Positions 1 to 52,102 of a DNA stretch of 52,102 nt are shown one piece after another (the first letter of the stretch is position 1; every line of letters begins with the position of its first letter). Source of the DNA: Merismopedia glauca CCAP 1448/3. Its GTDB lineage: Bacteria > Cyanobacteriota > Cyanobacteriia > Cyanobacteriales > CCAP-1448. Below the pieces are notes generated by a model. It did not search any database. It worked only from the letters and a program-made list of their open reading frames with translations, and was not told the origin of the DNA. Where the stretch lies: the NCBI RefSeq assembly GCF_003003775.1, contig NZ_PVWJ01000019.1, positions 1-52,102 of the forward strand, read 5' to 3'. The translations under genes were made by a program, and so were the position numbers.

Positions 1-16
1 TCCCCAATCCCCTACC

Positions 17-1402
17 TCATCTACCAATTCCTACATACCGGAATCCGATTTTTTCTAAGGCTTCTTTGTCTAAAAAGTTTCGTCCGTCGATCATTACGGG
101 TGCGTGCATCAATTTACCCATTTTGGCATAGTCTAGATGGCAAAATTGCTGCCATTCAGTCACTAAAACCAAAGCATCGCAACCATCGGCTAGTCGTTCT
201 GGATCGGTTTCGACAATTACTCCAGTTAAGCCATGACGCATTCCGCTTTGAGAGACAATTGGATCGTAAGCTTTGACTTTCGCACCGAGACGGTTGAGAT
301 TTTCGATCAAGTTTAATGAAGGTGCATCGCGCATATCATCGGTATCTGGCTTAAAGGTTAAACCCAAAAGCCCTACGGTTTTACCTTTCAAGATTTTCAA
401 GACTTGCTGCAATTTTTCGACAGCAATGATTCTTTGGCGTTCGTTAACACTAACTGCGGCTTTGAGTAAATGAGCCTCATAACCATAATCATCGGCGGTG
501 TGAACTAAAGCTGAAACATCTTTAGGAAAACAAGAACCACCCCAACCAATTCCAGCTTGTAGAAACTTAGATCCAATCCGAGAATCTAAACCAATTCCTT
601 TGGCGACTTGGGTGACATCTGCACCCACGCGATCGCATATGTTCGCTACTTCGTTAATAAAGCTGATTTTGGTCGCTAAAAAGGCATTTGCAGCATATTT
701 TATCATTTCGGCAGAACTCAAATCCGTCACTACCACCGAAACGGGAGATAAAGACTTATCTTCAGCGAAATCTCGACTGACAATCGGCTGATAGAGTTGT
801 TTCATCAAGCCGATCGCTTTCGGATTATTACTGCCTAAAACTATCCTATCTGGGTTAAAGGTATCGTAAACAGCCGACCCTTCTCGTAAAAACTCTGGAT
901 TGCTGACTACATCAAACTGCAAATCGTTTTTTGATTGCTTATCTTGACCGCTACCAACTCCAACTAAAGAAGCTTGTCGTTCTGCTACCCCATCTAGCAC
1001 AATCATCCGCACCCAGTCACCAGAACCAATGGGAACAGTTGACTTATTTACAATTACTTTGTAGCCACCATTAAGATGGTTGCCAATTCCTTTGGCGACT
1101 GCTTCTACATAGCGAGTATCGCTTTCTCCTGTAGGTAGAGGAGGCGTTCCCACTGCGATAAATAGAATCTCTCCGTGAGTGACTCCAGCACCAATATCTG
1201 TCGTAAACTCTAGTTTTCCAGCTTTACTAGCTGATTGCATGATTTCCGACAGTCCTGGTTCATATATCGGAGACTGTCCCGATTTCATCAATTTGACTTT
1301 CTCTTCATTATTATCTACACAAATCACGTCATGTCCGATATGAGCTAAACAAGCACCAGTAACCAAGCCTACATAACCAGTACCGATCACACATACCCGC
1401 AT
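17..1402 (-). CDS. ugd: UDP-glucose 6-dehydrogenase
   Basis: 461 residues, the usual length for the UDP-glucose/GDP-mannose dehydrogenase family. It oxidises UDP-glucose to UDP-glucuronate with two NAD+ in the cytoplasm, supplying precursors for exopolysaccharide and glycolipid. The N-terminal Rossmann motif GTGYVGLVTGACLA is followed by the central domain (GSAVYDTFNPDRIVLG) and the catalytic thiol in GGSCFPKD (Cys291). The C-terminal UDP-binding domain contains GLTFKPDTDDMRDAPS. The ATG follows a 177-bp upstream gap shared divergently with ureB, so a promoter probably lies there. No polysaccharide cluster is adjacent. Family assignment is secure; the choice between UDP-glucose and a related sugar nucleotide rests on overall similarity. 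Confidence 0.95.
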   Translation of the reverse strand: MRVCVIGTGYVGLVTGACLAHIGHDVICVDNNEEKVKLMKSGQSPIYEPGLSEIMQSASKAGKLEFTTDIGAGVTHGEILFIAVGTPPLPTGESDTRYVEAVAKGIGNHLNGGYKVIVNKSTVPIGSGDWVRMIVLDGVAERQASLVGVGSGQDKQSKNDLQFDVVSNPEFLREGSAVYDTFNPDRIVLGSNNPKAIGLMKQLYQPIVSRDFAEDKSLSPVSVVVTDLSSAEMIKYAANAFLATKISFINEVANICDRVGADVTQVAKGIGLDSRIGSKFLQAGIGWGGSCFPKDVSALVHTADDYGYEAHLLKAAVSVNERQRIIAVEKLQQVLKILKGKTVGLLGLTFKPDTDDMRDAPSLNLIENLNRLGAKVKAYDPIVSQSGMRHGLTGVIVETDPERLADGCDALVLVTEWQQFCHLDYAKMGKLMHAPVMIDGRNFLDKEALEKIGFRYVGIGR

Positions 1403-1579
1403 AAACTCATTCCTTCAGTAATTTGGTTAGTTCATCAATAAAAGAGATTAATCTTGCACACAATTGAGTAAGATTAACATTGTTTTTTCTAGTCTAATCC
1501 CAACTCGAAGTTTGTGGGAAAGTTGTCTCATAATTTTGGTCAATATTAATGTTAAGTTAGTTTTTTTACGCTATTTAAT

Positions 1580-1888
1580 ATGATTCCAGGAGAACTAGTT
1601 GTACCTAGTGGAGAAATTGAACTCAATAGTGGATTGGTGACGATTAGTCTGAGAGTAGCAAATAAAGGCGATCGCCCCATTCAAGTTGGTTCTCACTTTC
1701 ATTTTTATGAAGTTAATCCAGCTTTGGAATGCGATCGCCAAGCAGCTAGGGGAATGCGTCTCGATATCCCTTCTGGTACAGCAGTGCGGTTTGAACCAGG
1801 GGATGAAAAACAGGTAAACTTAGTCCCGTTTACAGGTAGTCGTCAGGTTTACGGGTTTAATAACTTAGTTGATGGCAATCTTGATTGA
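1580..1888 (+). CDS. ureB: urease subunit beta (solitary)
   Basis: 102 residues, full length for a bacterial urease beta subunit. It opens with MIPGELV and carries the family signatures [19 protein letters not shown] and [12 protein letters not shown], with an ending close to GFNNLVDG. UreB is a structural subunit of the nickel urease UreABC, which hydrolyses urea to ammonia and CO2; the active site is in UreC. No ureA, ureC or accessory gene lies beside it: the upstream neighbour is ugd and downstream are two-component genes on the other strand. Dispersed urease genes are known in cyanobacteria, so this need not be an orphan. The start has no strong Shine-Dalgarno sequence, but the N-terminus matches the family. 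Confidence 0.93.
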
Positions 1889-2240
1889 TTTTATGGTCAG
1901 GATTTACCCACAGACACCACAAAAATTTGTAGGGGCGTAACGCGTTACGCCCCTACTTATATCAAACCCGCCCTGCCCTATACAATTAATTTGGCGTAAG
2001 TACTTAAAATTTGGCAATCTGCGTCCATCCTAATTGCTTTAATCGGATTTTTAGATTATTTCGATCAACTAAAAAAATGCAACAGATCTAATTCTGTTGC
2101 ATTGGAAAAGCAAGATATGAGTAGCAAGTAACATTAATAACGAACTATGACTGGTTTTCCCTCGTTGGTATATTCTTAAGATATTCCAGTTATCGCCCTG
2201 TTTGCATCCGATAAATGTCATGTTTAGACAATTACATTTG
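1889..2240. other. intergenic region after ureB
   Basis: This gap lies between convergent ureB and the NarL-type regulator. It contains the perfect palindrome at 1929-1956, listed separately, and no open reading frame with a plausible start and ribosome-binding site. I recognise no RNA gene in the rest. Confidence 0.6.
1929..1956. repeat. perfect 28-bp palindrome, terminator-like
   Basis: Two 14-nt arms (GTAGGGGCGTAACG and its exact complement) meet with no spacer. It sits about 40 bp after the ureB stop between convergent genes, so it could act as a bidirectional terminator. The outer GTAGGGG...CCCCTAC ends recur in the larger foldback at 6598-6669, which suggests a dispersed repeat family rather than a gene-specific signal. 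Confidence 0.75.
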
Positions 2241-2918
2241 TCACGAAGCAGAATTTAGCTTCTGTAACCAAGATAAAAAAGCATTAGCAACGATCGCAGC
2301 TTGAGTGCGATCGCGTAAGTTGAGCCGAGTTAAGATATGGCTGATATGGTTCCTGACTGTACCTTCTGAAAGGAAAAGACTTTGGGCAATTTCTCGATTG
2401 CTAGACCCAGTAGCGATGCAAATCAATATTTCTCGCTCTCTAGCCGTCAGTTCAGCCATTCCTGGTGGTAGTTCCGGCTTATCTGGCGCTGTTGTAGACA
2501 TCTGGGCGATAGTTTTCTCCAGAATCCCTGGCCCAAATTGGGTGTAACCCCTGTGAATCAAACGAATTGACTCGGCTAATTCTTCAGCAGGTGTATCCTT
2601 TAAAATGTAACCCTTTGCCCCATAACGAATCGCCTCAGTAATATATTTAGTATCGTCAAAAGTCGTCAAAACTAAAATTTTGGTTCCTGGAAACTCCTGA
2701 CAGATCCTTTGAGTAGCCGTCACGCCATCCAGCACTGGCATCCGAATATCCATTAAGATTACATCTGGAGGAGATGCCTGTAAGCTTTGCATCAATTCTA
2801 TAGCCTGTTGACCATTGCTGGCTTCTCCGATAACTTGTAGATCTGGCTTAGTTTCTAATAAAGTCTTTAAGCCTCGACGAACTATTTCTTGATCTTCAAC
2901 CAATAACAAACGAATCAT
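2241..2918 (-). CDS. NarL/FixJ-family response regulator
   Basis: 225 residues. The N-terminal receiver has the acidic pair Glu8-Asp9, phospho-acceptor Asp57 in DVILMDIRMP, and the conserved Lys in GYILKDTPAEE. The C-terminal LuxR-type helix-turn-helix (about residues 155-210) reads LTAREREILICIATGSSNRE and continues with a recognition helix near SEGTVRNHI. It should be a phosphorylation-dependent transcription factor. The gene starts 6 nt after the stop of the REC-histidine kinase gene on the same strand, so the two form an operon and probably a cognate pair. Its targets cannot be told from the sequence. Confidence 0.93.
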   Translation of the reverse strand: MIRLLLVEDQEIVRRGLKTLLETKPDLQVIGEASNGQQAIELMQSLQASPPDVILMDIRMPVLDGVTATQRICQEFPGTKILVLTTFDDTKYITEAIRYGAKGYILKDTPAEELAESIRLIHRGYTQFGPGILEKTIAQMSTTAPDKPELPPGMAELTAREREILICIATGSSNREIAQSLFLSEGTVRNHISHILTRLNLRDRTQAAIVANAFLSWLQKLNSAS

Positions 2919-2924
2919 AAAATA

Positions 2925-3983
2925 TTATATTTTTGGGAAAAAAACGGTAATCCTACAACCCCCACAAGGTTGACTCCTGATTTCTAGGGTTGCACCTAAA
3001 CTATTCGTGCGTTCTTGCATTCCCTGAAGACCAAACCCAGTCTTACTGTCACCCACCTGGAAGCCCTTACCATTATCCTGAATAATCACCCATAAACCGG
3101 ATTCTACAGTTTGAATATGGATGTAGACGGCGGTTGCTGCTGCGTGTTTGCAGATATTTGTCAATCCTTCTTGGAGGATACGATAAACAGCCGTATTTAT
3201 GGCATGAGATAAGGGACGCGATAGAGTAATTTGAGATTGAGGTAAGACGTTGGTAGTGCGGTAAAATTCTTGAATTAGGGAAGCGATCGCCTGTTCCAAT
3301 ACTTTACCTTGCAAGGGGTCTGCTCTCAGTTCTGAGACTGATTCTCGCACTGCTCGTAAAGCTTCTGAACCGAGTTGTTTGGCTTCAGTTAAAAACTCAT
3401 AGGCTCGATCTGGAGCATCTCGCCACAATGTCAAAGCCGTTTCCATTTGGATATTGAGAGCAACTAGGGCGTGTCCTAAAGAATCATGAATGTCGCGAGC
3501 AATTCGATTTCGTTCCTCTAGAGTCGCCATTTCTTCAATCCGGCGGTTAAGTTCTTTTTCTTGCTCTAATGCTTTAACTAGCTGCCCGTGCAATCTACGA
3601 ATGGTTAATTGATTCTCAACGCGAACTAGTACCTCTTCTACCTGAAATGGCTTAGTAATGTAGTCTACACCACCAACCGTAAAGGCTTTCACTTTATCAA
3701 AAACTTCATTGAGAGCGCTGATAAAAATCACCGGAATCTCACGGGTATCGGCGTTAGATTTCAAATTCTCACATACTTCATAACCATTCATTTCTGGCAT
3801 CGTGATATCGAGCAAAATCAAATCTGGAGGTTGAGCTTGCACCCCCATCAAAGCAGCCGATCCTGTCTTCACGCTTCGCACATCATACCCTTGCTCAGTC
3901 AGCATCGCCGAGAGCAAATGCAGGTTTTCCGGCGTATCATCAACAATCAGGATATCTCCTGGGGAACGTTGAGTAGAGTTCAT
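2925..3983 (-). CDS. receiver-histidine kinase (HisKA_3 type)
   Basis: 352 residues with an inverted layout. An N-terminal receiver (DD at 15-16, Asp59 in DLILLDITMPEMNG, Lys111 in ITKPF) comes first. A short coiled linker follows at about 125-155, then a NarX-type HisKA_3 dimerisation domain with His166 in RDIHDSLGH, and a C-terminal HATPase domain (DNGKGF, then GFGLQGMQER). There is no membrane segment, so it is cytoplasmic. HisKA_3 kinases normally phosphorylate NarL-type regulators, and one follows 6 nt downstream. The N-terminal receiver suggests it takes input from another kinase; the divergently transcribed haem-binding hybrid kinase is the obvious candidate, but that is inference. Confidence 0.92.
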   Translation of the reverse strand: MNSTQRSPGDILIVDDTPENLHLLSAMLTEQGYDVRSVKTGSAALMGVQAQPPDLILLDITMPEMNGYEVCENLKSNADTREIPVIFISALNEVFDKVKAFTVGGVDYITKPFQVEEVLVRVENQLTIRRLHGQLVKALEQEKELNRRIEEMATLEERNRIARDIHDSLGHALVALNIQMETALTLWRDAPDRAYEFLTEAKQLGSEALRAVRESVSELRADPLQGKVLEQAIASLIQEFYRTTNVLPQSQITLSRPLSHAINTAVYRILQEGLTNICKHAAATAVYIHIQTVESGLWVIIQDNGKGFQVGDSKTGFGLQGMQERTNSLGATLEIRSQPCGGCRITVFFPKI

Positions 3984-4009
3984 TGGAGAAGAGTTTTTAA
4001 TTTATCCGT

Positions 4010-4037
4010 GTTGGGTTATAACGTGCCTCAACCCAAC
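4010..4037. repeat. inverted repeat in divergent promoter region
   Basis: The arms GTTGGGTT and AACCCAAC are separated by 12 nt, in the 178-bp gap between the divergent kinase genes. A similar TTGGGTT/AACCCAA foldback lies at 29730-29767, so a dispersed repeat is more likely than a specific operator. Confidence 0.5.
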
Positions 4038-4161
4038 CTACCAGATGGGCGATCGCCTTACTTTAAGGTTTACTACTTTAATAGTATTTGTTTGTGTAGT
4101 ATTTTATCGTGAAGATCGAAGGGATAGCCGGAGTTTGTCTGGGGATTGACTGGATAAATCG

Positions 4162-6591
4162 ATGAAAAAGCTGAAACTTGGGACTAAATTTAGTTTATTA
4201 CTCACAATTGCTTTTGTAGCTGCTCTGTTGCTTAGTGGGATAGTTTTGTCTCAAACCATTCAACGCAGAGCAGAAGCAGATATCACGACAAGAGCCGAAA
4301 TTTTGGCGAGAACGATTAACTCGGTGCGGGAATACACTAGTCAGAATATTCAGCCCCTACTAGCAGCTAAATTAACCACTGAACCCCAATTTATCCGCGA
4401 AACTGTACCAGCATTTTCAGCCAGGGAAGTATTTAATCGGTTTCGCGATCGCCCTGAGTATAGTGACTTTTTCTATAAAGAAGCAGCGCCAAATCCTACC
4501 AATCCGAGCGATCGCGCTGATGAATTTGAAGCTGAACTGGTAGAAAAGTTCCGCAGTCAGCCTGAGTTGACAAAACTGGATGGCTATCGCCAAAAGGACG
4601 GCAAATGGTTATTTTTTGTCACTCGTCCTCTGACACTCAATCGACCAAGCTGTCTGGAATGCCATAGCAGTCCTAAATTAGCCCCTCGCAGCATGATCGC
4701 TACATACGGTACGACAGGGGGATTTGGCTGGAAGCTGAATCAAGTCATTGCGGCTCAAACCATTTATGTACCTGTAGATGAAGTAATTACTCAGAGTCAA
4801 AAATATCTAGTTTTAGTCATGGGTATTTTTGTGGCGATTTTTGTCCCAGTGATGTGGCTACTCAATCGGTGGCTTAAGCATATGGTGATTTGGCCCATCA
4901 AGCAACTAACTAAGATGACTCGCAAAGTCGGCGCTGGAAATTTGGCGACTGAACAAATAAATGTGTTTGACTCTCGGAAAATTCTCAAAGTCACTAGACG
5001 CGATGATGAATCAGGAGAACTGGCTCGTGCTTTTCAACATATGGCTTATGAAGTAGCGACACGAGAGGAAAACCTCAGTCAAGCGGTTGAACACCGCACG
5101 GCTCAATTAATGGCAGCGATGCAAGAAGCAGAATTTGCCAAAAGCAAGGCTGAAGTCGCTAACCAAACGAAAAGTCTATTTCTCTCGAATATGAGCCATG
5201 AATTACGAACCCCGATGAATGCAATCTTGGGTTTTACTCAGTTAATGGTTCGCCAGGGTTCCCTCAATCCTCAGCAACAGGGATATTTAGATACCATCAG
5301 TCGAAGTGGAGAACACCTGTTGAAGCTGATTGATGATGTCTTGGAAATGTCGAAGATTGAAGCTGGTAAAACCACCTTGAATGAAAACATTTTCGATCTC
5401 TATGGTTTACTCAAGTGGCTACAACAATTATTGATCTTGAAATCGGAATCGAAGGGATTAGAGTTAATTATTGAGCAAACATCTGATTTACCGCACTATA
5501 TCTATACAGATGAGAGTAAGCTGCGGCAAGTGTTAGTTAATCTGTTGAATAATGCCATTAAATTCACTCACACAGGAAGAGTAACTCTACGAGCGCAAAA
5601 ACTACCCCAAACCTCTCCACCACGCTTACAGTTTGAAGTTGAAGATACGGGTGTGGGTATTGCTCCTTCAGAACTGGAGCGATTATTTCAACCTTTTGTG
5701 CAAACAGAAGCTGGTCGTCAATCTCAAGAAGGAACTGGACTCGGACTAGCAATTAGCCGCAAATTTGTGGAATTAATGCAAGGGGAAATTACAGTTAGCA
5801 GCACCCTAGGGAGAGGAACCATCTTTAAATTTCAGATTCAGGTAAAAATGGGAGAAGGTGAAGCGATCGCAACTCCAGCCTTGAACCAGCAAGTGATTGG
5901 TCTAGAAAACCCTGATCGCACCTACCGCATTTTGATTGCAGAAGATAAACCAGAAAATCGTCAACTATTAGTCGAATTGCTGACTCCCGTAGGCTTTGAC
6001 GTGCGAGAAGCCACCAATGGACAAGAAGCGATCGCCCTTTGTGAAAATTGGTCACCTCATCTCATCTGGATGGATCTGCGAATGCCTGTCGTCAATGGTT
6101 ATGAAGCTGCAAAACGTATTAAATCTACCATAGCTCAAGCACCAGTAATTATTGCCCTCACTGGTAGCGCTTTTGAAGAAGATCGGCTGATTGCTTTGCA
6201 AAACGGCTGTGATGACTTTGTGCGTAAGCCATTTCCCACCGAAATAATTTTTACCAAGATGGCTGAATATTTGGGAATTCGGTACATTTATACTCAAGAG
6301 CGGGGAATTACAGGAGATAACGGAGTATCTTTCCAGGCTTTTCAGAACCCAGTTAACTCTGTTACGGTTCCCCATCTCACTGCTTCAGATTTTGAGGGAA
6401 TGCCCGTTGATTGGGTTAAAGAAGTGTATAAAGCGGCAAATCAGGTAAATTCCAAGTCAATTATCCACCTAATTGCCCAAATTCCCCCATCTTATGCCCA
6501 TCTTGCCGCTCCTCTAACTCGTCTAGTGAATGATTTTGATTTTGAAGAAATTGTCCGTTTGACCAACTCTGATAGCTCTGCTACATATTAA
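4162..6591 (+). CDS. membrane hybrid histidine kinase with Tll0287-like haem c sensor
   Basis: 809 residues. A transmembrane helix at about 10-30 leads into a periplasmic Tll0287-like (DUF3365) domain with one c-type haem site, CLECH (Cys164, Cys167, His168). A second helix lies at about 213-235, followed by a HAMP segment, a HisKA domain (His346 in MSHELRTPMN), HATPase (DTGVGIAPSE; GTGLGLAISRKF) and a C-terminal receiver (Asp638 in HLIWMDLRMP, Lys in VRKPF). Covalent haem outside the membrane points to redox, oxygen or NO sensing, by family analogy. The gene is divergent from the REC-kinase/NarL pair, consistent with a phosphorelay. About 100 residues after the receiver are of unknown role. 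Confidence 0.92.
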   Translation: MKKLKLGTKFSLLLTIAFVAALLLSGIVLSQTIQRRAEADITTRAEILARTINSVREYTSQNIQPLLAAKLTTEPQFIRETVPAFSAREVFNRFRDRPEYSDFFYKEAAPNPTNPSDRADEFEAELVEKFRSQPELTKLDGYRQKDGKWLFFVTRPLTLNRPSCLECHSSPKLAPRSMIATYGTTGGFGWKLNQVIAAQTIYVPVDEVITQSQKYLVLVMGIFVAIFVPVMWLLNRWLKHMVIWPIKQLTKMTRKVGAGNLATEQINVFDSRKILKVTRRDDESGELARAFQHMAYEVATREENLSQAVEHRTAQLMAAMQEAEFAKSKAEVANQTKSLFLSNMSHELRTPMNAILGFTQLMVRQGSLNPQQQGYLDTISRSGEHLLKLIDDVLEMSKIEAGKTTLNENIFDLYGLLKWLQQLLILKSESKGLELIIEQTSDLPHYIYTDESKLRQVLVNLLNNAIKFTHTGRVTLRAQKLPQTSPPRLQFEVEDTGVGIAPSELERLFQPFVQTEAGRQSQEGTGLGLAISRKFVELMQGEITVSSTLGRGTIFKFQIQVKMGEGEAIATPALNQQVIGLENPDRTYRILIAEDKPENRQLLVELLTPVGFDVREATNGQEAIALCENWSPHLIWMDLRMPVVNGYEAAKRIKSTIAQAPVIIALTGSAFEEDRLIALQNGCDDFVRKPFPTEIIFTKMAEYLGIRYIYTQERGITGDNGVSFQAFQNPVNSVTVPHLTASDFEGMPVDWVKEVYKAANQVNSKSIIHLIAQIPPSYAHLAAPLTRLVNDFDFEEIVRLTNSDSSATY

Positions 6592-6597
6592 CCCTCT

Positions 6598-6669
6598 GTA
6601 GGGGACGGTTGCTGAAGTGCCGCCGTGCGACGACGGCACCGCAACCTCCGCAAAGCTTTGCGCCCCTAC
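6598..6669. repeat. 72-bp nested foldback repeat
   Basis: The outer arms GTAGGGG/CCCCTAC enclose two inner palindromes, GTGCCGCCGT-gcg-ACGACGGCAC and CGCAAAGCTTTGCG, plus a GGTTGC/GCAACC pair. It begins 6 bp after the hybrid-kinase stop and lies between convergent genes. It could terminate transcription, but its ends match the palindrome at 1929-1956, so it looks like a mobile or dispersed foldback element. Confidence 0.7.
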
Positions 6670-6685
6670 CCATCTTCTTCAAATA

Positions 6686-7114
6686 TCAGTTATTTGCTGG
6701 TAAATTAGCTTCTTCAGCTTCTAAAGTCCGTAAAACTTCTTTGACCTCCTGTGGAGATTTGCGTTGTTCCATAGATGTCCAGCAATGCCCTTGACCTTTA
6801 TTTAATAGGGTATGAGTGCGTAACTGACGCAAGGCATTGATACAGCTAGAACAATCACAACCAAATAGGTTAACTGCGGCATCACTTTCTGCGTCACTGA
6901 AATCCAAGCTAGGTGTTGAAGATGCTACGAGAATGCCTCGGTTAGTGCGGTGCATCACTGAAGGCTGCTGCTTGGGAATTGCAGGTGCATCGCAGCTAAC
7001 ATTAGTGACTATTGCCTCAGTTGCCAAAACTCTACTAGAGAGCAAAATCATTGCCAGCATTGAACCAGCAAGGGTAGGAACTGCTATTAAACTCAGCAAA
7101 ATTTTATGGTTCAT
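6686..7114 (-). CDS. small exported cysteine-containing protein, function unknown
   Basis: Not recognised. About 142 residues from the ATG at 7114, chosen because GAGGAG lies about 10 nt upstream; an in-frame upstream start would add nine residues. The N-terminus (MNHKILLSLIAVPTLAGSML) is a signal peptide, with likely cleavage near VLATEA. The mature part has a cluster GCDCSSCINALRQL, a later Cys in GQGHCWTSM and a charged helical C-terminus. CxC-x2-C could bind metal or form disulphides, but it matches no family I can name. It is convergent with the hybrid kinase and downstream of kaiC with a gap of about 220 bp. Confidence 0.65.
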   Translation of the reverse strand: MNHKILLSLIAVPTLAGSMLAMILLSSRVLATEAIVTNVSCDAPAIPKQQPSVMHRTNRGILVASSTPSLDFSDAESDAAVNLFGCDCSSCINALRQLRTHTLLNKGQGHCWTSMEQRKSPQEVKEVLRTLEAEEANLPANN

Positions 7115-7335
7115 TAGGGGTTTACTCCTCGGCTTGACCAAAACCTAATTATAGATACATCTTGCTCTTGGCAACCTGAGCTTGTCACCATTTTTTGCAC
7201 TTATACCATCAAGCGCCGGCAATTAGAACACCATACCTTTCAGGCGCTAGAATGGCAAATAAGCAGATTGTGAAGGCAATTAGTCAAACATCGCGCTTAA
7301 AATCCAGTTTATTGGAAAATCTAGCTGCTGTGCAG

Positions 7336-8904
7336 CTATAAACCGATGTCATCTTCGCTGCGTTCCATAACTCCTTGAACAATGCGCGAAAGTTCGCTCT
7401 TTTCGTTCACCGAAGTGCGGGTAGGAGAACCACTGATGATCCTTTCGTAGTTACGGAAGGAATCTTTAATATCTGCTCCATCTTTGCTGATGGAATATTC
7501 TCTAATACCTTTATCATGCCAGGAACCACGCATTTTAAAGACATTGATGGCGCGAGACATTTCTCCCCTAATTTCAACGTACTGTAATAGCAATATGGTG
7601 TCGGTGATGGTAGAAATATGAGACTCAGTGATTGAATGAGTTCCCATGAATTGATCGGTAGTGTTGGTAAAGAAACCAGTGATTTCTTCTTGTTTGGCGT
7701 AACCAGTTACCCCAATCACAAATTGGCGGAAGGCGTTGTTACTAACGCCTCTAGCTAATGCAGAAAGGGAGTCGATCGCAATTCGAGAGGGTTTAAATTC
7801 GGCGATTTCTGATTTGATCATCTGTAAATGATCTTCTAAACCAGCCGATTCTGGATAATTACACAGAATTTTGAGCAAACCTTTTTGTTCTAATTCTTCA
7901 AAGTTAATCCCCCAGGAGTTGGCGTTGCGAGATAATTGAGCGCGGGATTCTTCGTAAGCAAACAGGAGGGTGCGATCGCCTGACAAGCATCCTTCTTCTA
8001 AAAATTTGCTCACTAATAGGGTTTTTCCGGTTCCTGTGGCTCCAGTTGCTAAAATTATGGAATCTTTGAAGAAACCTCCCCCACACATCTCATCTAGGGT
8101 TTTCAATCCAGATGAGACGCGAATATTAGAGGAACGCTGGGTTAATTGCATGGCTCCCAAGGGGAAGATATTAATCCCGCTATTAGTTAAAGTGAAAGGA
8201 AATTCGCCTTTCATGTGCGTAGTACCGCGCAATTTCAAAATTTCAATCGTCCGTCTTCTTCTTTCTCCTTCTAAGACGTTACGAACCACTACTACATTAT
8301 CTGAAACGAATTCTTCAACTCCAAACCGCGCTATAGGTCCATATTCATCGACTCTTTCTGTCGTCATGACTGTAGTTACGCCAATTTGCTTGAGACGTGC
8401 TACTAAACGAAATATCTCCCTGCGAACCAAAGAAGCTGCATCATATTGTTGAAAAATCGCAGTAATTGAATCAATGGAAACTCTTTTAGCCTTGTATTTA
8501 AAAATAGCATATTGAATCCGCTCAATTAAAGCGGATAGATCGAATTGACCCACTATTTCTTGACCTTCTGGATCGGGAGAAGCATCTAAGATAAACAATT
8601 TTCCTTCATCAATTAGCTTTTGCAAATCCCAACCGAAACTGTAGGCGTTTTTGATAATATCTGTCGGTGCTTCTTCAAACGTGACAAATATTCCAGGTTC
8701 TTCAAAATTCACAATACCGTTATATAAAAACTGCACTGCAAATAAAGTTTTTCCTGTCCCTGACGAGCCACTAACTAATGTACTTCGACCTACTGGTATA
8801 CCTCCGTGACTGATATCATCAAATCCTTCTATCAAAGTCCTAATTTTAGATACACCGTTTTGAGGTATATCTGCGGTTGTAGAATCGGGATTATTGTCAG
8901 CCAT
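7336..8904 (-). CDS. kaiC: circadian clock ATPase/autokinase KaiC
   Basis: 522 residues with two RecA-like domains. CI carries Walker A GSSGTGKT (Lys52) and CII carries GATGTGKT. The autophosphorylation pair in HISTITD falls exactly at Ser431 and Thr432, the Synechococcus elongatus numbering. The C-terminal segment DIKDSFRNYERIISGSPTR, which binds KaiA, is present. KaiC hexamers hydrolyse ATP slowly and cycle through phosphorylation states under KaiA (stimulating) and KaiB (antagonising), giving the ~24 h rhythm read out by SasA/CikA-RpaA. It lies 102 bp after kaiB on the same strand, in the classical kaiA-kaiB-kaiC order. No key residue is missing. Confidence 0.98.
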   Translation of the reverse strand: MADNNPDSTTADIPQNGVSKIRTLIEGFDDISHGGIPVGRSTLVSGSSGTGKTLFAVQFLYNGIVNFEEPGIFVTFEEAPTDIIKNAYSFGWDLQKLIDEGKLFILDASPDPEGQEIVGQFDLSALIERIQYAIFKYKAKRVSIDSITAIFQQYDAASLVRREIFRLVARLKQIGVTTVMTTERVDEYGPIARFGVEEFVSDNVVVVRNVLEGERRRRTIEILKLRGTTHMKGEFPFTLTNSGINIFPLGAMQLTQRSSNIRVSSGLKTLDEMCGGGFFKDSIILATGATGTGKTLLVSKFLEEGCLSGDRTLLFAYEESRAQLSRNANSWGINFEELEQKGLLKILCNYPESAGLEDHLQMIKSEIAEFKPSRIAIDSLSALARGVSNNAFRQFVIGVTGYAKQEEITGFFTNTTDQFMGTHSITESHISTITDTILLLQYVEIRGEMSRAINVFKMRGSWHDKGIREYSISKDGADIKDSFRNYERIISGSPTRTSVNEKSELSRIVQGVMERSEDDIGL

Positions 8905-9006
8905 TTTTATTGCTTTACGATCTGATAAACTTGTTTTAAAGTGTTGATTTAAGGGAATAGTTTTTCAACTAATTTAAATCATTCTATGCCTATCTTGTTC
9001 TATTAA

Positions 9007-9303
9007 TTATTGGATTTCTTCATACAATAAATCTAAACCAATTAATACTTTTTCTCGATCTGAGAGATCGCCAATGATTTTCCTAACTGGCAACGGTAAA
9101 ACTTTTGACAAAGTTGGAGTAGCCAAAATTTTGTCTTCTTCTGCCAACTGGGGATTTTTTAAAACATCAATCACTTTCAGGGCATAAACTCCTTGAAATT
9201 CATTTTCTAAAATATTGCGTAAAGTTTGGATAGCTCTAAGAGAATTTGTCGTGTTACCAGCTACGTATAGCTTTAAAACATACATTTTATTCACTGATGT
9301 CAT
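9007..9303 (-). CDS. kaiB: circadian clock protein KaiB, short C-terminus
   Basis: 98 residues. The thioredoxin-like fold-switching protein is highly conserved: [51 protein letters not shown]. In its fold-switched state KaiB binds the KaiC CI ring, sequesters KaiA and competes with SasA. The protein stops at LLYEEIQ. The acidic C-terminal tail found in S. elongatus KaiB (about ten residues longer) is absent. The gene lies between kaiA (93 bp upstream) and kaiC (102 bp downstream). Confidence 0.97.
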
Positions 9304-9396
9304 AGATTAGCAGTTTTTGTGATACTTATTTATCAATAATATCGATATTTAAAAGATGGAAATTTGGGATTACTAATTCCCGATCTAATTTTAGCT

Positions 9397-9813
9397 TTAT
9401 AGTATGTCTGATTCATTCGGAATAGAGCGACGATACATTTCACATAAATGAGCCATCACATCTATTAGAGTTAGGCGGTAGTCAAGGAGAATTTCATCAT
9501 TACGTCCTTCAATTTTTAGTTGTTTGGCAAATTCGTCCATTAACTCCATATGAATTTCTACAACCTGAGAGATAGCTATGTCAGTAAAGAACAGCGTATC
9601 TGTAAATTCGTCTATTTTTTGATTTAGATAGTGTTTATTAGCAAAATAATTCAAGAGAATTTCCCGATATTTAAATTTCAGGATTTCTAAAAGTTTTTGC
9701 TTTTCAGTATCTGATAAATTACGAAAAAATAATTGAGAATTTCTTTTGTAGTACACACCCAGATATCCAAGTCGCTCTTTGAGTTTTTGAGTTAAAGGGT
9801 GTTCGTAGTCCAT
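9397..9813 (-). CDS. kaiA: circadian clock protein KaiA, short form
   Basis: 138 residues, corresponding to the C-terminal KaiC-binding four-helix domain of full-length KaiA (284 residues in S. elongatus). The signatures LGYLGVYYKRN, VVEIHMELMDEFAKQL and LLDYRLTLIDVMAHLCEMYR are intact, so stimulation of KaiC autophosphorylation is expected. The N-terminal pseudoreceiver domain is absent, and I see no remnant reading frame in the 520 bp upstream, so this is a natural short form as in Nostoc rather than a recent truncation. Quinone sensing attributed to the pseudoreceiver would be lost. It is the first gene of the kaiABC cluster. Confidence 0.95.
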   Translation of the reverse strand: MDYEHPLTQKLKERLGYLGVYYKRNSQLFFRNLSDTEKQKLLEILKFKYREILLNYFANKHYLNQKIDEFTDTLFFTDIAISQVVEIHMELMDEFAKQLKIEGRNDEILLDYRLTLIDVMAHLCEMYRRSIPNESDIL

Positions 9814-10336
9814 GAGAAAGTAATACTAAATTTATCTCAAAAATAAGGAAAATTTATACAGATTGAGAGATAAGAAAGACAAATAGACTAGATAAATATA
9901 TCTTGACTCTCAATGGTAGATTAAAATACAGTCCTTCAATTATGGAAATTGATAATTGGGTTAGTCAAATCGAAACCCCAATTCCTATACCATCTCATTC
10001 GCTATTCCCTTGATTGTAATCTTAATTTAATATTCTCATAAATTGTCACCAATTTTAATAAAATCTCTAGAAAAATTTCTGCAACTGGTAATAATTTTGA
10101 TCTATCGTTATTAGCATCTGTACAAAAATTAACTCCTATCAGGTGCAAAAAATTGACCACAAATAGGTAATTTTACCCAAAGTGTCGCGAGATAGAGGGT
10201 AAATCACTACAAATACTCCACAAAAGTAGAAGTGAGTCTGTATTTGACTTGCCCTATTTGTTTTTTGAGCATTGTTTAAGCCGCCGAAATGATTAAGCTG
10301 CCTACTTGAGAGGAACTTTGAGCGATTAAAGGCATC
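9814..10336. other. divergent intergenic region between kaiA and a hybrid kinase gene
   Basis: About 520 bp, AT-rich, separating kaiA (minus) from the hybrid-kinase gene (plus). It must hold the kaiA promoter and the kinase promoter. I see no convincing reading frame, no relic of the KaiA N-terminal domain and no RNA gene. Confidence 0.6.
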
Positions 10337-13324
10337 ATGTTGTTATCAAAAGCCAGACTGATAGAGTTCATCGAACTAGTACCAATGGTGGGCGAAGATG
10401 CGAGTCTGGACAGCATCTGGGAAATTTTTGGCAATATTAACCCTAATAATCGTCTAGTTGTGGTAGATAAGCACAAGCAACCTTTAGGAGCGATCGCTTT
10501 ATCAGATTTTGTCGCGAAGTTGTGGCAAACAGGCATAAAATTGCCATTAGTCAATCTTCCTAGTTCCCAAGATTTGACGGCACAATCCTACATTAGCGAA
10601 CCACTAGAGATTTTACCGGCTCAGCTTGATCTTCAACAGTTTTGGCAACATTTATCAGCACCAGTCAACCTAAACCCTCAGCAACAGTACGCCTTAGTTA
10701 ACGAAACTGGAGAATATGTTGGTTTACTCAACAGTTGGTTAGTTTTACAGTACCTAGCTCAACATCAAATCCCAGTCAATCACAAAAAGACAGAAACACC
10801 AATTCCCTCTAAGGTGACTGGAAATCATTTAGAGTTCCTCATTCAGCTACTAGAAAACTTTCCTTTGCCAGTCATGTTACAGGCAGATGTAGGGCAAGTG
10901 ATTAGTCAAAACCAAAATTGGCAAGCTCAAATTAGTCAAGTTCCCGTGATATCTCAAATTCCCAGTATTAATCAGATTAATTTGTTTAGCAATGGCGAAC
11001 TATTGAGTAAAGGTGAGCTAATAGAACATTCCCATCGAGATAGTCACCTAGAACCATATTGGCAGTTGATCAAAATTCCTCTCCCCCAAGATCTATTGGT
11101 GGAAACAGCCTCCTCAAAATCTTTAGGTGCGATGCAGGTGTCTAATGCAGACGATCTATTGTGGTTAGTAGTAGCAGTAGATATTACCCATCAACAGCAA
11201 ATAGCAGCCGAACTAGCTGCCAAAAATGCTGATTTAGTCCAACTCAACCGTTTAAAAGATGAGTTTTTGGCTTGCGTCAGTCACGAGTTGAAAACCCCCC
11301 TAACCACTGTACTAGGATTATCAACCCTTTTGAAGGCAGGTAAAGTTGGGGAACTAAACGAACGTCAAAGTCGGTATATGGGATTGATTGACAAAAGCGG
11401 TCGTCAATTGATGACTGTGGTTAATGATATTCTGGATTTGACTCGGTTAGAAACTAGTCAAATCGAGCTAGAGTTAGCGCCATTCCCAATTGCTAGGGTG
11501 TGCGATCGCGCTTACCAGCAGGCATTACAACTATACTTAGGCAAACACCAACCTGTAGAGCCTCAAGCGGCAGAAATCGAGTTTTCGCTGAATATTGAGC
11601 CGGAATTAGAAGATATTATTGCTGACGAACAGAGATTGTGCCAAATGTTGGTTCATTTGCTCTCTAATGCTTTTAAATTTACTAAATCTGGCGGAGAAAT
11701 TGGACTCAAAGTCAGTCACCGTCAAGGGTGGATCGCTTTTACAGTTTGGGATACAGGAATTGGGATTCCGGCGGAGAAACAACATCTGCTGTTTCAAAAA
11801 TTTCAACAGCTAGAAAGTCCCCTCACCCGCGAATTTGAAGGTATAGGCTTGGGATTAGTATTAACCCAGCGTCTAGCTAGGCTCCACGGGGGAGACTTAT
11901 CTTTTATTTCGGAAGCAGGCAAAGGAAGTCAATTTACCCTATTATTGCCGCCTATTCCTCCAAGAGATTGGCGATTTTCTTTAGTAGAGGAAGGGGTAGA
12001 AGATAAAGCTAAACTCTGGGAAACTGGGGAATTAGCCCATCAATTGAAATCATTGACTCCCCATCGCCTAGTGAGCAGTCAGTTGGTGCTAGTCGTCGAA
12101 ACCGTGCCTAGATATATTGAAGATTTAACCGAAAAACTGAGTAGCTTGGGATATTGGGTGGTTGTTGCCCGTTCTGGCACAGAAGCAATTGAAAAAGCCA
12201 GACAATTTCAGCCAGCCGCGATTTTACTCAATCCTCTACTACCTCTATTATCTGGGTGGGATGTCCTGATAATTCTCAAAGCTGATGAGAGAACCCGTCA
12301 GATTCCGGTGGCGATTACGGCTACTGTGGCGGAAAAAGAAACGGCTTTGCAAAGTCAAGCGGAAGATTTTCTGACTTTACCAGTAGAAGCTAGCGCCCTC
12401 CAACAAAGTTTGATGCGCCTCACCAGATTGACTGGGAATAATAATCCCAATTTAGCCATCTTACACTTGACGGCTCCTTATGGGTTTGACTTAGTGCAAT
12501 CTCACGGTGATGAGTTATTTACCTCTGCAACTGAACCATTACATACACTAGTTTCTCAACTTAATTATCGGGTATTAGAGGCTGATGACTTAGAACAAGC
12601 TGATTTTATGGCTAGGGTGTGGCAACCAGACGTTATAGTCTTTGATGCTGTGGGAATCGCCGAACCAGTTGCTTACTTGGAGCAATTGAGCCATTCTTCA
12701 TATTTAGGTAGCTTACCCATAGTTACTGTGGGAGAGAGAGCTACTCAAGCGGGAAATCAAATTAAAAATCTGTCGGTGTTTCCTTGTTTATCAACTAGCA
12801 GCGATCGCGTGGATTCCTCAGTGCGTACTACTTCCAATTTGTTACAAGTAATTCAAGTGGCTGCTGGTTTGGTATGGGAACATAGCATTTTGGTTTTAGA
12901 TGTAGAAGCGATTTCAAACCCAGTTACCTCTATGCTGAGTAACGGCGATCGCACACTACATTCTGATTGGCTGCTAGCTGCAACTCAGTATCTACATACG
13001 GCTGGCTTAAGAAGCGTCTTTTCTCATTCTTGGGTAGAAGTCAAAACCCAAATGGCAGCCCATTATTTCGATTTACTGCTAATTTACTGGGAATGTATAC
13101 CTTCAGATCGACAGGTAATTGAGGAACTACTAACTTTAGCCAAGATTAGCGATCGCCCTCCAGTTCTATTATTAGATCGCACCGAGATGTCAAATCCTCA
13201 AAGCTCATCATCCACAATATTTAAAGTTTTTACCAACATAGGCGATCGCATAATTTGCGGAGATACTTATTCAATGGCAGATTTAGTCAAACTGATTAAT
13301 CAGGCGATCGCTGCCAAAAATTAA
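10337..13324 (+). CDS. hybrid histidine kinase with CBS-like sensor and degenerate receivers, next to kaiABC
   Basis: 995 residues, no membrane segment. Residues about 1-140 resemble a CBS-domain pair (NRLVVVDKHKQPLGAIALSD and YALVNETGEYVGLLNSWLVL). A PAS-like region follows at about 165-290. HisKA has His316 in VSHELKTPL, and HATPase has DTGIGIPAE and GIGLGLVLTQR. Three receiver-like stretches follow. In the first the phospho-acceptor is Asn (ILLNPLLP) and the acidic pocket reads VVETV, so it cannot be a normal receiver; the others are also degenerate. It is divergent from kaiA. It lacks the KaiB-like N-terminal domain of SasA, so a clock role is inferred only from position. Confidence 0.85.
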   Translation: MLLSKARLIEFIELVPMVGEDASLDSIWEIFGNINPNNRLVVVDKHKQPLGAIALSDFVAKLWQTGIKLPLVNLPSSQDLTAQSYISEPLEILPAQLDLQQFWQHLSAPVNLNPQQQYALVNETGEYVGLLNSWLVLQYLAQHQIPVNHKKTETPIPSKVTGNHLEFLIQLLENFPLPVMLQADVGQVISQNQNWQAQISQVPVISQIPSINQINLFSNGELLSKGELIEHSHRDSHLEPYWQLIKIPLPQDLLVETASSKSLGAMQVSNADDLLWLVVAVDITHQQQIAAELAAKNADLVQLNRLKDEFLACVSHELKTPLTTVLGLSTLLKAGKVGELNERQSRYMGLIDKSGRQLMTVVNDILDLTRLETSQIELELAPFPIARVCDRAYQQALQLYLGKHQPVEPQAAEIEFSLNIEPELEDIIADEQRLCQMLVHLLSNAFKFTKSGGEIGLKVSHRQGWIAFTVWDTGIGIPAEKQHLLFQKFQQLESPLTREFEGIGLGLVLTQRLARLHGGDLSFISEAGKGSQFTLLLPPIPPRDWRFSLVEEGVEDKAKLWETGELAHQLKSLTPHRLVSSQLVLVVETVPRYIEDLTEKLSSLGYWVVVARSGTEAIEKARQFQPAAILLNPLLPLLSGWDVLIILKADERTRQIPVAITATVAEKETALQSQAEDFLTLPVEASALQQSLMRLTRLTGNNNPNLAILHLTAPYGFDLVQSHGDELFTSATEPLHTLVSQLNYRVLEADDLEQADFMARVWQPDVIVFDAVGIAEPVAYLEQLSHSSYLGSLPIVTVGERATQAGNQIKNLSVFPCLSTSSDRVDSSVRTTSNLLQVIQVAAGLVWEHSILVLDVEAISNPVTSMLSNGDRTLHSDWLLAATQYLHTAGLRSVFSHSWVEVKTQMAAHYFDLLLIYWECIPSDRQVIEELLTLAKISDRPPVLLLDRTEMSNPQSSSSTIFKVFTNIGDRIICGDTYSMADLVKLINQAIAAKN

Positions 13325-13343
13325 TGACTATCAGCTTTGAATT

Positions 13344-13366
13344 GGGGAGATGGGGAGATGGGGAGA
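13344..13366 (+). repeat. GGGGAGAT tandem octamers
   Basis: Nearly three consecutive copies of GGGGAGAT lie 20 bp after the hybrid-kinase stop. They are followed at about 13397-13440 by a C-rich stretch of CTCCGCTC-like repeats. Both are low-complexity spacer sequence of the sort common between cyanobacterial genes. Confidence 0.7.
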
Positions 13367-13463
13367 AAAGATGGCTACGATCTGACTGTATTCCCTCTGC
13401 TCCTCCGCTCCCATGCTCCTCCGCTCCTCAGCCCCCCTCTTCCTTCTTCCTTAACAATAAATT

Positions 13464-14633
13464 ATGAACATGACCTTCAAACAGTTAGCAGATCGATACA
13501 GACAGGCGTTACTATCTGACATCATTCCTTTTTGGGAAACTAAGTCGATAGATACAGAATTTGGGGGTTATTTTACCTGTTTAGACCGCTACGGTCAGGT
13601 ATTTGATACAGATAAGTTTATTTGGTTGCAAGCAAGGCAAGTTTGGCTATTTTCTATGCTATTTAACCGTTTAGAACCACGGTCAGATTGGTTAGATGTA
13701 GCCGATCGCGGAGCCTCATTTCTTCGGCGTTATGGGATGGATGCAGAAGGTAAATGGTATTTTTCCTTAAGTAGAGATGGTCGCCCCCTAGTTCAGCCTT
13801 ACAACATCTTCTCAGATTGTTTTGGAGCGATCGCCTTCAGTCAATATGCGTTAGCTAGTGGAGATGAAGAGGCAAAAGCGATCGCCCACAGGACTTATCA
13901 GCAAATCCTAGATCGCAAATCTAATCCCAAAGGTCAGTACAGTAAAGCTTTCCCAGGAACGCGCCCTCTGGTATCTCTAGCCTTACCCATGATTTTAGCG
14001 AATCTCACCCTAGAATTGGAGTGGTTACTAGAGGCTGATACCGTAGACAAAGCCTTAGAAACTTGTGTTGATGAGATATTTACCCTATTCCTTGACTCCC
14101 AGCACCATATATTACGAGAAAGTGTCTCTCCATCAGGTCAACCTGTAGATTGCTTTGAAGGTCGCGTCATTAATCCAGGTCACGGAATTGAAGCCATGTG
14201 GTTTTTAATGGATATTGGTCAGCGCCAAAACAACACCCAACTGATTGAAAAGTGTGTAGAAGTGATACTCCGCACCTTAGAATTTGGCTGGGATGAGAAA
14301 TACGGGGGAATCTTCTATTTTTTAGATATCGATGGGAAACCCCCTCAGCAGTTGGAATGGGATCAAAAGCTATGGTGGGTGCATTTGGAAACTCTAGTAG
14401 CTTTGGTGATGGGATACCGTTTGACTGGGAACGCCCAATGTTGGTCATGGTATGAGAAAGTCCACCAATATACTTGGGAATATTTCCCCGATCCAGAATA
14501 TGGAGAGTGGTTTGGCTATTTAAACCGCCAAGGCGAAGTTTTGCTCGATCTCAAAGGTGGAAAGTGGAAAGGTTGCTTTCACGTTCCTAGGGCACTTTAT
14601 CTGTGTCTGCGAGAATTTGAGCAGTTGATTTGA
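13464..14633 (+). CDS. N-acylglucosamine 2-epimerase (AGE/RnBP family)
   Basis: 389 residues, typical of the AGE/renin-binding-protein family, an (alpha/alpha)6 barrel that interconverts N-acetylglucosamine and N-acetylmannosamine or related sugars. Histidines expected at the active site occur in [28 protein letters not shown] and [13 protein letters not shown]. Other family blocks are [12 protein letters not shown] and [16 protein letters not shown]. The ATG at 13464 follows a low-complexity spacer; an in-frame ATG two codons later is equally possible. No sialic-acid genes are adjacent. In cyanobacteria such enzymes may act on other substrates, including cellobiose-type epimerisation, so the exact sugar is not certain. 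Confidence 0.9.
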
Positions 14634-14649
14634 GTGGTAAAACTCTTTG

Positions 14650-14693
14650 ATTGTGGTGCAGGCATCTTGCCTGTGCAGACTGCAAACCACAAT
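14650..14693. terminator. hairpin between convergent genes
   Basis: The outer arms ATTGTGGT/ACCACAAT flank an inner GCAGGCA-tct-TGCCTGTGC stem-loop. It lies 17 bp after the AGE-family stop, between convergent genes, so it may terminate both. The GCAGGCATCTTGCCTGC core is a common dispersed hairpin in cyanobacteria, so a repeat origin is likely. Confidence 0.6.
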
Positions 14694-14746
14694 ATCAGTT
14701 GATCGGGTAAAATCAGTCATAAATTCCCGATCGATCAGATTTCTCA

Positions 14747-14995
14747 CTAAGGTGTTTTTACCAAGGAACGCACCGACAAAATTTCATCTGCGCGCAGTCT
14801 CTCTATTGCTGAAATTGGTACTGTAATGACAGTGAGGGATTCACCCACTGCATTAAAGAATTCCAGAACGCATCCGTCTTCACCACCACTCGGATGAGTG
14901 ACAAAATCAAGCAAAGTTGCGATATCTCCGGCTTTAAGGTCATAGTCTGATAAGTCCCGATTTAAGGCAATTTCTTGGTATAACTCTAGGGTCAT
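14747..14995 (-). CDS. DUF4926 domain protein
   Basis: About 82 residues from the ATG at 14995. This start is chosen because AGGAGT lies 8 nt upstream and the next gene's stop ends 1 nt before it; a longer in-frame start inside the upstream gene is less likely. The body (YDLKAGDIATLLDFV, GCVLEFFNAVGES) matches DUF4926, a small beta-rich family of unknown role. It is translationally coupled to the DUF6883 gene, and the two families commonly sit together. A toxin-immunity or toxin-antitoxin relationship is plausible but not shown here. Confidence 0.8.
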   Translation of the reverse strand: MTLELYQEIALNRDLSDYDLKAGDIATLLDFVTHPSGGEDGCVLEFFNAVGESLTVITVPISAIERLRADEILSVRSLVKTP

Positions 14996-14996
14996 G

Positions 14997-15326
14997 TTAG
15001 GACTCCTTATAGGGTTTGAGCGTGACAAATTGGAATTTGCCATCAATATTTCTTTGTAGCCAAATTGTCACAACTGATAGATACACTCCATTTGCACCAA
15101 CTAAATCTCCTGTCACTTGATAGAAAGTGCCATACTCATTACTTCTATCTTTGACTGCTTCAGATGCGATCGCCTGTAATTGAATGGCTGCTTTCAAGGC
15201 TTCTGGGTTTTTATCTGAAAACCCGCCCTGGGCTAAAAATTTTGACTTATCATTTCTAGTTTTTAGAACCAGAAGATATCGAGTTATTTTATCTTCAGGA
15301 ATAATTGCATTCTCAGGAATCTTCAC
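14997..15326 (-). CDS. DUF6883 domain protein
   Basis: 109 residues. It begins MKIPENAIIPEDKITRYLL and continues with DKSKFLAQGGFSDKNPEAL and YGTFYQVTGDLVGANG, the DUF6883 pattern. That domain also occurs at the C-termini of polymorphic toxins, where it is a predicted toxin module; here it stands alone. Its stop lies one nucleotide before the DUF4926 start, indicating an operon. It is followed by convergent AGE and preceded by ferrochelatase on the same strand with a 118-bp gap. Catalytic activity cannot be judged from the sequence. Confidence 0.8.
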   Translation of the reverse strand: MKIPENAIIPEDKITRYLLVLKTRNDKSKFLAQGGFSDKNPEALKAAIQLQAIASEAVKDRSNEYGTFYQVTGDLVGANGVYLSVVTIWLQRNIDGKFQFVTLKPYKES

Positions 15327-15444
15327 GGATTCGGTTTCGAGCTACAGTTTATTTAATTGATTCTCATGGCAATTGTGCTATTTCCACCACTCTTTTTGAC
15401 CATTGTTTCGCTTGGTCGGCTTAGATAGGAAAGAGCAATATGGC

Positions 15445-16608
15445 TCATAATAAACCGATAAAATGCAATGGCCCTCGACCAATAATAATCTCAGCGAGGA
15501 TAGCGAGAATCCCAATCATGGCGACTCTACCATTCCATACCTCAGCAGCAGTAGTTAAACCCCATTCCCAACGCTCTTGAGGATACATTTTGACCATTTT
15601 GGTCATTTGAGGGACTTGGTTCAACTTCAAACTGGGAGTGTTAAGAGCATCGAGTACCAAATCGGCTAAACTATTGATAAATAATGGGTGGGTGTTTAAG
15701 GCAGGAACCCGACGAAAATCTTCAATACCTGACTCTTCGGCTAATTCTCGATATTCAATATCTATTTCTTGTAGGGTTTCAATGTGTTCCGACACAAAGC
15801 TGATGGGAACAACTAATAAATCTTTGACTCCCTCTTGTCCTAGTTCTGGTATGGCTTCTTCAGTGTATGGTTTGAGCCACTCTACAGGGCCAACTCGACT
15901 TTGGTAGGCTAAGGTGTGGGGATTAGGACGATTGAGAGTATTAATGATTAAACGGGTACAGTCTTCAATTTCCTTCTGGTATGGATCGCCAGCTTCTTCT
16001 ACATAGCTTAAGGGAACGCCATGAGCGCTGAAGAAAATATGTACTGCATCAGGATTTGGGAACCTATCTAACTCATTGGCGATTAGATCTACCATCGCTT
16101 GCAGATATCTAGGGTGCTGATACCAAGAGGGGATAACTGTATATTCTATCCTTTGTAAACTGGGGTCTTCTCGCCACAATTTTGCTAATAATCTGAAGCT
16201 AGAACCACTAGTACTCACCGAAAATTGAGGGTATAGGGGTAAGATTACTAACCTTTCGACACCATCTCGCTTAATTTGAGCGATCGCCTCTTCCGTAAAT
16301 GGATGCCAATATCGCATTCCCACATAAATCTTGGCATCTTCCCCTTGAGCTAATAACTCTTGCTCTAAAGCATCAGCTTGCGCTTCAGTGATGCGTCTTA
16401 AAGGAGAACCGCCACCAATTTGCTGGTAATTAGCTTGAGACTTTTTGTGGCGCATGGTCGAAATCATCCACGCCAAAGGCTTTTGCAAAGCTGCTATCGG
16501 CAACCTGATGATTTCTGGGTCGGAAAAAAGGTTAAAGAGAAATGGACGAACATCATTGAGTTCATCTGGTCCACCTAGATTTAGCAATAAGACCCCAACG
16601 CGACCCAT
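15445..16608 (-). CDS. hemH: ferrochelatase with C-terminal chlorophyll-binding-type helix
   Basis: 387 residues. It inserts Fe2+ into protoporphyrin IX to make haem, the branch point against chlorophyll. Class motifs include [46 protein letters not shown] (catalytic His) and [18 protein letters not shown]. The last about 45 residues contain the CAB/HLIP-like helix [20 protein letters not shown], the extension typical of cyanobacterial and plastid type II ferrochelatase. That extension anchors the enzyme in thylakoids and affects dimerisation and pigment sensing. The length matches cyanobacterial homologues and no key residue is missing. Confidence 0.97.
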
Positions 16609-16990
16609 AGTGGTTACTATTTCCCCAGTGTTTTCACTTTTGTTACTAATGTTAACAAAAATTTAGTTTTATTGTTGTAAGTTTACAGCATGGTAACTAC
16701 TTTTTTGAGATTTAAGTTACCAAAAGCAAAAAATAGACGCTAATATTTCTCGTTTAATCGCTCCCAGTTTAGGTCGAGAGGAGAGCGATCGTCAACTCTT
16801 TGATGTTGTCAACCACCTGTAGCTGATTACCGAAACTAAACCTGTAATTCGGCTTTAAGAGCTAAATAGCTGCTTAAACCCTCTGAGAAACAGGAGATCT
16901 GGATGTCAATTTTTACCTACTTTTGCTGACTGTGCCATAATTAGCAACAACATCTCATTGATATAGCCGCTAGTAAATAGGAGTTAGCCC
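16609..16990. other. intergenic region and metK leader
   Basis: About 380 bp between divergent hemH and metK. The metK side contains a hairpin at 16854-16878, listed separately. I do not recognise a SAM riboswitch, and I see no gene. Confidence 0.5.
16854..16878 (+). promoter_or_regulatory. hairpin in putative metK leader
   Basis: TTTAAG-AGCT-AAAT-AGCT-G-CTTAAA forms a ten-pair stem with one bulged G, about 110 bp before the metK start. It could be a leader structure or the end of a short upstream transcript. It does not have the conserved core of any SAM riboswitch class I know. Confidence 0.35.
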
Positions 16991-18247
16991 TTGTCTCGTC
17001 GCTATTTATTCACATCTGAGTCAGTTACCGAAGGTCATCCCGATAAAATTTGCGATCAGCTATCCGATACTATTCTAGATGCTTTACTGACAGAAGACCC
17101 CCACAGTCGAGTAGCAGCCGAAGTAGTTGTTAACACCGGACTCGTCGTAATTACAGGAGAAATTACCTCTAAAGCTCACGTTAATTTTGCCAGATTAGTC
17201 CGCCAAAAAATTGCAGATATAGGCTACACAAATGCAGATAACGGCTTTTGTGCCACTAGCTGTAATGTGATGGTAGCACTAGACGAGCAATCTCCTGACA
17301 TTGCCCAAGGGGTGAATCAAGCTCATGAGACAAGGGAAGATGATAGTGAAGATGCGCTTGATGCTGTAGGTGCAGGAGATCAAGGGATTATGTTTGGGTT
17401 TGCTTGTAATGAAACCCCAGAATTAATGCCCTTGCCTATCAGTTTGGCACATCGGATCTCTCGTAGACTAGCCGCAGTCCGCAAAACTGGAGACTTACCC
17501 TATCTGCGTCCAGATGGTAAAACTCAAGTGACTGTCGCTTATGAAGATGGTCGTCCTGTGGGGATTGATACGATTTTAGTTTCAACTCAACACACTGCTA
17601 GCATCGACGGTATTACGGAAGAAGCTGCTGTCCAAGCCAGAATTAAAGCAGATTTATGGGAAAAAGTAGTTCAGCCAATTTTTGGCGATGATGAGATTAA
17701 ACCAGATAGCGAAACCCGTTTCTTAGTTAATCCTACAGGTAAATTTGTGGTGGGAGGTCCTCAAGGAGACGCGGGGTTAACTGGTCGTAAAATCATTGTT
17801 GATACCTACGGTGGATATTCCCGTCATGGTGGTGGCGCATTTTCAGGGAAAGATCCTACCAAAGTAGACCGTTCTGCGGCTTATGCGGCTAGATATGTGG
17901 CTAAAAACATTGTAGCTGCTGGCTTAGCAGATAAATGCGAAATTCAGCTAAGTTATGCCATTGGAGTAGCGAAACCAGTGAGTTTCTTGGTAGAGACTTT
18001 TGGAACTGGCAAGATTGAGGAAGAGAGATTACTAGAACTAGTTCAAAAACACTTTGAATTACGTCCTGCTGGTATTATCCAAACGTTCAATTTACGCAAT
18101 CTACCTGCCGAACGTAATGGTCGATTCTACCAAGATGTAGCTGCTTACGGTCACTTTGGTAGAACTGATATTGAGTTACCTTGGGAACAAACTGATAAAG
18201 CAGCCATTCTTAAAGATGCAGCGAAAGAATTACAAACTATTTCCTAA
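16991..18247 (+). CDS. metK: S-adenosylmethionine synthetase
   Basis: 418 residues, usual cyanobacterial length. It makes S-adenosylmethionine from methionine and ATP. Signatures: [17 protein letters not shown] at the N-terminus, [12 protein letters not shown], and [19 protein letters not shown]. The start is a TTG codon with AGGAG 8 nt upstream; there is no in-frame ATG near enough to give the conserved N-terminus. The methyltransferases at 18357 and 29872 and the methylthioribose-phosphate isomerase at 28041 would consume or recycle its product. A strong stem-loop terminator follows at 18267. Confidence 0.97.
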
Positions 18248-18266
18248 CTATTTAGAAGTAGTTTAG

Positions 18267-18295
18267 TTGAGGGGAGAAATTTGATTTCTCCTCAA
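18267..18295 (+). terminator. metK terminator hairpin
   Basis: The arms TTGAGGGGAGAAAT and ATTTCTCCTCAA pair with one bulge around a TTG loop, 20 bp after the metK stop. It is followed by AT-rich sequence with several T residues, so it is a plausible intrinsic terminator. Confidence 0.7.
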
Positions 18296-18356
18296 TTATT
18301 TCTCAGGTAATGCGATCAAAATTGGCGCTGAACTCTGATTTTTAAGGCACATTTGA

Positions 18357-18974
18357 TTAACTACATTTAGTAGCTATTCCTTGGTAAAAGTAACCCAGAA
18401 CTTTAGGAACATTTTCAGCATAGAATTCTTGAAGAGTGACTGACTCAAACTGATTTTCTAGCAATTGTTTGATATTACGATTAAGATGACAGCCATCACC
18501 AACTATTTTTTGGAATGGTGTTAAGCGGTTTTGCCAAACTCTAATACCAGGTTCTGAAGCGAGTCCGTGTTCTATAAAGAGGAATTTGCCACCTGGTTTG
18601 AGGACGCGGTAAATTTCTTGAATCGCTTTTTCTACTTTGGCTATACTGCACAATGTCCAGGTACTCACAACAGTGTCAAAAGTATTGTCTGGCATCGGTA
18701 ATTTTTCTCCATTTAATAGCTGCTGTTCTACGTTGATTTGGGAAGATTGGATTCGTTTTTGAGCAAGTGGTAAAACACCAGGGTTTGCATCGATAGCTAT
18801 GAGTTGATGAATCGATTCAGGATAATATGAAAGATTTAAACCAGTCCCAAAGCCAATTTCTAAAACGTCACCAGAGGCGTTAGCTAACAGTTCTTGGCGA
18901 TATGCATTGAAATTAGCGGCTGACATTGACCAATCGAGAAGATAAGGGAAGATTTTCTGGGAGTAAAATTTCAT
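18357..18974 (-). CDS. class I SAM-dependent methyltransferase
   Basis: 205 residues, Methyltransf_11 type. Motif I is DVLEIGFGTGLNLSYYP, motif II is near LIAIDANPGVLPLA, motif IV is NTFDTVVSTWTLCSIA, and a post-motif block reads RVLKPGGKFLFIEHG. The N-terminus (FYSQKIFPYLLDWSMSAANF) and the C-terminal GDGCHLNRNI resemble METTL7-like and phospholipid methyltransferase-like enzymes, but the substrate cannot be assigned. It is convergent with metK and divergent from the phosphoesterase. Confidence 0.85.
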   Translation of the reverse strand: MKFYSQKIFPYLLDWSMSAANFNAYRQELLANASGDVLEIGFGTGLNLSYYPESIHQLIAIDANPGVLPLAQKRIQSSQINVEQQLLNGEKLPMPDNTFDTVVSTWTLCSIAKVEKAIQEIYRVLKPGGKFLFIEHGLASEPGIRVWQNRLTPFQKIVGDGCHLNRNIKQLLENQFESVTLQEFYAENVPKVLGYFYQGIATKCS

Positions 18975-19109
18975 GGTTAGAGAAGAGTGAGAATACTACT
19001 AATAATAAGATTACAAAAACTTAGGCGATCGCTCTCCCCTGACAATTAGTAAACTAATATTTAACTGATTAAATTCAAGTTAATCGTGTTGAGGAGTAAA
19101 ATATAAAGT

Positions 19110-20231
19110 ATGAGTCTGAAGCGACGCAAATTTTTGCTTTTTGGCATAACTTTAGGGGGAATTGGTGTTGCTGGATTAGCTCATCAGGGTTTAAGTAAGA
19201 ATCATTTACCCCAGCAGTCATTTAAGGTTGAAACTTCAGAATTTTTAAGTGCTAATCAAGAAGGAATACTAGAACCTTTACCCAAAAAAGATGTCAGAAT
19301 TGTCGTAATTAGTGACTTAAATAGTCAATATGGTGCTACCACTTATGAACCACAGGTAGATAAAGCTATAGCGATGATTCCAGGGTGGGAACCAGACTTA
19401 GTTTTGTGTGGCGGTGATATGATTGCAGGGCAGAAGCGATCACTCTCTAAAGGGCAAATTACCGCCATGTGGGCAGCTTTTGACGAGCATATCAGTGCGC
19501 CGTTGAGACAGGTTGGTATCCCCTTTGGATTTACAATTGGGAATCATGACGGTTCTGGTGCCATAGTTAAAGGCGAGCAAGTTTTTGCAGGGGAAAGGGA
19601 ATTAGCGAGTAAATACTGGAATTCTCACGATCCTGGGTTGAACTTTGGAGATAGAGGGAATTTTCCTTTCTACTACAGCTTCCAGCAAAAAGGCATCTTT
19701 TATCTAGTTTGGGATGCTTCTAATTACTTAATTTCTTCACAGCAATTAGCTTGGGTAGAAAAAACCCTGCAAAGTAAAGAGGCTCAACAAGCTAAAATGA
19801 GAATTGCGATCGGTCATATGCCACTGTATCCAGTAGCGATCGGTAGAAATAAAGTGGGAGAATATTTAGCTGATGGAGACAAATTGCGATCGCTTCTAGA
19901 ACGCTATAATGTCCACACCTACATTAGCGGACACCATCATGCATACTATCCAGGTAAGCGGGGTAAATTAGAATTACTCCATACTGGGGCATTAGGTAGC
20001 GGTCCCCGTCAATTAATTAATAGCAAAATTCCGCCTCGAAATACGATAACAATAGTAGATATAGATTTAGATTCTGCATCAACTAGATATACTACCTATG
20101 ATATGAAGACTTTAGCTGTTATCAATATTCATTCCCTTCCCCGATTGATAGTTTGGGACAAAAATTGGGTATTAAGGCGAGATATTCAGGTAGAAAACTT
20201 GACTCAATCAGAAAAGGAATCTATCAATTAA
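19110..20231 (+). CDS. Tat-exported calcineurin-like phosphoesterase
   Basis: 373 residues. The N-terminus SLKRRKFLLFG and a following hydrophobic stretch form a twin-arginine signal. The metallophosphoesterase blocks are in order: VVISDLN, LVLCGGDMIAG, FGFTIGNHDGSG, IAIGHMPLYP and YISGHHHAYYPG. The first metal motif reads DLN where most members have DxH, so the first metal site may differ. It probably acts in the periplasm on a phosphomonoester or diester; the substrate is unknown. It is not in an operon. Confidence 0.88.
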   Translation: MSLKRRKFLLFGITLGGIGVAGLAHQGLSKNHLPQQSFKVETSEFLSANQEGILEPLPKKDVRIVVISDLNSQYGATTYEPQVDKAIAMIPGWEPDLVLCGGDMIAGQKRSLSKGQITAMWAAFDEHISAPLRQVGIPFGFTIGNHDGSGAIVKGEQVFAGERELASKYWNSHDPGLNFGDRGNFPFYYSFQQKGIFYLVWDASNYLISSQQLAWVEKTLQSKEAQQAKMRIAIGHMPLYPVAIGRNKVGEYLADGDKLRSLLERYNVHTYISGHHHAYYPGKRGKLELLHTGALGSGPRQLINSKIPPRNTITIVDIDLDSASTRYTTYDMKTLAVINIHSLPRLIVWDKNWVLRRDIQVENLTQSEKESIN

Positions 20232-20282
20232 TAAATCAGAGGATTTATGACTATTTTGGCAATTCAGCGCTGAGGCGATCGC

Positions 20283-20489
20283 TTAATCTAGTTTCAGCGA
20301 ATTAACGGGAACTTCATCCCAAGAATCCACTTTTCTCAGTCTAGCTACCCATCCCATCGCTTTTTGCGCTTCGCTGAGATTTTTTTCAAAAGACTCGTGA
20401 CAGTCTTTGGCTAATTGTTCATCAACAGATGCAATACAGCAATAGAGTAAACCAGCCGGATCTAATTGTTCGTTAACCCAAATTGTCAT
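20283..20489 (-). CDS. conserved-looking small protein, unknown
   Basis: Not recognised. 68 residues starting MTIWVNEQLDPAGLLYCCIAS, with an acidic helical middle (EQLAKDCHESFEKNLSEAQKA) and WVARLRKVDSWDEVPV near the end. Codon use looks normal for this genome and there are no repeats, so it is probably a real gene. There is no clear Shine-Dalgarno sequence. It is convergent with the phosphoesterase and separated by 290 bp of repeat-rich sequence from the TROVE gene. Confidence 0.55.
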   Translation of the reverse strand: MTIWVNEQLDPAGLLYCCIASVDEQLAKDCHESFEKNLSEAQKAMGWVARLRKVDSWDEVPVNSLKLD

Positions 20490-20681
20490 GAGAATAGAAT
20501 TAATTTAATCTTAGATCTCTAGGGATCTAATCTAATCCAAGAATACCACCTGTAGAGCTTCGGCGGGTTCCGGTTCTTGAAGGTGTTCAATTATAAATTC
20601 ATGTTAGCTGTCGCTAGTTCGCGTTTTCACGTCTTTCATAGCAAAAGTGACTTGGCGATTGGAAATCGCGGCTACACAACC

Positions 20682-20769
20682 GAAACCCACCTTCGTGGGT
20701 TAAATTTCTCCGTTATAGCCCGCGCAGGCGGGCTTTGTTTGTATAGCCCCAGACTTCAGTCTGAGGGCA
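20682..20769. repeat. triple-hairpin dispersed repeat
   Basis: Three hairpins lie in a row: AACCCACCTTCGTGGGTT, AGCCCGCGCAGGCGGGCT and GCCCCAGACTTCAGTCTGAGGGC. Hairpins of this kind, often in this order, are a known dispersed repeat in many cyanobacteria. They end just beyond the 3' end of the TROVE gene and could terminate it. A related AACCCGCTTAGGCGGGTT hairpin lies at 36291-36308. Confidence 0.75.
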
Positions 20770-20778
20770 ATTATTGCC

Positions 20779-22383
20779 TTATATTTCACCACTCGCTAAC
20801 ATCTGAATTAATCTAGGCGTACCTGGATCGAAACCTGCAATATCCCACGAATTTGGATCTTGTGGATCGACTAGGGTAATATTGTAGGGAGCCAGAGAAA
20901 CGTAGACTGCCTTCGCATGAGGATTCACCTTGCGGCGATACTCAGCTAATGCTTGACTGGGATGGCTATTCCCCGCCCAACTTTCGCAATCAGTCCAAAA
21001 GCAGAAAATATCAGCTTTGAATTTCTGCCGAATCGCCCATTCATAGGCTACAGATGCATCGGTTCCCCCAAAGTTTTGGTTGCTAGCTTTAGCCATTGCA
21101 TCGCTAAAAGAATCTTTTTTAGTAATCTTTAAGTCGCGAAACTCGGTAGCAAACCCTCTAATTACATAGTTTTCTTCAGCTTTAACCGTAGCTAGTGCCA
21201 TAGTTGCCGCAATTTCACAGCAGGTTAACCCGATGGAACTCACGCTGTAGTATGACATCGAACCAGAAACATCCACTGCGTGTAAAAACACTTTTCCTGT
21301 AGGTTCTAGAGTATCAAAAGAGAGTTCTAATGCTTGCTCTAAAATATCCACAATCCGAGGTACGGGTTGCCATGTTTTTTGGCTTTTACCTAACTTGCCA
21401 CCAGATTGGTAGGTTTTTAACGCTTTCAGAACATCAATGGGGTGGATGCGTCCTTTCCGTAGGTGTTCTGCATTATTGATAACGCTGGCTACTCGTTTTA
21501 AGTTATCGCGGTTATCAGCAGTTAATACCCCCAATTCAGTTAAGGAACCAAGATTCCGCAACATGGCACCAATAGGCATTTCATTAAATAATAACTGCCA
21601 TGCAGTCTTATCCATTTTGCCTACGGGAGCAGCCATTTCATGAGTTAGCCTACCTTTTTTAATCGCCTCATGAGTCTTTTCGGGATTCCGTTTCAGCCAT
21701 TCGTACCACCAAATTTGCGCCAAGCTATCGCTAGGAATTTGTTGGGGTAAGGTTTCCCAACCTTGAGTTACCCACTTATACAATTCATTATGCTGTTCTG
21801 TTGGTGGTTTGACGTGGAATAGTCGCAATGCATCTCGGTGAGAGAAACCTTGACGTTGTTGATATTTCAAGAGTTGGTAAGCTAAGTCTTTGACATTACT
21901 CTTAGATAGCCAACTTTTACCAGCTTCGCGGACTATTTTGCCAAAACCGCGCATAGACTTGGTGTAGTTCAACCATTCATAGAAATGGCTTCCAGTACGA
22001 ACAACTTTAGGGAAAATGCTTTGGAAAGCCTGTTTTGCTTCTGGGGTTTCACCCATTGAAAGCAACACTAAAGCTAATAGAGGTGCGCTATTGTTAATGG
22101 CACGTCCATCGCTAGCATAGAGGATTTCGTGAGCCACTCGTTTGGGGTTTTGAGCGATCGCATTTCTCACAACCTCTACAAATTCCCCTGTTAATTCCTG
22201 TTTCCCTGCATAATGGGTGCTTTGAGCGGTGCCAATTAGCAAACAACGGCGCAATTGTTGCCAAATATCTACTTTAAACATCCAACCGCCAGAACGCCCT
22301 TGCACCATTTCGGCTTCACGCCCTTTTATGGGCTGGCTTTGGGGAGTTTTGCCTTTATTCTGGAATAAAAAATTATAGTTCAT
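20779..22383 (-). CDS. rsr: TROVE-domain Ro60 orthologue
   Basis: 534 residues from the ATG at 22383 (MNYNFLFQNK), chosen because GAGG precedes it by 7-8 nt and because it matches the length of bacterial Ro60; an in-frame extension of 41 residues is compositionally odd. The N-terminal part is a TROVE HEAT-repeat ring (GGWMFKVDIWQQLRRCLLIG, FLYA-like repeats, IRKG). The C-terminal von Willebrand A domain has an intact MIDAS, DVSGSMS (Asp371, Ser373, Ser375), and GGTDAS. Ro60 rings bind Y RNAs on their surface and misfolded RNA ends in the cavity; in Deinococcus they channel RNA to PNPase. Four tRNA-like RNA genes lie upstream on the same strand, supporting this role. Confidence 0.95.
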   Translation of the reverse strand: MNYNFLFQNKGKTPQSQPIKGREAEMVQGRSGGWMFKVDIWQQLRRCLLIGTAQSTHYAGKQELTGEFVEVVRNAIAQNPKRVAHEILYASDGRAINNSAPLLALVLLSMGETPEAKQAFQSIFPKVVRTGSHFYEWLNYTKSMRGFGKIVREAGKSWLSKSNVKDLAYQLLKYQQRQGFSHRDALRLFHVKPPTEQHNELYKWVTQGWETLPQQIPSDSLAQIWWYEWLKRNPEKTHEAIKKGRLTHEMAAPVGKMDKTAWQLLFNEMPIGAMLRNLGSLTELGVLTADNRDNLKRVASVINNAEHLRKGRIHPIDVLKALKTYQSGGKLGKSQKTWQPVPRIVDILEQALELSFDTLEPTGKVFLHAVDVSGSMSYYSVSSIGLTCCEIAATMALATVKAEENYVIRGFATEFRDLKITKKDSFSDAMAKASNQNFGGTDASVAYEWAIRQKFKADIFCFWTDCESWAGNSHPSQALAEYRRKVNPHAKAVYVSLAPYNITLVDPQDPNSWDIAGFDPGTPRLIQMLASGEI

Positions 22384-22751
22384 ATTAACCTCATTCAGCC
22401 CTTGAAGGGCAATAGTTTGACAAAAACTTGAGGATGCAACGCTAACAGCATCCGTAGAACCTGAGAAATCTGTGCTGTCTGAAAAACCACTGACAGCAAT
22501 CTGCAATCTCGATAATTATGGGTAAAAACTTTTGAGTAGCAGTACAGGAATAGCACCTGCATCTCTAGCAATCAAAGATTTGGTTAAGTTGTAGGTTATG
22601 ATAATTGATTCTTTTACTGCAAATACAGATCCAGCAGCACCCTCCCTCAACCATGCAAATTCCGATCTTTAAGCGAACTGCTACCAGTTGAGTAATCTCA
22701 ACATATTACTTTTATAATACATAGCTCTTACAAGTGTCAATTAAATAAATT
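22384..22751. other. spacer between Y-RNA array and TROVE gene
   Basis: About 370 bp. It contains a GCCCTT-G-AAGGGC palindrome near 22398-22411, just before the TROVE start, and AT-rich sequence that probably holds the TROVE promoter. I find no fifth tRNA-like unit here. The in-frame extension of the TROVE reading frame covers part of it but has no family similarity. Confidence 0.55.
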
Positions 22752-22877
22752 TGGTTGGCAGAATGGGATTTGCACCCATATAACCCGCTTAGAAGGCGAT
22801 AACCCTAATTCGTCGTCCTTTTCAGGCAAAAAGTGAAACAGGATGTTTTAGGCGTTCTACTATTAAACTACCTGCCA
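22752..22877 (-). ncRNA. tRNA-like Y RNA (YrlA type), unit D
   Basis: 126 nt. Acceptor TGGCAGG/TCTGCCA is followed by A and an encoded CCA. The D-arm is GTTT-AATAGTA-GAAC, and the T-arm is ATGGG-TGCAAAT-CCCAT. A stem CGCCTA/TAAGCG (one mismatch) stands where the anticodon stem should be. Instead of an anticodon loop there is an insert with the motif shared by all four units (22797-22819, minus strand AGGACGA...TTAGGGTTATCG), which folds as AAGG-A-CGA with TCG-C-CTT. It is nearest to the TROVE gene. A decoding role is excluded because there is no 7-nt anticodon loop. Confidence 0.82.
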
Positions 22878-22885
22878 AAGATTAG

Positions 22886-23015
22886 TGGCGCAGGGAACAG
22901 GATTTACACCTATATCTCGCGACTGGAAACGATAATCCTCATCCATCGTCCCTTTAGGGTAAGTTTGCGAATAAGGCTATACTCCGCGTATCCTACTAAG
23001 TTAGACGACCCCTGC
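22886..23015 (-). ncRNA. tRNA-like Y RNA (YrlA type), unit C
   Basis: 130 nt. Acceptor GCAGGGG/TCCCTGC is followed by G and CCA. The T-arm is ATAGG-TGTAAAT-CCTGT. The anticodon-stem equivalent is CGCGG/TCGCG, with a 4-nt variable loop AGAT. The insert contains the most diverged copy of the shared motif (22930-22952), which nevertheless folds into the best helix, GGGACGA with TCGTTTC. The 5' end lies 9 nt from the 3' end of unit B and its 3' end 8 nt from the 5' end of unit D, so the three are probably cut from one transcript. Confidence 0.8.
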
Positions 23016-23024
23016 TATGATTGA

Positions 23025-23154
23025 TGGTGCAGTAGAGCAGGATTTGAACCTGCGACATCGAAAGACGATAACCCTAATTCTTCGTCCCTTTCAGGTAAAA
23101 ATTGAACTAGGATATTTATAATTTCGCGCTCTATCCGACTGAGCTACCTACCGC
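23025..23154 (-). ncRNA. tRNA-like Y RNA (YrlA type), unit B
   Basis: 130 nt, the clearest tRNA mimic. Acceptor GCGGTAGG/TCTACTGC has 8 pairs, followed by A and CCA. The D-arm AGCTCAGTCGGATAGAGC has a normal GG in the loop. The T-arm GCAGG-TTCAAAT-CCTGC has the canonical TTC. A 5-bp anticodon-stem equivalent CGAAA/TTTCG and a 5-nt variable loop ATGTC are in exact register. In place of a 7-nt anticodon loop there are about 60 nt, including a small CCTGAAAGG hairpin and the shared motif (23066-23088), whose GACGA/TCGTC helix is perfectly paired. Confidence 0.85.
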
Positions 23155-23243
23155 ATAAAATTTCAGGAATTACGCAGTTTATACCTATATTAGTCAGGCA
23201 AACAAAATATAAAGTATATTTCTGACTTCTGACTTATTTCGTT

Positions 23244-23416
23244 TGGTGTAGCGGAGCGAGATTTGCACTCGCATCTTTAGCGATTAAGGGGGGGATCGAA
23301 TTCAGCGATAACCCTAAATCTGCGTCCCTTTCGGGCAAATCTTCCTCATTGGTATCTCTCTTCGCGGGAAGAGATTTACCTAGAGGGAAACGCTTTACTA
23401 TTAAGCTACCCGCCAC
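23244..23416 (-). ncRNA. tRNA-like Y RNA (YrlA type), unit A, enlarged
   Basis: 173 nt. Acceptor GTGGCGGG/TCCGCTAC has 8 pairs, followed by A and CCA. The D-arm is GCTT-AATAGTA-AAGC, and the T-arm is GCGAG-TGCAAAT-CTCGC. The insert has an extra hairpin (23351-23380, arms GGTA..TCTCTTC and GAAGAGA..TACC), a CCC-GAAA-GGG tetraloop hairpin and the shared motif at 23306-23328. It stands 90 bp from unit B and is the most distant from the TROVE gene. The larger insert suggests a specialised version. Confidence 0.78.
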
Positions 23417-23647
23417 ATGGGTAATTGTCGTTGCTCTTCAATCAATCTCGGCTTTTGGTTCGTTTCATTTTGGCTCTCCGTTGCTTCATGACTCTAGAAT
23501 AGGCTGGAGTTATTCCCCCAAGCTAATTGATGTATCAAAAGGGAAAAGGCTTTCTAGGTAAAGCTTTCAGAGCTAGGGGCATAATTTGAGCTAGGGGATT
23601 CCCCGAACTTTGCTGTATTTTTTCGACTCTAATCTAAAATTGATTTC

Positions 23648-24017
23648 ATGAAAGTCAGAGAAATATTGCGAATATTAGAAGAAGATGGTTGGTATTTAGC
23701 TAGGACTAAAGGAAGTCATCGTCAATATAAACCAATACGGTTCAGTTAAAGAAAAAGTTGTTAGTTTGGCTAACGAGAGATGTGGCATTCAGCCCATCAT
23801 CCAGAGACAATAAAAGCTTATCTGAACTGTATTGCAATATAAACATCCCCTTAAATCTGGAACAGTAACTATTGCAGGTAAAGGTAGTTTAGATATGCCA
23901 ATTGGTACACTAAAAAGTATCTGGCGACAGGCTCAAATTCCAGCCACGCAAACGGAAACAAAACCTCTAGATTGTCCAGAGCAGTCACTGGAAGAACCAA
24001 ATGAGGATGAAAATTAA
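23648..24017 (+). pseudogene. hicA: HicA toxin gene split by a MITE-like insertion
   Basis: The first 28 codons encode a typical HicA start (MKVREILRILEEDGWYLART, then KGSHRQYK). Reading then enters foreign sequence and stops after five more codons. From 23844 the frame resumes with HPLKSGTVTIAGKGSLDMP and GTLKSIWRQAQI. Deleting 23733-23834 plus one 10-bp target copy restores an uninterrupted HicA of about 85 residues with the catalytic His in GSHRQYK. HicA is a dsRBD-fold mRNA interferase neutralised by HicB, whose gene follows. The C-terminal tail after QAQI is longer than usual. A TTG at 23832 could still allow translation of the second half, but without the catalytic His. Confidence 0.85.
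23723..23844. mobile_element. ~102-bp MITE-like element with target duplication
   Basis: The element spans about 23733-23834. Its ends are imperfect inverted repeats: CAATACGGTTCAGTTAA at the left, and the complement of CAATACAGTTCAGATAA at the right (15 of 17 match). It is flanked by direct repeats CAATATAAAC at 23723-23732 and 23835-23844. Excision restores hicA. It has no coding capacity, so it would depend on a transposase elsewhere. A duplication of 9-10 bp fits IS4-like elements, but the family is not proved. Confidence 0.88.
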
Positions 24018-24018
24018 A

Positions 24019-24261
24019 ATGCGTTATGCCATTGTGATTGAAAAAGGTGAGAGCAACTACGGCGCTTATGTACCGGATTTACCAGGATGTGTAGCCGTAG
24101 GAGAAACATTGACAGAGGTACGAAGACTAATTGAAGAAGCAATTGAAATGCATTTAGAGGATATGCAAGAAAACCAACAAACAATCCCTGTTCCAGTTTC
24201 AACTTGCGAATATGTGGAAACTAGATGCACAAAATCTACTTCAATTAGTTTTTCTGGCTAG
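24019..24261 (+). CDS. hicB: HicB-family antitoxin
   Basis: About 80 residues from the ATG at 24019, preceded by GAGGA at 12-16 nt and beginning MRYAIVIEKGESNYGAYVPD. An upstream in-frame ATG at 24001 lies inside hicA and is less likely. The partially degraded RNase-H-like HicB fold is recognisable: GAYVPDLPGCVAVGETL, then EEAIEMHLEDMQE. It would bind HicA and repress the operon. The last about 12 residues (RCTKSTSISFSG) do not resemble the usual ending and may reflect a frameshifted end. With hicA broken, the antitoxin is no longer needed against its own partner. Confidence 0.88.
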   Translation: MRYAIVIEKGESNYGAYVPDLPGCVAVGETLTEVRRLIEEAIEMHLEDMQENQQTIPVPVSTCEYVETRCTKSTSISFSG

Positions 24262-24324
24262 TTCAATACCAAGTTTCACAAATTTGACTAGAGTAGAACT
24301 ATAGTTTTATCTGGGATAAAATCT

Positions 24325-25218
24325 ATGCAAGCGATCGCTTCTCACCCAACACCACCTACTAACGTACAAACCTTCTCTTGGCAATGGCAAGATCGGCTTG
24401 TAGAAGTGGTGTATGAAACTTTTGGTAGGGGACTACCTGTATTATTGCTCCCTGCCTTTAGCACCGTTTCTACCCGTCAAGAAATGGCAGGAATTGCCCA
24501 AAAATTAGCCTCTCAATTTCAAGTCATCATTCCCGATTTTCCTGGATTTGGAGCCTCATCTCGCCCCAAATTAGATTACAATCCAGATTTATTGAGTCAA
24601 TTTTTACGAGATTTCTGCAATTACTTGGGTTCAGAACCAATTAATGTAGTGTCGGCTGGTCATGCAAGCGGTTACGCGATGCAACTGGGTTCTAGTCAAC
24701 CAGGCATTTGGTCTACAATTATCTTGGTAGCACCCACTTGGCGCGGGCCTTTACCCACAATGGGAGCCAAGCCGGAGGTGGCTAAAGTAGTTAGAGATGT
24801 AGTGCGATCGCCCATCTTAGGTCAATTTCTCTACTTTCTCAACACTCAACCGTCTTTCCTCAAGTTGATGTACAGTCGCCATGTCTTCAACGATCCAAGC
24901 CATTTAACTGACGATTTCATTCAGCAAAAATGGCAAGTTACCCACCAAAATGGCGCTAGATATGCTCCCGCAGCTTTCGTGACTGGAAACTTAGATCCAG
25001 CTAGAAGTAGAGAAGAGTTTTTAGCTTGGTTTCAACCCCTTCCCGCACCCACAATGGTGATTATTCCGGAACAAGCACCGCCTAAATCTTTAGCGGAAAT
25101 GGAAACTATCGCAGAGTTACCAGGAGTAGAAAGTGTGAGGCTTTCCGGTTCATTAGGTTTACATGAAGAGTATGCCCAGGAAGTAGGAGAAGCGATCGCT
25201 CAATTTTTATCTACCTGA
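24325..25218 (+). CDS. alpha/beta-hydrolase-fold protein lacking the nucleophile serine
   Basis: 297 residues with a clear alpha/beta-hydrolase fold: VLLLPAFSTVSTR (oxyanion region), VIIPDFPGFGASSRP, and a nucleophile elbow SAGHASGYAMQ. In the GxSxG frame the nucleophile position is Ala114 (G-H-A-S-G), and the usual Asp strand ends PTMVIIPEQAPP, without the GD of active enzymes. A His is present in GLHEEYAQE. It is therefore probably a non-catalytic or altered member, although Ser115 might act in a shifted geometry. No partner gene is evident; downstream is a toxin-antitoxin pair. Confidence 0.85.
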   Translation: MQAIASHPTPPTNVQTFSWQWQDRLVEVVYETFGRGLPVLLLPAFSTVSTRQEMAGIAQKLASQFQVIIPDFPGFGASSRPKLDYNPDLLSQFLRDFCNYLGSEPINVVSAGHASGYAMQLGSSQPGIWSTIILVAPTWRGPLPTMGAKPEVAKVVRDVVRSPILGQFLYFLNTQPSFLKLMYSRHVFNDPSHLTDDFIQQKWQVTHQNGARYAPAAFVTGNLDPARSREEFLAWFQPLPAPTMVIIPEQAPPKSLAEMETIAELPGVESVRLSGSLGLHEEYAQEVGEAIAQFLST

Positions 25219-25241
25219 AACTTCTGTTTAATTTTTGTGAA

Positions 25242-25574
25242 ATGACGAATACGAAACTAGTGGATTCTCTCATCCAAATTATCGAGTCTCTCACGCCAGA
25301 AGAAAGCAGATTGCTACAACAAAAGCTTCAATGCAAAGCAATTCAACAGACAGCAGGTGTATGCGGAGGTAGTGCGCGCATTCGTAATACGCGGATTCCA
25401 GTGTGGACGATTATTTCCTTCAGGCAGCAAGGAGCAGATGACGAGGAATTACTGAGAAATTATCCCAGTTTGACTCCATATGATCTCAATGCTGCTTGGT
25501 CATATTATTTAAGTCATAGAGAAGAAATAGATCGCCAGATCGCCTCACACCAGGATGACGATCTAGATGATTAA
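25242..25574 (+). CDS. DUF433 antitoxin
   Basis: 110 residues. The C-terminal two thirds match DUF433 (VCGGSARIRNTRIPVWTIIS, GADDEELLRNYPSLTPYDLN), a helix-turn-helix-like antitoxin family. An N-terminal helical segment of about 30 residues precedes it. The stop overlaps the start of the DUF5615 gene by 8 bp, the usual arrangement of this toxin-antitoxin pair. It probably both neutralises the partner and represses the operon. Confidence 0.88.
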   Translation: MTNTKLVDSLIQIIESLTPEESRLLQQKLQCKAIQQTAGVCGGSARIRNTRIPVWTIISFRQQGADDEELLRNYPSLTPYDLNAAWSYYLSHREEIDRQIASHQDDDLDD

Positions 25575-25971
25575 GCTCTATTCTAATGAGAACTTCCCTT
25601 TGGATTTAGTATTGCTACTGCGCGAATGGGGATACGATATTCTGACCTCTTATGAAGCAGAACAGGCAAATCTGGGTATCCCCGATGAGGATGTACTCGC
25701 TTTTGCCACCGAACATGGACGAGTCACGATTACACTCAATCGCGATGACTTCCTGAAACTGCATCGTAACGGTGCTGTCCACCAAGGCATTATCATCTGT
25801 AAGGACGACAGAGATTATCGAGGTCAAGCAGAAATCCTACACAGTTTTTTGCAAGGGCAAATTACTCTGATTAATCGCCTGATTCGCATTCAAAAACAAA
25901 ATCAACCGAAGTCGAGCGGTCAGATATTCATCATTCGAGAATACTTCCCTAGCCTGAATTCGTCAATTTAG
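25567..25971 (+). CDS. DUF5615 PIN-like toxin
   Basis: 134 residues, DUF5615 (Mut7-C/PIN-like). The acidic residues expected for a PIN nuclease are in KLYSNENFPLDL, NLGIPDEDVLAFA and TITLNRDDFLKLH; a final conserved block is QGIIICKDDRD. It overlaps the DUF433 antitoxin gene by 8 bp. By family it should be an RNase toxin. The C-terminal about 25 residues (KQNQPKSSGQIFIIREYF) are less typical. Nothing suggests inactivation. Confidence 0.88.
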   Translation: MIKLYSNENFPLDLVLLLREWGYDILTSYEAEQANLGIPDEDVLAFATEHGRVTITLNRDDFLKLHRNGAVHQGIIICKDDRDYRGQAEILHSFLQGQITLINRLIRIQKQNQPKSSGQIFIIREYFPSLNSSI

Positions 25972-26019
25972 GGCATCATATGGATAGAAGATTAGGCTAA
26001 ATTTTAGGTGAAATTGCTC

Positions 26020-27342
26020 ATGATGAATTGGGGAGTAGGTGCGATCGCACCCAGTGTAGTGCTAATGGCGATCGCTTGGGGATTAGGTTCAATTCTCTGG
26101 GCAGAAATTATCAGAGACGTATATCATCTCGTTTCCCACTACTACCCACCTTTATACCGCCAGCACGTTTGGCATCATCGGGTGTTTCGCCGCGATTTGA
26201 CTTTTGCTAACCCAAAGATCTACCAAGAGGCTCAATGGCATAACGATTTTCCTGAATGCTTGGTGATGCTAGCTTTTGGAATCGGATTGTGGTGGGTTTG
26301 CCAAACATTTACCCCTGATTATCAATGGGCGGCTGCTCTGGGAATTCTCTATACTCTATTATTTTTAGTTAGTTGTATTGCTCGTGCTAGCGGTAGCGAT
26401 TGGGCAAGAGAAGCAACGGATGCTACCCATAAACCAGGTGCGTTCCTATCTCCTCCAGGAAATTGGTTTGTGAATCGCCCATATCACTGGCGGCATCACT
26501 TTGATGACGACAAGGCTTATTATTGCGGTACTTTCACTTTAGTAGATAAAGTTATGGGAACTGCTCTCTCTCTCAAAGGCAAAACCATAGCCGTCACGGG
26601 CGCTTCGGGAACTTTGGGTAAGGCTTTACTGCAACAGTTGCATTTAGCAGGAGCTAAAGTTATTGCTCTGACTAGTCAGTCACAAGCTGTAAAAATTAGT
26701 ATTGATGGGGAATTTGTCGATATTAAGACTATTAATTGGCAAATAGGACAAGAATCTGAATTGGCTTCAGTTTTAGAAAAAGTAGATATATTAGTCCTCA
26801 ACCACGGTGTTAATGTGTATGGGGATAGAACTGCTGATGCGATCGCCAAATCCTACCAAATCAACACCTTTTCTAGCCTCAAGTTGATGGAAGCCTTTTT
26901 CGCAACTGTTCGCACTAACCAAGACATTGCCCTGAAGGAAGTTTGGGTAAATACCTCAGAAGCTGAAGTAAACCCCGCTTTTAGCCCCCTATACGAGCTT
27001 ACAAAACGAGCTTTGGGAGATTTAGTCACCCTGAAGCGTTTAGATGCCCCCTGTGTGGTCAGAAAGCTGATTCTAGGACCTTTTAAAAGTGACCTCAACC
27101 CAGTGGGAATTATGTCAGCCGATTGGGTAGCTAAACAAATAGTAGCTTTAGCTAAGCGGGATGTGCGTAATATCATCGTCACGATTAATCCCCTGACTTA
27201 CTTACTCTTCCCTATCAAAGAGTTTTGCCAAAGTTGGTATTTTCGCCTGTTTTCTCAAGCTCCAGCTACCCTAAACTTACAAGTTGCTCAGAAAAATTTA
27301 GGTGCTATAGTACCAGCTAATAATTTAACAATCGACGAATAA
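26020..27342 (+). CDS. membrane sterol-desaturase-like / SDR fusion protein
   Basis: About 440 residues from the ATG at 26020 (AGGTGA 7-12 nt upstream); a GTG at 26008 is an alternative. The first half has two hydrophobic segments and a histidine-rich pattern (RDVYHLVSHYYPP, RQHVWHHRVFRRD, YHWRHHFDDDKAYY) like fatty-acid hydroxylase/sterol desaturases, with a putative di-iron site. The second half, from about residue 185, is a short-chain dehydrogenase: GKTIAVTGASGTLGKAL, VDILVLNHGVNVYG and YELTKRALGDLV. Here YxxxK reads YELTK. The pairing suggests oxidation of a lipid followed by oxidoreduction of the product; the substrate is unknown. Confidence 0.85.
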   Translation: MMNWGVGAIAPSVVLMAIAWGLGSILWAEIIRDVYHLVSHYYPPLYRQHVWHHRVFRRDLTFANPKIYQEAQWHNDFPECLVMLAFGIGLWWVCQTFTPDYQWAAALGILYTLLFLVSCIARASGSDWAREATDATHKPGAFLSPPGNWFVNRPYHWRHHFDDDKAYYCGTFTLVDKVMGTALSLKGKTIAVTGASGTLGKALLQQLHLAGAKVIALTSQSQAVKISIDGEFVDIKTINWQIGQESELASVLEKVDILVLNHGVNVYGDRTADAIAKSYQINTFSSLKLMEAFFATVRTNQDIALKEVWVNTSEAEVNPAFSPLYELTKRALGDLVTLKRLDAPCVVRKLILGPFKSDLNPVGIMSADWVAKQIVALAKRDVRNIIVTINPLTYLLFPIKEFCQSWYFRLFSQAPATLNLQVAQKNLGAIVPANNLTIDE

Positions 27343-27365
27343 GAGTAGTCATGCACGCAGAAAAT

Positions 27366-27397
27366 GCGTAAAATTTACGTATACGTTATGGTATACG
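27366..27397. promoter_or_regulatory. palindromic operator upstream of ribbon-helix-helix gene
   Basis: Two adjoining inverted repeats: CGTAAAATTTACG and CGTATACG-ttatg-GTATACG. The two GTATAC copies are 12 bp apart centre to centre, about one helical turn, in the 125-bp leader of the ribbon-helix-helix gene. Ribbon-helix-helix dimers bind such short tandem palindromes and often autoregulate. This is inferred from position and symmetry. Confidence 0.55.
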
Positions 27398-27467
27398 ATG
27401 CACCAAAGTTTTTATCTGTATAGACAGTGCAGATTAAGTTTCTAGCATCTTTTTCCCAGGTGAAGTT

Positions 27468-27695
27468 ATGGCTAAGAAAGAAACAGTAGACAAAGTAAAG
27501 CTCAGTTTAGAGATTCCTGTTGAGATAAATGAGCGCTTAGAACAGATGGCGAAAGAATTGGGTAGCACCAAAAGCGATGTGTTGCGTCGTGCTTTAGCGC
27601 TAACAGAAGCAGCCCATCAAGCTAGAAAGCAAAACAAAATTGTTGGGGTTTTGAACCAAGATATGCAATTAGAAAAAGAGTTTATCGGCATTTAG
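27468..27695 (+). CDS. ribbon-helix-helix DNA-binding protein
   Basis: 75 residues. The segment VDKVKLSLEIPVEINERLEQ, then GSTKSDVLRRALALTEAAHQ, is a CopG/Arc-type beta-strand, helix, helix fold. The C-terminus (NKIVGVLNQDMQLEKEF) may contact a partner. It has a good leader with palindromes at 27366-27397 and a following small membrane-protein gene 3 nt after its stop. Such proteins are often antitoxins or autoregulators; here the cognate partner would be the membrane protein. Confidence 0.85.
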   Translation: MAKKETVDKVKLSLEIPVEINERLEQMAKELGSTKSDVLRRALALTEAAHQARKQNKIVGVLNQDMQLEKEFIGI

Positions 27696-27698
27696 GAG

Positions 27699-27980
27699 AT
27701 GAGCAAGCAACGGAAACATACCCCTGAACAGGAGGATTTTTCACGTCTACCACCGCTCTATGAAAAAATTACTACAGAAACAGAAACCCCTGAAGAACTA
27801 CGGCATCGTCTATATATGGATAAAGCCAAGTTCTTCAGCAGCGTGACGGGGTTACTTTTAGTTTTTTTCGTACTAGTTGCAATTATTTTCTGGCACGACG
27901 ATCCCGATTTGAGAAAAGCCGCACAAGTCATGCTACAAACATTGGCAGCAGGTTTTATTGGTTATTTGGTTAAACGGTAA
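27699..27980 (+). CDS. small two-helix membrane protein coupled to RHH gene
   Basis: Not recognised by family. 93 residues: a charged N-terminal half (EEDFSRL-like, TETETPEELRHRLYMDKAK), then two hydrophobic segments, SSVTGLLLVFFVLVAIIFW and MLQTLAAGFIGYLV, separated by a short HDDPDLRKA loop. An AGGAG-like sequence just before the ATG overlaps the end of the upstream gene, so they are translationally coupled. It resembles holin-like or pore-type toxins only in size and topology. Confidence 0.75.
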   Translation: MSKQRKHTPEQEDFSRLPPLYEKITTETETPEELRHRLYMDKAKFFSSVTGLLLVFFVLVAIIFWHDDPDLRKAAQVMLQTLAAGFIGYLVKR

Positions 27981-28040
27981 AACTTAATACACCAATTAGT
28001 TGAAACAGTCTTAAATTTGCTTGATTAGAACTAAATTACG

Positions 28041-29090
28041 ATGAACAATCTTGATAACCAGGTTTATCCAGTCATTTGGGAAACTGACAAAGTTCTCCTC
28101 ATCGATCAAAACCGCCTTCCGAATGAGTATGGTTATGTAGAAATTAGCTGCTATCAAGACATGGCGCAAGCCATCACAACCATGATTGTCAGAGGTGCGC
28201 CAGCGATTGGTGTGGCGGCGGCTTATGGAGTTTATCTGGGAGCTAGAGAAATTCAAACCGATCGCAGAGACGAATTTATTCTTAAATTAGAAGAAGTAGC
28301 TCATTTATTGAGTCAAACTCGCCCTACAGCCGTGAATTTGTTTTGGGCGATCGCCCGTATGCTCAAAACCGCTAAGCAAACCATCGGCTCTGTAGAATAC
28401 ATCAAAACTGCATTACTGGAAACGGCTCAAGCTATTCAAAGAGAAGATTTAGAAACCTGTCTGGCGATAGGAGAGCATGGTTTAGCAGGTTTACCCGCAC
28501 AGCCAGAAAAACTGTGTTTGCTTACCCACTGCAATGCAGGAGCCTTAGCTACTGCTGGATATGGTACAGCTTTAGGAGTGGTGCGATCGGCTTGGCGTAA
28601 TGGGCGTTTGGCGAGACTTTATGCTGGTGAAACCCGTCCCCGCTTACAGGGAGCTAGACTCACCGCTTGGGAATGCGTTCAAGAGGGGATTCCAGTCACT
28701 TTAATTACTGATAGCATGGCGGCTCACTCCATGAAACAGGGTTTAATCGATGCTGTAGTGGTAGGAGCAGATCGGATTGCGGCGAATGGAGATACGGCTA
28801 ATAAAATAGGGACTTATAGCTTGGCTTTACTGGCTAAAGCACATAATATTCCTTTTTTTGTAGCTGCGCCTCTTTCTACCATCGATTGGCAACTAGCTAC
28901 AGGAGAAAATATTCCCATTGAAGAACGCCACCCCAGTGAAATTTATCAAGTTGGGGAAACAATTATTTGCCCCCCAGGAGTTGAGTTTTACAATCCAGCC
29001 TTTGATGTGACTCCGGCTGAGTTAATTACAGCCATTATTACCGAAAAAGGAGCGATCGCCCCTAGCGCTTTAAGTAAACTTTCCGTATAA
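28041..29090 (+). CDS. mtnA: methylthioribose-1-phosphate isomerase
   Basis: 349 residues, eIF2B-related isomerase of the methionine salvage pathway. It converts 5-methylthioribose-1-phosphate to 5-methylthioribulose-1-phosphate. Signatures: [36 protein letters not shown] with the catalytic Cys, [10 protein letters not shown], and [20 protein letters not shown] with the catalytic Asp. The length is normal. No other salvage genes lie alongside, but metK at 16991 makes the S-adenosylmethionine whose by-product this pathway recycles. Confidence 0.95.
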
Positions 29091-29218
29091 AAATATACAT
29101 AAAAATTCTCTAAAATTCTCTTAAACCCTCTACAAAGACTGCTAAGATTTATGGCTTCTGGTGAGTTACTTGAAATCCCCTGGGGTTAATGTGACTTTTT
29201 TAAAGAGGAGAAAATCAA

Positions 29219-29701
29219 ATGACAGTATTACCAAATCGAAGGGCTGCTAGTGGATTTATTAAAGATTTTCAAGAATTTGCGTTGAAGGGAAACGTTTTAG
29301 ACTTAGCAGTTGGCGTAGTCATTGGTGCTGCTTTTGGTAAGATTGTTTCGGCTTTTACTGATGGCATCGTTATGCCCTTGTTGAACCCAATTCTAGCGGC
29401 TACAGGCGCAGATTGGCGCAGTTGGATTATTCAAACAGGAACAGTTGTTAAAGATGGGCAAACTGTACCTGTAGGTTTAGAAATCGGGCAATTTTTAGCC
29501 TCAGTACTCGATTTTATGATTGTAGCTTTAGCTTTATATATTGCGATTCGGGCTATAGCCAAAATGAAACGTCAAGAAGCAGTTGCACCCCCAGAACCGG
29601 ATGAAAAACAGTGCCCTTACTGCTTTGAAAACGTACCCATAGCCGCTACCCGTTGTCGCGCTTGTACTTCAGATCTATCTGTAGGTAGCCCCTTAATGTA
29701 G
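29219..29701 (+). CDS. mscL: large-conductance mechanosensitive channel with C-terminal zinc ribbon
   Basis: 160 residues. The MscL core is plain: FIKDFQEFALKGNVLDLAVG, VIGAAFGKIVSAFTDGIVMP and a second helix FLASVLDFMIVALALYIAIR. It forms a homopentameric inner-membrane pore that opens under osmotic down-shock. Unusually, after the second helix the cytoplasmic tail carries a zinc ribbon, Cys132-x2-Cys135 and Cys146-x2-Cys149 (CPYCFEN and CRACTSD). A good AGGAG lies 9-10 nt before the ATG. The ribbon would sit where the C-terminal helical bundle normally is and might bind metal or a partner. Confidence 0.93.
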   Translation: MTVLPNRRAASGFIKDFQEFALKGNVLDLAVGVVIGAAFGKIVSAFTDGIVMPLLNPILAATGADWRSWIIQTGTVVKDGQTVPVGLEIGQFLASVLDFMIVALALYIAIRAIAKMKRQEAVAPPEPDEKQCPYCFENVPIAATRCRACTSDLSVGSPLM

Positions 29702-29729
29702 CAGCGAAGATACAGAGACAGGGCAATTG

Positions 29730-29767
29730 GTAGGTTGGGTTCAGGGTACGAAACCCAACAGCCCTAC
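29730..29767. repeat. foldback repeat after mscL
   Basis: The arms GTAGG..TGGGTT and AACCCA..CCTAC, about 10 nt apart, lie 29 bp after the mscL stop. It shares the TTGGGTT/AACCCAA arms with the repeat at 4010-4037. It could serve as a terminator. Confidence 0.55.
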
Positions 29768-29871
29768 ATTACGCAGGAGCGATCGCCAGTTGTATGATTA
29801 AAAATGTGGATTTGCACCACATTTTTTTGTGTCCCCCTTGTCTCTCTTCTTCCCTCTTCCCCCTTCCTTCT

Positions 29872-30789
29872 ATGACTACAGCTACTCTCAACACTTCAGG
29901 AATCGCCTCTCGCGCCGTTAACTTCTTATTAGGAATTAAACCTTTAGCGAACTTTGCCAAAAATCGAGCTAGGCAAATGATGATCGATCGCGGCGAAAAA
30001 ATTGGGGTTCCTTGGCGCAAACAAGTAGAATATTTCCAGTCGCTTAATTGGGAAGAGTCTTTACATAACGTCGAAAATCCGAATTTAGTTTATCCAGAAT
30101 ATTACCTGTGTTCGTTTCATGCTTATGAGAAAGGTAATTTAAGCTGGGAAGCTGCTTGGGAAGTAGAAGTAGCCGCCAAAGCCGTTCATGCTGGAATGTA
30201 CCCAGAAGCTAAATCTCAAGGAGATGCTAAGCTGAGGCAGAGCCACTACGATCTAGTCACGGAGCAAATTACAGATCCTCCTCAAGATATTTTAGATATC
30301 GGCTGTAGCGTTGGGATGAGTTGTTTCGCACTTCAAGAAATTTATCCTGATGCCAAAATAACTGGCGTAGATTTATCTCCTTATTACCTAGCCGTAGCCG
30401 ATTATCAGGGAAAACAGCAAAATCAACCGATTAAATGGGTACACGCTGCCGGAGAATCTACCGGATTGCCAGATGCCTCGTTCGATTTGGTGTCTTTGTT
30501 CTTAATTTGCCACGAATTGCCCCAATCAGCCACCAGAGAGATTTTCCACGAAGCTAAACGTCTGTTGCGATCGCAGGGACATTTGACAATTATGGATATG
30601 AACCCCAAATCTGAAGTTTATGCCAAGATGCCCCCATATATCTTGACTTTACTGAAAAGTACCGAGCCTTATTTAGATGAATACTTTACCCTAGATATCG
30701 AGCAAGCCTTGATGGATGCAGGTTTTGCACGCCCAACTATTACTATTAACACTCCTCGTCATCGCACCATTGTGGCAAAAGTTCAGTAG
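29872..30789 (+). CDS. class I SAM-dependent methyltransferase
   Basis: 305 residues from the ATG at 29872 (MTTATLNTSGIASRAVNFLL). An in-frame start 78 nt upstream would add a cysteine- and proline-rich peptide from a low-complexity spacer and is rejected. Motif I is DILDIGCSVGMSCFALQ, followed by ITGVDLSPYYLA and an acceptor strand with FDLVSLFLICHELP, and LRSQGHLTIMDMNP. A family-like N-terminal domain with LNWEESLHNVENPNLVYPEY is common in cyanobacterial methyltransferases of unknown substrate. It stands alone between mscL and the phosphopantetheinyl transferase. Confidence 0.85.
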   Translation: MTTATLNTSGIASRAVNFLLGIKPLANFAKNRARQMMIDRGEKIGVPWRKQVEYFQSLNWEESLHNVENPNLVYPEYYLCSFHAYEKGNLSWEAAWEVEVAAKAVHAGMYPEAKSQGDAKLRQSHYDLVTEQITDPPQDILDIGCSVGMSCFALQEIYPDAKITGVDLSPYYLAVADYQGKQQNQPIKWVHAAGESTGLPDASFDLVSLFLICHELPQSATREIFHEAKRLLRSQGHLTIMDMNPKSEVYAKMPPYILTLLKSTEPYLDEYFTLDIEQALMDAGFARPTITINTPRHRTIVAKVQ

Positions 30790-30843
30790 ATTTATTTACG
30801 CCAGTGATACCAAATAGCCACCCAGTAGGGGTACTCCTCATCC

Positions 30844-30872
30844 CTAATCCCCAATCCCCAATCCCCAATCCC
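30844..30872 (+). repeat. CCCCAAT heptamer tandem repeat
   Basis: About four near-identical heptamers (CCCTAAT then three CCCCAAT) lie between the convergent methyltransferase and phosphopantetheinyl transferase genes. Short heptanucleotide repeats of this kind are typical spacer sequence in filamentous cyanobacteria. Confidence 0.75.
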
Positions 30873-30895
30873 TCAAGAGTACATCCAATTTATCA

Positions 30896-31645
30896 CTAGC
30901 AACTTGAGTTACTATGTAAATGCCAGCAATGCAGATGTAAATTAGACGCTTGAGCAGCGATCGCCCCTACATAACCTACTGCGGGGGCGAGATTTTGTAA
31001 ATCCCAATCCCGATCGGTCAATACAGAGTTATGAATTTGGCGAATCTGCGCTTCTGGAGTTAGCGAAACCTCAATTTGGTCTAAACCCCCTCCAATTCCA
31101 TCACCACAAGCTTTCAAATAAGCTTCCTTGCGAGTCCAACACCGGAAAAAGGCTGAGGTTCTTTCGGCTGGGGGGAGCGATCGCAATTCATCATACTCCC
31201 ACTTGGTAAAAAAACGGGCGGCGATTGGCTCTAAATCGGGTGTAGAACGCAAATATTCCACGTCAATTCCCACAGGATGACTCAAACAAAAGGCGTAAAC
31301 TACTAATTCTTCTGAATGAGACAAATTAAATTGTAAATGGCGATCGCCTGCGAGTTCTGGTTTTCCTCGTTGAAGATAGCTAAATTCGATCTCTTTGGGG
31401 CTAACTGCTAGATAATCTGCCAATAAGTGTCTCAAAAGTCCTCGTGCGACGATAAACCGCCTTTGGTGGTGAGGAAAATGAAACCGACTAGCGCGATCGC
31501 GTTCATCTTTCGATAAACTAGCTGCTAGTTGCTCTACCTCAGATACAGAACGCTGTAAACTAGCACACCAAATATGAATTGCATCCACTGACAGAATAGG
31601 TGATTCGGATCGCGGTTTCCAGAGAATATGAGGAGAGTCCACCAA
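30896..31645 (-). CDS. 4'-phosphopantetheinyl transferase (Sfp/HetI type)
   Basis: 249 residues. It transfers phosphopantetheine from CoA to carrier-protein serines of polyketide, peptide or fatty-acid synthases. The family blocks are FNLSHSEELVVYAF, PVGIDVEYLRS and FFRCWTRKEAYLKACGDGI (the W-x-x-K-E-A motif). Length and motifs match the cyanobacterial Sfp/HetI group, which usually serves all carrier proteins in the cell. No synthase gene lies nearby. The start ATG has no strong Shine-Dalgarno sequence. Confidence 0.92.
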   Translation of the reverse strand: MVDSPHILWKPRSESPILSVDAIHIWCASLQRSVSEVEQLAASLSKDERDRASRFHFPHHQRRFIVARGLLRHLLADYLAVSPKEIEFSYLQRGKPELAGDRHLQFNLSHSEELVVYAFCLSHPVGIDVEYLRSTPDLEPIAARFFTKWEYDELRSLPPAERTSAFFRCWTRKEAYLKACGDGIGGGLDQIEVSLTPEAQIRQIHNSVLTDRDWDLQNLAPAVGYVGAIAAQASNLHLHCWHLHSNSSC

Positions 31646-31983
31646 TTTTTGCGCTCCTGAACAGCAATTTTTCTATTAAACCTTATTTTTTGAAACTTAC
31701 AAGCAAAGATTGCATCTCACTTAAATGCTCTCGTCAACTTACTATTTTCCTTAGTATTACTGTTATTTGGAAAATGGACTTATAGCATTGCCAGTAAATT
31801 TCCGTATTTTCACGATTCCATATAACTATAATCTTAGATTACTTTAAGTATTAAGTAATATTCTAAATTCAATCATCTTATAAGTTCCGAGTAAATACCG
31901 ATGTTAAGCCTATATATATAGTTAAAAATTAAGTTATTGGGTGGCTAAATTGTAGCGATAAATTAGGGATTGTAACTATTAAT
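31646..31983. other. AT-rich intergenic region before minor-pilin operon
   Basis: About 340 bp between divergent phosphopantetheinyl transferase and the pilin operon. Very AT-rich, it probably holds both promoters. I see no gene or structured RNA. Confidence 0.5.
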
Positions 31984-33375
31984 ATGGATATAAAAATAAC
32001 AACTAATTGGATGCGTCTTATTCTGATGCGTCACTCTGGTGAAAAAGGTTTTGCTCTACCTATGGCAATGGGAATGGGGTTATTTTTACTCCTCATTGGT
32101 ATGATGATGATGTATAGATCCCAGGGCGATCGCGTTAGTGCCTCCACGCAAAAAGCCACTAGCCAAGGTTTGAGTGCAGCCGAAACAGGAGTCAGCCGCT
32201 ATCAGTATTTGCTTAATAGTAATCGAGCGATCACTACTTACCCTAATACCAGTTGGACAAGTGCCCCTGGACTTAGCTCTTGTAGTGGAGGTAACACTAC
32301 TACTGTTACCAGTTACTCAAGTACAGCTTGGCAAGATGTAGATCCTATCGTTTCTGGCGATTCTAACTTGCTCAAAGAGGAAAAACGCAGCAAGGGACAA
32401 TATAAATTAATCAGCTATACTTACCAACCGACTACAGGTACTACAGCTACCGCTCCAGGAACTAGTACTCTAGTAGTACAAGGTCGAGTTAATCAAAACA
32501 CTCAAAACGGTGATGGCTCATCAGCCACTAAAGATATTGGCACATCCACTACTCAAATAGAAGTCAAGATCCCGATTCAAGTAGGAGATCTTAGTAATAC
32601 TCCCATCCCAGGATTGTGGTTGACCACTGGTGCAACAGGCAACAACACAATTGATGCTGATGTTTTACTTAATGATTGTGGTGCCAGTCTTAGCGGCGTG
32701 ACCGTTACTACTGGCAGAACTAAAAATTATACTTCCTTAAGTTTTCCATCTCTGCCCACCAAACCAACTTTTATTACTAGTCCTAAGAGTCATGTTTTAG
32801 GAACAATTAATTCAACCACTGTAATGGGCAATTTAGGAGCCACAGGTAATCCTCATAAGACTCTAACTTTACCTAGAACTGGAGACACCGCAAATTCCTC
32901 TGGAGTTTATGAATATTCAGTCACTAGTATGGATATTCCCAATAACTCAAAGTTAGTAATTACTCCGGGACAAAAAGTCAAGATCTATTTAGATGGTGGC
33001 ATCACTAAAGGAAGCCAGATTCTTCATGATTGCAGTACTGCTGGCACTGGTGTAACTTGCAAACCAACTGATTTCCAAATTTTCGGCTATGGAGCTTCTG
33101 GGACGGAAATTTGTACTAATGGAAATAATAAGATTGAAGCCTTCATTTTTGCTCCTAACTACACAGTCGGAGCGGCTGGTACAGGGGGTAGTACTGGTGG
33201 ATTTAAAGGCTCGGTTTGGGCAAAAAGCTGGAGCAATGGAAGTAGCTGTGGCTCTAATACTTCTAACACCACTGTCCAACAAAATGCTACTTGGACTGAG
33301 ATTGGTTTAACACCCAGTAATTTACCCCCAAAACTTGGAAATATCAGTACATGGCAACGCCAAGAGGTTCCCTAA
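31984..33375 (+). CDS. PilX-like minor pilin assembly protein
   Basis: 463 residues. The short N-terminal region EKGFALPMAM followed by the hydrophobic helix MGLFLLLIGMMMMYRSQ is a prepilin-type segment. The fifth mature residue is not Glu, as in PilX/GspK-type tip pilins. A long Ser/Thr/Gly-rich domain follows, with repeated TTT and SGTS stretches and several Cys (for example DCSTAGTGVTC, TEICTNGN). It is the first gene of a four-gene operon; its TAA directly abuts the next ATG. The surface domain is probably adhesive or a pilus-tip component. Confidence 0.85.
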   Translation: MDIKITTNWMRLILMRHSGEKGFALPMAMGMGLFLLLIGMMMMYRSQGDRVSASTQKATSQGLSAAETGVSRYQYLLNSNRAITTYPNTSWTSAPGLSSCSGGNTTTVTSYSSTAWQDVDPIVSGDSNLLKEEKRSKGQYKLISYTYQPTTGTTATAPGTSTLVVQGRVNQNTQNGDGSSATKDIGTSTTQIEVKIPIQVGDLSNTPIPGLWLTTGATGNNTIDADVLLNDCGASLSGVTVTTGRTKNYTSLSFPSLPTKPTFITSPKSHVLGTINSTTVMGNLGATGNPHKTLTLPRTGDTANSSGVYEYSVTSMDIPNNSKLVITPGQKVKIYLDGGITKGSQILHDCSTAGTGVTCKPTDFQIFGYGASGTEICTNGNNKIEAFIFAPNYTVGAAGTGGSTGGFKGSVWAKSWSNGSSCGSNTSNTTVQQNATWTEIGLTPSNLPPKLGNISTWQRQEVP

Positions 33376-34077
33376 ATGTTTAAACTCAAAAATTTGCCCA
33401 AAGATCGAGGTTTCAGCATGGTTGAAGTGCTAGTAAGCATTCTAGTCACGACACTTTTTGTAACTATGACCATGCAAGCGGTAGTGATTGCAACTCTATT
33501 TCGAGTCAAATCGCAAGAATCTGCTGAGGCAACTAATTGGATTGAAGAAGATCTAGAACAATTAAAGTATCAAGCAAATAGTTTGGAATTTCCCAAAACT
33601 ACACTAGCAGCTAATGCTGACGCAGGAGCCACTTCAGTTAGTATATCTACTCCTAGTAATACAGCTAATTTTTCCACTAATGATAAAGTAAAAATTGGTA
33701 CAGATACTACTGCTTATAAAATTACTAACGTAACTGGTTCGGGCACAAGCAGAACATTAACTATCACACCAGCTTTGACCACCACTCAAACTTCAAGCAC
33801 AACAGTAAGTTCACTGAAAATGTGTAGTGCAACTTCGTCAACCAGTGGTTTGGCTCAAGAATTAAACAGTAACCTTTCGGCTCTTTCATCTTCTACCAAA
33901 AATATTAAAGGTAAGGGCTTTACCTTAACTAGAACGACTACGGTTTCTAGTGATGCTCCTTATAATGTTTTGAAAGTTAGTTATAAGGTTGCACCAACTT
34001 CTACCTCAGAATCTTCTGTTTCTGTAGCCAAGTTCTATTTAGAGGTAATACCAAATGTGGCTTTTCAATGTCCGTGA
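33376..34077 (+). CDS. PilV-like minor pilin
   Basis: 233 residues. The class III prepilin signal KDRGFSMVEVLVSILVTT, with cleavage after Gly and Glu at mature position 5, is followed by a long amphipathic helix and a Thr/Ser-rich globular part. It begins 0 nt after the upstream stop and overlaps the next gene by 23 bp, so it is co-transcribed. Function as a minor pilin of type IV pili (motility, DNA uptake) is by family. Confidence 0.85.
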   Translation: MFKLKNLPKDRGFSMVEVLVSILVTTLFVTMTMQAVVIATLFRVKSQESAEATNWIEEDLEQLKYQANSLEFPKTTLAANADAGATSVSISTPSNTANFSTNDKVKIGTDTTAYKITNVTGSGTSRTLTITPALTTTQTSSTTVSSLKMCSATSSTSGLAQELNSNLSALSSSTKNIKGKGFTLTRTTTVSSDAPYNVLKVSYKVAPTSTSESSVSVAKFYLEVIPNVAFQCP

Positions 34078-34558
34078 CAACGATCGCGGTTTTACTTTAT
34101 TAGAAATGATAGTTGTAGTGCTGTTAATCGGCATTATAAGCGCGATCGCGACCCCTAGTATCTTAAGTTCATTGGAGAGAAATAAACTAGACACTGCCCT
34201 CAATTATTTGCGAGGCTCGTTAGAAGAATCTCAAAGAGAAGCAATGCGTAAGAGTAGATCTTGCCCTGTAACTATCAATCCTACCAACAGAACAATTACT
34301 GGCGATTGCTTAATTACAGGAAGTCGCACTTTAGATAGTGGCATTACCATTTTACCTAATAGTAATACTACGATTACTTTTTCTTTTAAAGGAAATACAA
34401 CTAATAATGCAACTATAGTTCTTTATATGTCTGGTAATGCTAACAGTCAAGAAAAAAGATGCTTAGCAATATCTGAGGGTGTCGGTATCCTCAGAACTGG
34501 TATCTATAGCGGCTCTACTAGTTTTATTAATGAAAGCAATTGCAGCGCTAAATTGTAA
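34055..34558 (+). CDS. FimT/GspH-type pseudopilin
   Basis: 167 residues. The prepilin cleavage motif NDRGFTLLEMIVVVLLIGII is followed by SAIATPSILSSLERNKLDT and a GspH/FimT domain (LEESQREAMRKSRSC, VTINPTNRTITGDC). FimT family members are minor pseudopilins for type IV pili and, in competent bacteria, bind incoming DNA. It overlaps the preceding gene and precedes the PilW-like gene by 16 bp. Confidence 0.87.
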   Translation: MWLFNVRDNDRGFTLLEMIVVVLLIGIISAIATPSILSSLERNKLDTALNYLRGSLEESQREAMRKSRSCPVTINPTNRTITGDCLITGSRTLDSGITILPNSNTTITFSFKGNTTNNATIVLYMSGNANSQEKRCLAISEGVGILRTGIYSGSTSFINESNCSAKL

Positions 34559-34574
34559 GTAAACGGAAATATAG

Positions 34575-35888
34575 ATGATGAAAAAGTATATTTGTGAAAG
34601 CTTAAAACCTCCAAAAAACCACAGAAGTTCTGCTGGTTTTACACTCCTAGAGTTAGTAATAGCAGCATCACTAACATTAATTTCGATGACGGTTGCTGGA
34701 TCTGGTTTATTCTTCTTGACTCAAAACAACAAAGTAGCTAAATCAGAAACAGAAAGGCGAGTTGAACTTAACCGCGCCACTGACTTTATCGCTGACGAAA
34801 TTAGGCAAGCTCAACCTACTACTTCAGTTAAACCTATTGATACTAATGCATCAGCCAATTTATCTACAGCAGCACCCACATTTAACTCTACAGGAAAAAC
34901 ACCTGTTCTCGTACTAAAAATACCTAATGTTTCCGAGCGAGTCATTTACTATGTAGCAGCTAAACCAACAGGTTCACCTTGGTTTGGACCTAACATAGTT
35001 TATCGCTGGGGACCTTCATTGGGTCCTAATGGTCAGTATACAAATGCTACTAGTCCTGCTAGCTGGAGTGATACCACCACCCTAAAACATGGCAAACCGT
35101 TAGTTGATTCAATTGTTAACACTGCACCCAGTACAACTCCTGCTTGTCCAAGCGGTTGGACCCTTAATCCGCCTAGCGGTAGCGTTACAGGTTTTTATGC
35201 TTGTGTAGACTCAACTGGTAAAATTGCCAGTTTTAACTTGCGCGGTACGCAGACTGATGCTTACACTACTTCTCTCACGCCTTATGAAGTGAGTTCCAAA
35301 GCTTTTGCTAGAAATGAACTGACTGCTACCACTACCACTACCACTACCCCTACGTTTACTACTAGTGCAGGTGAGGTAACTATCAATCAGCCGTCAACTG
35401 CCACATTTAAAGTTTTAGGGGGAGATATTCGCTGTGGAACTGGATATGCAGCAATTCCTACAAGAGCCACAATCAAAGTAACTGGTCAGAGTGATACTGT
35501 AATTAATAATACTAATCCTGCTTCGCCACCGGCTAGTGTTACCTTACCACCCCTAACCGCAGCCACTAAGGTAACAGTTTCAGCCCAAATGATTCCCGGT
35601 TCTTCTCAAAATAGCTGTGGACTTGCTACGACTAGTTACAACTCTAAAACTCATAATGGTACGTATGTCTACGCTTTAAAAAATGGCGAATCGGCACCCA
35701 ATCGTCCTGCTTTTGGTGGTGGAACGTCAATGGATACTATTTTAGGTCCCTACATTGATACCACCAATAGAAAAATCAAGGGATTGGCTGACAACCAAGT
35801 AATTTACTTGTTTGAGCTTTATACTACTTCAGGTGATGCCTACGATTTACAAGACATGGTAGTGTTAGCAACGATCGCACCAAGCTGA
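34575..35888 (+). CDS. PilW-like minor pilin
   Basis: 437 residues. The prepilin motif SSAGFTLLELVIAASLTLIS is followed by a long helix (EIRQAQ) and a large domain with low-complexity threonine runs (TTTTTTPTFTT) and several Cys, including a CGTGYAAIP block. It closes the operon. The long divergent C-terminus is typical of cyanobacterial tip pilins. Either of two adjacent ATGs may start it. Confidence 0.85.
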   Translation: MMKKYICESLKPPKNHRSSAGFTLLELVIAASLTLISMTVAGSGLFFLTQNNKVAKSETERRVELNRATDFIADEIRQAQPTTSVKPIDTNASANLSTAAPTFNSTGKTPVLVLKIPNVSERVIYYVAAKPTGSPWFGPNIVYRWGPSLGPNGQYTNATSPASWSDTTTLKHGKPLVDSIVNTAPSTTPACPSGWTLNPPSGSVTGFYACVDSTGKIASFNLRGTQTDAYTTSLTPYEVSSKAFARNELTATTTTTTTPTFTTSAGEVTINQPSTATFKVLGGDIRCGTGYAAIPTRATIKVTGQSDTVINNTNPASPPASVTLPPLTAATKVTVSAQMIPGSSQNSCGLATTSYNSKTHNGTYVYALKNGESAPNRPAFGGGTSMDTILGPYIDTTNRKIKGLADNQVIYLFELYTTSGDAYDLQDMVVLATIAPS

Positions 35889-35899
35889 TATGTGGTAAT

Positions 35900-35970
35900 A
35901 GTAGCAACCACGCCAGGGGTTTAAAACCCTTGGCTAATAGCGAAAGTCATCTCAAGATGACGAGTAAAAA
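35900..35970. repeat. two small hairpins after pilin operon
   Basis: CCAGGGGTTT-AAAACCCTTGG and GTCATCT-caa-GATGAC lie in the gap before the next gene. The first could terminate the pilin operon; both resemble dispersed hairpins elsewhere in the window. Confidence 0.5.
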
Positions 35971-35979
35971 TTTTTAGAG

Positions 35980-36222
35980 TTGAGTTTGTCTACTTCGAGA
36001 GTTATTTTAGTTTGCCAAAATCGTACCTGTCGTCGTCAGGGAAGCGCTAAAGTGTTAGCCGCTTTGCAAGCATATGCGATCGCCAATCTTACTGTTAAAC
36101 CCACTGGTTGTCTAGGACACTGTGGCAATGGTCCAATGGTTGTCATACTACCTGAAGAAATTTGGTATTCTGGCGTTCAGCCTGCGGAAGTTCCTATCTT
36201 AATCAAGAAAGCTGGCGGTTAA
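35980..36222 (+). CDS. thioredoxin-like [2Fe-2S] ferredoxin
   Basis: 80 residues, starting at a TTG (a second TTG two codons on is possible). The four ligand cysteines are Cys12 and Cys17 (CQNRTC) and Cys44 and Cys48 (GCLGHCGNGP), the thioredoxin-like 2Fe-2S ferredoxin pattern. It is a small soluble electron carrier. It is followed by a hairpin at 36291 and the convergent folate-binding protein gene; no partner enzyme is adjacent. Confidence 0.88.
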   Translation: MSLSTSRVILVCQNRTCRRQGSAKVLAALQAYAIANLTVKPTGCLGHCGNGPMVVILPEEIWYSGVQPAEVPILIKKAGG

Positions 36223-36290
36223 AACCGCAGCTACAGAATCATAGGTGCAGCCTTCTTGCAGGGTATGCGGAAAATCTCGGTTTTTTGAAC

Positions 36291-36308
36291 CCGCTTAGGC
36301 GGGTTTTA
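36291..36308. terminator. AACCCGC hairpin, terminator-like
   Basis: AACCCGCT-TA-GGCGGGTT folds into a strong stem followed by TTATCTTT. It lies between convergent genes and resembles the dispersed hairpins at 20682-20769. Confidence 0.6.
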
Positions 36309-36393
36309 TCTTTAGAACCACGATACTTCTTACTTCTTACTCTTTACTCAACTTGATCGGGCTTGAGTTTTGCAAGAGGTCTAATGTTATTTA

Positions 36394-37461
36394 TTACTTA
36401 ATTTCCCCTTCCACCGATTCCAAATACTCTACAAACGGAACAGCGACTAATTCTCCTGAAGCTTCCCCTACCTGAACTTGTAAACCCGCACCCCCAGCTT
36501 TAGTACGGATATAGGCTAACCCGAAATGTCCAGTTTCGGTTTGGGTGTAACTGGTAAGTTTGCCAATTTTTTCACTACCTAACATCACCGCAGTTCCAGC
36601 AACTACAGGTGCATTCAAACGCACCCCCCAAAGTTGGAGTTTTACCCCTTTGTAAGTATTTAGCCTAGCGATTGTTTCTTGTCCAATGTAGCAACCCTTC
36701 TCAAAAGAAATGGTTTGCCACAAACCAGCTTCTAGAGGGTTATACTCTTCCGTGAGTTCTGCACCTGGTACGGGACGACCTTGTTCGATTCGCAACTGTT
36801 CCCAAACGCGATCGCCCAAGGGAACTGCCCCTAATTTGACCAATTCTTGCCATAAACTCCCTGCTTGGCTAGCTTCAACGATTAAAGTATATCCTTTACT
36901 TACCAATCCACTCCCAACGGCGATTCTCACTTCTAAATCTCCAAAATTATAGAGTTGGTGAGTGGCGTAGGGTCGATCGATTAGCGCTTCGCAGCCGATT
37001 TGTCGGATCAGAGAATCACTTTGGGGACCAATTAGGCTAAAAGTAGCTGTAGTTGAGGTGATGTCTTGTAACTTTACCTTGTCTGCAAAAAAGATATACC
37101 TGTCCATCCACCCTATGAGTTTTTGACAAGTTTGGGGAGAAACCAGCAGTAAAACCGCATCTTCCAGTACATATGCAGTGACTAAATCGATAGTTCTAGC
37201 GGTAGGGGTGACAAATACCGTATCGCTACCTTCTCCTGGGTGTAACTTTTGGAAATCATTAGTAGTTTGGTTGTGCAAAAACCGGAGGCGATCGCCATCA
37301 CTAACTAATATTCTGCCCCAATGAGAGCGATCGCAGATAGCCACACCTTCTCTAACTGCTTGCTTGGCGATCGCATCGTTCCTAAAACTCACTGGAATAG
37401 AGCTTAATTCTGCAAATTCAGCCCCCAAACCAGATTGAAGCTGCTTTAATTCCTCGATCAT
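36394..37461 (-). CDS. ygfZ: YgfZ/GcvT-like folate-binding protein
   Basis: 355 residues. It resembles the glycine-cleavage T-protein fold and carries the YgfZ signature KGCYIGQETIARLNTYKG, whose Cys is required in Escherichia coli. YgfZ uses tetrahydrofolate to help maintain some [4Fe-4S] enzymes such as MiaB. Its neighbour across the gap is a 2Fe-2S ferredoxin, but they are convergent. Length and motif fit the family; the symbol is by homology. Confidence 0.92.
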   Translation of the reverse strand: MIEELKQLQSGLGAEFAELSSIPVSFRNDAIAKQAVREGVAICDRSHWGRILVSDGDRLRFLHNQTTNDFQKLHPGEGSDTVFVTPTARTIDLVTAYVLEDAVLLLVSPQTCQKLIGWMDRYIFFADKVKLQDITSTTATFSLIGPQSDSLIRQIGCEALIDRPYATHQLYNFGDLEVRIAVGSGLVSKGYTLIVEASQAGSLWQELVKLGAVPLGDRVWEQLRIEQGRPVPGAELTEEYNPLEAGLWQTISFEKGCYIGQETIARLNTYKGVKLQLWGVRLNAPVVAGTAVMLGSEKIGKLTSYTQTETGHFGLAYIRTKAGGAGLQVQVGEASGELVAVPFVEYLESVEGEIK

Positions 37462-37533
37462 ATTTTTTAATATCTATAGATTTTTAGGACTTACGCAGAT
37501 TGCCAAATTTTACACTATCTATAGAATCGATTA

Positions 37534-38202
37534 TCAGTTAAAGCTTTTTGACGAACCACAAAGTTCTTTGTTGTCAAAAGTAGAACTACTGCAAACTAGT
37601 TTTGGATGGGAAACTTTAGCTTTAGTCAAGTCAACTTGACGCAAATCTACACCTGTCAAATCTGCTTGTTGTAGATTGGTATCTTCTAAATCTGCTCTAG
37701 ATAAGATGGCTTTGTGCAGACAAGCTCTATATAAATTAGCCCCTTTCAGTTTGGCACCTGTAAGGTTAGCTTGAGTCAGATTTGCACCCGTCAAATTAGC
37801 TCCTCTCAGGTCAGCATATCGCAGATCGGCATTAGTTAAGTTAGCCTCAGTCAAGTTAGCATCTAATAAATTGGCTAAGCGCAACTCAGCTTGTGCTAAA
37901 AAAGCTTTGTGAAAGTCAGCTTGATTAGCCTGAAGACAAATAGAGTTAGTTTGACTGAGATTAGTCTCCATCAGATTTGCTTTCTGGAGATTTGTTCTCC
38001 ATAGATTTGCTCCTGTCAGGTTGCTTTGGTAAAGATTTGCACCATGTAAGTTAGAAGCAACCAGAATTGCTCTTTCTAAGCTAGATTGGATTAAATGGAT
38101 TTCATTTAAGCGTATTTCGCTCAAATTGACTTTGGTTAAGCGAATTTGAAAAAAGTTACGCTCTCCTTTGTCATATAGTTTCAAAAACTCTTGTAATTCC
38201 AT
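37534..38202 (-). CDS. pentapeptide-repeat protein
   Basis: 222 residues. From about residue 25 to 205 the sequence is made of A(D/N)Lxx units such as GANLYQSNLTGANLWRTNLQ and LTNADLRYADLRGANLTGAN. They would fold as a right-handed quadrilateral beta-helix of about 8 coils. The C-terminus leaves the repeat (CSSSTFDNKELCGSS). Such proteins are abundant in cyanobacteria and mostly of unknown function. No membrane segment or enzyme domain is present. Confidence 0.93.
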   Translation of the reverse strand: MELQEFLKLYDKGERNFFQIRLTKVNLSEIRLNEIHLIQSSLERAILVASNLHGANLYQSNLTGANLWRTNLQKANLMETNLSQTNSICLQANQADFHKAFLAQAELRLANLLDANLTEANLTNADLRYADLRGANLTGANLTQANLTGAKLKGANLYRACLHKAILSRADLEDTNLQQADLTGVDLRQVDLTKAKVSHPKLVCSSSTFDNKELCGSSKSFN

Positions 38203-38535
38203 AAAAGTTTAATAATATTTGTTTTTGATAGATCGAGTTGATTAGTATCGATAGCCTAGTTTGCGATCGCCAACAGGCTACCTGATAGCATTAGCTGTAA
38301 ATTATTGTAACAAATATTAATGTTTAGTTACAAAAAGCCTAGCTGAAGATTGAAATTAATCTGACGAAAAAACTAGCAATAATGCGTGACAGCTTAACTC
38401 AACTTACGGCATATGGGGGCAGCATTATTTAGACTCGAATAAGCTAATTCTCTTCCTGAAGATGCAGATCTAATTGAAGTTAGAGAGCCTATCATGGCTA
38501 TTTATGGTAGGAAATTTTCCAAGTAAATTAAATTC
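38203..38535. other. intergenic region
   Basis: About 330 bp between divergent pentapeptide-repeat and MFS genes. A small inverted repeat TAGCCT/AGGCTA at 38252-38280 flanks a HIP1-like GCGATCGC. I see nothing else. Confidence 0.45.
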
Positions 38536-39999
38536 ATGAGCAACAATCGAGGCTCCGATCGCCCTCCAAAGCGACATTTAGGCGATCGCTCTAGCACTAA
38601 ATCACCTCATGCAAAGTGGTGGGTAATGCTGGGTGTTGGGCTAGGGGTCTTAATGTTTACCGTAGACACCAGTATTGTTAACATAGCTCTACCAACTTTA
38701 GTCAAAGAATTTCAAACCAGTTTCGCCACAATTCAATGGGTAGTATTGAGTTATTTGCTGGTAGTTACCGCCTTAGTTTTGGGTGCTGCTCGGCTAGGAG
38801 ATATTTTCGGCAAAAAGAAGCTCTATTTGGGTGGATTAGTCTTATTTACCATCAGTTCTCTCCTCTGTGGATTAGCACCAAATGTGGGTTGGCTGATTGC
38901 TTTTCGGGCGCTTCAAGGGGTTGGTGCAGTAACGATTTCAGGATTGGGAGCAGCCATCATCACAGAGGTATTTCCGGTTTCTGAGCGGGGTCGAGCCTTG
39001 GGTATCATTGGAGCAGTAGTATCTTTAGGAATTGCGTCAGGACCGAGTATAGGTGGGTTTTTGATTGGATTATCGGGGTGGGAAAGCATCTTTTTTGTTA
39101 ATGTCCCACTGGGAATTTTTGCTACTTTAGTAGTTATATTCAATGTCCCTGATGATGCGAAAAGTGGTAGAGGACAAACATTTGACTGGTTAGGAACGAT
39201 CTTGATTACAGGAATCTTGATCGCCTTTGCTTTAGGGATGACTTACGGACAAGAACGAGGTTTTTTAGATCCTTTAGTAGTGGGGTTACAGGCGATCGCT
39301 TTGGTGGGTTTACTTCTGTTTCTGTGGCTAGAATCTCGTATTTCCCAACCCCTGCTGGATTTAAAACTATTTCGCAATCAACAGTTTAGCTTCAGCTTGC
39401 TCACGGGATTCATTGTTTTTATCACCATTGCAGGAACGATTTTTGTAATTCCCTTTTTCCTAGAATTGGTGCTGCACTATCCTACCCAACACGTAGGACT
39501 CTTGTTGGCAGTTTCCCCAGTGATCGGAGGTATAGTAGCTCCTTTATCAGGAAACCTTTCAGATCGCTTTGGAACGAAGCTGGTCAGTTTAATCGGGTTA
39601 ATTTTGATGATTTTAGGCTGTTTATCTATTAGCACTTTTAACAGCCACATGACTGACTTAGATTACATCTTGGGGGTTACTCCTTTTGGAATTGGGTTTG
39701 GGATGTTCCAATCGCCCAATAACAGCGCTATTCTAGGGGCTGTAGCGCCTCAAAGGTTGGGCATTGCTTCGGGTTTACTATCTTTATCTCGCACCCTCGG
39801 ACAAACTGCTGGAGTACCTCTGATGGGGGCGTTATTTGCCTTTCTGACCTTAAGGCACGGTGGCGATAACAACGTGACTCAAGCCTCGTCTGAAGCTTTA
39901 GTGATGGGCGTACAAGGCACATTTCAAGCGGCTGCCGCTATGTTATCTTTGGCGGTGGTTGTGGTACTGATTCGCTGGCGAATCCCCCAAGAGCGCTAA
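38536..39999 (+). CDS. MFS drug-resistance transporter, 14-helix DHA2 family
   Basis: 487 residues, with about 14 hydrophobic segments. After a hydrophilic N-terminus, the first helix carries the DHA2 pattern MFTVDTSIVNIALPTL, followed by motif A in the loop between helices 2 and 3, ARLGDIFGKKKLYLGG. It would be a proton-coupled inner-membrane exporter of drugs or metabolites (EmrB/QacA type). No membrane-fusion partner lies beside it. The substrate cannot be assigned. Confidence 0.93.
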   Translation: MSNNRGSDRPPKRHLGDRSSTKSPHAKWWVMLGVGLGVLMFTVDTSIVNIALPTLVKEFQTSFATIQWVVLSYLLVVTALVLGAARLGDIFGKKKLYLGGLVLFTISSLLCGLAPNVGWLIAFRALQGVGAVTISGLGAAIITEVFPVSERGRALGIIGAVVSLGIASGPSIGGFLIGLSGWESIFFVNVPLGIFATLVVIFNVPDDAKSGRGQTFDWLGTILITGILIAFALGMTYGQERGFLDPLVVGLQAIALVGLLLFLWLESRISQPLLDLKLFRNQQFSFSLLTGFIVFITIAGTIFVIPFFLELVLHYPTQHVGLLLAVSPVIGGIVAPLSGNLSDRFGTKLVSLIGLILMILGCLSISTFNSHMTDLDYILGVTPFGIGFGMFQSPNNSAILGAVAPQRLGIASGLLSLSRTLGQTAGVPLMGALFAFLTLRHGGDNNVTQASSEALVMGVQGTFQAAAAMLSLAVVVVLIRWRIPQER

Positions 40000-40194
40000 G
40001 CTGCGTTGGCAAATAAGCTTGATTGTTGAGAGTGAAATGGGGACGCAAAGAAGGTTTGATCGCCTAAATTGATAAATGGGGTTTGAGATTGACAGATAGA
40101 GACGGATTGAAGTGAGAATGAATCACCGTTGCTTGGTAACATAAAAGGTTGCAGCCACAACTACGAAGTTGAAAATCTTAACCTCTCAATTCCT

Positions 40195-41382
40195 ATGACT
40201 CATCGCCTAGACCTGATTGCTCCTCACGGAGGACAGTTAATTAATCGGATTGCTACCCCCGAACAAAAGCAGGAATTTCTCGAAAAAGCAGAATTTCTAC
40301 CCAGAGTTCCCATAGACGATCGCACCGCCTCAGATCTAGTTTTAATCGCTATTGGTGGTTTTAGTCCCTTAACTGGGTTTATGGGTCAAGCCGATTATGA
40401 CTCTGTAGTCGAAAATATGCGTCTGGCGAATGGATTAGCTTGGTCTATTCCTATTACTCTATCTGTAGATGAGTCAGTCGCAGCGCCTTTAACTGAAGGT
40501 AGCTTAATTCGCTTAGATGACTCTAGTGGTAGATTTATAGGGGTGTTGCATCTCACCGAAAAATACACCTACGACAAGAAAAAGGAAGCCCTTAAAATCT
40601 ATCGTACCGATGAAGAGAAACATCCTGGTGTAATCGTAGTTTATAACCAAGGAACGGTGAATTTGGCTGGTGATGTCTGGCTGCTCGAAAGAGATCCTCA
40701 CCCCCAATTTCCCACTTACCAAATCGATCCAGCCCAATCGCGAGAGGCATTCAAAGCTAAAGGCTGGAAAACTGTAGTTGGCTTCCAAACTCGCAATCCT
40801 ATCCATAGAGCGCACGAATATATCCAAAAATGCGCGATGGAAACCGTAGATGGTCTATTTTTGCATCCCTTAGTTGGTGCAACCAAAGAAGATGATGTAC
40901 CTGCTGACGTGCGGATGCGATGCTACGAAATCATCCTAGAACACTATTACCCTCAAGATCGGGTGATTTTAGCGATTAATCCTGCCGCGATGCGCTATGC
41001 TGGTCCTAGAGAAGCCATTTTCCACGCCTTGGTGCGGAAAAACTACGGTTGTACTCACTTCATCGTCGGTCGCGACCATGCAGGTGTAGGGGATTACTAT
41101 GGTACATATGATGCTCAATACATTTTTGATGAGTTTGAGCCACAAGAGTTGGGAATCACCCCCATGATGTTTGAACACGCTTTCTACTGTACCCGCACTA
41201 AGCAAATGGCGACCACCAAAACTAGTCCTAGTAAACCCGAAGAACGGGTTCACCTATCTGGAACTAAGGTACGACAAATGCTCTGTCAGGGAATTATGCC
41301 ACCTCCAGAATTTTCTCGTCCAGAAGTGGCTCAAGAGTTGATTGATGCTATGCGCCAACGTACACAATTGTGCGACGCTTAG
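40195..41382 (+). CDS. sat: sulfate adenylyltransferase (ATP sulfurylase)
   Basis: 395 residues from the ATG at 40195 ([18 protein letters not shown]), chosen because it gives the usual family N-terminus; an upstream in-frame TTG would add an unrelated 22 residues. It makes adenosine 5'-phosphosulfate from sulfate and ATP, the first step of assimilation. Motifs: [18 protein letters not shown], with the QxRNPxHRAH nucleotide-binding site, then [17 protein letters not shown], and [10 protein letters not shown] near the end. The single-gene type is typical of cyanobacteria. A foldback repeat at its stop may terminate it. Confidence 0.95.
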
Positions 41383-41410
41383 TAGAGACGTAGCACTGCT
41401 ACGTCTCTAC
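41382..41410. repeat. perfect foldback repeat at sat stop
   Basis: GTAGAGACGTAGCA and its complement surround a single C; the first base is the last of the sat stop codon. The GACGTAGCA core recurs at 45065-45123 and 50662-50688, so this is one of a dispersed family and may also terminate sat. Confidence 0.75.
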
Positions 41411-41502
41411 AGTTGGCGTAACCTGCGTCGAGAGCGTAGTCTTTCGTACTAGCATTTTACTTCTGACTTCTGACTTCTGAGTGGGTATCTGGGAATTTAG
41501 AC

Positions 41503-43581
41503 ATGAAAAGACGCAAGTTTTTCCAGCGAACTAGCCATTTACTCACTCTATTAGGAGCGAGTTGGTTGGGAAGCGGCAAATCAGGATTAGCTAACCCCCT
41601 ACTTGTTCAGTATGAAAAAAATGCTACCCCATTAAATCGGCGGAAACTAGCTCTTTTGGTGGGAATTAATCAGTATAGTTCCCCTTTAGCTGGCTGCGTG
41701 ACTGATGTAGAGTTGCAAAGGGAACTTTTAATTTATCGCTTTGGCTTTGAACCTTCAGATATTGTGGTGCTAACTGATAGTCAAGGGAGTCGGGAGCAGA
41801 TTGAAACTGCTTTTCGGGAACATTTAGTTAAACAGGCTCAAGCCGACGATCTAGTGGTATTCCACTTTAGTGGGTATGGAACCCGAATTCCTCTAGCTAG
41901 TGGTGGGAAAGTGCAAAATGCTTTAGTAACACTGGAAACAGGAACAAATGGATATCTTGATTGGGATGATTTACAGCAATTGATGCGAAGTCTCCCCACT
42001 CAAAAAATCCTCACAGTTCTGGATACGAGTTTCTCTCACTCCCAACTCCAGCTACCACCTAATTTACACTGGCGTGGCTACGTTGCTCCAGCAGATCGCA
42101 TAGACGAGGTGCGATCGCTCTCAAACCCCAAATTACCAGGTATCCTGTTACAAGCTTCAGAGAATGAGTTAGTTGCAGCAGAAAAGAACTGGGGTGGTTT
42201 TACGACGGGAATCTTTACCTATAGCCTCACTCAAGAATTGTGGACAGCTACAGACGCTACCTCCATTTCAGTTACTTTTCAGCAAACAGCAGCCCAAATA
42301 GATGAACTAGTCGGTAAGTGGCAAAAACCAAGTTTGCAGTTCGAGGCAAATCGATATAACTCTATTATCGCCGCAAATAGCCAACATAACTCTATTTTAG
42401 GAGCAGAAGGCGCAATTATTGCCCTAGACGATCGCCCCAATTATGTCAAAGTCTGGCTAGGTGGTTTACCAACCCACTTAGTCGCCGATTATGGGTTAAA
42501 TTCTGTATTTACTACCATTGGCGAACCAGAAAATGCTTCCATTATCCTCCAGATTCGGGCGCGCGAGGGCTTGACAGCTAAAGCTAAAATTCACTCTAGT
42601 GGCTCTACTTCTCCTTCACTAATTGGGCAACCAATTCAAGAAGTAGTAAGAGTTATATCCCGTCAAATTGGCTTAGTAATTGGCTTAAATCCAGAATTAG
42701 AACGGATTGAACGAGTAGATGCTACCAGTGCCTTATCCAACATTCCCACCATCTCTTCGGTAGTGAATGTAGGAGAACAATCAGCCGATTACTGGTTTGG
42801 CAAACAGCCACAGACCCTCAAAACCGGAGAATCCGCCTATAGTTATGCTTTATTCTCCCTTAATGGCGACTTTCTGCCAGAAACATTAGGCACAGGCAAC
42901 GAAGCGATCAAAGTAGCTGCTAATCGACTGCGGCAACCCCTGAACCAGCTTTTAGCCACAAAAATGTGGGAACTGACCGAAAATCAAACCACTTCTCGAT
43001 TAGGGGTCAAAGCCACCTTAGAAACCACAGAAAATAGCCCAAAAACGATCGCCCAAAAGCAAACAAAACGCTCTAACTTAATTAGCCGACAACTAATTCA
43101 GCCAAACTCGACCATTCCTAACCTTAGTCCCCAAACTAGTTTACGATATAGACTAGAAAACTTCAGCGATCGCCCGATTTATTGGTTAATTGTGGGAGTA
43201 GATGCCAACCATAACCCAATTACCTGGGAACCCTCAAAAGAAGCGATCGCCCCTGGTACAATCCGTATCATCCCCGAACCATCTGCCAATCAGCTTTGGC
43301 TCAGCAAAGAAGCCGCAGGACTTGCCGAAATCTATCTCATTTGCTCTATTGCGCCCTTTGACAAGGCGATCGCCACCATCCAAACCCAAATCAAAGGTAA
43401 AGGCTTACTAACGCTCCCTGCCCCCCTAGAAGTCGCTCAAGCAGTTTTAGAAGATCTCCATCAAGCAAGTACAATTGAGCTAGCTACAATTCCCTCTGAA
43501 AGCCTGAGTGCAATTACCGATGCTTACGCCCTAGATGTCAACTCTTGGGCAACCTTGAGATTTGTCTACAAATGTACCTAG
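41503..43581 (+). CDS. pseudo-orthocaspase (inactive caspase-fold protein, YS type)
   Basis: 692 residues. A basic Tat-like N-terminus ([18 protein letters not shown]) suggests export. The p20-like caspase domain covers about residues 45-265: [11 protein letters not shown], a helix, then [13 protein letters not shown] and [13 protein letters not shown]. In active members these read SGHG and DxCxS; here the His dyad position is Tyr125 and the Cys is Ser176 (D-T-S-F-S). This Y-S substitution is the common pseudo-orthocaspase type in cyanobacteria, expected to be proteolytically inactive. The C-terminal part contains a DUF4384-like region. A binding or scaffolding role is likely. Confidence 0.9.
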
Positions 43582-43693
43582 CTCCTCCGCATTTAAAAGT
43601 GCGTCAGTTCTAAAAACTTCCTGTCTCCCCTTGTCAACTGTCCCCTACAGTTCCACACTTGGAGTAGGGAGTTCATTGGCAGGTTTGTTTGTT

Positions 43694-44983
43694 GTGAAAA
43701 GAGTATTATCAATCATCTTAGGAGGGGGAGCCGGCACCCGTCTTTATCCTCTAACAAAGTTACGCGCAAAACCAGCCGTACCCGTAGCAGGTAAATACCG
43801 CCTAATTGATATTCCTGTTAGTAACTGTATTAACTCTGAAATCTACAAAATCTATGTTCTGACTCAGTACAACTCAGCTTCTCTCAATCGCCATATTGCT
43901 CAAACATACAGCTTTGCTGGCTTCACAGATGGTTTTGTTGAGGTGCTGGCGGCTCAGCAAACACCAGAAAACCCAAATTGGTTCCAAGGAACGGCTGATG
44001 CTGTTCGCCAGTATATTAGTTTGTTGCAAGAGTGGAATGTAGATGAATATCTGATCCTGTCTGGAGATCATCTCTATCGCATGGATTATCGTTTGTTTGT
44101 GCAGCGCCATCGGGAAACTAATGCTGATATTACTATTTCCGTAGTGCCGATGGATGACAAACGGGCTTCTGATTTTGGCTTGATGAAAATCGATCAATCT
44201 GGAAGAGTGGTTGATTTTTGTGAAAAGCCTAAAGGCGAAGCTTTGGCAAATATGCGGGTTGATACGACTAAATTAGGTCTGACAGCCGAAGAAGCCCAGC
44301 AAAGTCCTTACATTGCTTCAATGGGGATTTATGTCTTTAAAAAAGACGTATTGATTGATTTGTTGCAAAAATCTCTCGAGCAGACAGATTTTGGGAAAGA
44401 AATTATCCCTGGTGCGGCTGAAACATATAATGTCCAAGCCTATCTATTTGATCGCTATTGGGAAGACATCGGAACAATTGAGGCTTTCTACGAAGCTAAT
44501 TTAGCTTTAACAAGGCAACCTCAACCACCTTTTAGCTTCTACGAAGAAAATGCGCCAATTTATACTCGTTCGCGCTATTTGCCACCTACTAAACTTTTAG
44601 ATTGCCAAGTAACTGAATCGATTATTAGTGAAGGATGCATTCTGAAAAATTGCCGAATTCATCACTCAGTTTTGGGATTGAGGGCTAAAATTGATTCTGG
44701 AGCAGTGATTGAAGACTCATTGTTGATGGGGGCAGATTATTACGAACCTTTCGCCGAACAGCAAAGAGAGGGAGAAAACGGGAAAATTAAACTTGGGATT
44801 GGTTCTAATACAACTATTCGTCGAGCTATAGTTGACAAAAATGCCCGAATTGGTAGTAATGTCATGATTATCAATAAAGATCGGGTAGAAGAAGCTCAAA
44901 GAGAAACTGAAGGTTTTTACATCCGCAACGGAATCGTAGTGATTTTCAAAAACGCAACTATTCTGGATGGAACTGTAATTTAG
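43694..44983 (+). CDS. glgC: glucose-1-phosphate adenylyltransferase
   Basis: 429 residues from the GTG at 43694 ([20 protein letters not shown]), the exact length usual for cyanobacterial ADP-glucose pyrophosphorylase. The longer frame to 43562 is an upstream overlap. It makes ADP-glucose for glycogen. The nucleotide-binding [19 protein letters not shown], the [14 protein letters not shown] substrate region, and the C-terminal left-handed beta-helix ([14 protein letters not shown]) with the Lys-rich end are present. The enzyme is classically activated by 3-phosphoglycerate and inhibited by phosphate. It follows the pseudo-orthocaspase on the same strand, about 110 bp on. Confidence 0.96.
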
Positions 44984-45283
44984 TCACCAAAGCTGGGTAT
45001 AAATAGGTTGATTGAAGGGGTTGATTGAAGGCGCATCATCTTGCGCCTCTAGAGACATTCCAAGGCGTAGCACTACACGTAGTTCGCTATCTGGCTGCTT
45101 TCAGCTACGTGCCACTGCTACGTCTTCTGTTATACCTGTATAGGTACGGTAATTGCGATCGCATTGACGATAACGTTTTGACTTAAATTTGCTACAGATC
45201 GAGATATGTAAGGGCTGAACTCCTCAAAAGATTATTAACTAAATTAAATTAACTAAACTTATCTCAAGATAGAGGCTAGATGC
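44984..45283. other. repeat-bearing intergenic region
   Basis: 300 bp between glgC and the DnaJ-like gene. It contains a short direct repeat GGTTGATTGAAGG at about 45006-45030 and the foldback at 45065-45123. Otherwise it holds only sequence that could be the promoter of the next gene. Confidence 0.5.
45065..45123. repeat. 59-bp foldback related to GACGTAGCA family
   Basis: The arms GCGTAGCACTACACGTAG and CTACGTGCCACTGCTACGTC are near-perfect inverted repeats around about 22 nt. The GTAGCA core matches the repeats at 41382 and 50662. Confidence 0.7.
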
Positions 45284-46267
45284 ATGGCTGGGACAGATTT
45301 TAAAGACTATTACTCCATTTTGGGAGTCGGTAGAAATGCTACAGATGATGAAATTAAGAAAAGTTTCCGGCGGTTGGCACGTAAGTACCATCCTGACATG
45401 AATCCTGGCGATAAAAAGGCTGAAGCTCAGTTTAAAGAAGCAAATGAAGCCTACGAAGTTTTATCTGACCCTGAAAAACGCAAAAAATATGACCAATTTG
45501 GTCAATATTGGAAACAAGCTGACCAAAACCCAGGATGGCCCGGTGCTAGCTATAGTACGGGAACTGGAGTGGGATTTGATGTCAATAACTTTGATTTCGG
45601 GCGTTATGCCAATTTCCAAGATTTTGTCGATGAACTTTTAAAAGAAGGCGGCAATCGTCGTGCTTATAGCAATACTAATACCACAGGTAGAAGTACGGGT
45701 TTTGGTTTCGATACTTCAGGGGGAAACAAAGGTTTAGATAAGGAAGCGACTTTATCTTTGAACTTTGCAGACGCTTTCTCTGGAGCGCAAAAATCTTTAA
45801 TTGTCGGCGATGAAACCCTTAAAGTTCGGATTCCAGCCGGAGCCAAAACTGGGAGTCGCGTCAGGGTTCCTGGAAAAGGTCATACTGCTGCTTACGGGCA
45901 GCAAAGGGGTGATTTATATCTAAATATTTCGCTACAACCTCACTCTTTCTTTCAATTTGAAGGAGATAACTTGGTTTGCGAAATTCCAGTGACTCCAGAT
46001 GAGGCAGTTTTGGGAGCGCAAGTTGAAGTACCGACTCCCGATGGAATGGTGACCATGAATATTCCGGCGGGTGTAAGATCTGGTCAATCTCTGCGCTTGC
46101 GAGGTAAGGGATGGCCTTTACCCAAAGGGGGACGCAGCGATCAACTGGTTAGAGTTGCTATAGCTACTCCCAAGGAAATTACAGCTACAGAACGGGAATA
46201 TTACGAGAAAATTCGCTCTAGTCGCAGTTATAATCCCCGCAGTCACTTGAGTCAAATCAGGCTGTGA
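45284..46267 (+). CDS. DnaJ-type co-chaperone (CbpA-like)
   Basis: 327 residues. The N-terminal J-domain has the HPD tripeptide at 36-38 ([11 protein letters not shown]). A Gly-rich linker follows, and then the DnaJ C-terminal substrate-binding domain ([50 protein letters not shown]). The zinc-finger module is absent, so it is a type II J-protein like CbpA. It stimulates Hsp70 ATPase and delivers unfolded clients. No dnaK gene is adjacent. Confidence 0.93.
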
Positions 46268-46380
46268 GATAAGGTGTTGGGTTTCCTACAGTTTATGAAT
46301 GATTTAGGAAGGCTATATCAATAATTTGGTTAGCTGTCAATAGCAATAGCAATAGCAGTAGCGATAAAGATGAAGAACAA

Positions 46381-47913
46381 GTGAGCCAAACAAACTCTCG
46401 TGGCACAATATTACCAGAATTTGCTGTTACCGCTCAGCAAATGCGTGATATTGAAGGTAGGGTTTTTGCTGCGGGAATGCCCGTAGCAGCTTTAATGGAA
46501 AAGGTGGCGGGAAAGATTTCGCAGCGCATTCAGGCTTTATATCCTTTATCTAAGCTTCAGCGAGTTGGAATTCTGGTGGGGCCAGGGCATAATGGAGGCG
46601 ATGCTTTAGTTGTAGCGCGAGAATTGCATTTTTCCGGCTACCAGGTGTTAATTTATTGTCCCTTCTCGAAATTAAAGGATTTAACGGCTCAACACGCTCA
46701 ATATACTAAAAGTCTGGGAATTAGGTTTGTAGAAAGAGTTGATTTGCTGTGTGATTGTCAACTGCTGATTGATGGATTATTTGGGTTTGGCTTAGAGCGA
46801 TCGCTTTCAGAACCGATAACTATGGCGATTGAGCAACTTAATTGCTGTTCTACCCCTATTATCAGTATAGATTTACCTTCAGGGTTGCATACCGATACGG
46901 GAGAAGTGATGGGTAAGGCAATTCGCGCTAGTCGTACCCTCTGCTTAGGTTTGTGGAAATTGGCTTTTTTGCAAGATCGAGCTTTAGATTACATCGGTGA
47001 GGCAGAGTTAATTGATTTTGACCTACCATTGACTGATATTGAAGCAGTTTTAGGTAGTTTGCCTGATGTAACCAGGTTTACTACAGATTTAGCTCACTCT
47101 AGTTTACCCCTACACCGTCCCCCAGTCACTCATAAATACCAACAGGGACATCTGTTACTGATTTGCGGTTCGCGTCAATATGCAGGAGGAGCAATTTTAG
47201 CGGGATTGGGTGCTAGAGGTAGTGGAGTGGGAATGCTATCTATTGCGGTTCCTACATCTTTAAAACCGATTTTAACAGCAAAGTTACCCGAAGCTTTGGT
47301 AATTGAGTGTCCAGAAACCGAAACAGGGGCGATCGCTCATCTACGAGATCTAGATCTAGCTAAGTATAGCGCGATCGCTTGCGGCTGTGGAATTACTCAA
47401 GATGCAATAACAGTAGTTCAATCCGTTTTAGCTGCCGAAAAACCTCTGATTCTCGATGCTGATGCTTTAAATATCCTAGCTAGCTTGGGTGAAATTCCTC
47501 GCCGTCAGAGTCTCACTATTTTAACTCCTCATGCAGGAGAATTTAAGCGCTTATTTCCCCAAATTAACCTAAATAATAGAATTAATGCTTCTTGTCAAGC
47601 TGCATCTGAAAGTAGCGCAGTAGTATTATTAAAAGGTGCTAGAACCATCATTGCTCGCCCCAATGGCAAAGTAGACATAATTGTCGAAAGTACCCCAGCT
47701 TTAGCTAGAGGTGGGAGTGGGGATGTTTTAACTGGGTTGATGGGTGGACTAATAGCTTTAGCCAATTGCGCCCAAAAACCTCTAGAATCGATGGTAGCCA
47801 CCGCAGCTTGGTGGCACGCCCAAGCTGCTATATTGGCAGCTAGAGAACGCACTGAGTTAGGAGTAGATGCACACACTTTGACGGAGTATCTGATTCGAGC
47901 GATACTGAGCTAA
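46381..47913 (+). CDS. nnr: bifunctional NAD(P)HX epimerase/dehydratase
   Basis: 510 residues, starting at a GTG. The N-terminal YjeF_N half (ITAQQMRDIE-like TAQQMRDIEGRVFAAGMPVA, then GPGHNGGDALVVAREL) is the epimerase. The C-terminal carbohydrate-kinase-fold half (GHLLLICGSRQYAGGAILA, PLILDADALNILA, GGSGDVLTGLMGGLIALA with the catalytic Asp) is the ADP/ATP-dependent dehydratase. Together they repair hydrated NADH and NADPH. The gene precedes a thioredoxin gene by 42 bp on the same strand. Confidence 0.93.
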   Translation: MSQTNSRGTILPEFAVTAQQMRDIEGRVFAAGMPVAALMEKVAGKISQRIQALYPLSKLQRVGILVGPGHNGGDALVVARELHFSGYQVLIYCPFSKLKDLTAQHAQYTKSLGIRFVERVDLLCDCQLLIDGLFGFGLERSLSEPITMAIEQLNCCSTPIISIDLPSGLHTDTGEVMGKAIRASRTLCLGLWKLAFLQDRALDYIGEAELIDFDLPLTDIEAVLGSLPDVTRFTTDLAHSSLPLHRPPVTHKYQQGHLLLICGSRQYAGGAILAGLGARGSGVGMLSIAVPTSLKPILTAKLPEALVIECPETETGAIAHLRDLDLAKYSAIACGCGITQDAITVVQSVLAAEKPLILDADALNILASLGEIPRRQSLTILTPHAGEFKRLFPQINLNNRINASCQAASESSAVVLLKGARTIIARPNGKVDIIVESTPALARGGSGDVLTGLMGGLIALANCAQKPLESMVATAAWWHAQAAILAARERTELGVDAHTLTEYLIRAILS

Positions 47914-47955
47914 AGCTTTGTTGAATCACCATTTATCGGGAAAGAGAAGATCGCC

Positions 47956-48282
47956 GTGACTAGTGTAACTACAATTACAGATCCCCAATTTGAAACCGAA
48001 GTTTTACAAACAGATAAACCTGTTTTAGCCTATTTTTGGGCTGCTTGGTGCGGTCCTTGCCGTTTAGTATCTCCTTCTGTAGAATGGGCAGCAGCTAACT
48101 ATGGCGATCGCCTCAAAGTTGTCAAAATGGAAGTAGATCCGAATCCAGAAACCGTCAAAACTTATCGAGTGGAGGGAGTTCCCGCCTTCAGAATCATCAA
48201 ATCTGGCGAATTAGTAGCCAGTTTGGAAGGCGCGATTACCAAACCCAAGCTACAAGCCTTCATTGATGAAAATTTGGGATAG
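47956..48282 (+). CDS. thioredoxin
   Basis: 108 residues, starting at a GTG. The redox-active WCGPC is at residues 31-35 (Cys32, Cys35), in a full thioredoxin fold: VLAYFWAAWCGPCRLVSPS, KMEVDPNPETVKTYRVEGVP with cis-Pro, and FRIIKSGELVASLEG. It is about 40 bp after the NAD(P)HX repair gene and probably co-transcribed. It differs from classical m-type thioredoxin in the residues before the active site, so its partner proteins may differ. Confidence 0.93.
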   Translation: MTSVTTITDPQFETEVLQTDKPVLAYFWAAWCGPCRLVSPSVEWAAANYGDRLKVVKMEVDPNPETVKTYRVEGVPAFRIIKSGELVASLEGAITKPKLQAFIDENLG

Positions 48283-48285
48283 GGT

Positions 48286-48331
48286 GTTGATTGTTGATTG
48301 TTGATTGTTGATTGTTGATTGTTGATTGTTG
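48286..48331 (+). repeat. GTTGATT heptamer tandem repeat
   Basis: Six perfect consecutive copies of GTTGATT (48286-48327) lie just after the thioredoxin stop. Seven-base repeats of this sort are typical of filamentous cyanobacteria and are variable between strains. Confidence 0.9.
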
Positions 48332-48374
48332 GGAGCAATTTTGTCTCCCTTATTTCCTTTCTCTCCCTATCGCT

Positions 48375-49559
48375 ATGATCCAATTTGCTAATCGTTTACA
48401 ACCTCTGCAAGCTAATGTATTTGCAGATATGGATATAGCCAAAGCTAAGGCTAAAATCTTGGGAAGAGATCTGATAGATCTGTCTTTGGGTTCTTCAGAT
48501 CTACCTGCTGGTGATGAGGCTATTGCGGCTATTCAAAAATCCTTGCAAGATCCAGCTACCCACGGTTATTTACTCTTTCACGGTACACGAAGGTTTCGCC
48601 AAGCTGCGGCGGATTGGTATCAAGAAAGATATCAGATTGCTGTCGATCCAGAAACGGAGGTTTTGCCTTTAATCGGTTCCCAAGAAGGTACGGCTCATTT
48701 ACCTTTAGCAATCCTGAATCCTGGCGATTATGCTTTATTACTAGATCCTGGCTATCCTTCTCATGCGGGTGGAGTATATTTGGCTAATGGGTTAATTTAT
48801 CCGATGCCGTTGTTAGCAGAAAACGGTTTTTTACCAGTGTTTGAGGATATTCCGGCTGATATAGTTGCTAAATCCAGGATGATGGTGTTGAGTTATCCTC
48901 ATAATCCTACCAGTGCGATCGCCCCTCTGAGTTTTTTCCAGAAAGCTGTCAAATTCTGTCAGGAAAATCAGATTGTTTTAGTTCATGATTTTCCCTATGT
49001 AGATCTGATATTTGATGGCAGTGGGATTGCCCCTTCAATTTTACAAGCAGATCCCGATAAAACAGTTTCTATAGAGTTTTTCACCATGTCTAAATCTTAT
49101 AACATGGGTGGGTTTCGGGTTGGTTATGCGATCGGAAACTCAGAACTAATTCGCGCCTTGCGTCAAATCAAAGCAATGGTGGATTTTAACCAATATATCG
49201 GGATTTTAGAAGGAGCGATCGCGGCTTTGCGCGGTTCCCAAATGGGGGTAAGAGCTACTGTAAATACCTTTCGTCAGCGTCGAGATGCTTTTGTTAACGC
49301 TTTACATAGCATTGGTTGGCAAGTACCTACTCCCCAGGCGACAATGTATGTGTGGGCTAAGTTACCACCACCGTGGGAAAGCCGTTCTGTGGAATTTTGT
49401 ACCCAACTAGTCGAAACCACTGGAGTAGCAGCTTCTCCTGGTGCAGGATTTGGCAAATCTGGAGAAGGCTATGTTAGATTTGCCTTGGTTCACGAACCAA
49501 AGATCTTAGAAGTTGCTGTTAGTAGAATTTCTGAATTTTTAGCTAATTCTCGATCGTAA
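48375..49559 (+). CDS. PLP-dependent class I/II aminotransferase (LL-DAP aminotransferase-like)
   Basis: 394 residues from the ATG at 48375 (MIQFANRLQPLQANVF). An in-frame upstream start lies in the heptamer repeat and is rejected. Fold-type I signatures are present: DLIDLSLGSSDLPAG, GSQEGTAHLPLAIL, SYPHNPTSAIAPLSFF and the PLP-lysine in FTMSKSYNMGGFRVGYA. The closest type looks like the LL-diaminopimelate aminotransferase/aspartate aminotransferase group, but the amino-acid donor is not proved. Confidence 0.88.
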   Translation: MIQFANRLQPLQANVFADMDIAKAKAKILGRDLIDLSLGSSDLPAGDEAIAAIQKSLQDPATHGYLLFHGTRRFRQAAADWYQERYQIAVDPETEVLPLIGSQEGTAHLPLAILNPGDYALLLDPGYPSHAGGVYLANGLIYPMPLLAENGFLPVFEDIPADIVAKSRMMVLSYPHNPTSAIAPLSFFQKAVKFCQENQIVLVHDFPYVDLIFDGSGIAPSILQADPDKTVSIEFFTMSKSYNMGGFRVGYAIGNSELIRALRQIKAMVDFNQYIGILEGAIAALRGSQMGVRATVNTFRQRRDAFVNALHSIGWQVPTPQATMYVWAKLPPPWESRSVEFCTQLVETTGVAASPGAGFGKSGEGYVRFALVHEPKILEVAVSRISEFLANSRS

Positions 49560-49610
49560 AGTTCTGGTGGGAAAACCTCACACACTTTTGATTAATAACG
49601 ATCAAAATAG

Positions 49611-50492
49611 CTATACAGCTAGGCTAGGAAGATCGGAAATTTTACTATGCATTTGTTTAATTAATTCCATCACCTTTTCAAAATCTACCATTTTACCTTG
49701 ACTATAAAAAGACTTCGCCCCAGCATTTAAATCGGCAAAAGCAATCTCAATATGACCGAGATGATAGTGAATTAAACCTCGATTAATGTAAGCTTCTGAT
49801 TGATTAGGATTGACAGCTAAAGCTTGGGAGAAACTGTTAATAGCTTGGGCATAATCACCGTATCTATGACAAGCACAACCGCGATTATAATAAAGCCAAG
49901 AGTTATTTCCTTGATAACGAAGTCCTAGATTAAAATCGCTAATTGCTGCGGCAAAATTGTGTAAATTTAGGTAAGCCAAACCTCGATCATTATAGATATC
50001 AGCTATCTTAGTTTCGTCTTGAGAAGATACTTGAGTTAGAGCTAGGTTATATTGAGCGATCGCTTCTTCGTATTCTCGCTGTCCCGACCAAGCTAAACCC
50101 ATATTATAATAAGGTTCCACTTGCCAAGGATATATCTTTTGGGCTACATCAAAGTCGGCTAAAGCTAGTTGATATTTACCTAATCTATAAGCAGCTAATC
50201 CTCGATGTAAATAAGCTAATTGAATCGAGTTGACGATTTCATTAGATCGCTTGTCATACAAATTATAGTTAGTAGATACATGAGACAATTCTGGGTGTCT
50301 ATCAATAATTTCGGTTAATGTATGTTGAGCTTGTTCGAGATCGCCTTGTTCTATTTGGGCAATGCCAGATTGCAATAAATTATGTAAACTAGAGTTATTA
50401 TTAATAGTTTCCGCTCTAGCTGAAGTAAACTGCAAACACCAACACAGAACAAATAATAAAAGTAACTTTATGTAATTCATATTTTCCGTCAC
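49611..50492 (-). CDS. exported TPR-repeat protein
   Basis: 293 residues. An N-terminal signal peptide (NYIKLLLLFVLCWCLQFTSARAE is the hydrophobic region, cleaved near ARA) is followed by about five to six tetratricopeptide units, for example YHRGLAAYRLGKYQLALADF, YYNMGLAWSGQREYEEAIAQ and YYNRGCACHRYGDYAQAINS. It is probably a periplasmic or lipoprotein-like scaffold. The partner is unknown. It is convergent with the aminotransferase gene. Confidence 0.85.
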   Translation of the reverse strand: MTENMNYIKLLLLFVLCWCLQFTSARAETINNNSSLHNLLQSGIAQIEQGDLEQAQHTLTEIIDRHPELSHVSTNYNLYDKRSNEIVNSIQLAYLHRGLAAYRLGKYQLALADFDVAQKIYPWQVEPYYNMGLAWSGQREYEEAIAQYNLALTQVSSQDETKIADIYNDRGLAYLNLHNFAAAISDFNLGLRYQGNNSWLYYNRGCACHRYGDYAQAINSFSQALAVNPNQSEAYINRGLIHYHLGHIEIAFADLNAGAKSFYSQGKMVDFEKVMELIKQMHSKISDLPSLAV

Positions 50493-50661
50493 TATTTAGA
50501 TTGTTAGTAATCTCAAAAGTTCATACTTAACTGAATCTCAGGCTATAAAACGTAAAGTGTATTGTCGTGAAAATTTTCCTAAATGTCAAAAGACTAACTG
50601 TCATACAACAGCAGGAATTATGAAATTTAGTATTCCCAGAAATTGATCCCAATTCTCTCTG

Positions 50662-50688
50662 TACAGACGTAGCAGTGCTGCCTCTGTA
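50662..50688. repeat. foldback repeat of GACGTAGCA family
   Basis: TACAGACGTAGCA and TGCTGCCTCTGTA form an imperfect inverted repeat. It is followed by a TGACTTCT-type heptamer remnant. It is related to the repeats at 41382 and 45065. Confidence 0.55.
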
Positions 50689-50740
50689 TTTCTGACTTCT
50701 GCTATATGATGGTGAGTGAGACATCACCATCAGTTAATCA

Positions 50741-51142
50741 ATGTTTGGCAAATTTCAACAAACCGTATTGCGGATAGAAGTACCAGCAGATGCATCATCA
50801 ATTGCAAATAGTCTGCTACATCCCCAAAAATTGCGTCAGTGGTTATGGTTACAGCAGCTTTCTGACGGTATCCCCGAAAAACTGCATCCAGGTTTAAATT
50901 TTCAGAGTCAATTAGGATTAGTCAAGATTAACCATTACGTGGAAATAGCAGGCGATCGCTCTTTGCGTATGCTATTAAGTGAAGGGATTGATGGCTATCA
51001 TGAATGGTACTGGGGAGACGGTTGGGTACAGTCTCGGCTTGAAGGAATATCCCTACTACCATTATCGTGGGGACAAACGGTTAATTTACTGTCACTACAA
51101 CAATTTTTAGGAACCACCACTGAGAACAATCAGAACTGCTAA
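50741..51142 (+). CDS. small protein of SRPBCC-like appearance, unknown
   Basis: 133 residues, not firmly recognised. The N-terminus (FQQTVLRIEVPADASSIAN, LLHPQKLRQWLW) resembles cyanobacterial SRPBCC (START-like) proteins, which form a hydrophobic ligand-binding cavity, and the strand-rich remainder (SQLGLVKINHYVEIAGDRSL, YHEWYWGDGWVQSRLEGISL) fits. There is no signal peptide. The gene stands alone between divergent neighbours. Confidence 0.65.
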   Translation: MFGKFQQTVLRIEVPADASSIANSLLHPQKLRQWLWLQQLSDGIPEKLHPGLNFQSQLGLVKINHYVEIAGDRSLRMLLSEGIDGYHEWYWGDGWVQSRLEGISLLPLSWGQTVNLLSLQQFLGTTTENNQNC

Positions 51143-51222
51143 GCTCTAAGCCAACTCAGTCAAGTTTCTTTCCTCTGGTAGATCCAAAGCTGGAACATAT
51201 TCTCCAGGATCATTTTTAGGAA

Positions 51223-52092
51223 TTATTGATTAGCTTTAAACTGGGCTTCTAAACTCCGATATTTTGCCACATCAATCAGCTTTTCAAACTGCTGAAAATC
51301 AAGTAAATCTGCCTGATTATTTGTGGTTCCATGTTCCTTTAAATACTGCCAACATTTGAACATGGCTTGAGTCGCTGCAAACAGTCCAGACAGTGGATAA
51401 ACCACAATTTTAAAACCTAATTCTCTTAGTTCTGCTTGAGACAGACAAGGAGTTTTTCCACCTTCAATCATATTGGCAAATAGAGGTATATTAGGAAAAG
51501 CAGAAGCGATCGCTTTTAATTCATCTGCCGATTGCGGTGCTTCAATAAAAACTATATCTGCGCCAGCTTCATAATAGGCTTGTCCCCGCTTAATTGCCTC
51601 ATCTAATCCTAAAGTAGCACGAGCATCAGTACGGGCAATAATAATTAAACCGCTATCTTTTTTCACAGACACAGCCGCTTTAATTTTTTGGACGTGTTCT
51701 GCTTCAGAAATTACGCTTTTCCCACTAAAATGACCGCACTTTTTGGGCCATTCTTGATCTTCTAAAATAATACCCGCAATTTCCCAACGAATTGCATCAG
51801 TAACTGTGCGAATTACGTTTAGTGGGTTACCATAACCAGTATCTAAATCTGCCACAATTGGTATAGTTGTAGACTGAGCTATTTTACCAACCCGATCTAA
51901 AGTTTCTGTAGCGGTGAGAAAACCGTAATCTGGTAAACCAAGGGTACTGGCAGAAATCCCAAAGCCACTCGTAAAGGCGGCTGCAAATCCGATTTCTTCC
52001 ACCAGTTTTGCACCTAAACAATCATAAATTCCAGGAAGTACCATAATATCGGAATCTTCCAGAATTTTTCGCAGTTTATAACCTTGAGACAC
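51223..52092 (-). CDS. isocitrate lyase/PEP mutase family protein (start near window edge)
   Basis: 289 residues visible, possibly starting at the GTG at 52092; the frame stays open to the window end, so an upstream start is possible. The fold is a (beta/alpha)8 PEP-mutase/2-methylisocitrate-lyase barrel: VLPGIYDCLGAKLVEEIG, VADLDTGYGNPLNVIRTV with a metal Asp, GIILEDQEWPKKCGHFSGK and IIARTDARATLGLDEAIKRG. KKCGH matches the lyase active-site Cys. The substrate (methylisocitrate, oxaloacetate or a phosphonate) is not resolved. Confidence 0.88.
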   Translation of the reverse strand: MSQGYKLRKILEDSDIMVLPGIYDCLGAKLVEEIGFAAAFTSGFGISASTLGLPDYGFLTATETLDRVGKIAQSTTIPIVADLDTGYGNPLNVIRTVTDAIRWEIAGIILEDQEWPKKCGHFSGKSVISEAEHVQKIKAAVSVKKDSGLIIIARTDARATLGLDEAIKRGQAYYEAGADIVFIEAPQSADELKAIASAFPNIPLFANMIEGGKTPCLSQAELRELGFKIVVYPLSGLFAATQAMFKCWQYLKEHGTTNNQADLLDFQQFEKLIDVAKYRSLEAQFKANQ

Positions 52093-52102
52093 TATGATTT
52101 CC

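Follow-up and report, generated by a model that had tools for sequence, protein, structure and literature searches.

tRNA-ordered Y-type RNAs upstream of the Ro60 gene in the cyanobacterium Merismopedia glauca CCAP 1448/3 and its relatives

The window, i.e. the whole analysed stretch of 52,102 nt from Merismopedia glauca CCAP 1448/3 (assembly GCF_003003775.1, contig NZ_PVWJ01000019.1, positions 1-52,102 of the forward strand), contains a Ro60/Rsr gene and, upstream of it on the same strand, four tRNA-like RNA units and a weak candidate for a fifth (Table 1). The gene product had been taken for a TROVE/vWA protein in a preliminary description, and this identity was confirmed by Pfam (TROVE 74.1 bits, vWA_Ro60 142 bits) and by phmmer matches over nearly the whole chain to Deinococcus radiodurans Rsr (2NVO, E 9e-76) and Xenopus Ro (1YVP, E 6e-72). 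It is a full-length member of the Ro60/Rsr proteins, i.e. a bacterial homologue of the human Ro60 autoantigen. Residues K170, R174 and H187 (numbered as in Xenopus, from the phmmer alignment), which we take to have a role in Y RNA binding by Xenopus Ro, are retained; K/R/H occupy the three sites in 88 of the 103 extracted Ro60 proteins, the other 15 being left undecided by the regular expression. No second Ro60 was identified in the genome, where the window protein matched itself alone at E ≤0.001. The genome additionally holds a pnp gene and two rtcB-type genes, and neither pnp nor rtcB was found adjoining the Ro60 locus.

Table 1. Features of the Ro60 locus in the window (R1, covariance model, see text).
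Feature	Position	Strand	Basis and features
Ro60/Rsr gene (TROVE + vWA), 534 aa	20779..22383	-	Pfam PF05731 and PF25045
U5, weak, possible degenerate fifth unit	22536..22684	-	R1 21.8 bits, E 7.6e-4 (5 kb searched, filters off)
U1, tRNA-ordered Y-type RNA, type A	22752..22878	-	R1 126.1 bits, used to build R1; 7-bp acceptor + A73 + CCA; anticodon-like hairpin 4 bp/7 nt
U2, tRNA-ordered Y-type RNA, divergent	22886..23015	-	R1 59.8 bits, outside R1 training set; 7-bp acceptor + G73 + CCA
U3, tRNA-ordered Y-type RNA, type A	23025..23154	-	R1 96.2 bits, used to build R1; 8-bp acceptor + ACCA; Rfam tRNA 45.2 bits; fold z -3.1
U4, tRNA-ordered Y-type RNA, type B	23244..23416	-	R1 52.8 bits, outside R1 training set; long-range arm pairs downstream; extra linker hairpin; 8-bp acceptor + ACCA; Rfam tRNA 31.6 bits; type B alignment and fold

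The units were scored with R1, a covariance model built from 26 units, two of them U1 and U3 of the window; E-values of this model and of its derivatives R2 and R3 (below) are rough, due to short calibration. All four units placed upstream of Ro60 by the preliminary description were recovered by R1, and each contains the acceptor, D-arm, T-arm and encoded CCA ascribed to it, the CCA being at its normal place in U1 and U2 and following the 8-bp acceptor in U3 and U4. In U5 the acceptor and T-arm are clear and the inserted arm is not. Evidence for the window units is comparative. Folding energy by itself speaks for U3, which took the expected fold, and for U4, which had a z of -4.1 yet folded into no cloverleaf, whereas U1 (z -0.2), U2 (-0.8) and U5 (0.0) folded no better than shuffles. 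Scans for promoters (5 vs 6.8 in shuffles) and terminators (6 vs 3.5) were uninformative. An Rfam CRISPR-DR28 match at 20716-20739 was discarded, being a single palindrome that also scores as a terminator-like hairpin.

In strand order, the units comprise acceptor, D-arm, Y arm, T-arm and acceptor, i.e. the order of a tRNA with free acceptor ends, into which a Y-type arm closed by a small loop (tetraloop) is inserted after the D-arm. The core of the inserted arm reads UUG-CCC-loop-GGG-NCGANG. In the alignment of the 26 units, pairing was found in 97.1% of cells, against 43-50% in slid versions of the alignment, and 18 of the 33 base pairs had changes on both sides; cells changed on both sides numbered 87, compared to 24.0 ± 4.4 in shuffles, with none of 500 shuffles as high. 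UUG-CCC and GGG-NCGANG are largely conserved and, in swapped order, may correspond to the published Ro60-binding core of bacterial Y RNA, GNCGAAG / CNNUUGACC, which they match in part.

The 23-nt motif described as common to all four units was present in U3 (no substitutions) and U1 (one), but U2 and U4 failed the filters of the motif script, the 129 units of which are candidates, a few with spurious arms. A 13-nt piece of the motif, with at most one mismatch, occurred at 9 places in the genome and its reversed control at 15, and matches outside the array were taken as chance. The units had also been described as devoid of an anticodon loop, which is mostly wrong: in 50 of 86 type A units (units of ≤145 nt with the motif ending TTATCG), the motif is directly followed by a hairpin of 4 perfect base pairs and 7 loop nucleotides. 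In the window this hairpin is clear in U1, has 3-4 bp in U4 and a 5-nt loop in U3, and is weaker in U2. It is a degenerate, anticodon-like hairpin and not a decoding one.

For the family at large, 300 of 328 R1 matches were listed, the 28 outside the list being lower-scoring, and 284 units of relatives (11 matches to ordinary tRNAs and one partial match in locus L074 left out) plus the four of the window gave a sample of 288. Among the matches listed, CCA is encoded in 107 of the 288 units and absent in 177, and most units have an 8-bp acceptor. Four packed units, earlier thought to be the special point of the locus, turned out to be a usual state in the clade, where relatives have one to five upstream: among 70 loci with at least 2.5 kb of upstream sequence (window included), 1, 17, 26, 16 and 10 had one, two, three, four and five listed units, respectively, these counts being lower bounds. 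In many relatives the last unit ends about 35 nt upstream of the Ro60 start codon, and many Nostoc loci have one more unit downstream of the gene. An RNA without a D-arm was observed downstream of the Ro60 gene in Nostoc loci.

The listed RNA places were all on the same contig as Ro60, within about 3.5 kb, i.e. the RNAs are encoded beside Ro60, as are bacterial Y RNAs in the wide sense. In a survey of 292 genomes of the phylum, the RNA was detected (E ≤1e-8) in 23, all among the 30 genomes with TROVE, and in none of the 262 genomes without it; the association has a Fisher p of 2.5e-28, which is optimistic because the surveyed genomes are related. On viral contigs no relatives were found by protein or by core pattern.

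Homology, linkage and structure thus support well the core of the preliminary description, Ro60 with tRNA-mimicking Y-type RNAs. The locus is probably best explained as Ro60 with a same-strand leader array that would yield four or five Y RNAs on a tRNA backbone, each consisting of a 7-8 bp acceptor, D-arm, inserted Y arm, degenerate anticodon-like hairpin and T-arm. Ro60 would bind the inserted arm, and tRNA enzymes would cut the units from a polycistronic transcript, with RNase P acting at the acceptor, trimming of the 3′ end and addition of CCA. The tRNA-like body could dock a tRNA- or RNA-handling partner; by analogy with D. radiodurans, PNPase would be the first to consider. As in the Rsr/Y RNA/PNPase complex (RYPER) of that species, the protein is a full-length Rsr homologue and pnp is present in the genome; unlike there, the window locus has several tRNA-ordered RNAs, and tethering is suggested by analogy.

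Fairly unlikely, in our estimate, is that the tRNA body of the Ro60-bound RNAs lures or senses nucleases that attack tRNAs, or enzymes that repair them, instead of tethering PNPase. YrlA has been proposed to inhibit an anticodon nuclease competitively (PMC7790460), and several units with different acceptors, together with the two rtcB-type genes, would suit such a role, but no nuclease or repair gene adjoins the locus and the anticodon-like hairpin is degenerate. We regard it as improbable that the units act in cis, as tRNA-like parts of the Ro60 leader that would sense, e.g., the state of tRNA processing or free Ro60, and are not separate RNAs. The same-strand leader position and the spacing to the start codon in many relatives favour such elements, when the variation from one to five copies, the further unit after the gene in many Nostoc loci and the encoded CCA speak for separate RNAs; autoregulation by Ro60 could coexist with these.

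In its relation to YrlA (RF02553; crystal structure 6CU1), the window-type RNA has in common the location beside the Ro60 gene and the T-arm, D-arm, acceptor-like helix and Y arm. In Rfam, YrlA runs in the order Y-stem, T-arm, closed acceptor, D-arm and Y-stem, which window-type units do not follow: YrlA ends in the Y stem and has a closed acceptor, whereas free acceptor ends and a tetraloop closing the Y arm characterise the window-type RNAs, which moreover add the anticodon-like hairpin, mostly 8-bp acceptors and, in part, an encoded CCA. The window-type RNAs are circular permutants of YrlA. With R2, in which the units were permuted in silico, scores exceeded those of R1 for the RNAs of phage Forza (71.8 vs 31.3 bits), phage Cashline (56.9 and 54.1 vs 40.4 bits) and Jessibeth14 (64.6 vs 30.5 bits), and the RNAs of phage Forza and of genome G127 share GGUUAUCG and the hairpin that follows with the window type.

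As a control, R3 was derived from R2 by removal of the Y arm. Of the 15 main Ro60-locus candidates, the difference R2 minus R3 was positive in 10 (counting L102 at +0.3, and with L135 possibly itself a tRNA artefact), negative in the other five (phage Myrna, G038, G032, Bosea and G018), and positive in none of 12 adjacent-tRNA artefacts; the effective sequence number of R3 (2.29) over that of R2 (1.53) works against positive differences. The main match per Ro60 locus was taken, with two each for L103 and L127, leaving out L101:5004-5126 (+7.2), which overlaps an annotated tRNA-Gln, weaker matches in L105, L128 and L130, and non-strict matches in L095, L097 and L098. Rfam YrlA matches in L091 and L092 and R2 matches in L107 and L111 were rejected, since each spans two adjacent tRNA genes, and were turned into controls. 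Such artefacts reached up to 43.4 bits with R2, about the level of G044 (45.1) and G127 (44.2).

The Rfam YrlA match anticipated in the preliminary description did not materialise at E up to 10 in 22380-23600, because window-type RNAs have the opposite strand order. The window units do not reach the gathering score of 69 bits, and matches above this cut-off were absent from 146 genomes of the phylum, the own genome giving two weak matches (best E 0.6). The cut-off is strict, as phage and deep-branch candidates reach just 36-52 bits, and the G127 RNA was not found by the Rfam model at E ≤0.01.

That the units are really read across neighbours, in the permuted YrlA-type register, we consider very improbable. 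R2 did score 80.1 and 57.7 bits across window neighbours and 106.7 bits in L096, and Rfam YrlA 40.5 bits across two units in L074, but R1 scored higher (126.1 for U1; 133.1 in L096) and the CCC-GGG tetraloop would need cutting. Among the listed units, acceptor strands paired at 6.93 of 7 positions within units and 5.69 across neighbours, and of 169 comparisons 127 were better within, 38 tied and 4 better across. Furthermore, locus L005 has a single unit (121 bits) with nothing further at E up to 10 in 9.3 kb. The tRNA-order register is supported by this pairing and by L005.

Normal tRNA isotypes with introns, named beforehand as the outcome that would speak against Y RNAs, were sought by ARAGORN, which gave no consistent isotype, and therefore the tRNA-caller test does not refute the Y RNA reading. 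By default ARAGORN called no tRNAs in the window and touched one of the 284 listed units of relatives. With introns of ≤200 nt, it called U3 as tRNA-Tyr(ata), the insert measuring 51 nt, and assigned 171 of the 284 to many different isotypes; at lowered threshold, five of six calls in the region were on the unit strand, four isotypes and a Pyl call among them. Forced inserts ranged over 28-109 nt among the rows listed, with inconsistent anticodons, and no group I intron family was among the Rfam matches in the window. The Rfam tRNA model exceeded its cut-off (29 bits) for U3, flagged U4 in a focused search, and flagged five units of relatives. In spite of these matches and of the calls with introns, it is scarcely credible that the units represent tRNA genes interrupted by unusual introns, or tRNAs in decay, as isotypes are inconsistent and neither decay nor introns would result in a conserved, covarying insert confined to Ro60 genomes. 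That the YrlA model and ARAGORN miss these genes, and Rfam tRNA flags some, follows from the tRNA order with an insert.

The canonical Y RNA superposes on tRNA by circular permutation (PMC11472068). A natural form in true tRNA order, as found in many cyanobacterial Ro60 loci, would be its counterpart and would suggest a path, open to testing, by which tRNA mimicry arose among Ro60 RNAs. Its free, CCA-bearing acceptor ends allow the effector question to be approached anew, by way of RNase P, CCA-adding enzyme, EF-Tu and PNPase. Chen is said to have found, in 2014, likely Y RNAs near Ro60 in over 250 species, and cyanobacterial ones may be included; our literature search, which key Y RNA papers of 2013-2020 lay outside, found no paper that treats Y RNAs of cyanobacteria or Y RNAs occurring in both strand orders, and tRNA-order Y RNAs may have been described earlier.

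Circularly permuted tRNA and tmRNA genes likewise present the same RNA in two strand orders, but these are RNAs of translation. In the present case, a Y RNA associated with Ro60 takes the place of the permuted partner, and it is the tRNA order that is out of the ordinary. The duplication-and-loss model of permuted genes needs tandem arrays (PMC3978253). Tentatively, and as a possibility that we rather doubt, Ro60 loci may pass through tRNA-ordered tandem arrays, which would account for Y RNAs in both strand orders, with cyanobacterial arrays as living intermediates. As an array is readable as tRNA-type or, across unit borders, as YrlA-type, loss of the outer halves would interconvert the forms. 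In the same proposal the RNAs of the arrays would mature fully as tRNAs do, by way of RNase P, addition of CCA and perhaps EF-Tu or a synthetase, which, if true, would place Ro60 inside tRNA metabolism.

Y RNAs known elsewhere end in the Ro60 stem, by which the tRNA order may, if anything, be the derived one. The Ro60 tree is unrooted. In that tree (36 of the 103 extracted proteins, with a program warning about long branches), the 21 tRNA-order loci sampled all fell on one side of a single branch (99/97). Its group P denotes loci that are "not tRNA-order", of which L124, L133, L134 and L135 are not established as permuted and L100, L125, L128 and L131 have weak permuted status. G044 has a tRNA-order unit (69.1 bits), yet its Ro60 lies outside the cyanobacterial branch.

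The Ro60/Rsr protein of the window aligned over nearly its full length with D. radiodurans Rsr (2NVO, E 9e-76) and with Xenopus Ro (1YVP, E 6e-72), and a search of the same genome at E ≤0.001 returned no second copy. The RNA units lie upstream of the gene on the same strand, and are transcribed in the order U4, U3, U2, U1. The preliminary description of Ro60 accompanied by tRNA-mimicking Y-type RNAs was borne out; that the presence of four units is the special point of the locus was not.

Ro60 gene, RNA units and neighbouring features in the window.
Feature	Position	Strand	Remarks
Ro60/Rsr gene	20779-22383	minus	534 aa; TROVE and vWA_Ro60 (Pfam)
U5	22684-22536	minus	weak fifth unit, 21.8 bits
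U1	22878-22752	minus	
U2	23015-22886	minus	
U3	23154-23025	minus	
U4	23416-23244	minus	type B
U4 linker hairpin	23345-23385		UCUCUUC..GAAGAGA; in U4 only
hicA-like gene	23648-24017	plus	two HicA_toxin pieces (PF07927), profile 2-26 and 24-58
HicB-like gene	24001-24261		
DUF433 and DUF5615 genes	25242-25971	plus	

TROVE was present in 30 of the 292 genomes surveyed in the phylum, and all 23 genomes carrying the RNA at E ≤1e-8 were among these 30 (Fisher p 2.5e-28, a value inflated by genome relatedness). Among the 24 TROVE genomes with the own, same-order or same-class label, the survey detected the RNA in 22. In one of the remaining two (G078), targeted search located an RNA of 58.2 bits ca. 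190 nt upstream of its Ro60, and the other (G127) has a divergent Ro60 with a permuted-type RNA.

Across the window and 80 further cyanobacterial Ro60 loci (n = 81), a script identified 129 motif-anchored candidate units in 76 loci. On a structure-blind MAFFT alignment of 26 type A units, RNAalifold returned an 8-bp acceptor, D-arm, long inserted arm and T-arm. When the 4-bp hairpin was completed, 97.1% of the cells in this alignment were paired, and both-sided changes occurred in 18 of 33 pairs, a level of covariation reached in none of 500 shuffles; sliding of the partner strand lowered pairing to 43–50%. Most covariation was located in the acceptor, D-arm and T-arm. The outer Y helix had both-sided changes in all three pairs; the inner Y helix had none, with four of nine pairs invariant, and is therefore of little weight on its own.

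The aligned units follow the layout acceptor, TA at positions 8–9, D-arm, linker, inserted arm, UUA and hairpin, variable region, and T-arm. The acceptor is extended to 8 bp by pairing of base -1 with base 73, seen in no fewer than 262 of the 288 units. The inserted arm reads AUCCUUGUUC-AC..-CUUG-CCY-loop-RGG-NCGAN-GAAUnAGGGU, followed by UUA and the hairpin UCGN-7 nt-N'CGA. Of 86 type A units, 50 have this hairpin with 4 perfect pairs and a loop of 7 nt, and the earlier claim that an anticodon loop is missing is mostly wrong. Since the three bases at the anticodon position differ among loci, the hairpin looks like a relic or structural element. In type B, comprising U4 and the Pseudanabaena units (nine sequences, a weaker set), the conserved 3′ strand is kept and its partner strand lies downstream. 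CCA was encoded at the normal place in 31 of 288 units, after the 8-bp acceptor in 76, with other spacing in four, and not at all in 177. A third form, which shares the Y core and retains the acceptor stem and T-arm but is devoid of a D-arm, was observed downstream of Ro60 in many Nostoc(-type) loci (L006, L010, L020, L025 and others, ca. 5650-5800), followed by T-rich sequence.

A tandem array of such units can be read in either strand order. Acceptor strands were paired at 6.93 of 7 positions within units versus 5.69 across neighbours, and the 169 neighbour pairs favoured pairing within units in 127 cases and across them in four, with 38 ties. Because of this better pairing, and because locus L005 has a single unit only, tRNA order is the register most likely to be functional in cyanobacteria, subject to end mapping.

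The expected match to YrlA, the known bacterial Y RNA (Rfam RF02553), was absent. YrlA is ordered in the Rfam alignment as Y-stem, T-arm, closed acceptor hairpin, D-arm and Y-stem, whereas the window RNAs have the opposite arrangement, with tRNA order outside and the Y arm closed; the YrlA tRNA-like domain is known to superpose on tRNA via circular permutation (PMC11472068). The window RNAs are classed here as a variant of bacterial Y RNA and not as YrlA members. No description of tRNA-ordered Y RNAs was found among the literature matches listed, a weak negative as the field's main papers lay outside them.

Kinship was tested by rotating the units in silico (model R2, 21 units) and comparing with the model in tRNA order (R1). 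The Ro60-locus RNAs of phages scored higher with R2: 71.8 vs 31.3 bits in Gordonia phage Forza, 56.9 and 54.1 vs 40.4 in Cashline, and 64.6 vs 30.5 in Jessibeth14. In Faust, one match scored 49.6 vs 19.0 bits; the other reached 51.5 bits with R2, where R1 gave nothing overlapping at E ≤0.1. The window units favoured R1 (126.1 bits for U1; R2 at most 80.1, spanning U2 and U1). Two adjacent tRNA genes can mimic a permuted tRNA (R2 up to 43.4 bits, L092), and for this reason a model devoid of the Y arm (R3) was built. Of the 15 main Ro60-locus candidates, 10 gained from the Y arm (R2 vs R3, +0.3 to +17.1), and the 12 adjacent-tRNA controls all lost (-1.1 to -7.1). The Y arm lowered the score in the other five candidates (phage Myrna, G038, G032, Bosea, G018), where the likeness therefore concerns the tRNA part only. 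Rfam YrlA matches of up to 45 bits in L091, L092 and other tRNA arrays were rejected as false: each spanned a pair of neighbouring tRNA genes, where the 3′ half of one and the 5′ half of the next together imitate a permuted tRNA. At the Forza locus (L101 5004-5126), an annotated tRNA-Gln overlaps a second permuted-model match, of 42.9 bits with a Y-arm contribution of +7.2, and is possibly a mis-annotated Y RNA.

As GGUUAUCG and the following hairpin also occur in the permuted RNAs of Forza and G127, comparison of the sequences suggests common descent of the two arrangements more than convergence. The permuted match of G127 is near artefact level (44.2 bits, +1.6 from the Y arm), and the RNA gave no Rfam YrlA match at E ≤0.01; a T tract continuing from its basal stem fits a free RNA ending in that stem.

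In an unrooted tree of 36 Ro60 proteins, which joins long branches and in which several rows are only weakly assigned to the non-tRNA-order group, all 21 tRNA-order loci fell on one side of one branch (99/97), and G127 Ro60 grouped with Streptomyces-phage proteins (98/99). G127 (L129/L105) is a cyanobacterium of the window's order with the permuted-type RNA adjoining its Ro60, and probably acquired both from outside. The Ro60 of G044 lies outside the tRNA-order branch; one contig of this genome carries a permuted RNA (45.1 bits) together with a tRNA-order unit (69.1 bits), the latter within a tRNA array. Both strand orders are thus seen within ca. 2.5 kb of its Ro60 (L130 798-920, 2907-3033). 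In a published model (PMC3978253), permuted RNA genes arise when an RNA gene is duplicated and the outer halves are then lost. Arrays such as that of the window correspond to the intermediates predicted by duplication and loss, whichever way the change ran.

Gene, RNA units, structure, linkage and strand order being established, a mechanism may be proposed by analogy with the Ro60 field, in which the Ro60 protein ring would bind the inserted arm via its UUG/CGANG core. The window protein keeps the residues aligned with K170, R174 and H187, which we take to be important in Ro60. Enzymes of tRNA processing would free the RNAs from a single transcript, and the tRNA-like body may recruit a partner, putatively PNPase, by analogy with the D. 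radiodurans system (PMC7790460, PMC8394870); pnp and two rtcB-type genes are located elsewhere in the genome. A serious alternative is that the RNAs act as decoys against tRNA nucleases.

Among the neighbouring genes, the hicA-like gene is interrupted by ca. 102 bp between 10-bp direct repeats CAATATAAAC. The insert has 17-nt inverted ends (15/17 matching), and by its sequence looks like a small transposable element. The HicB-like gene is next. The DUF433 and DUF5615 genes, which adjoin each other, resemble a toxin-antitoxin pair in arrangement. A DUF433 gene likewise adjoins TROVE in the Ro60 locus of a Bosea plasmid (L125).
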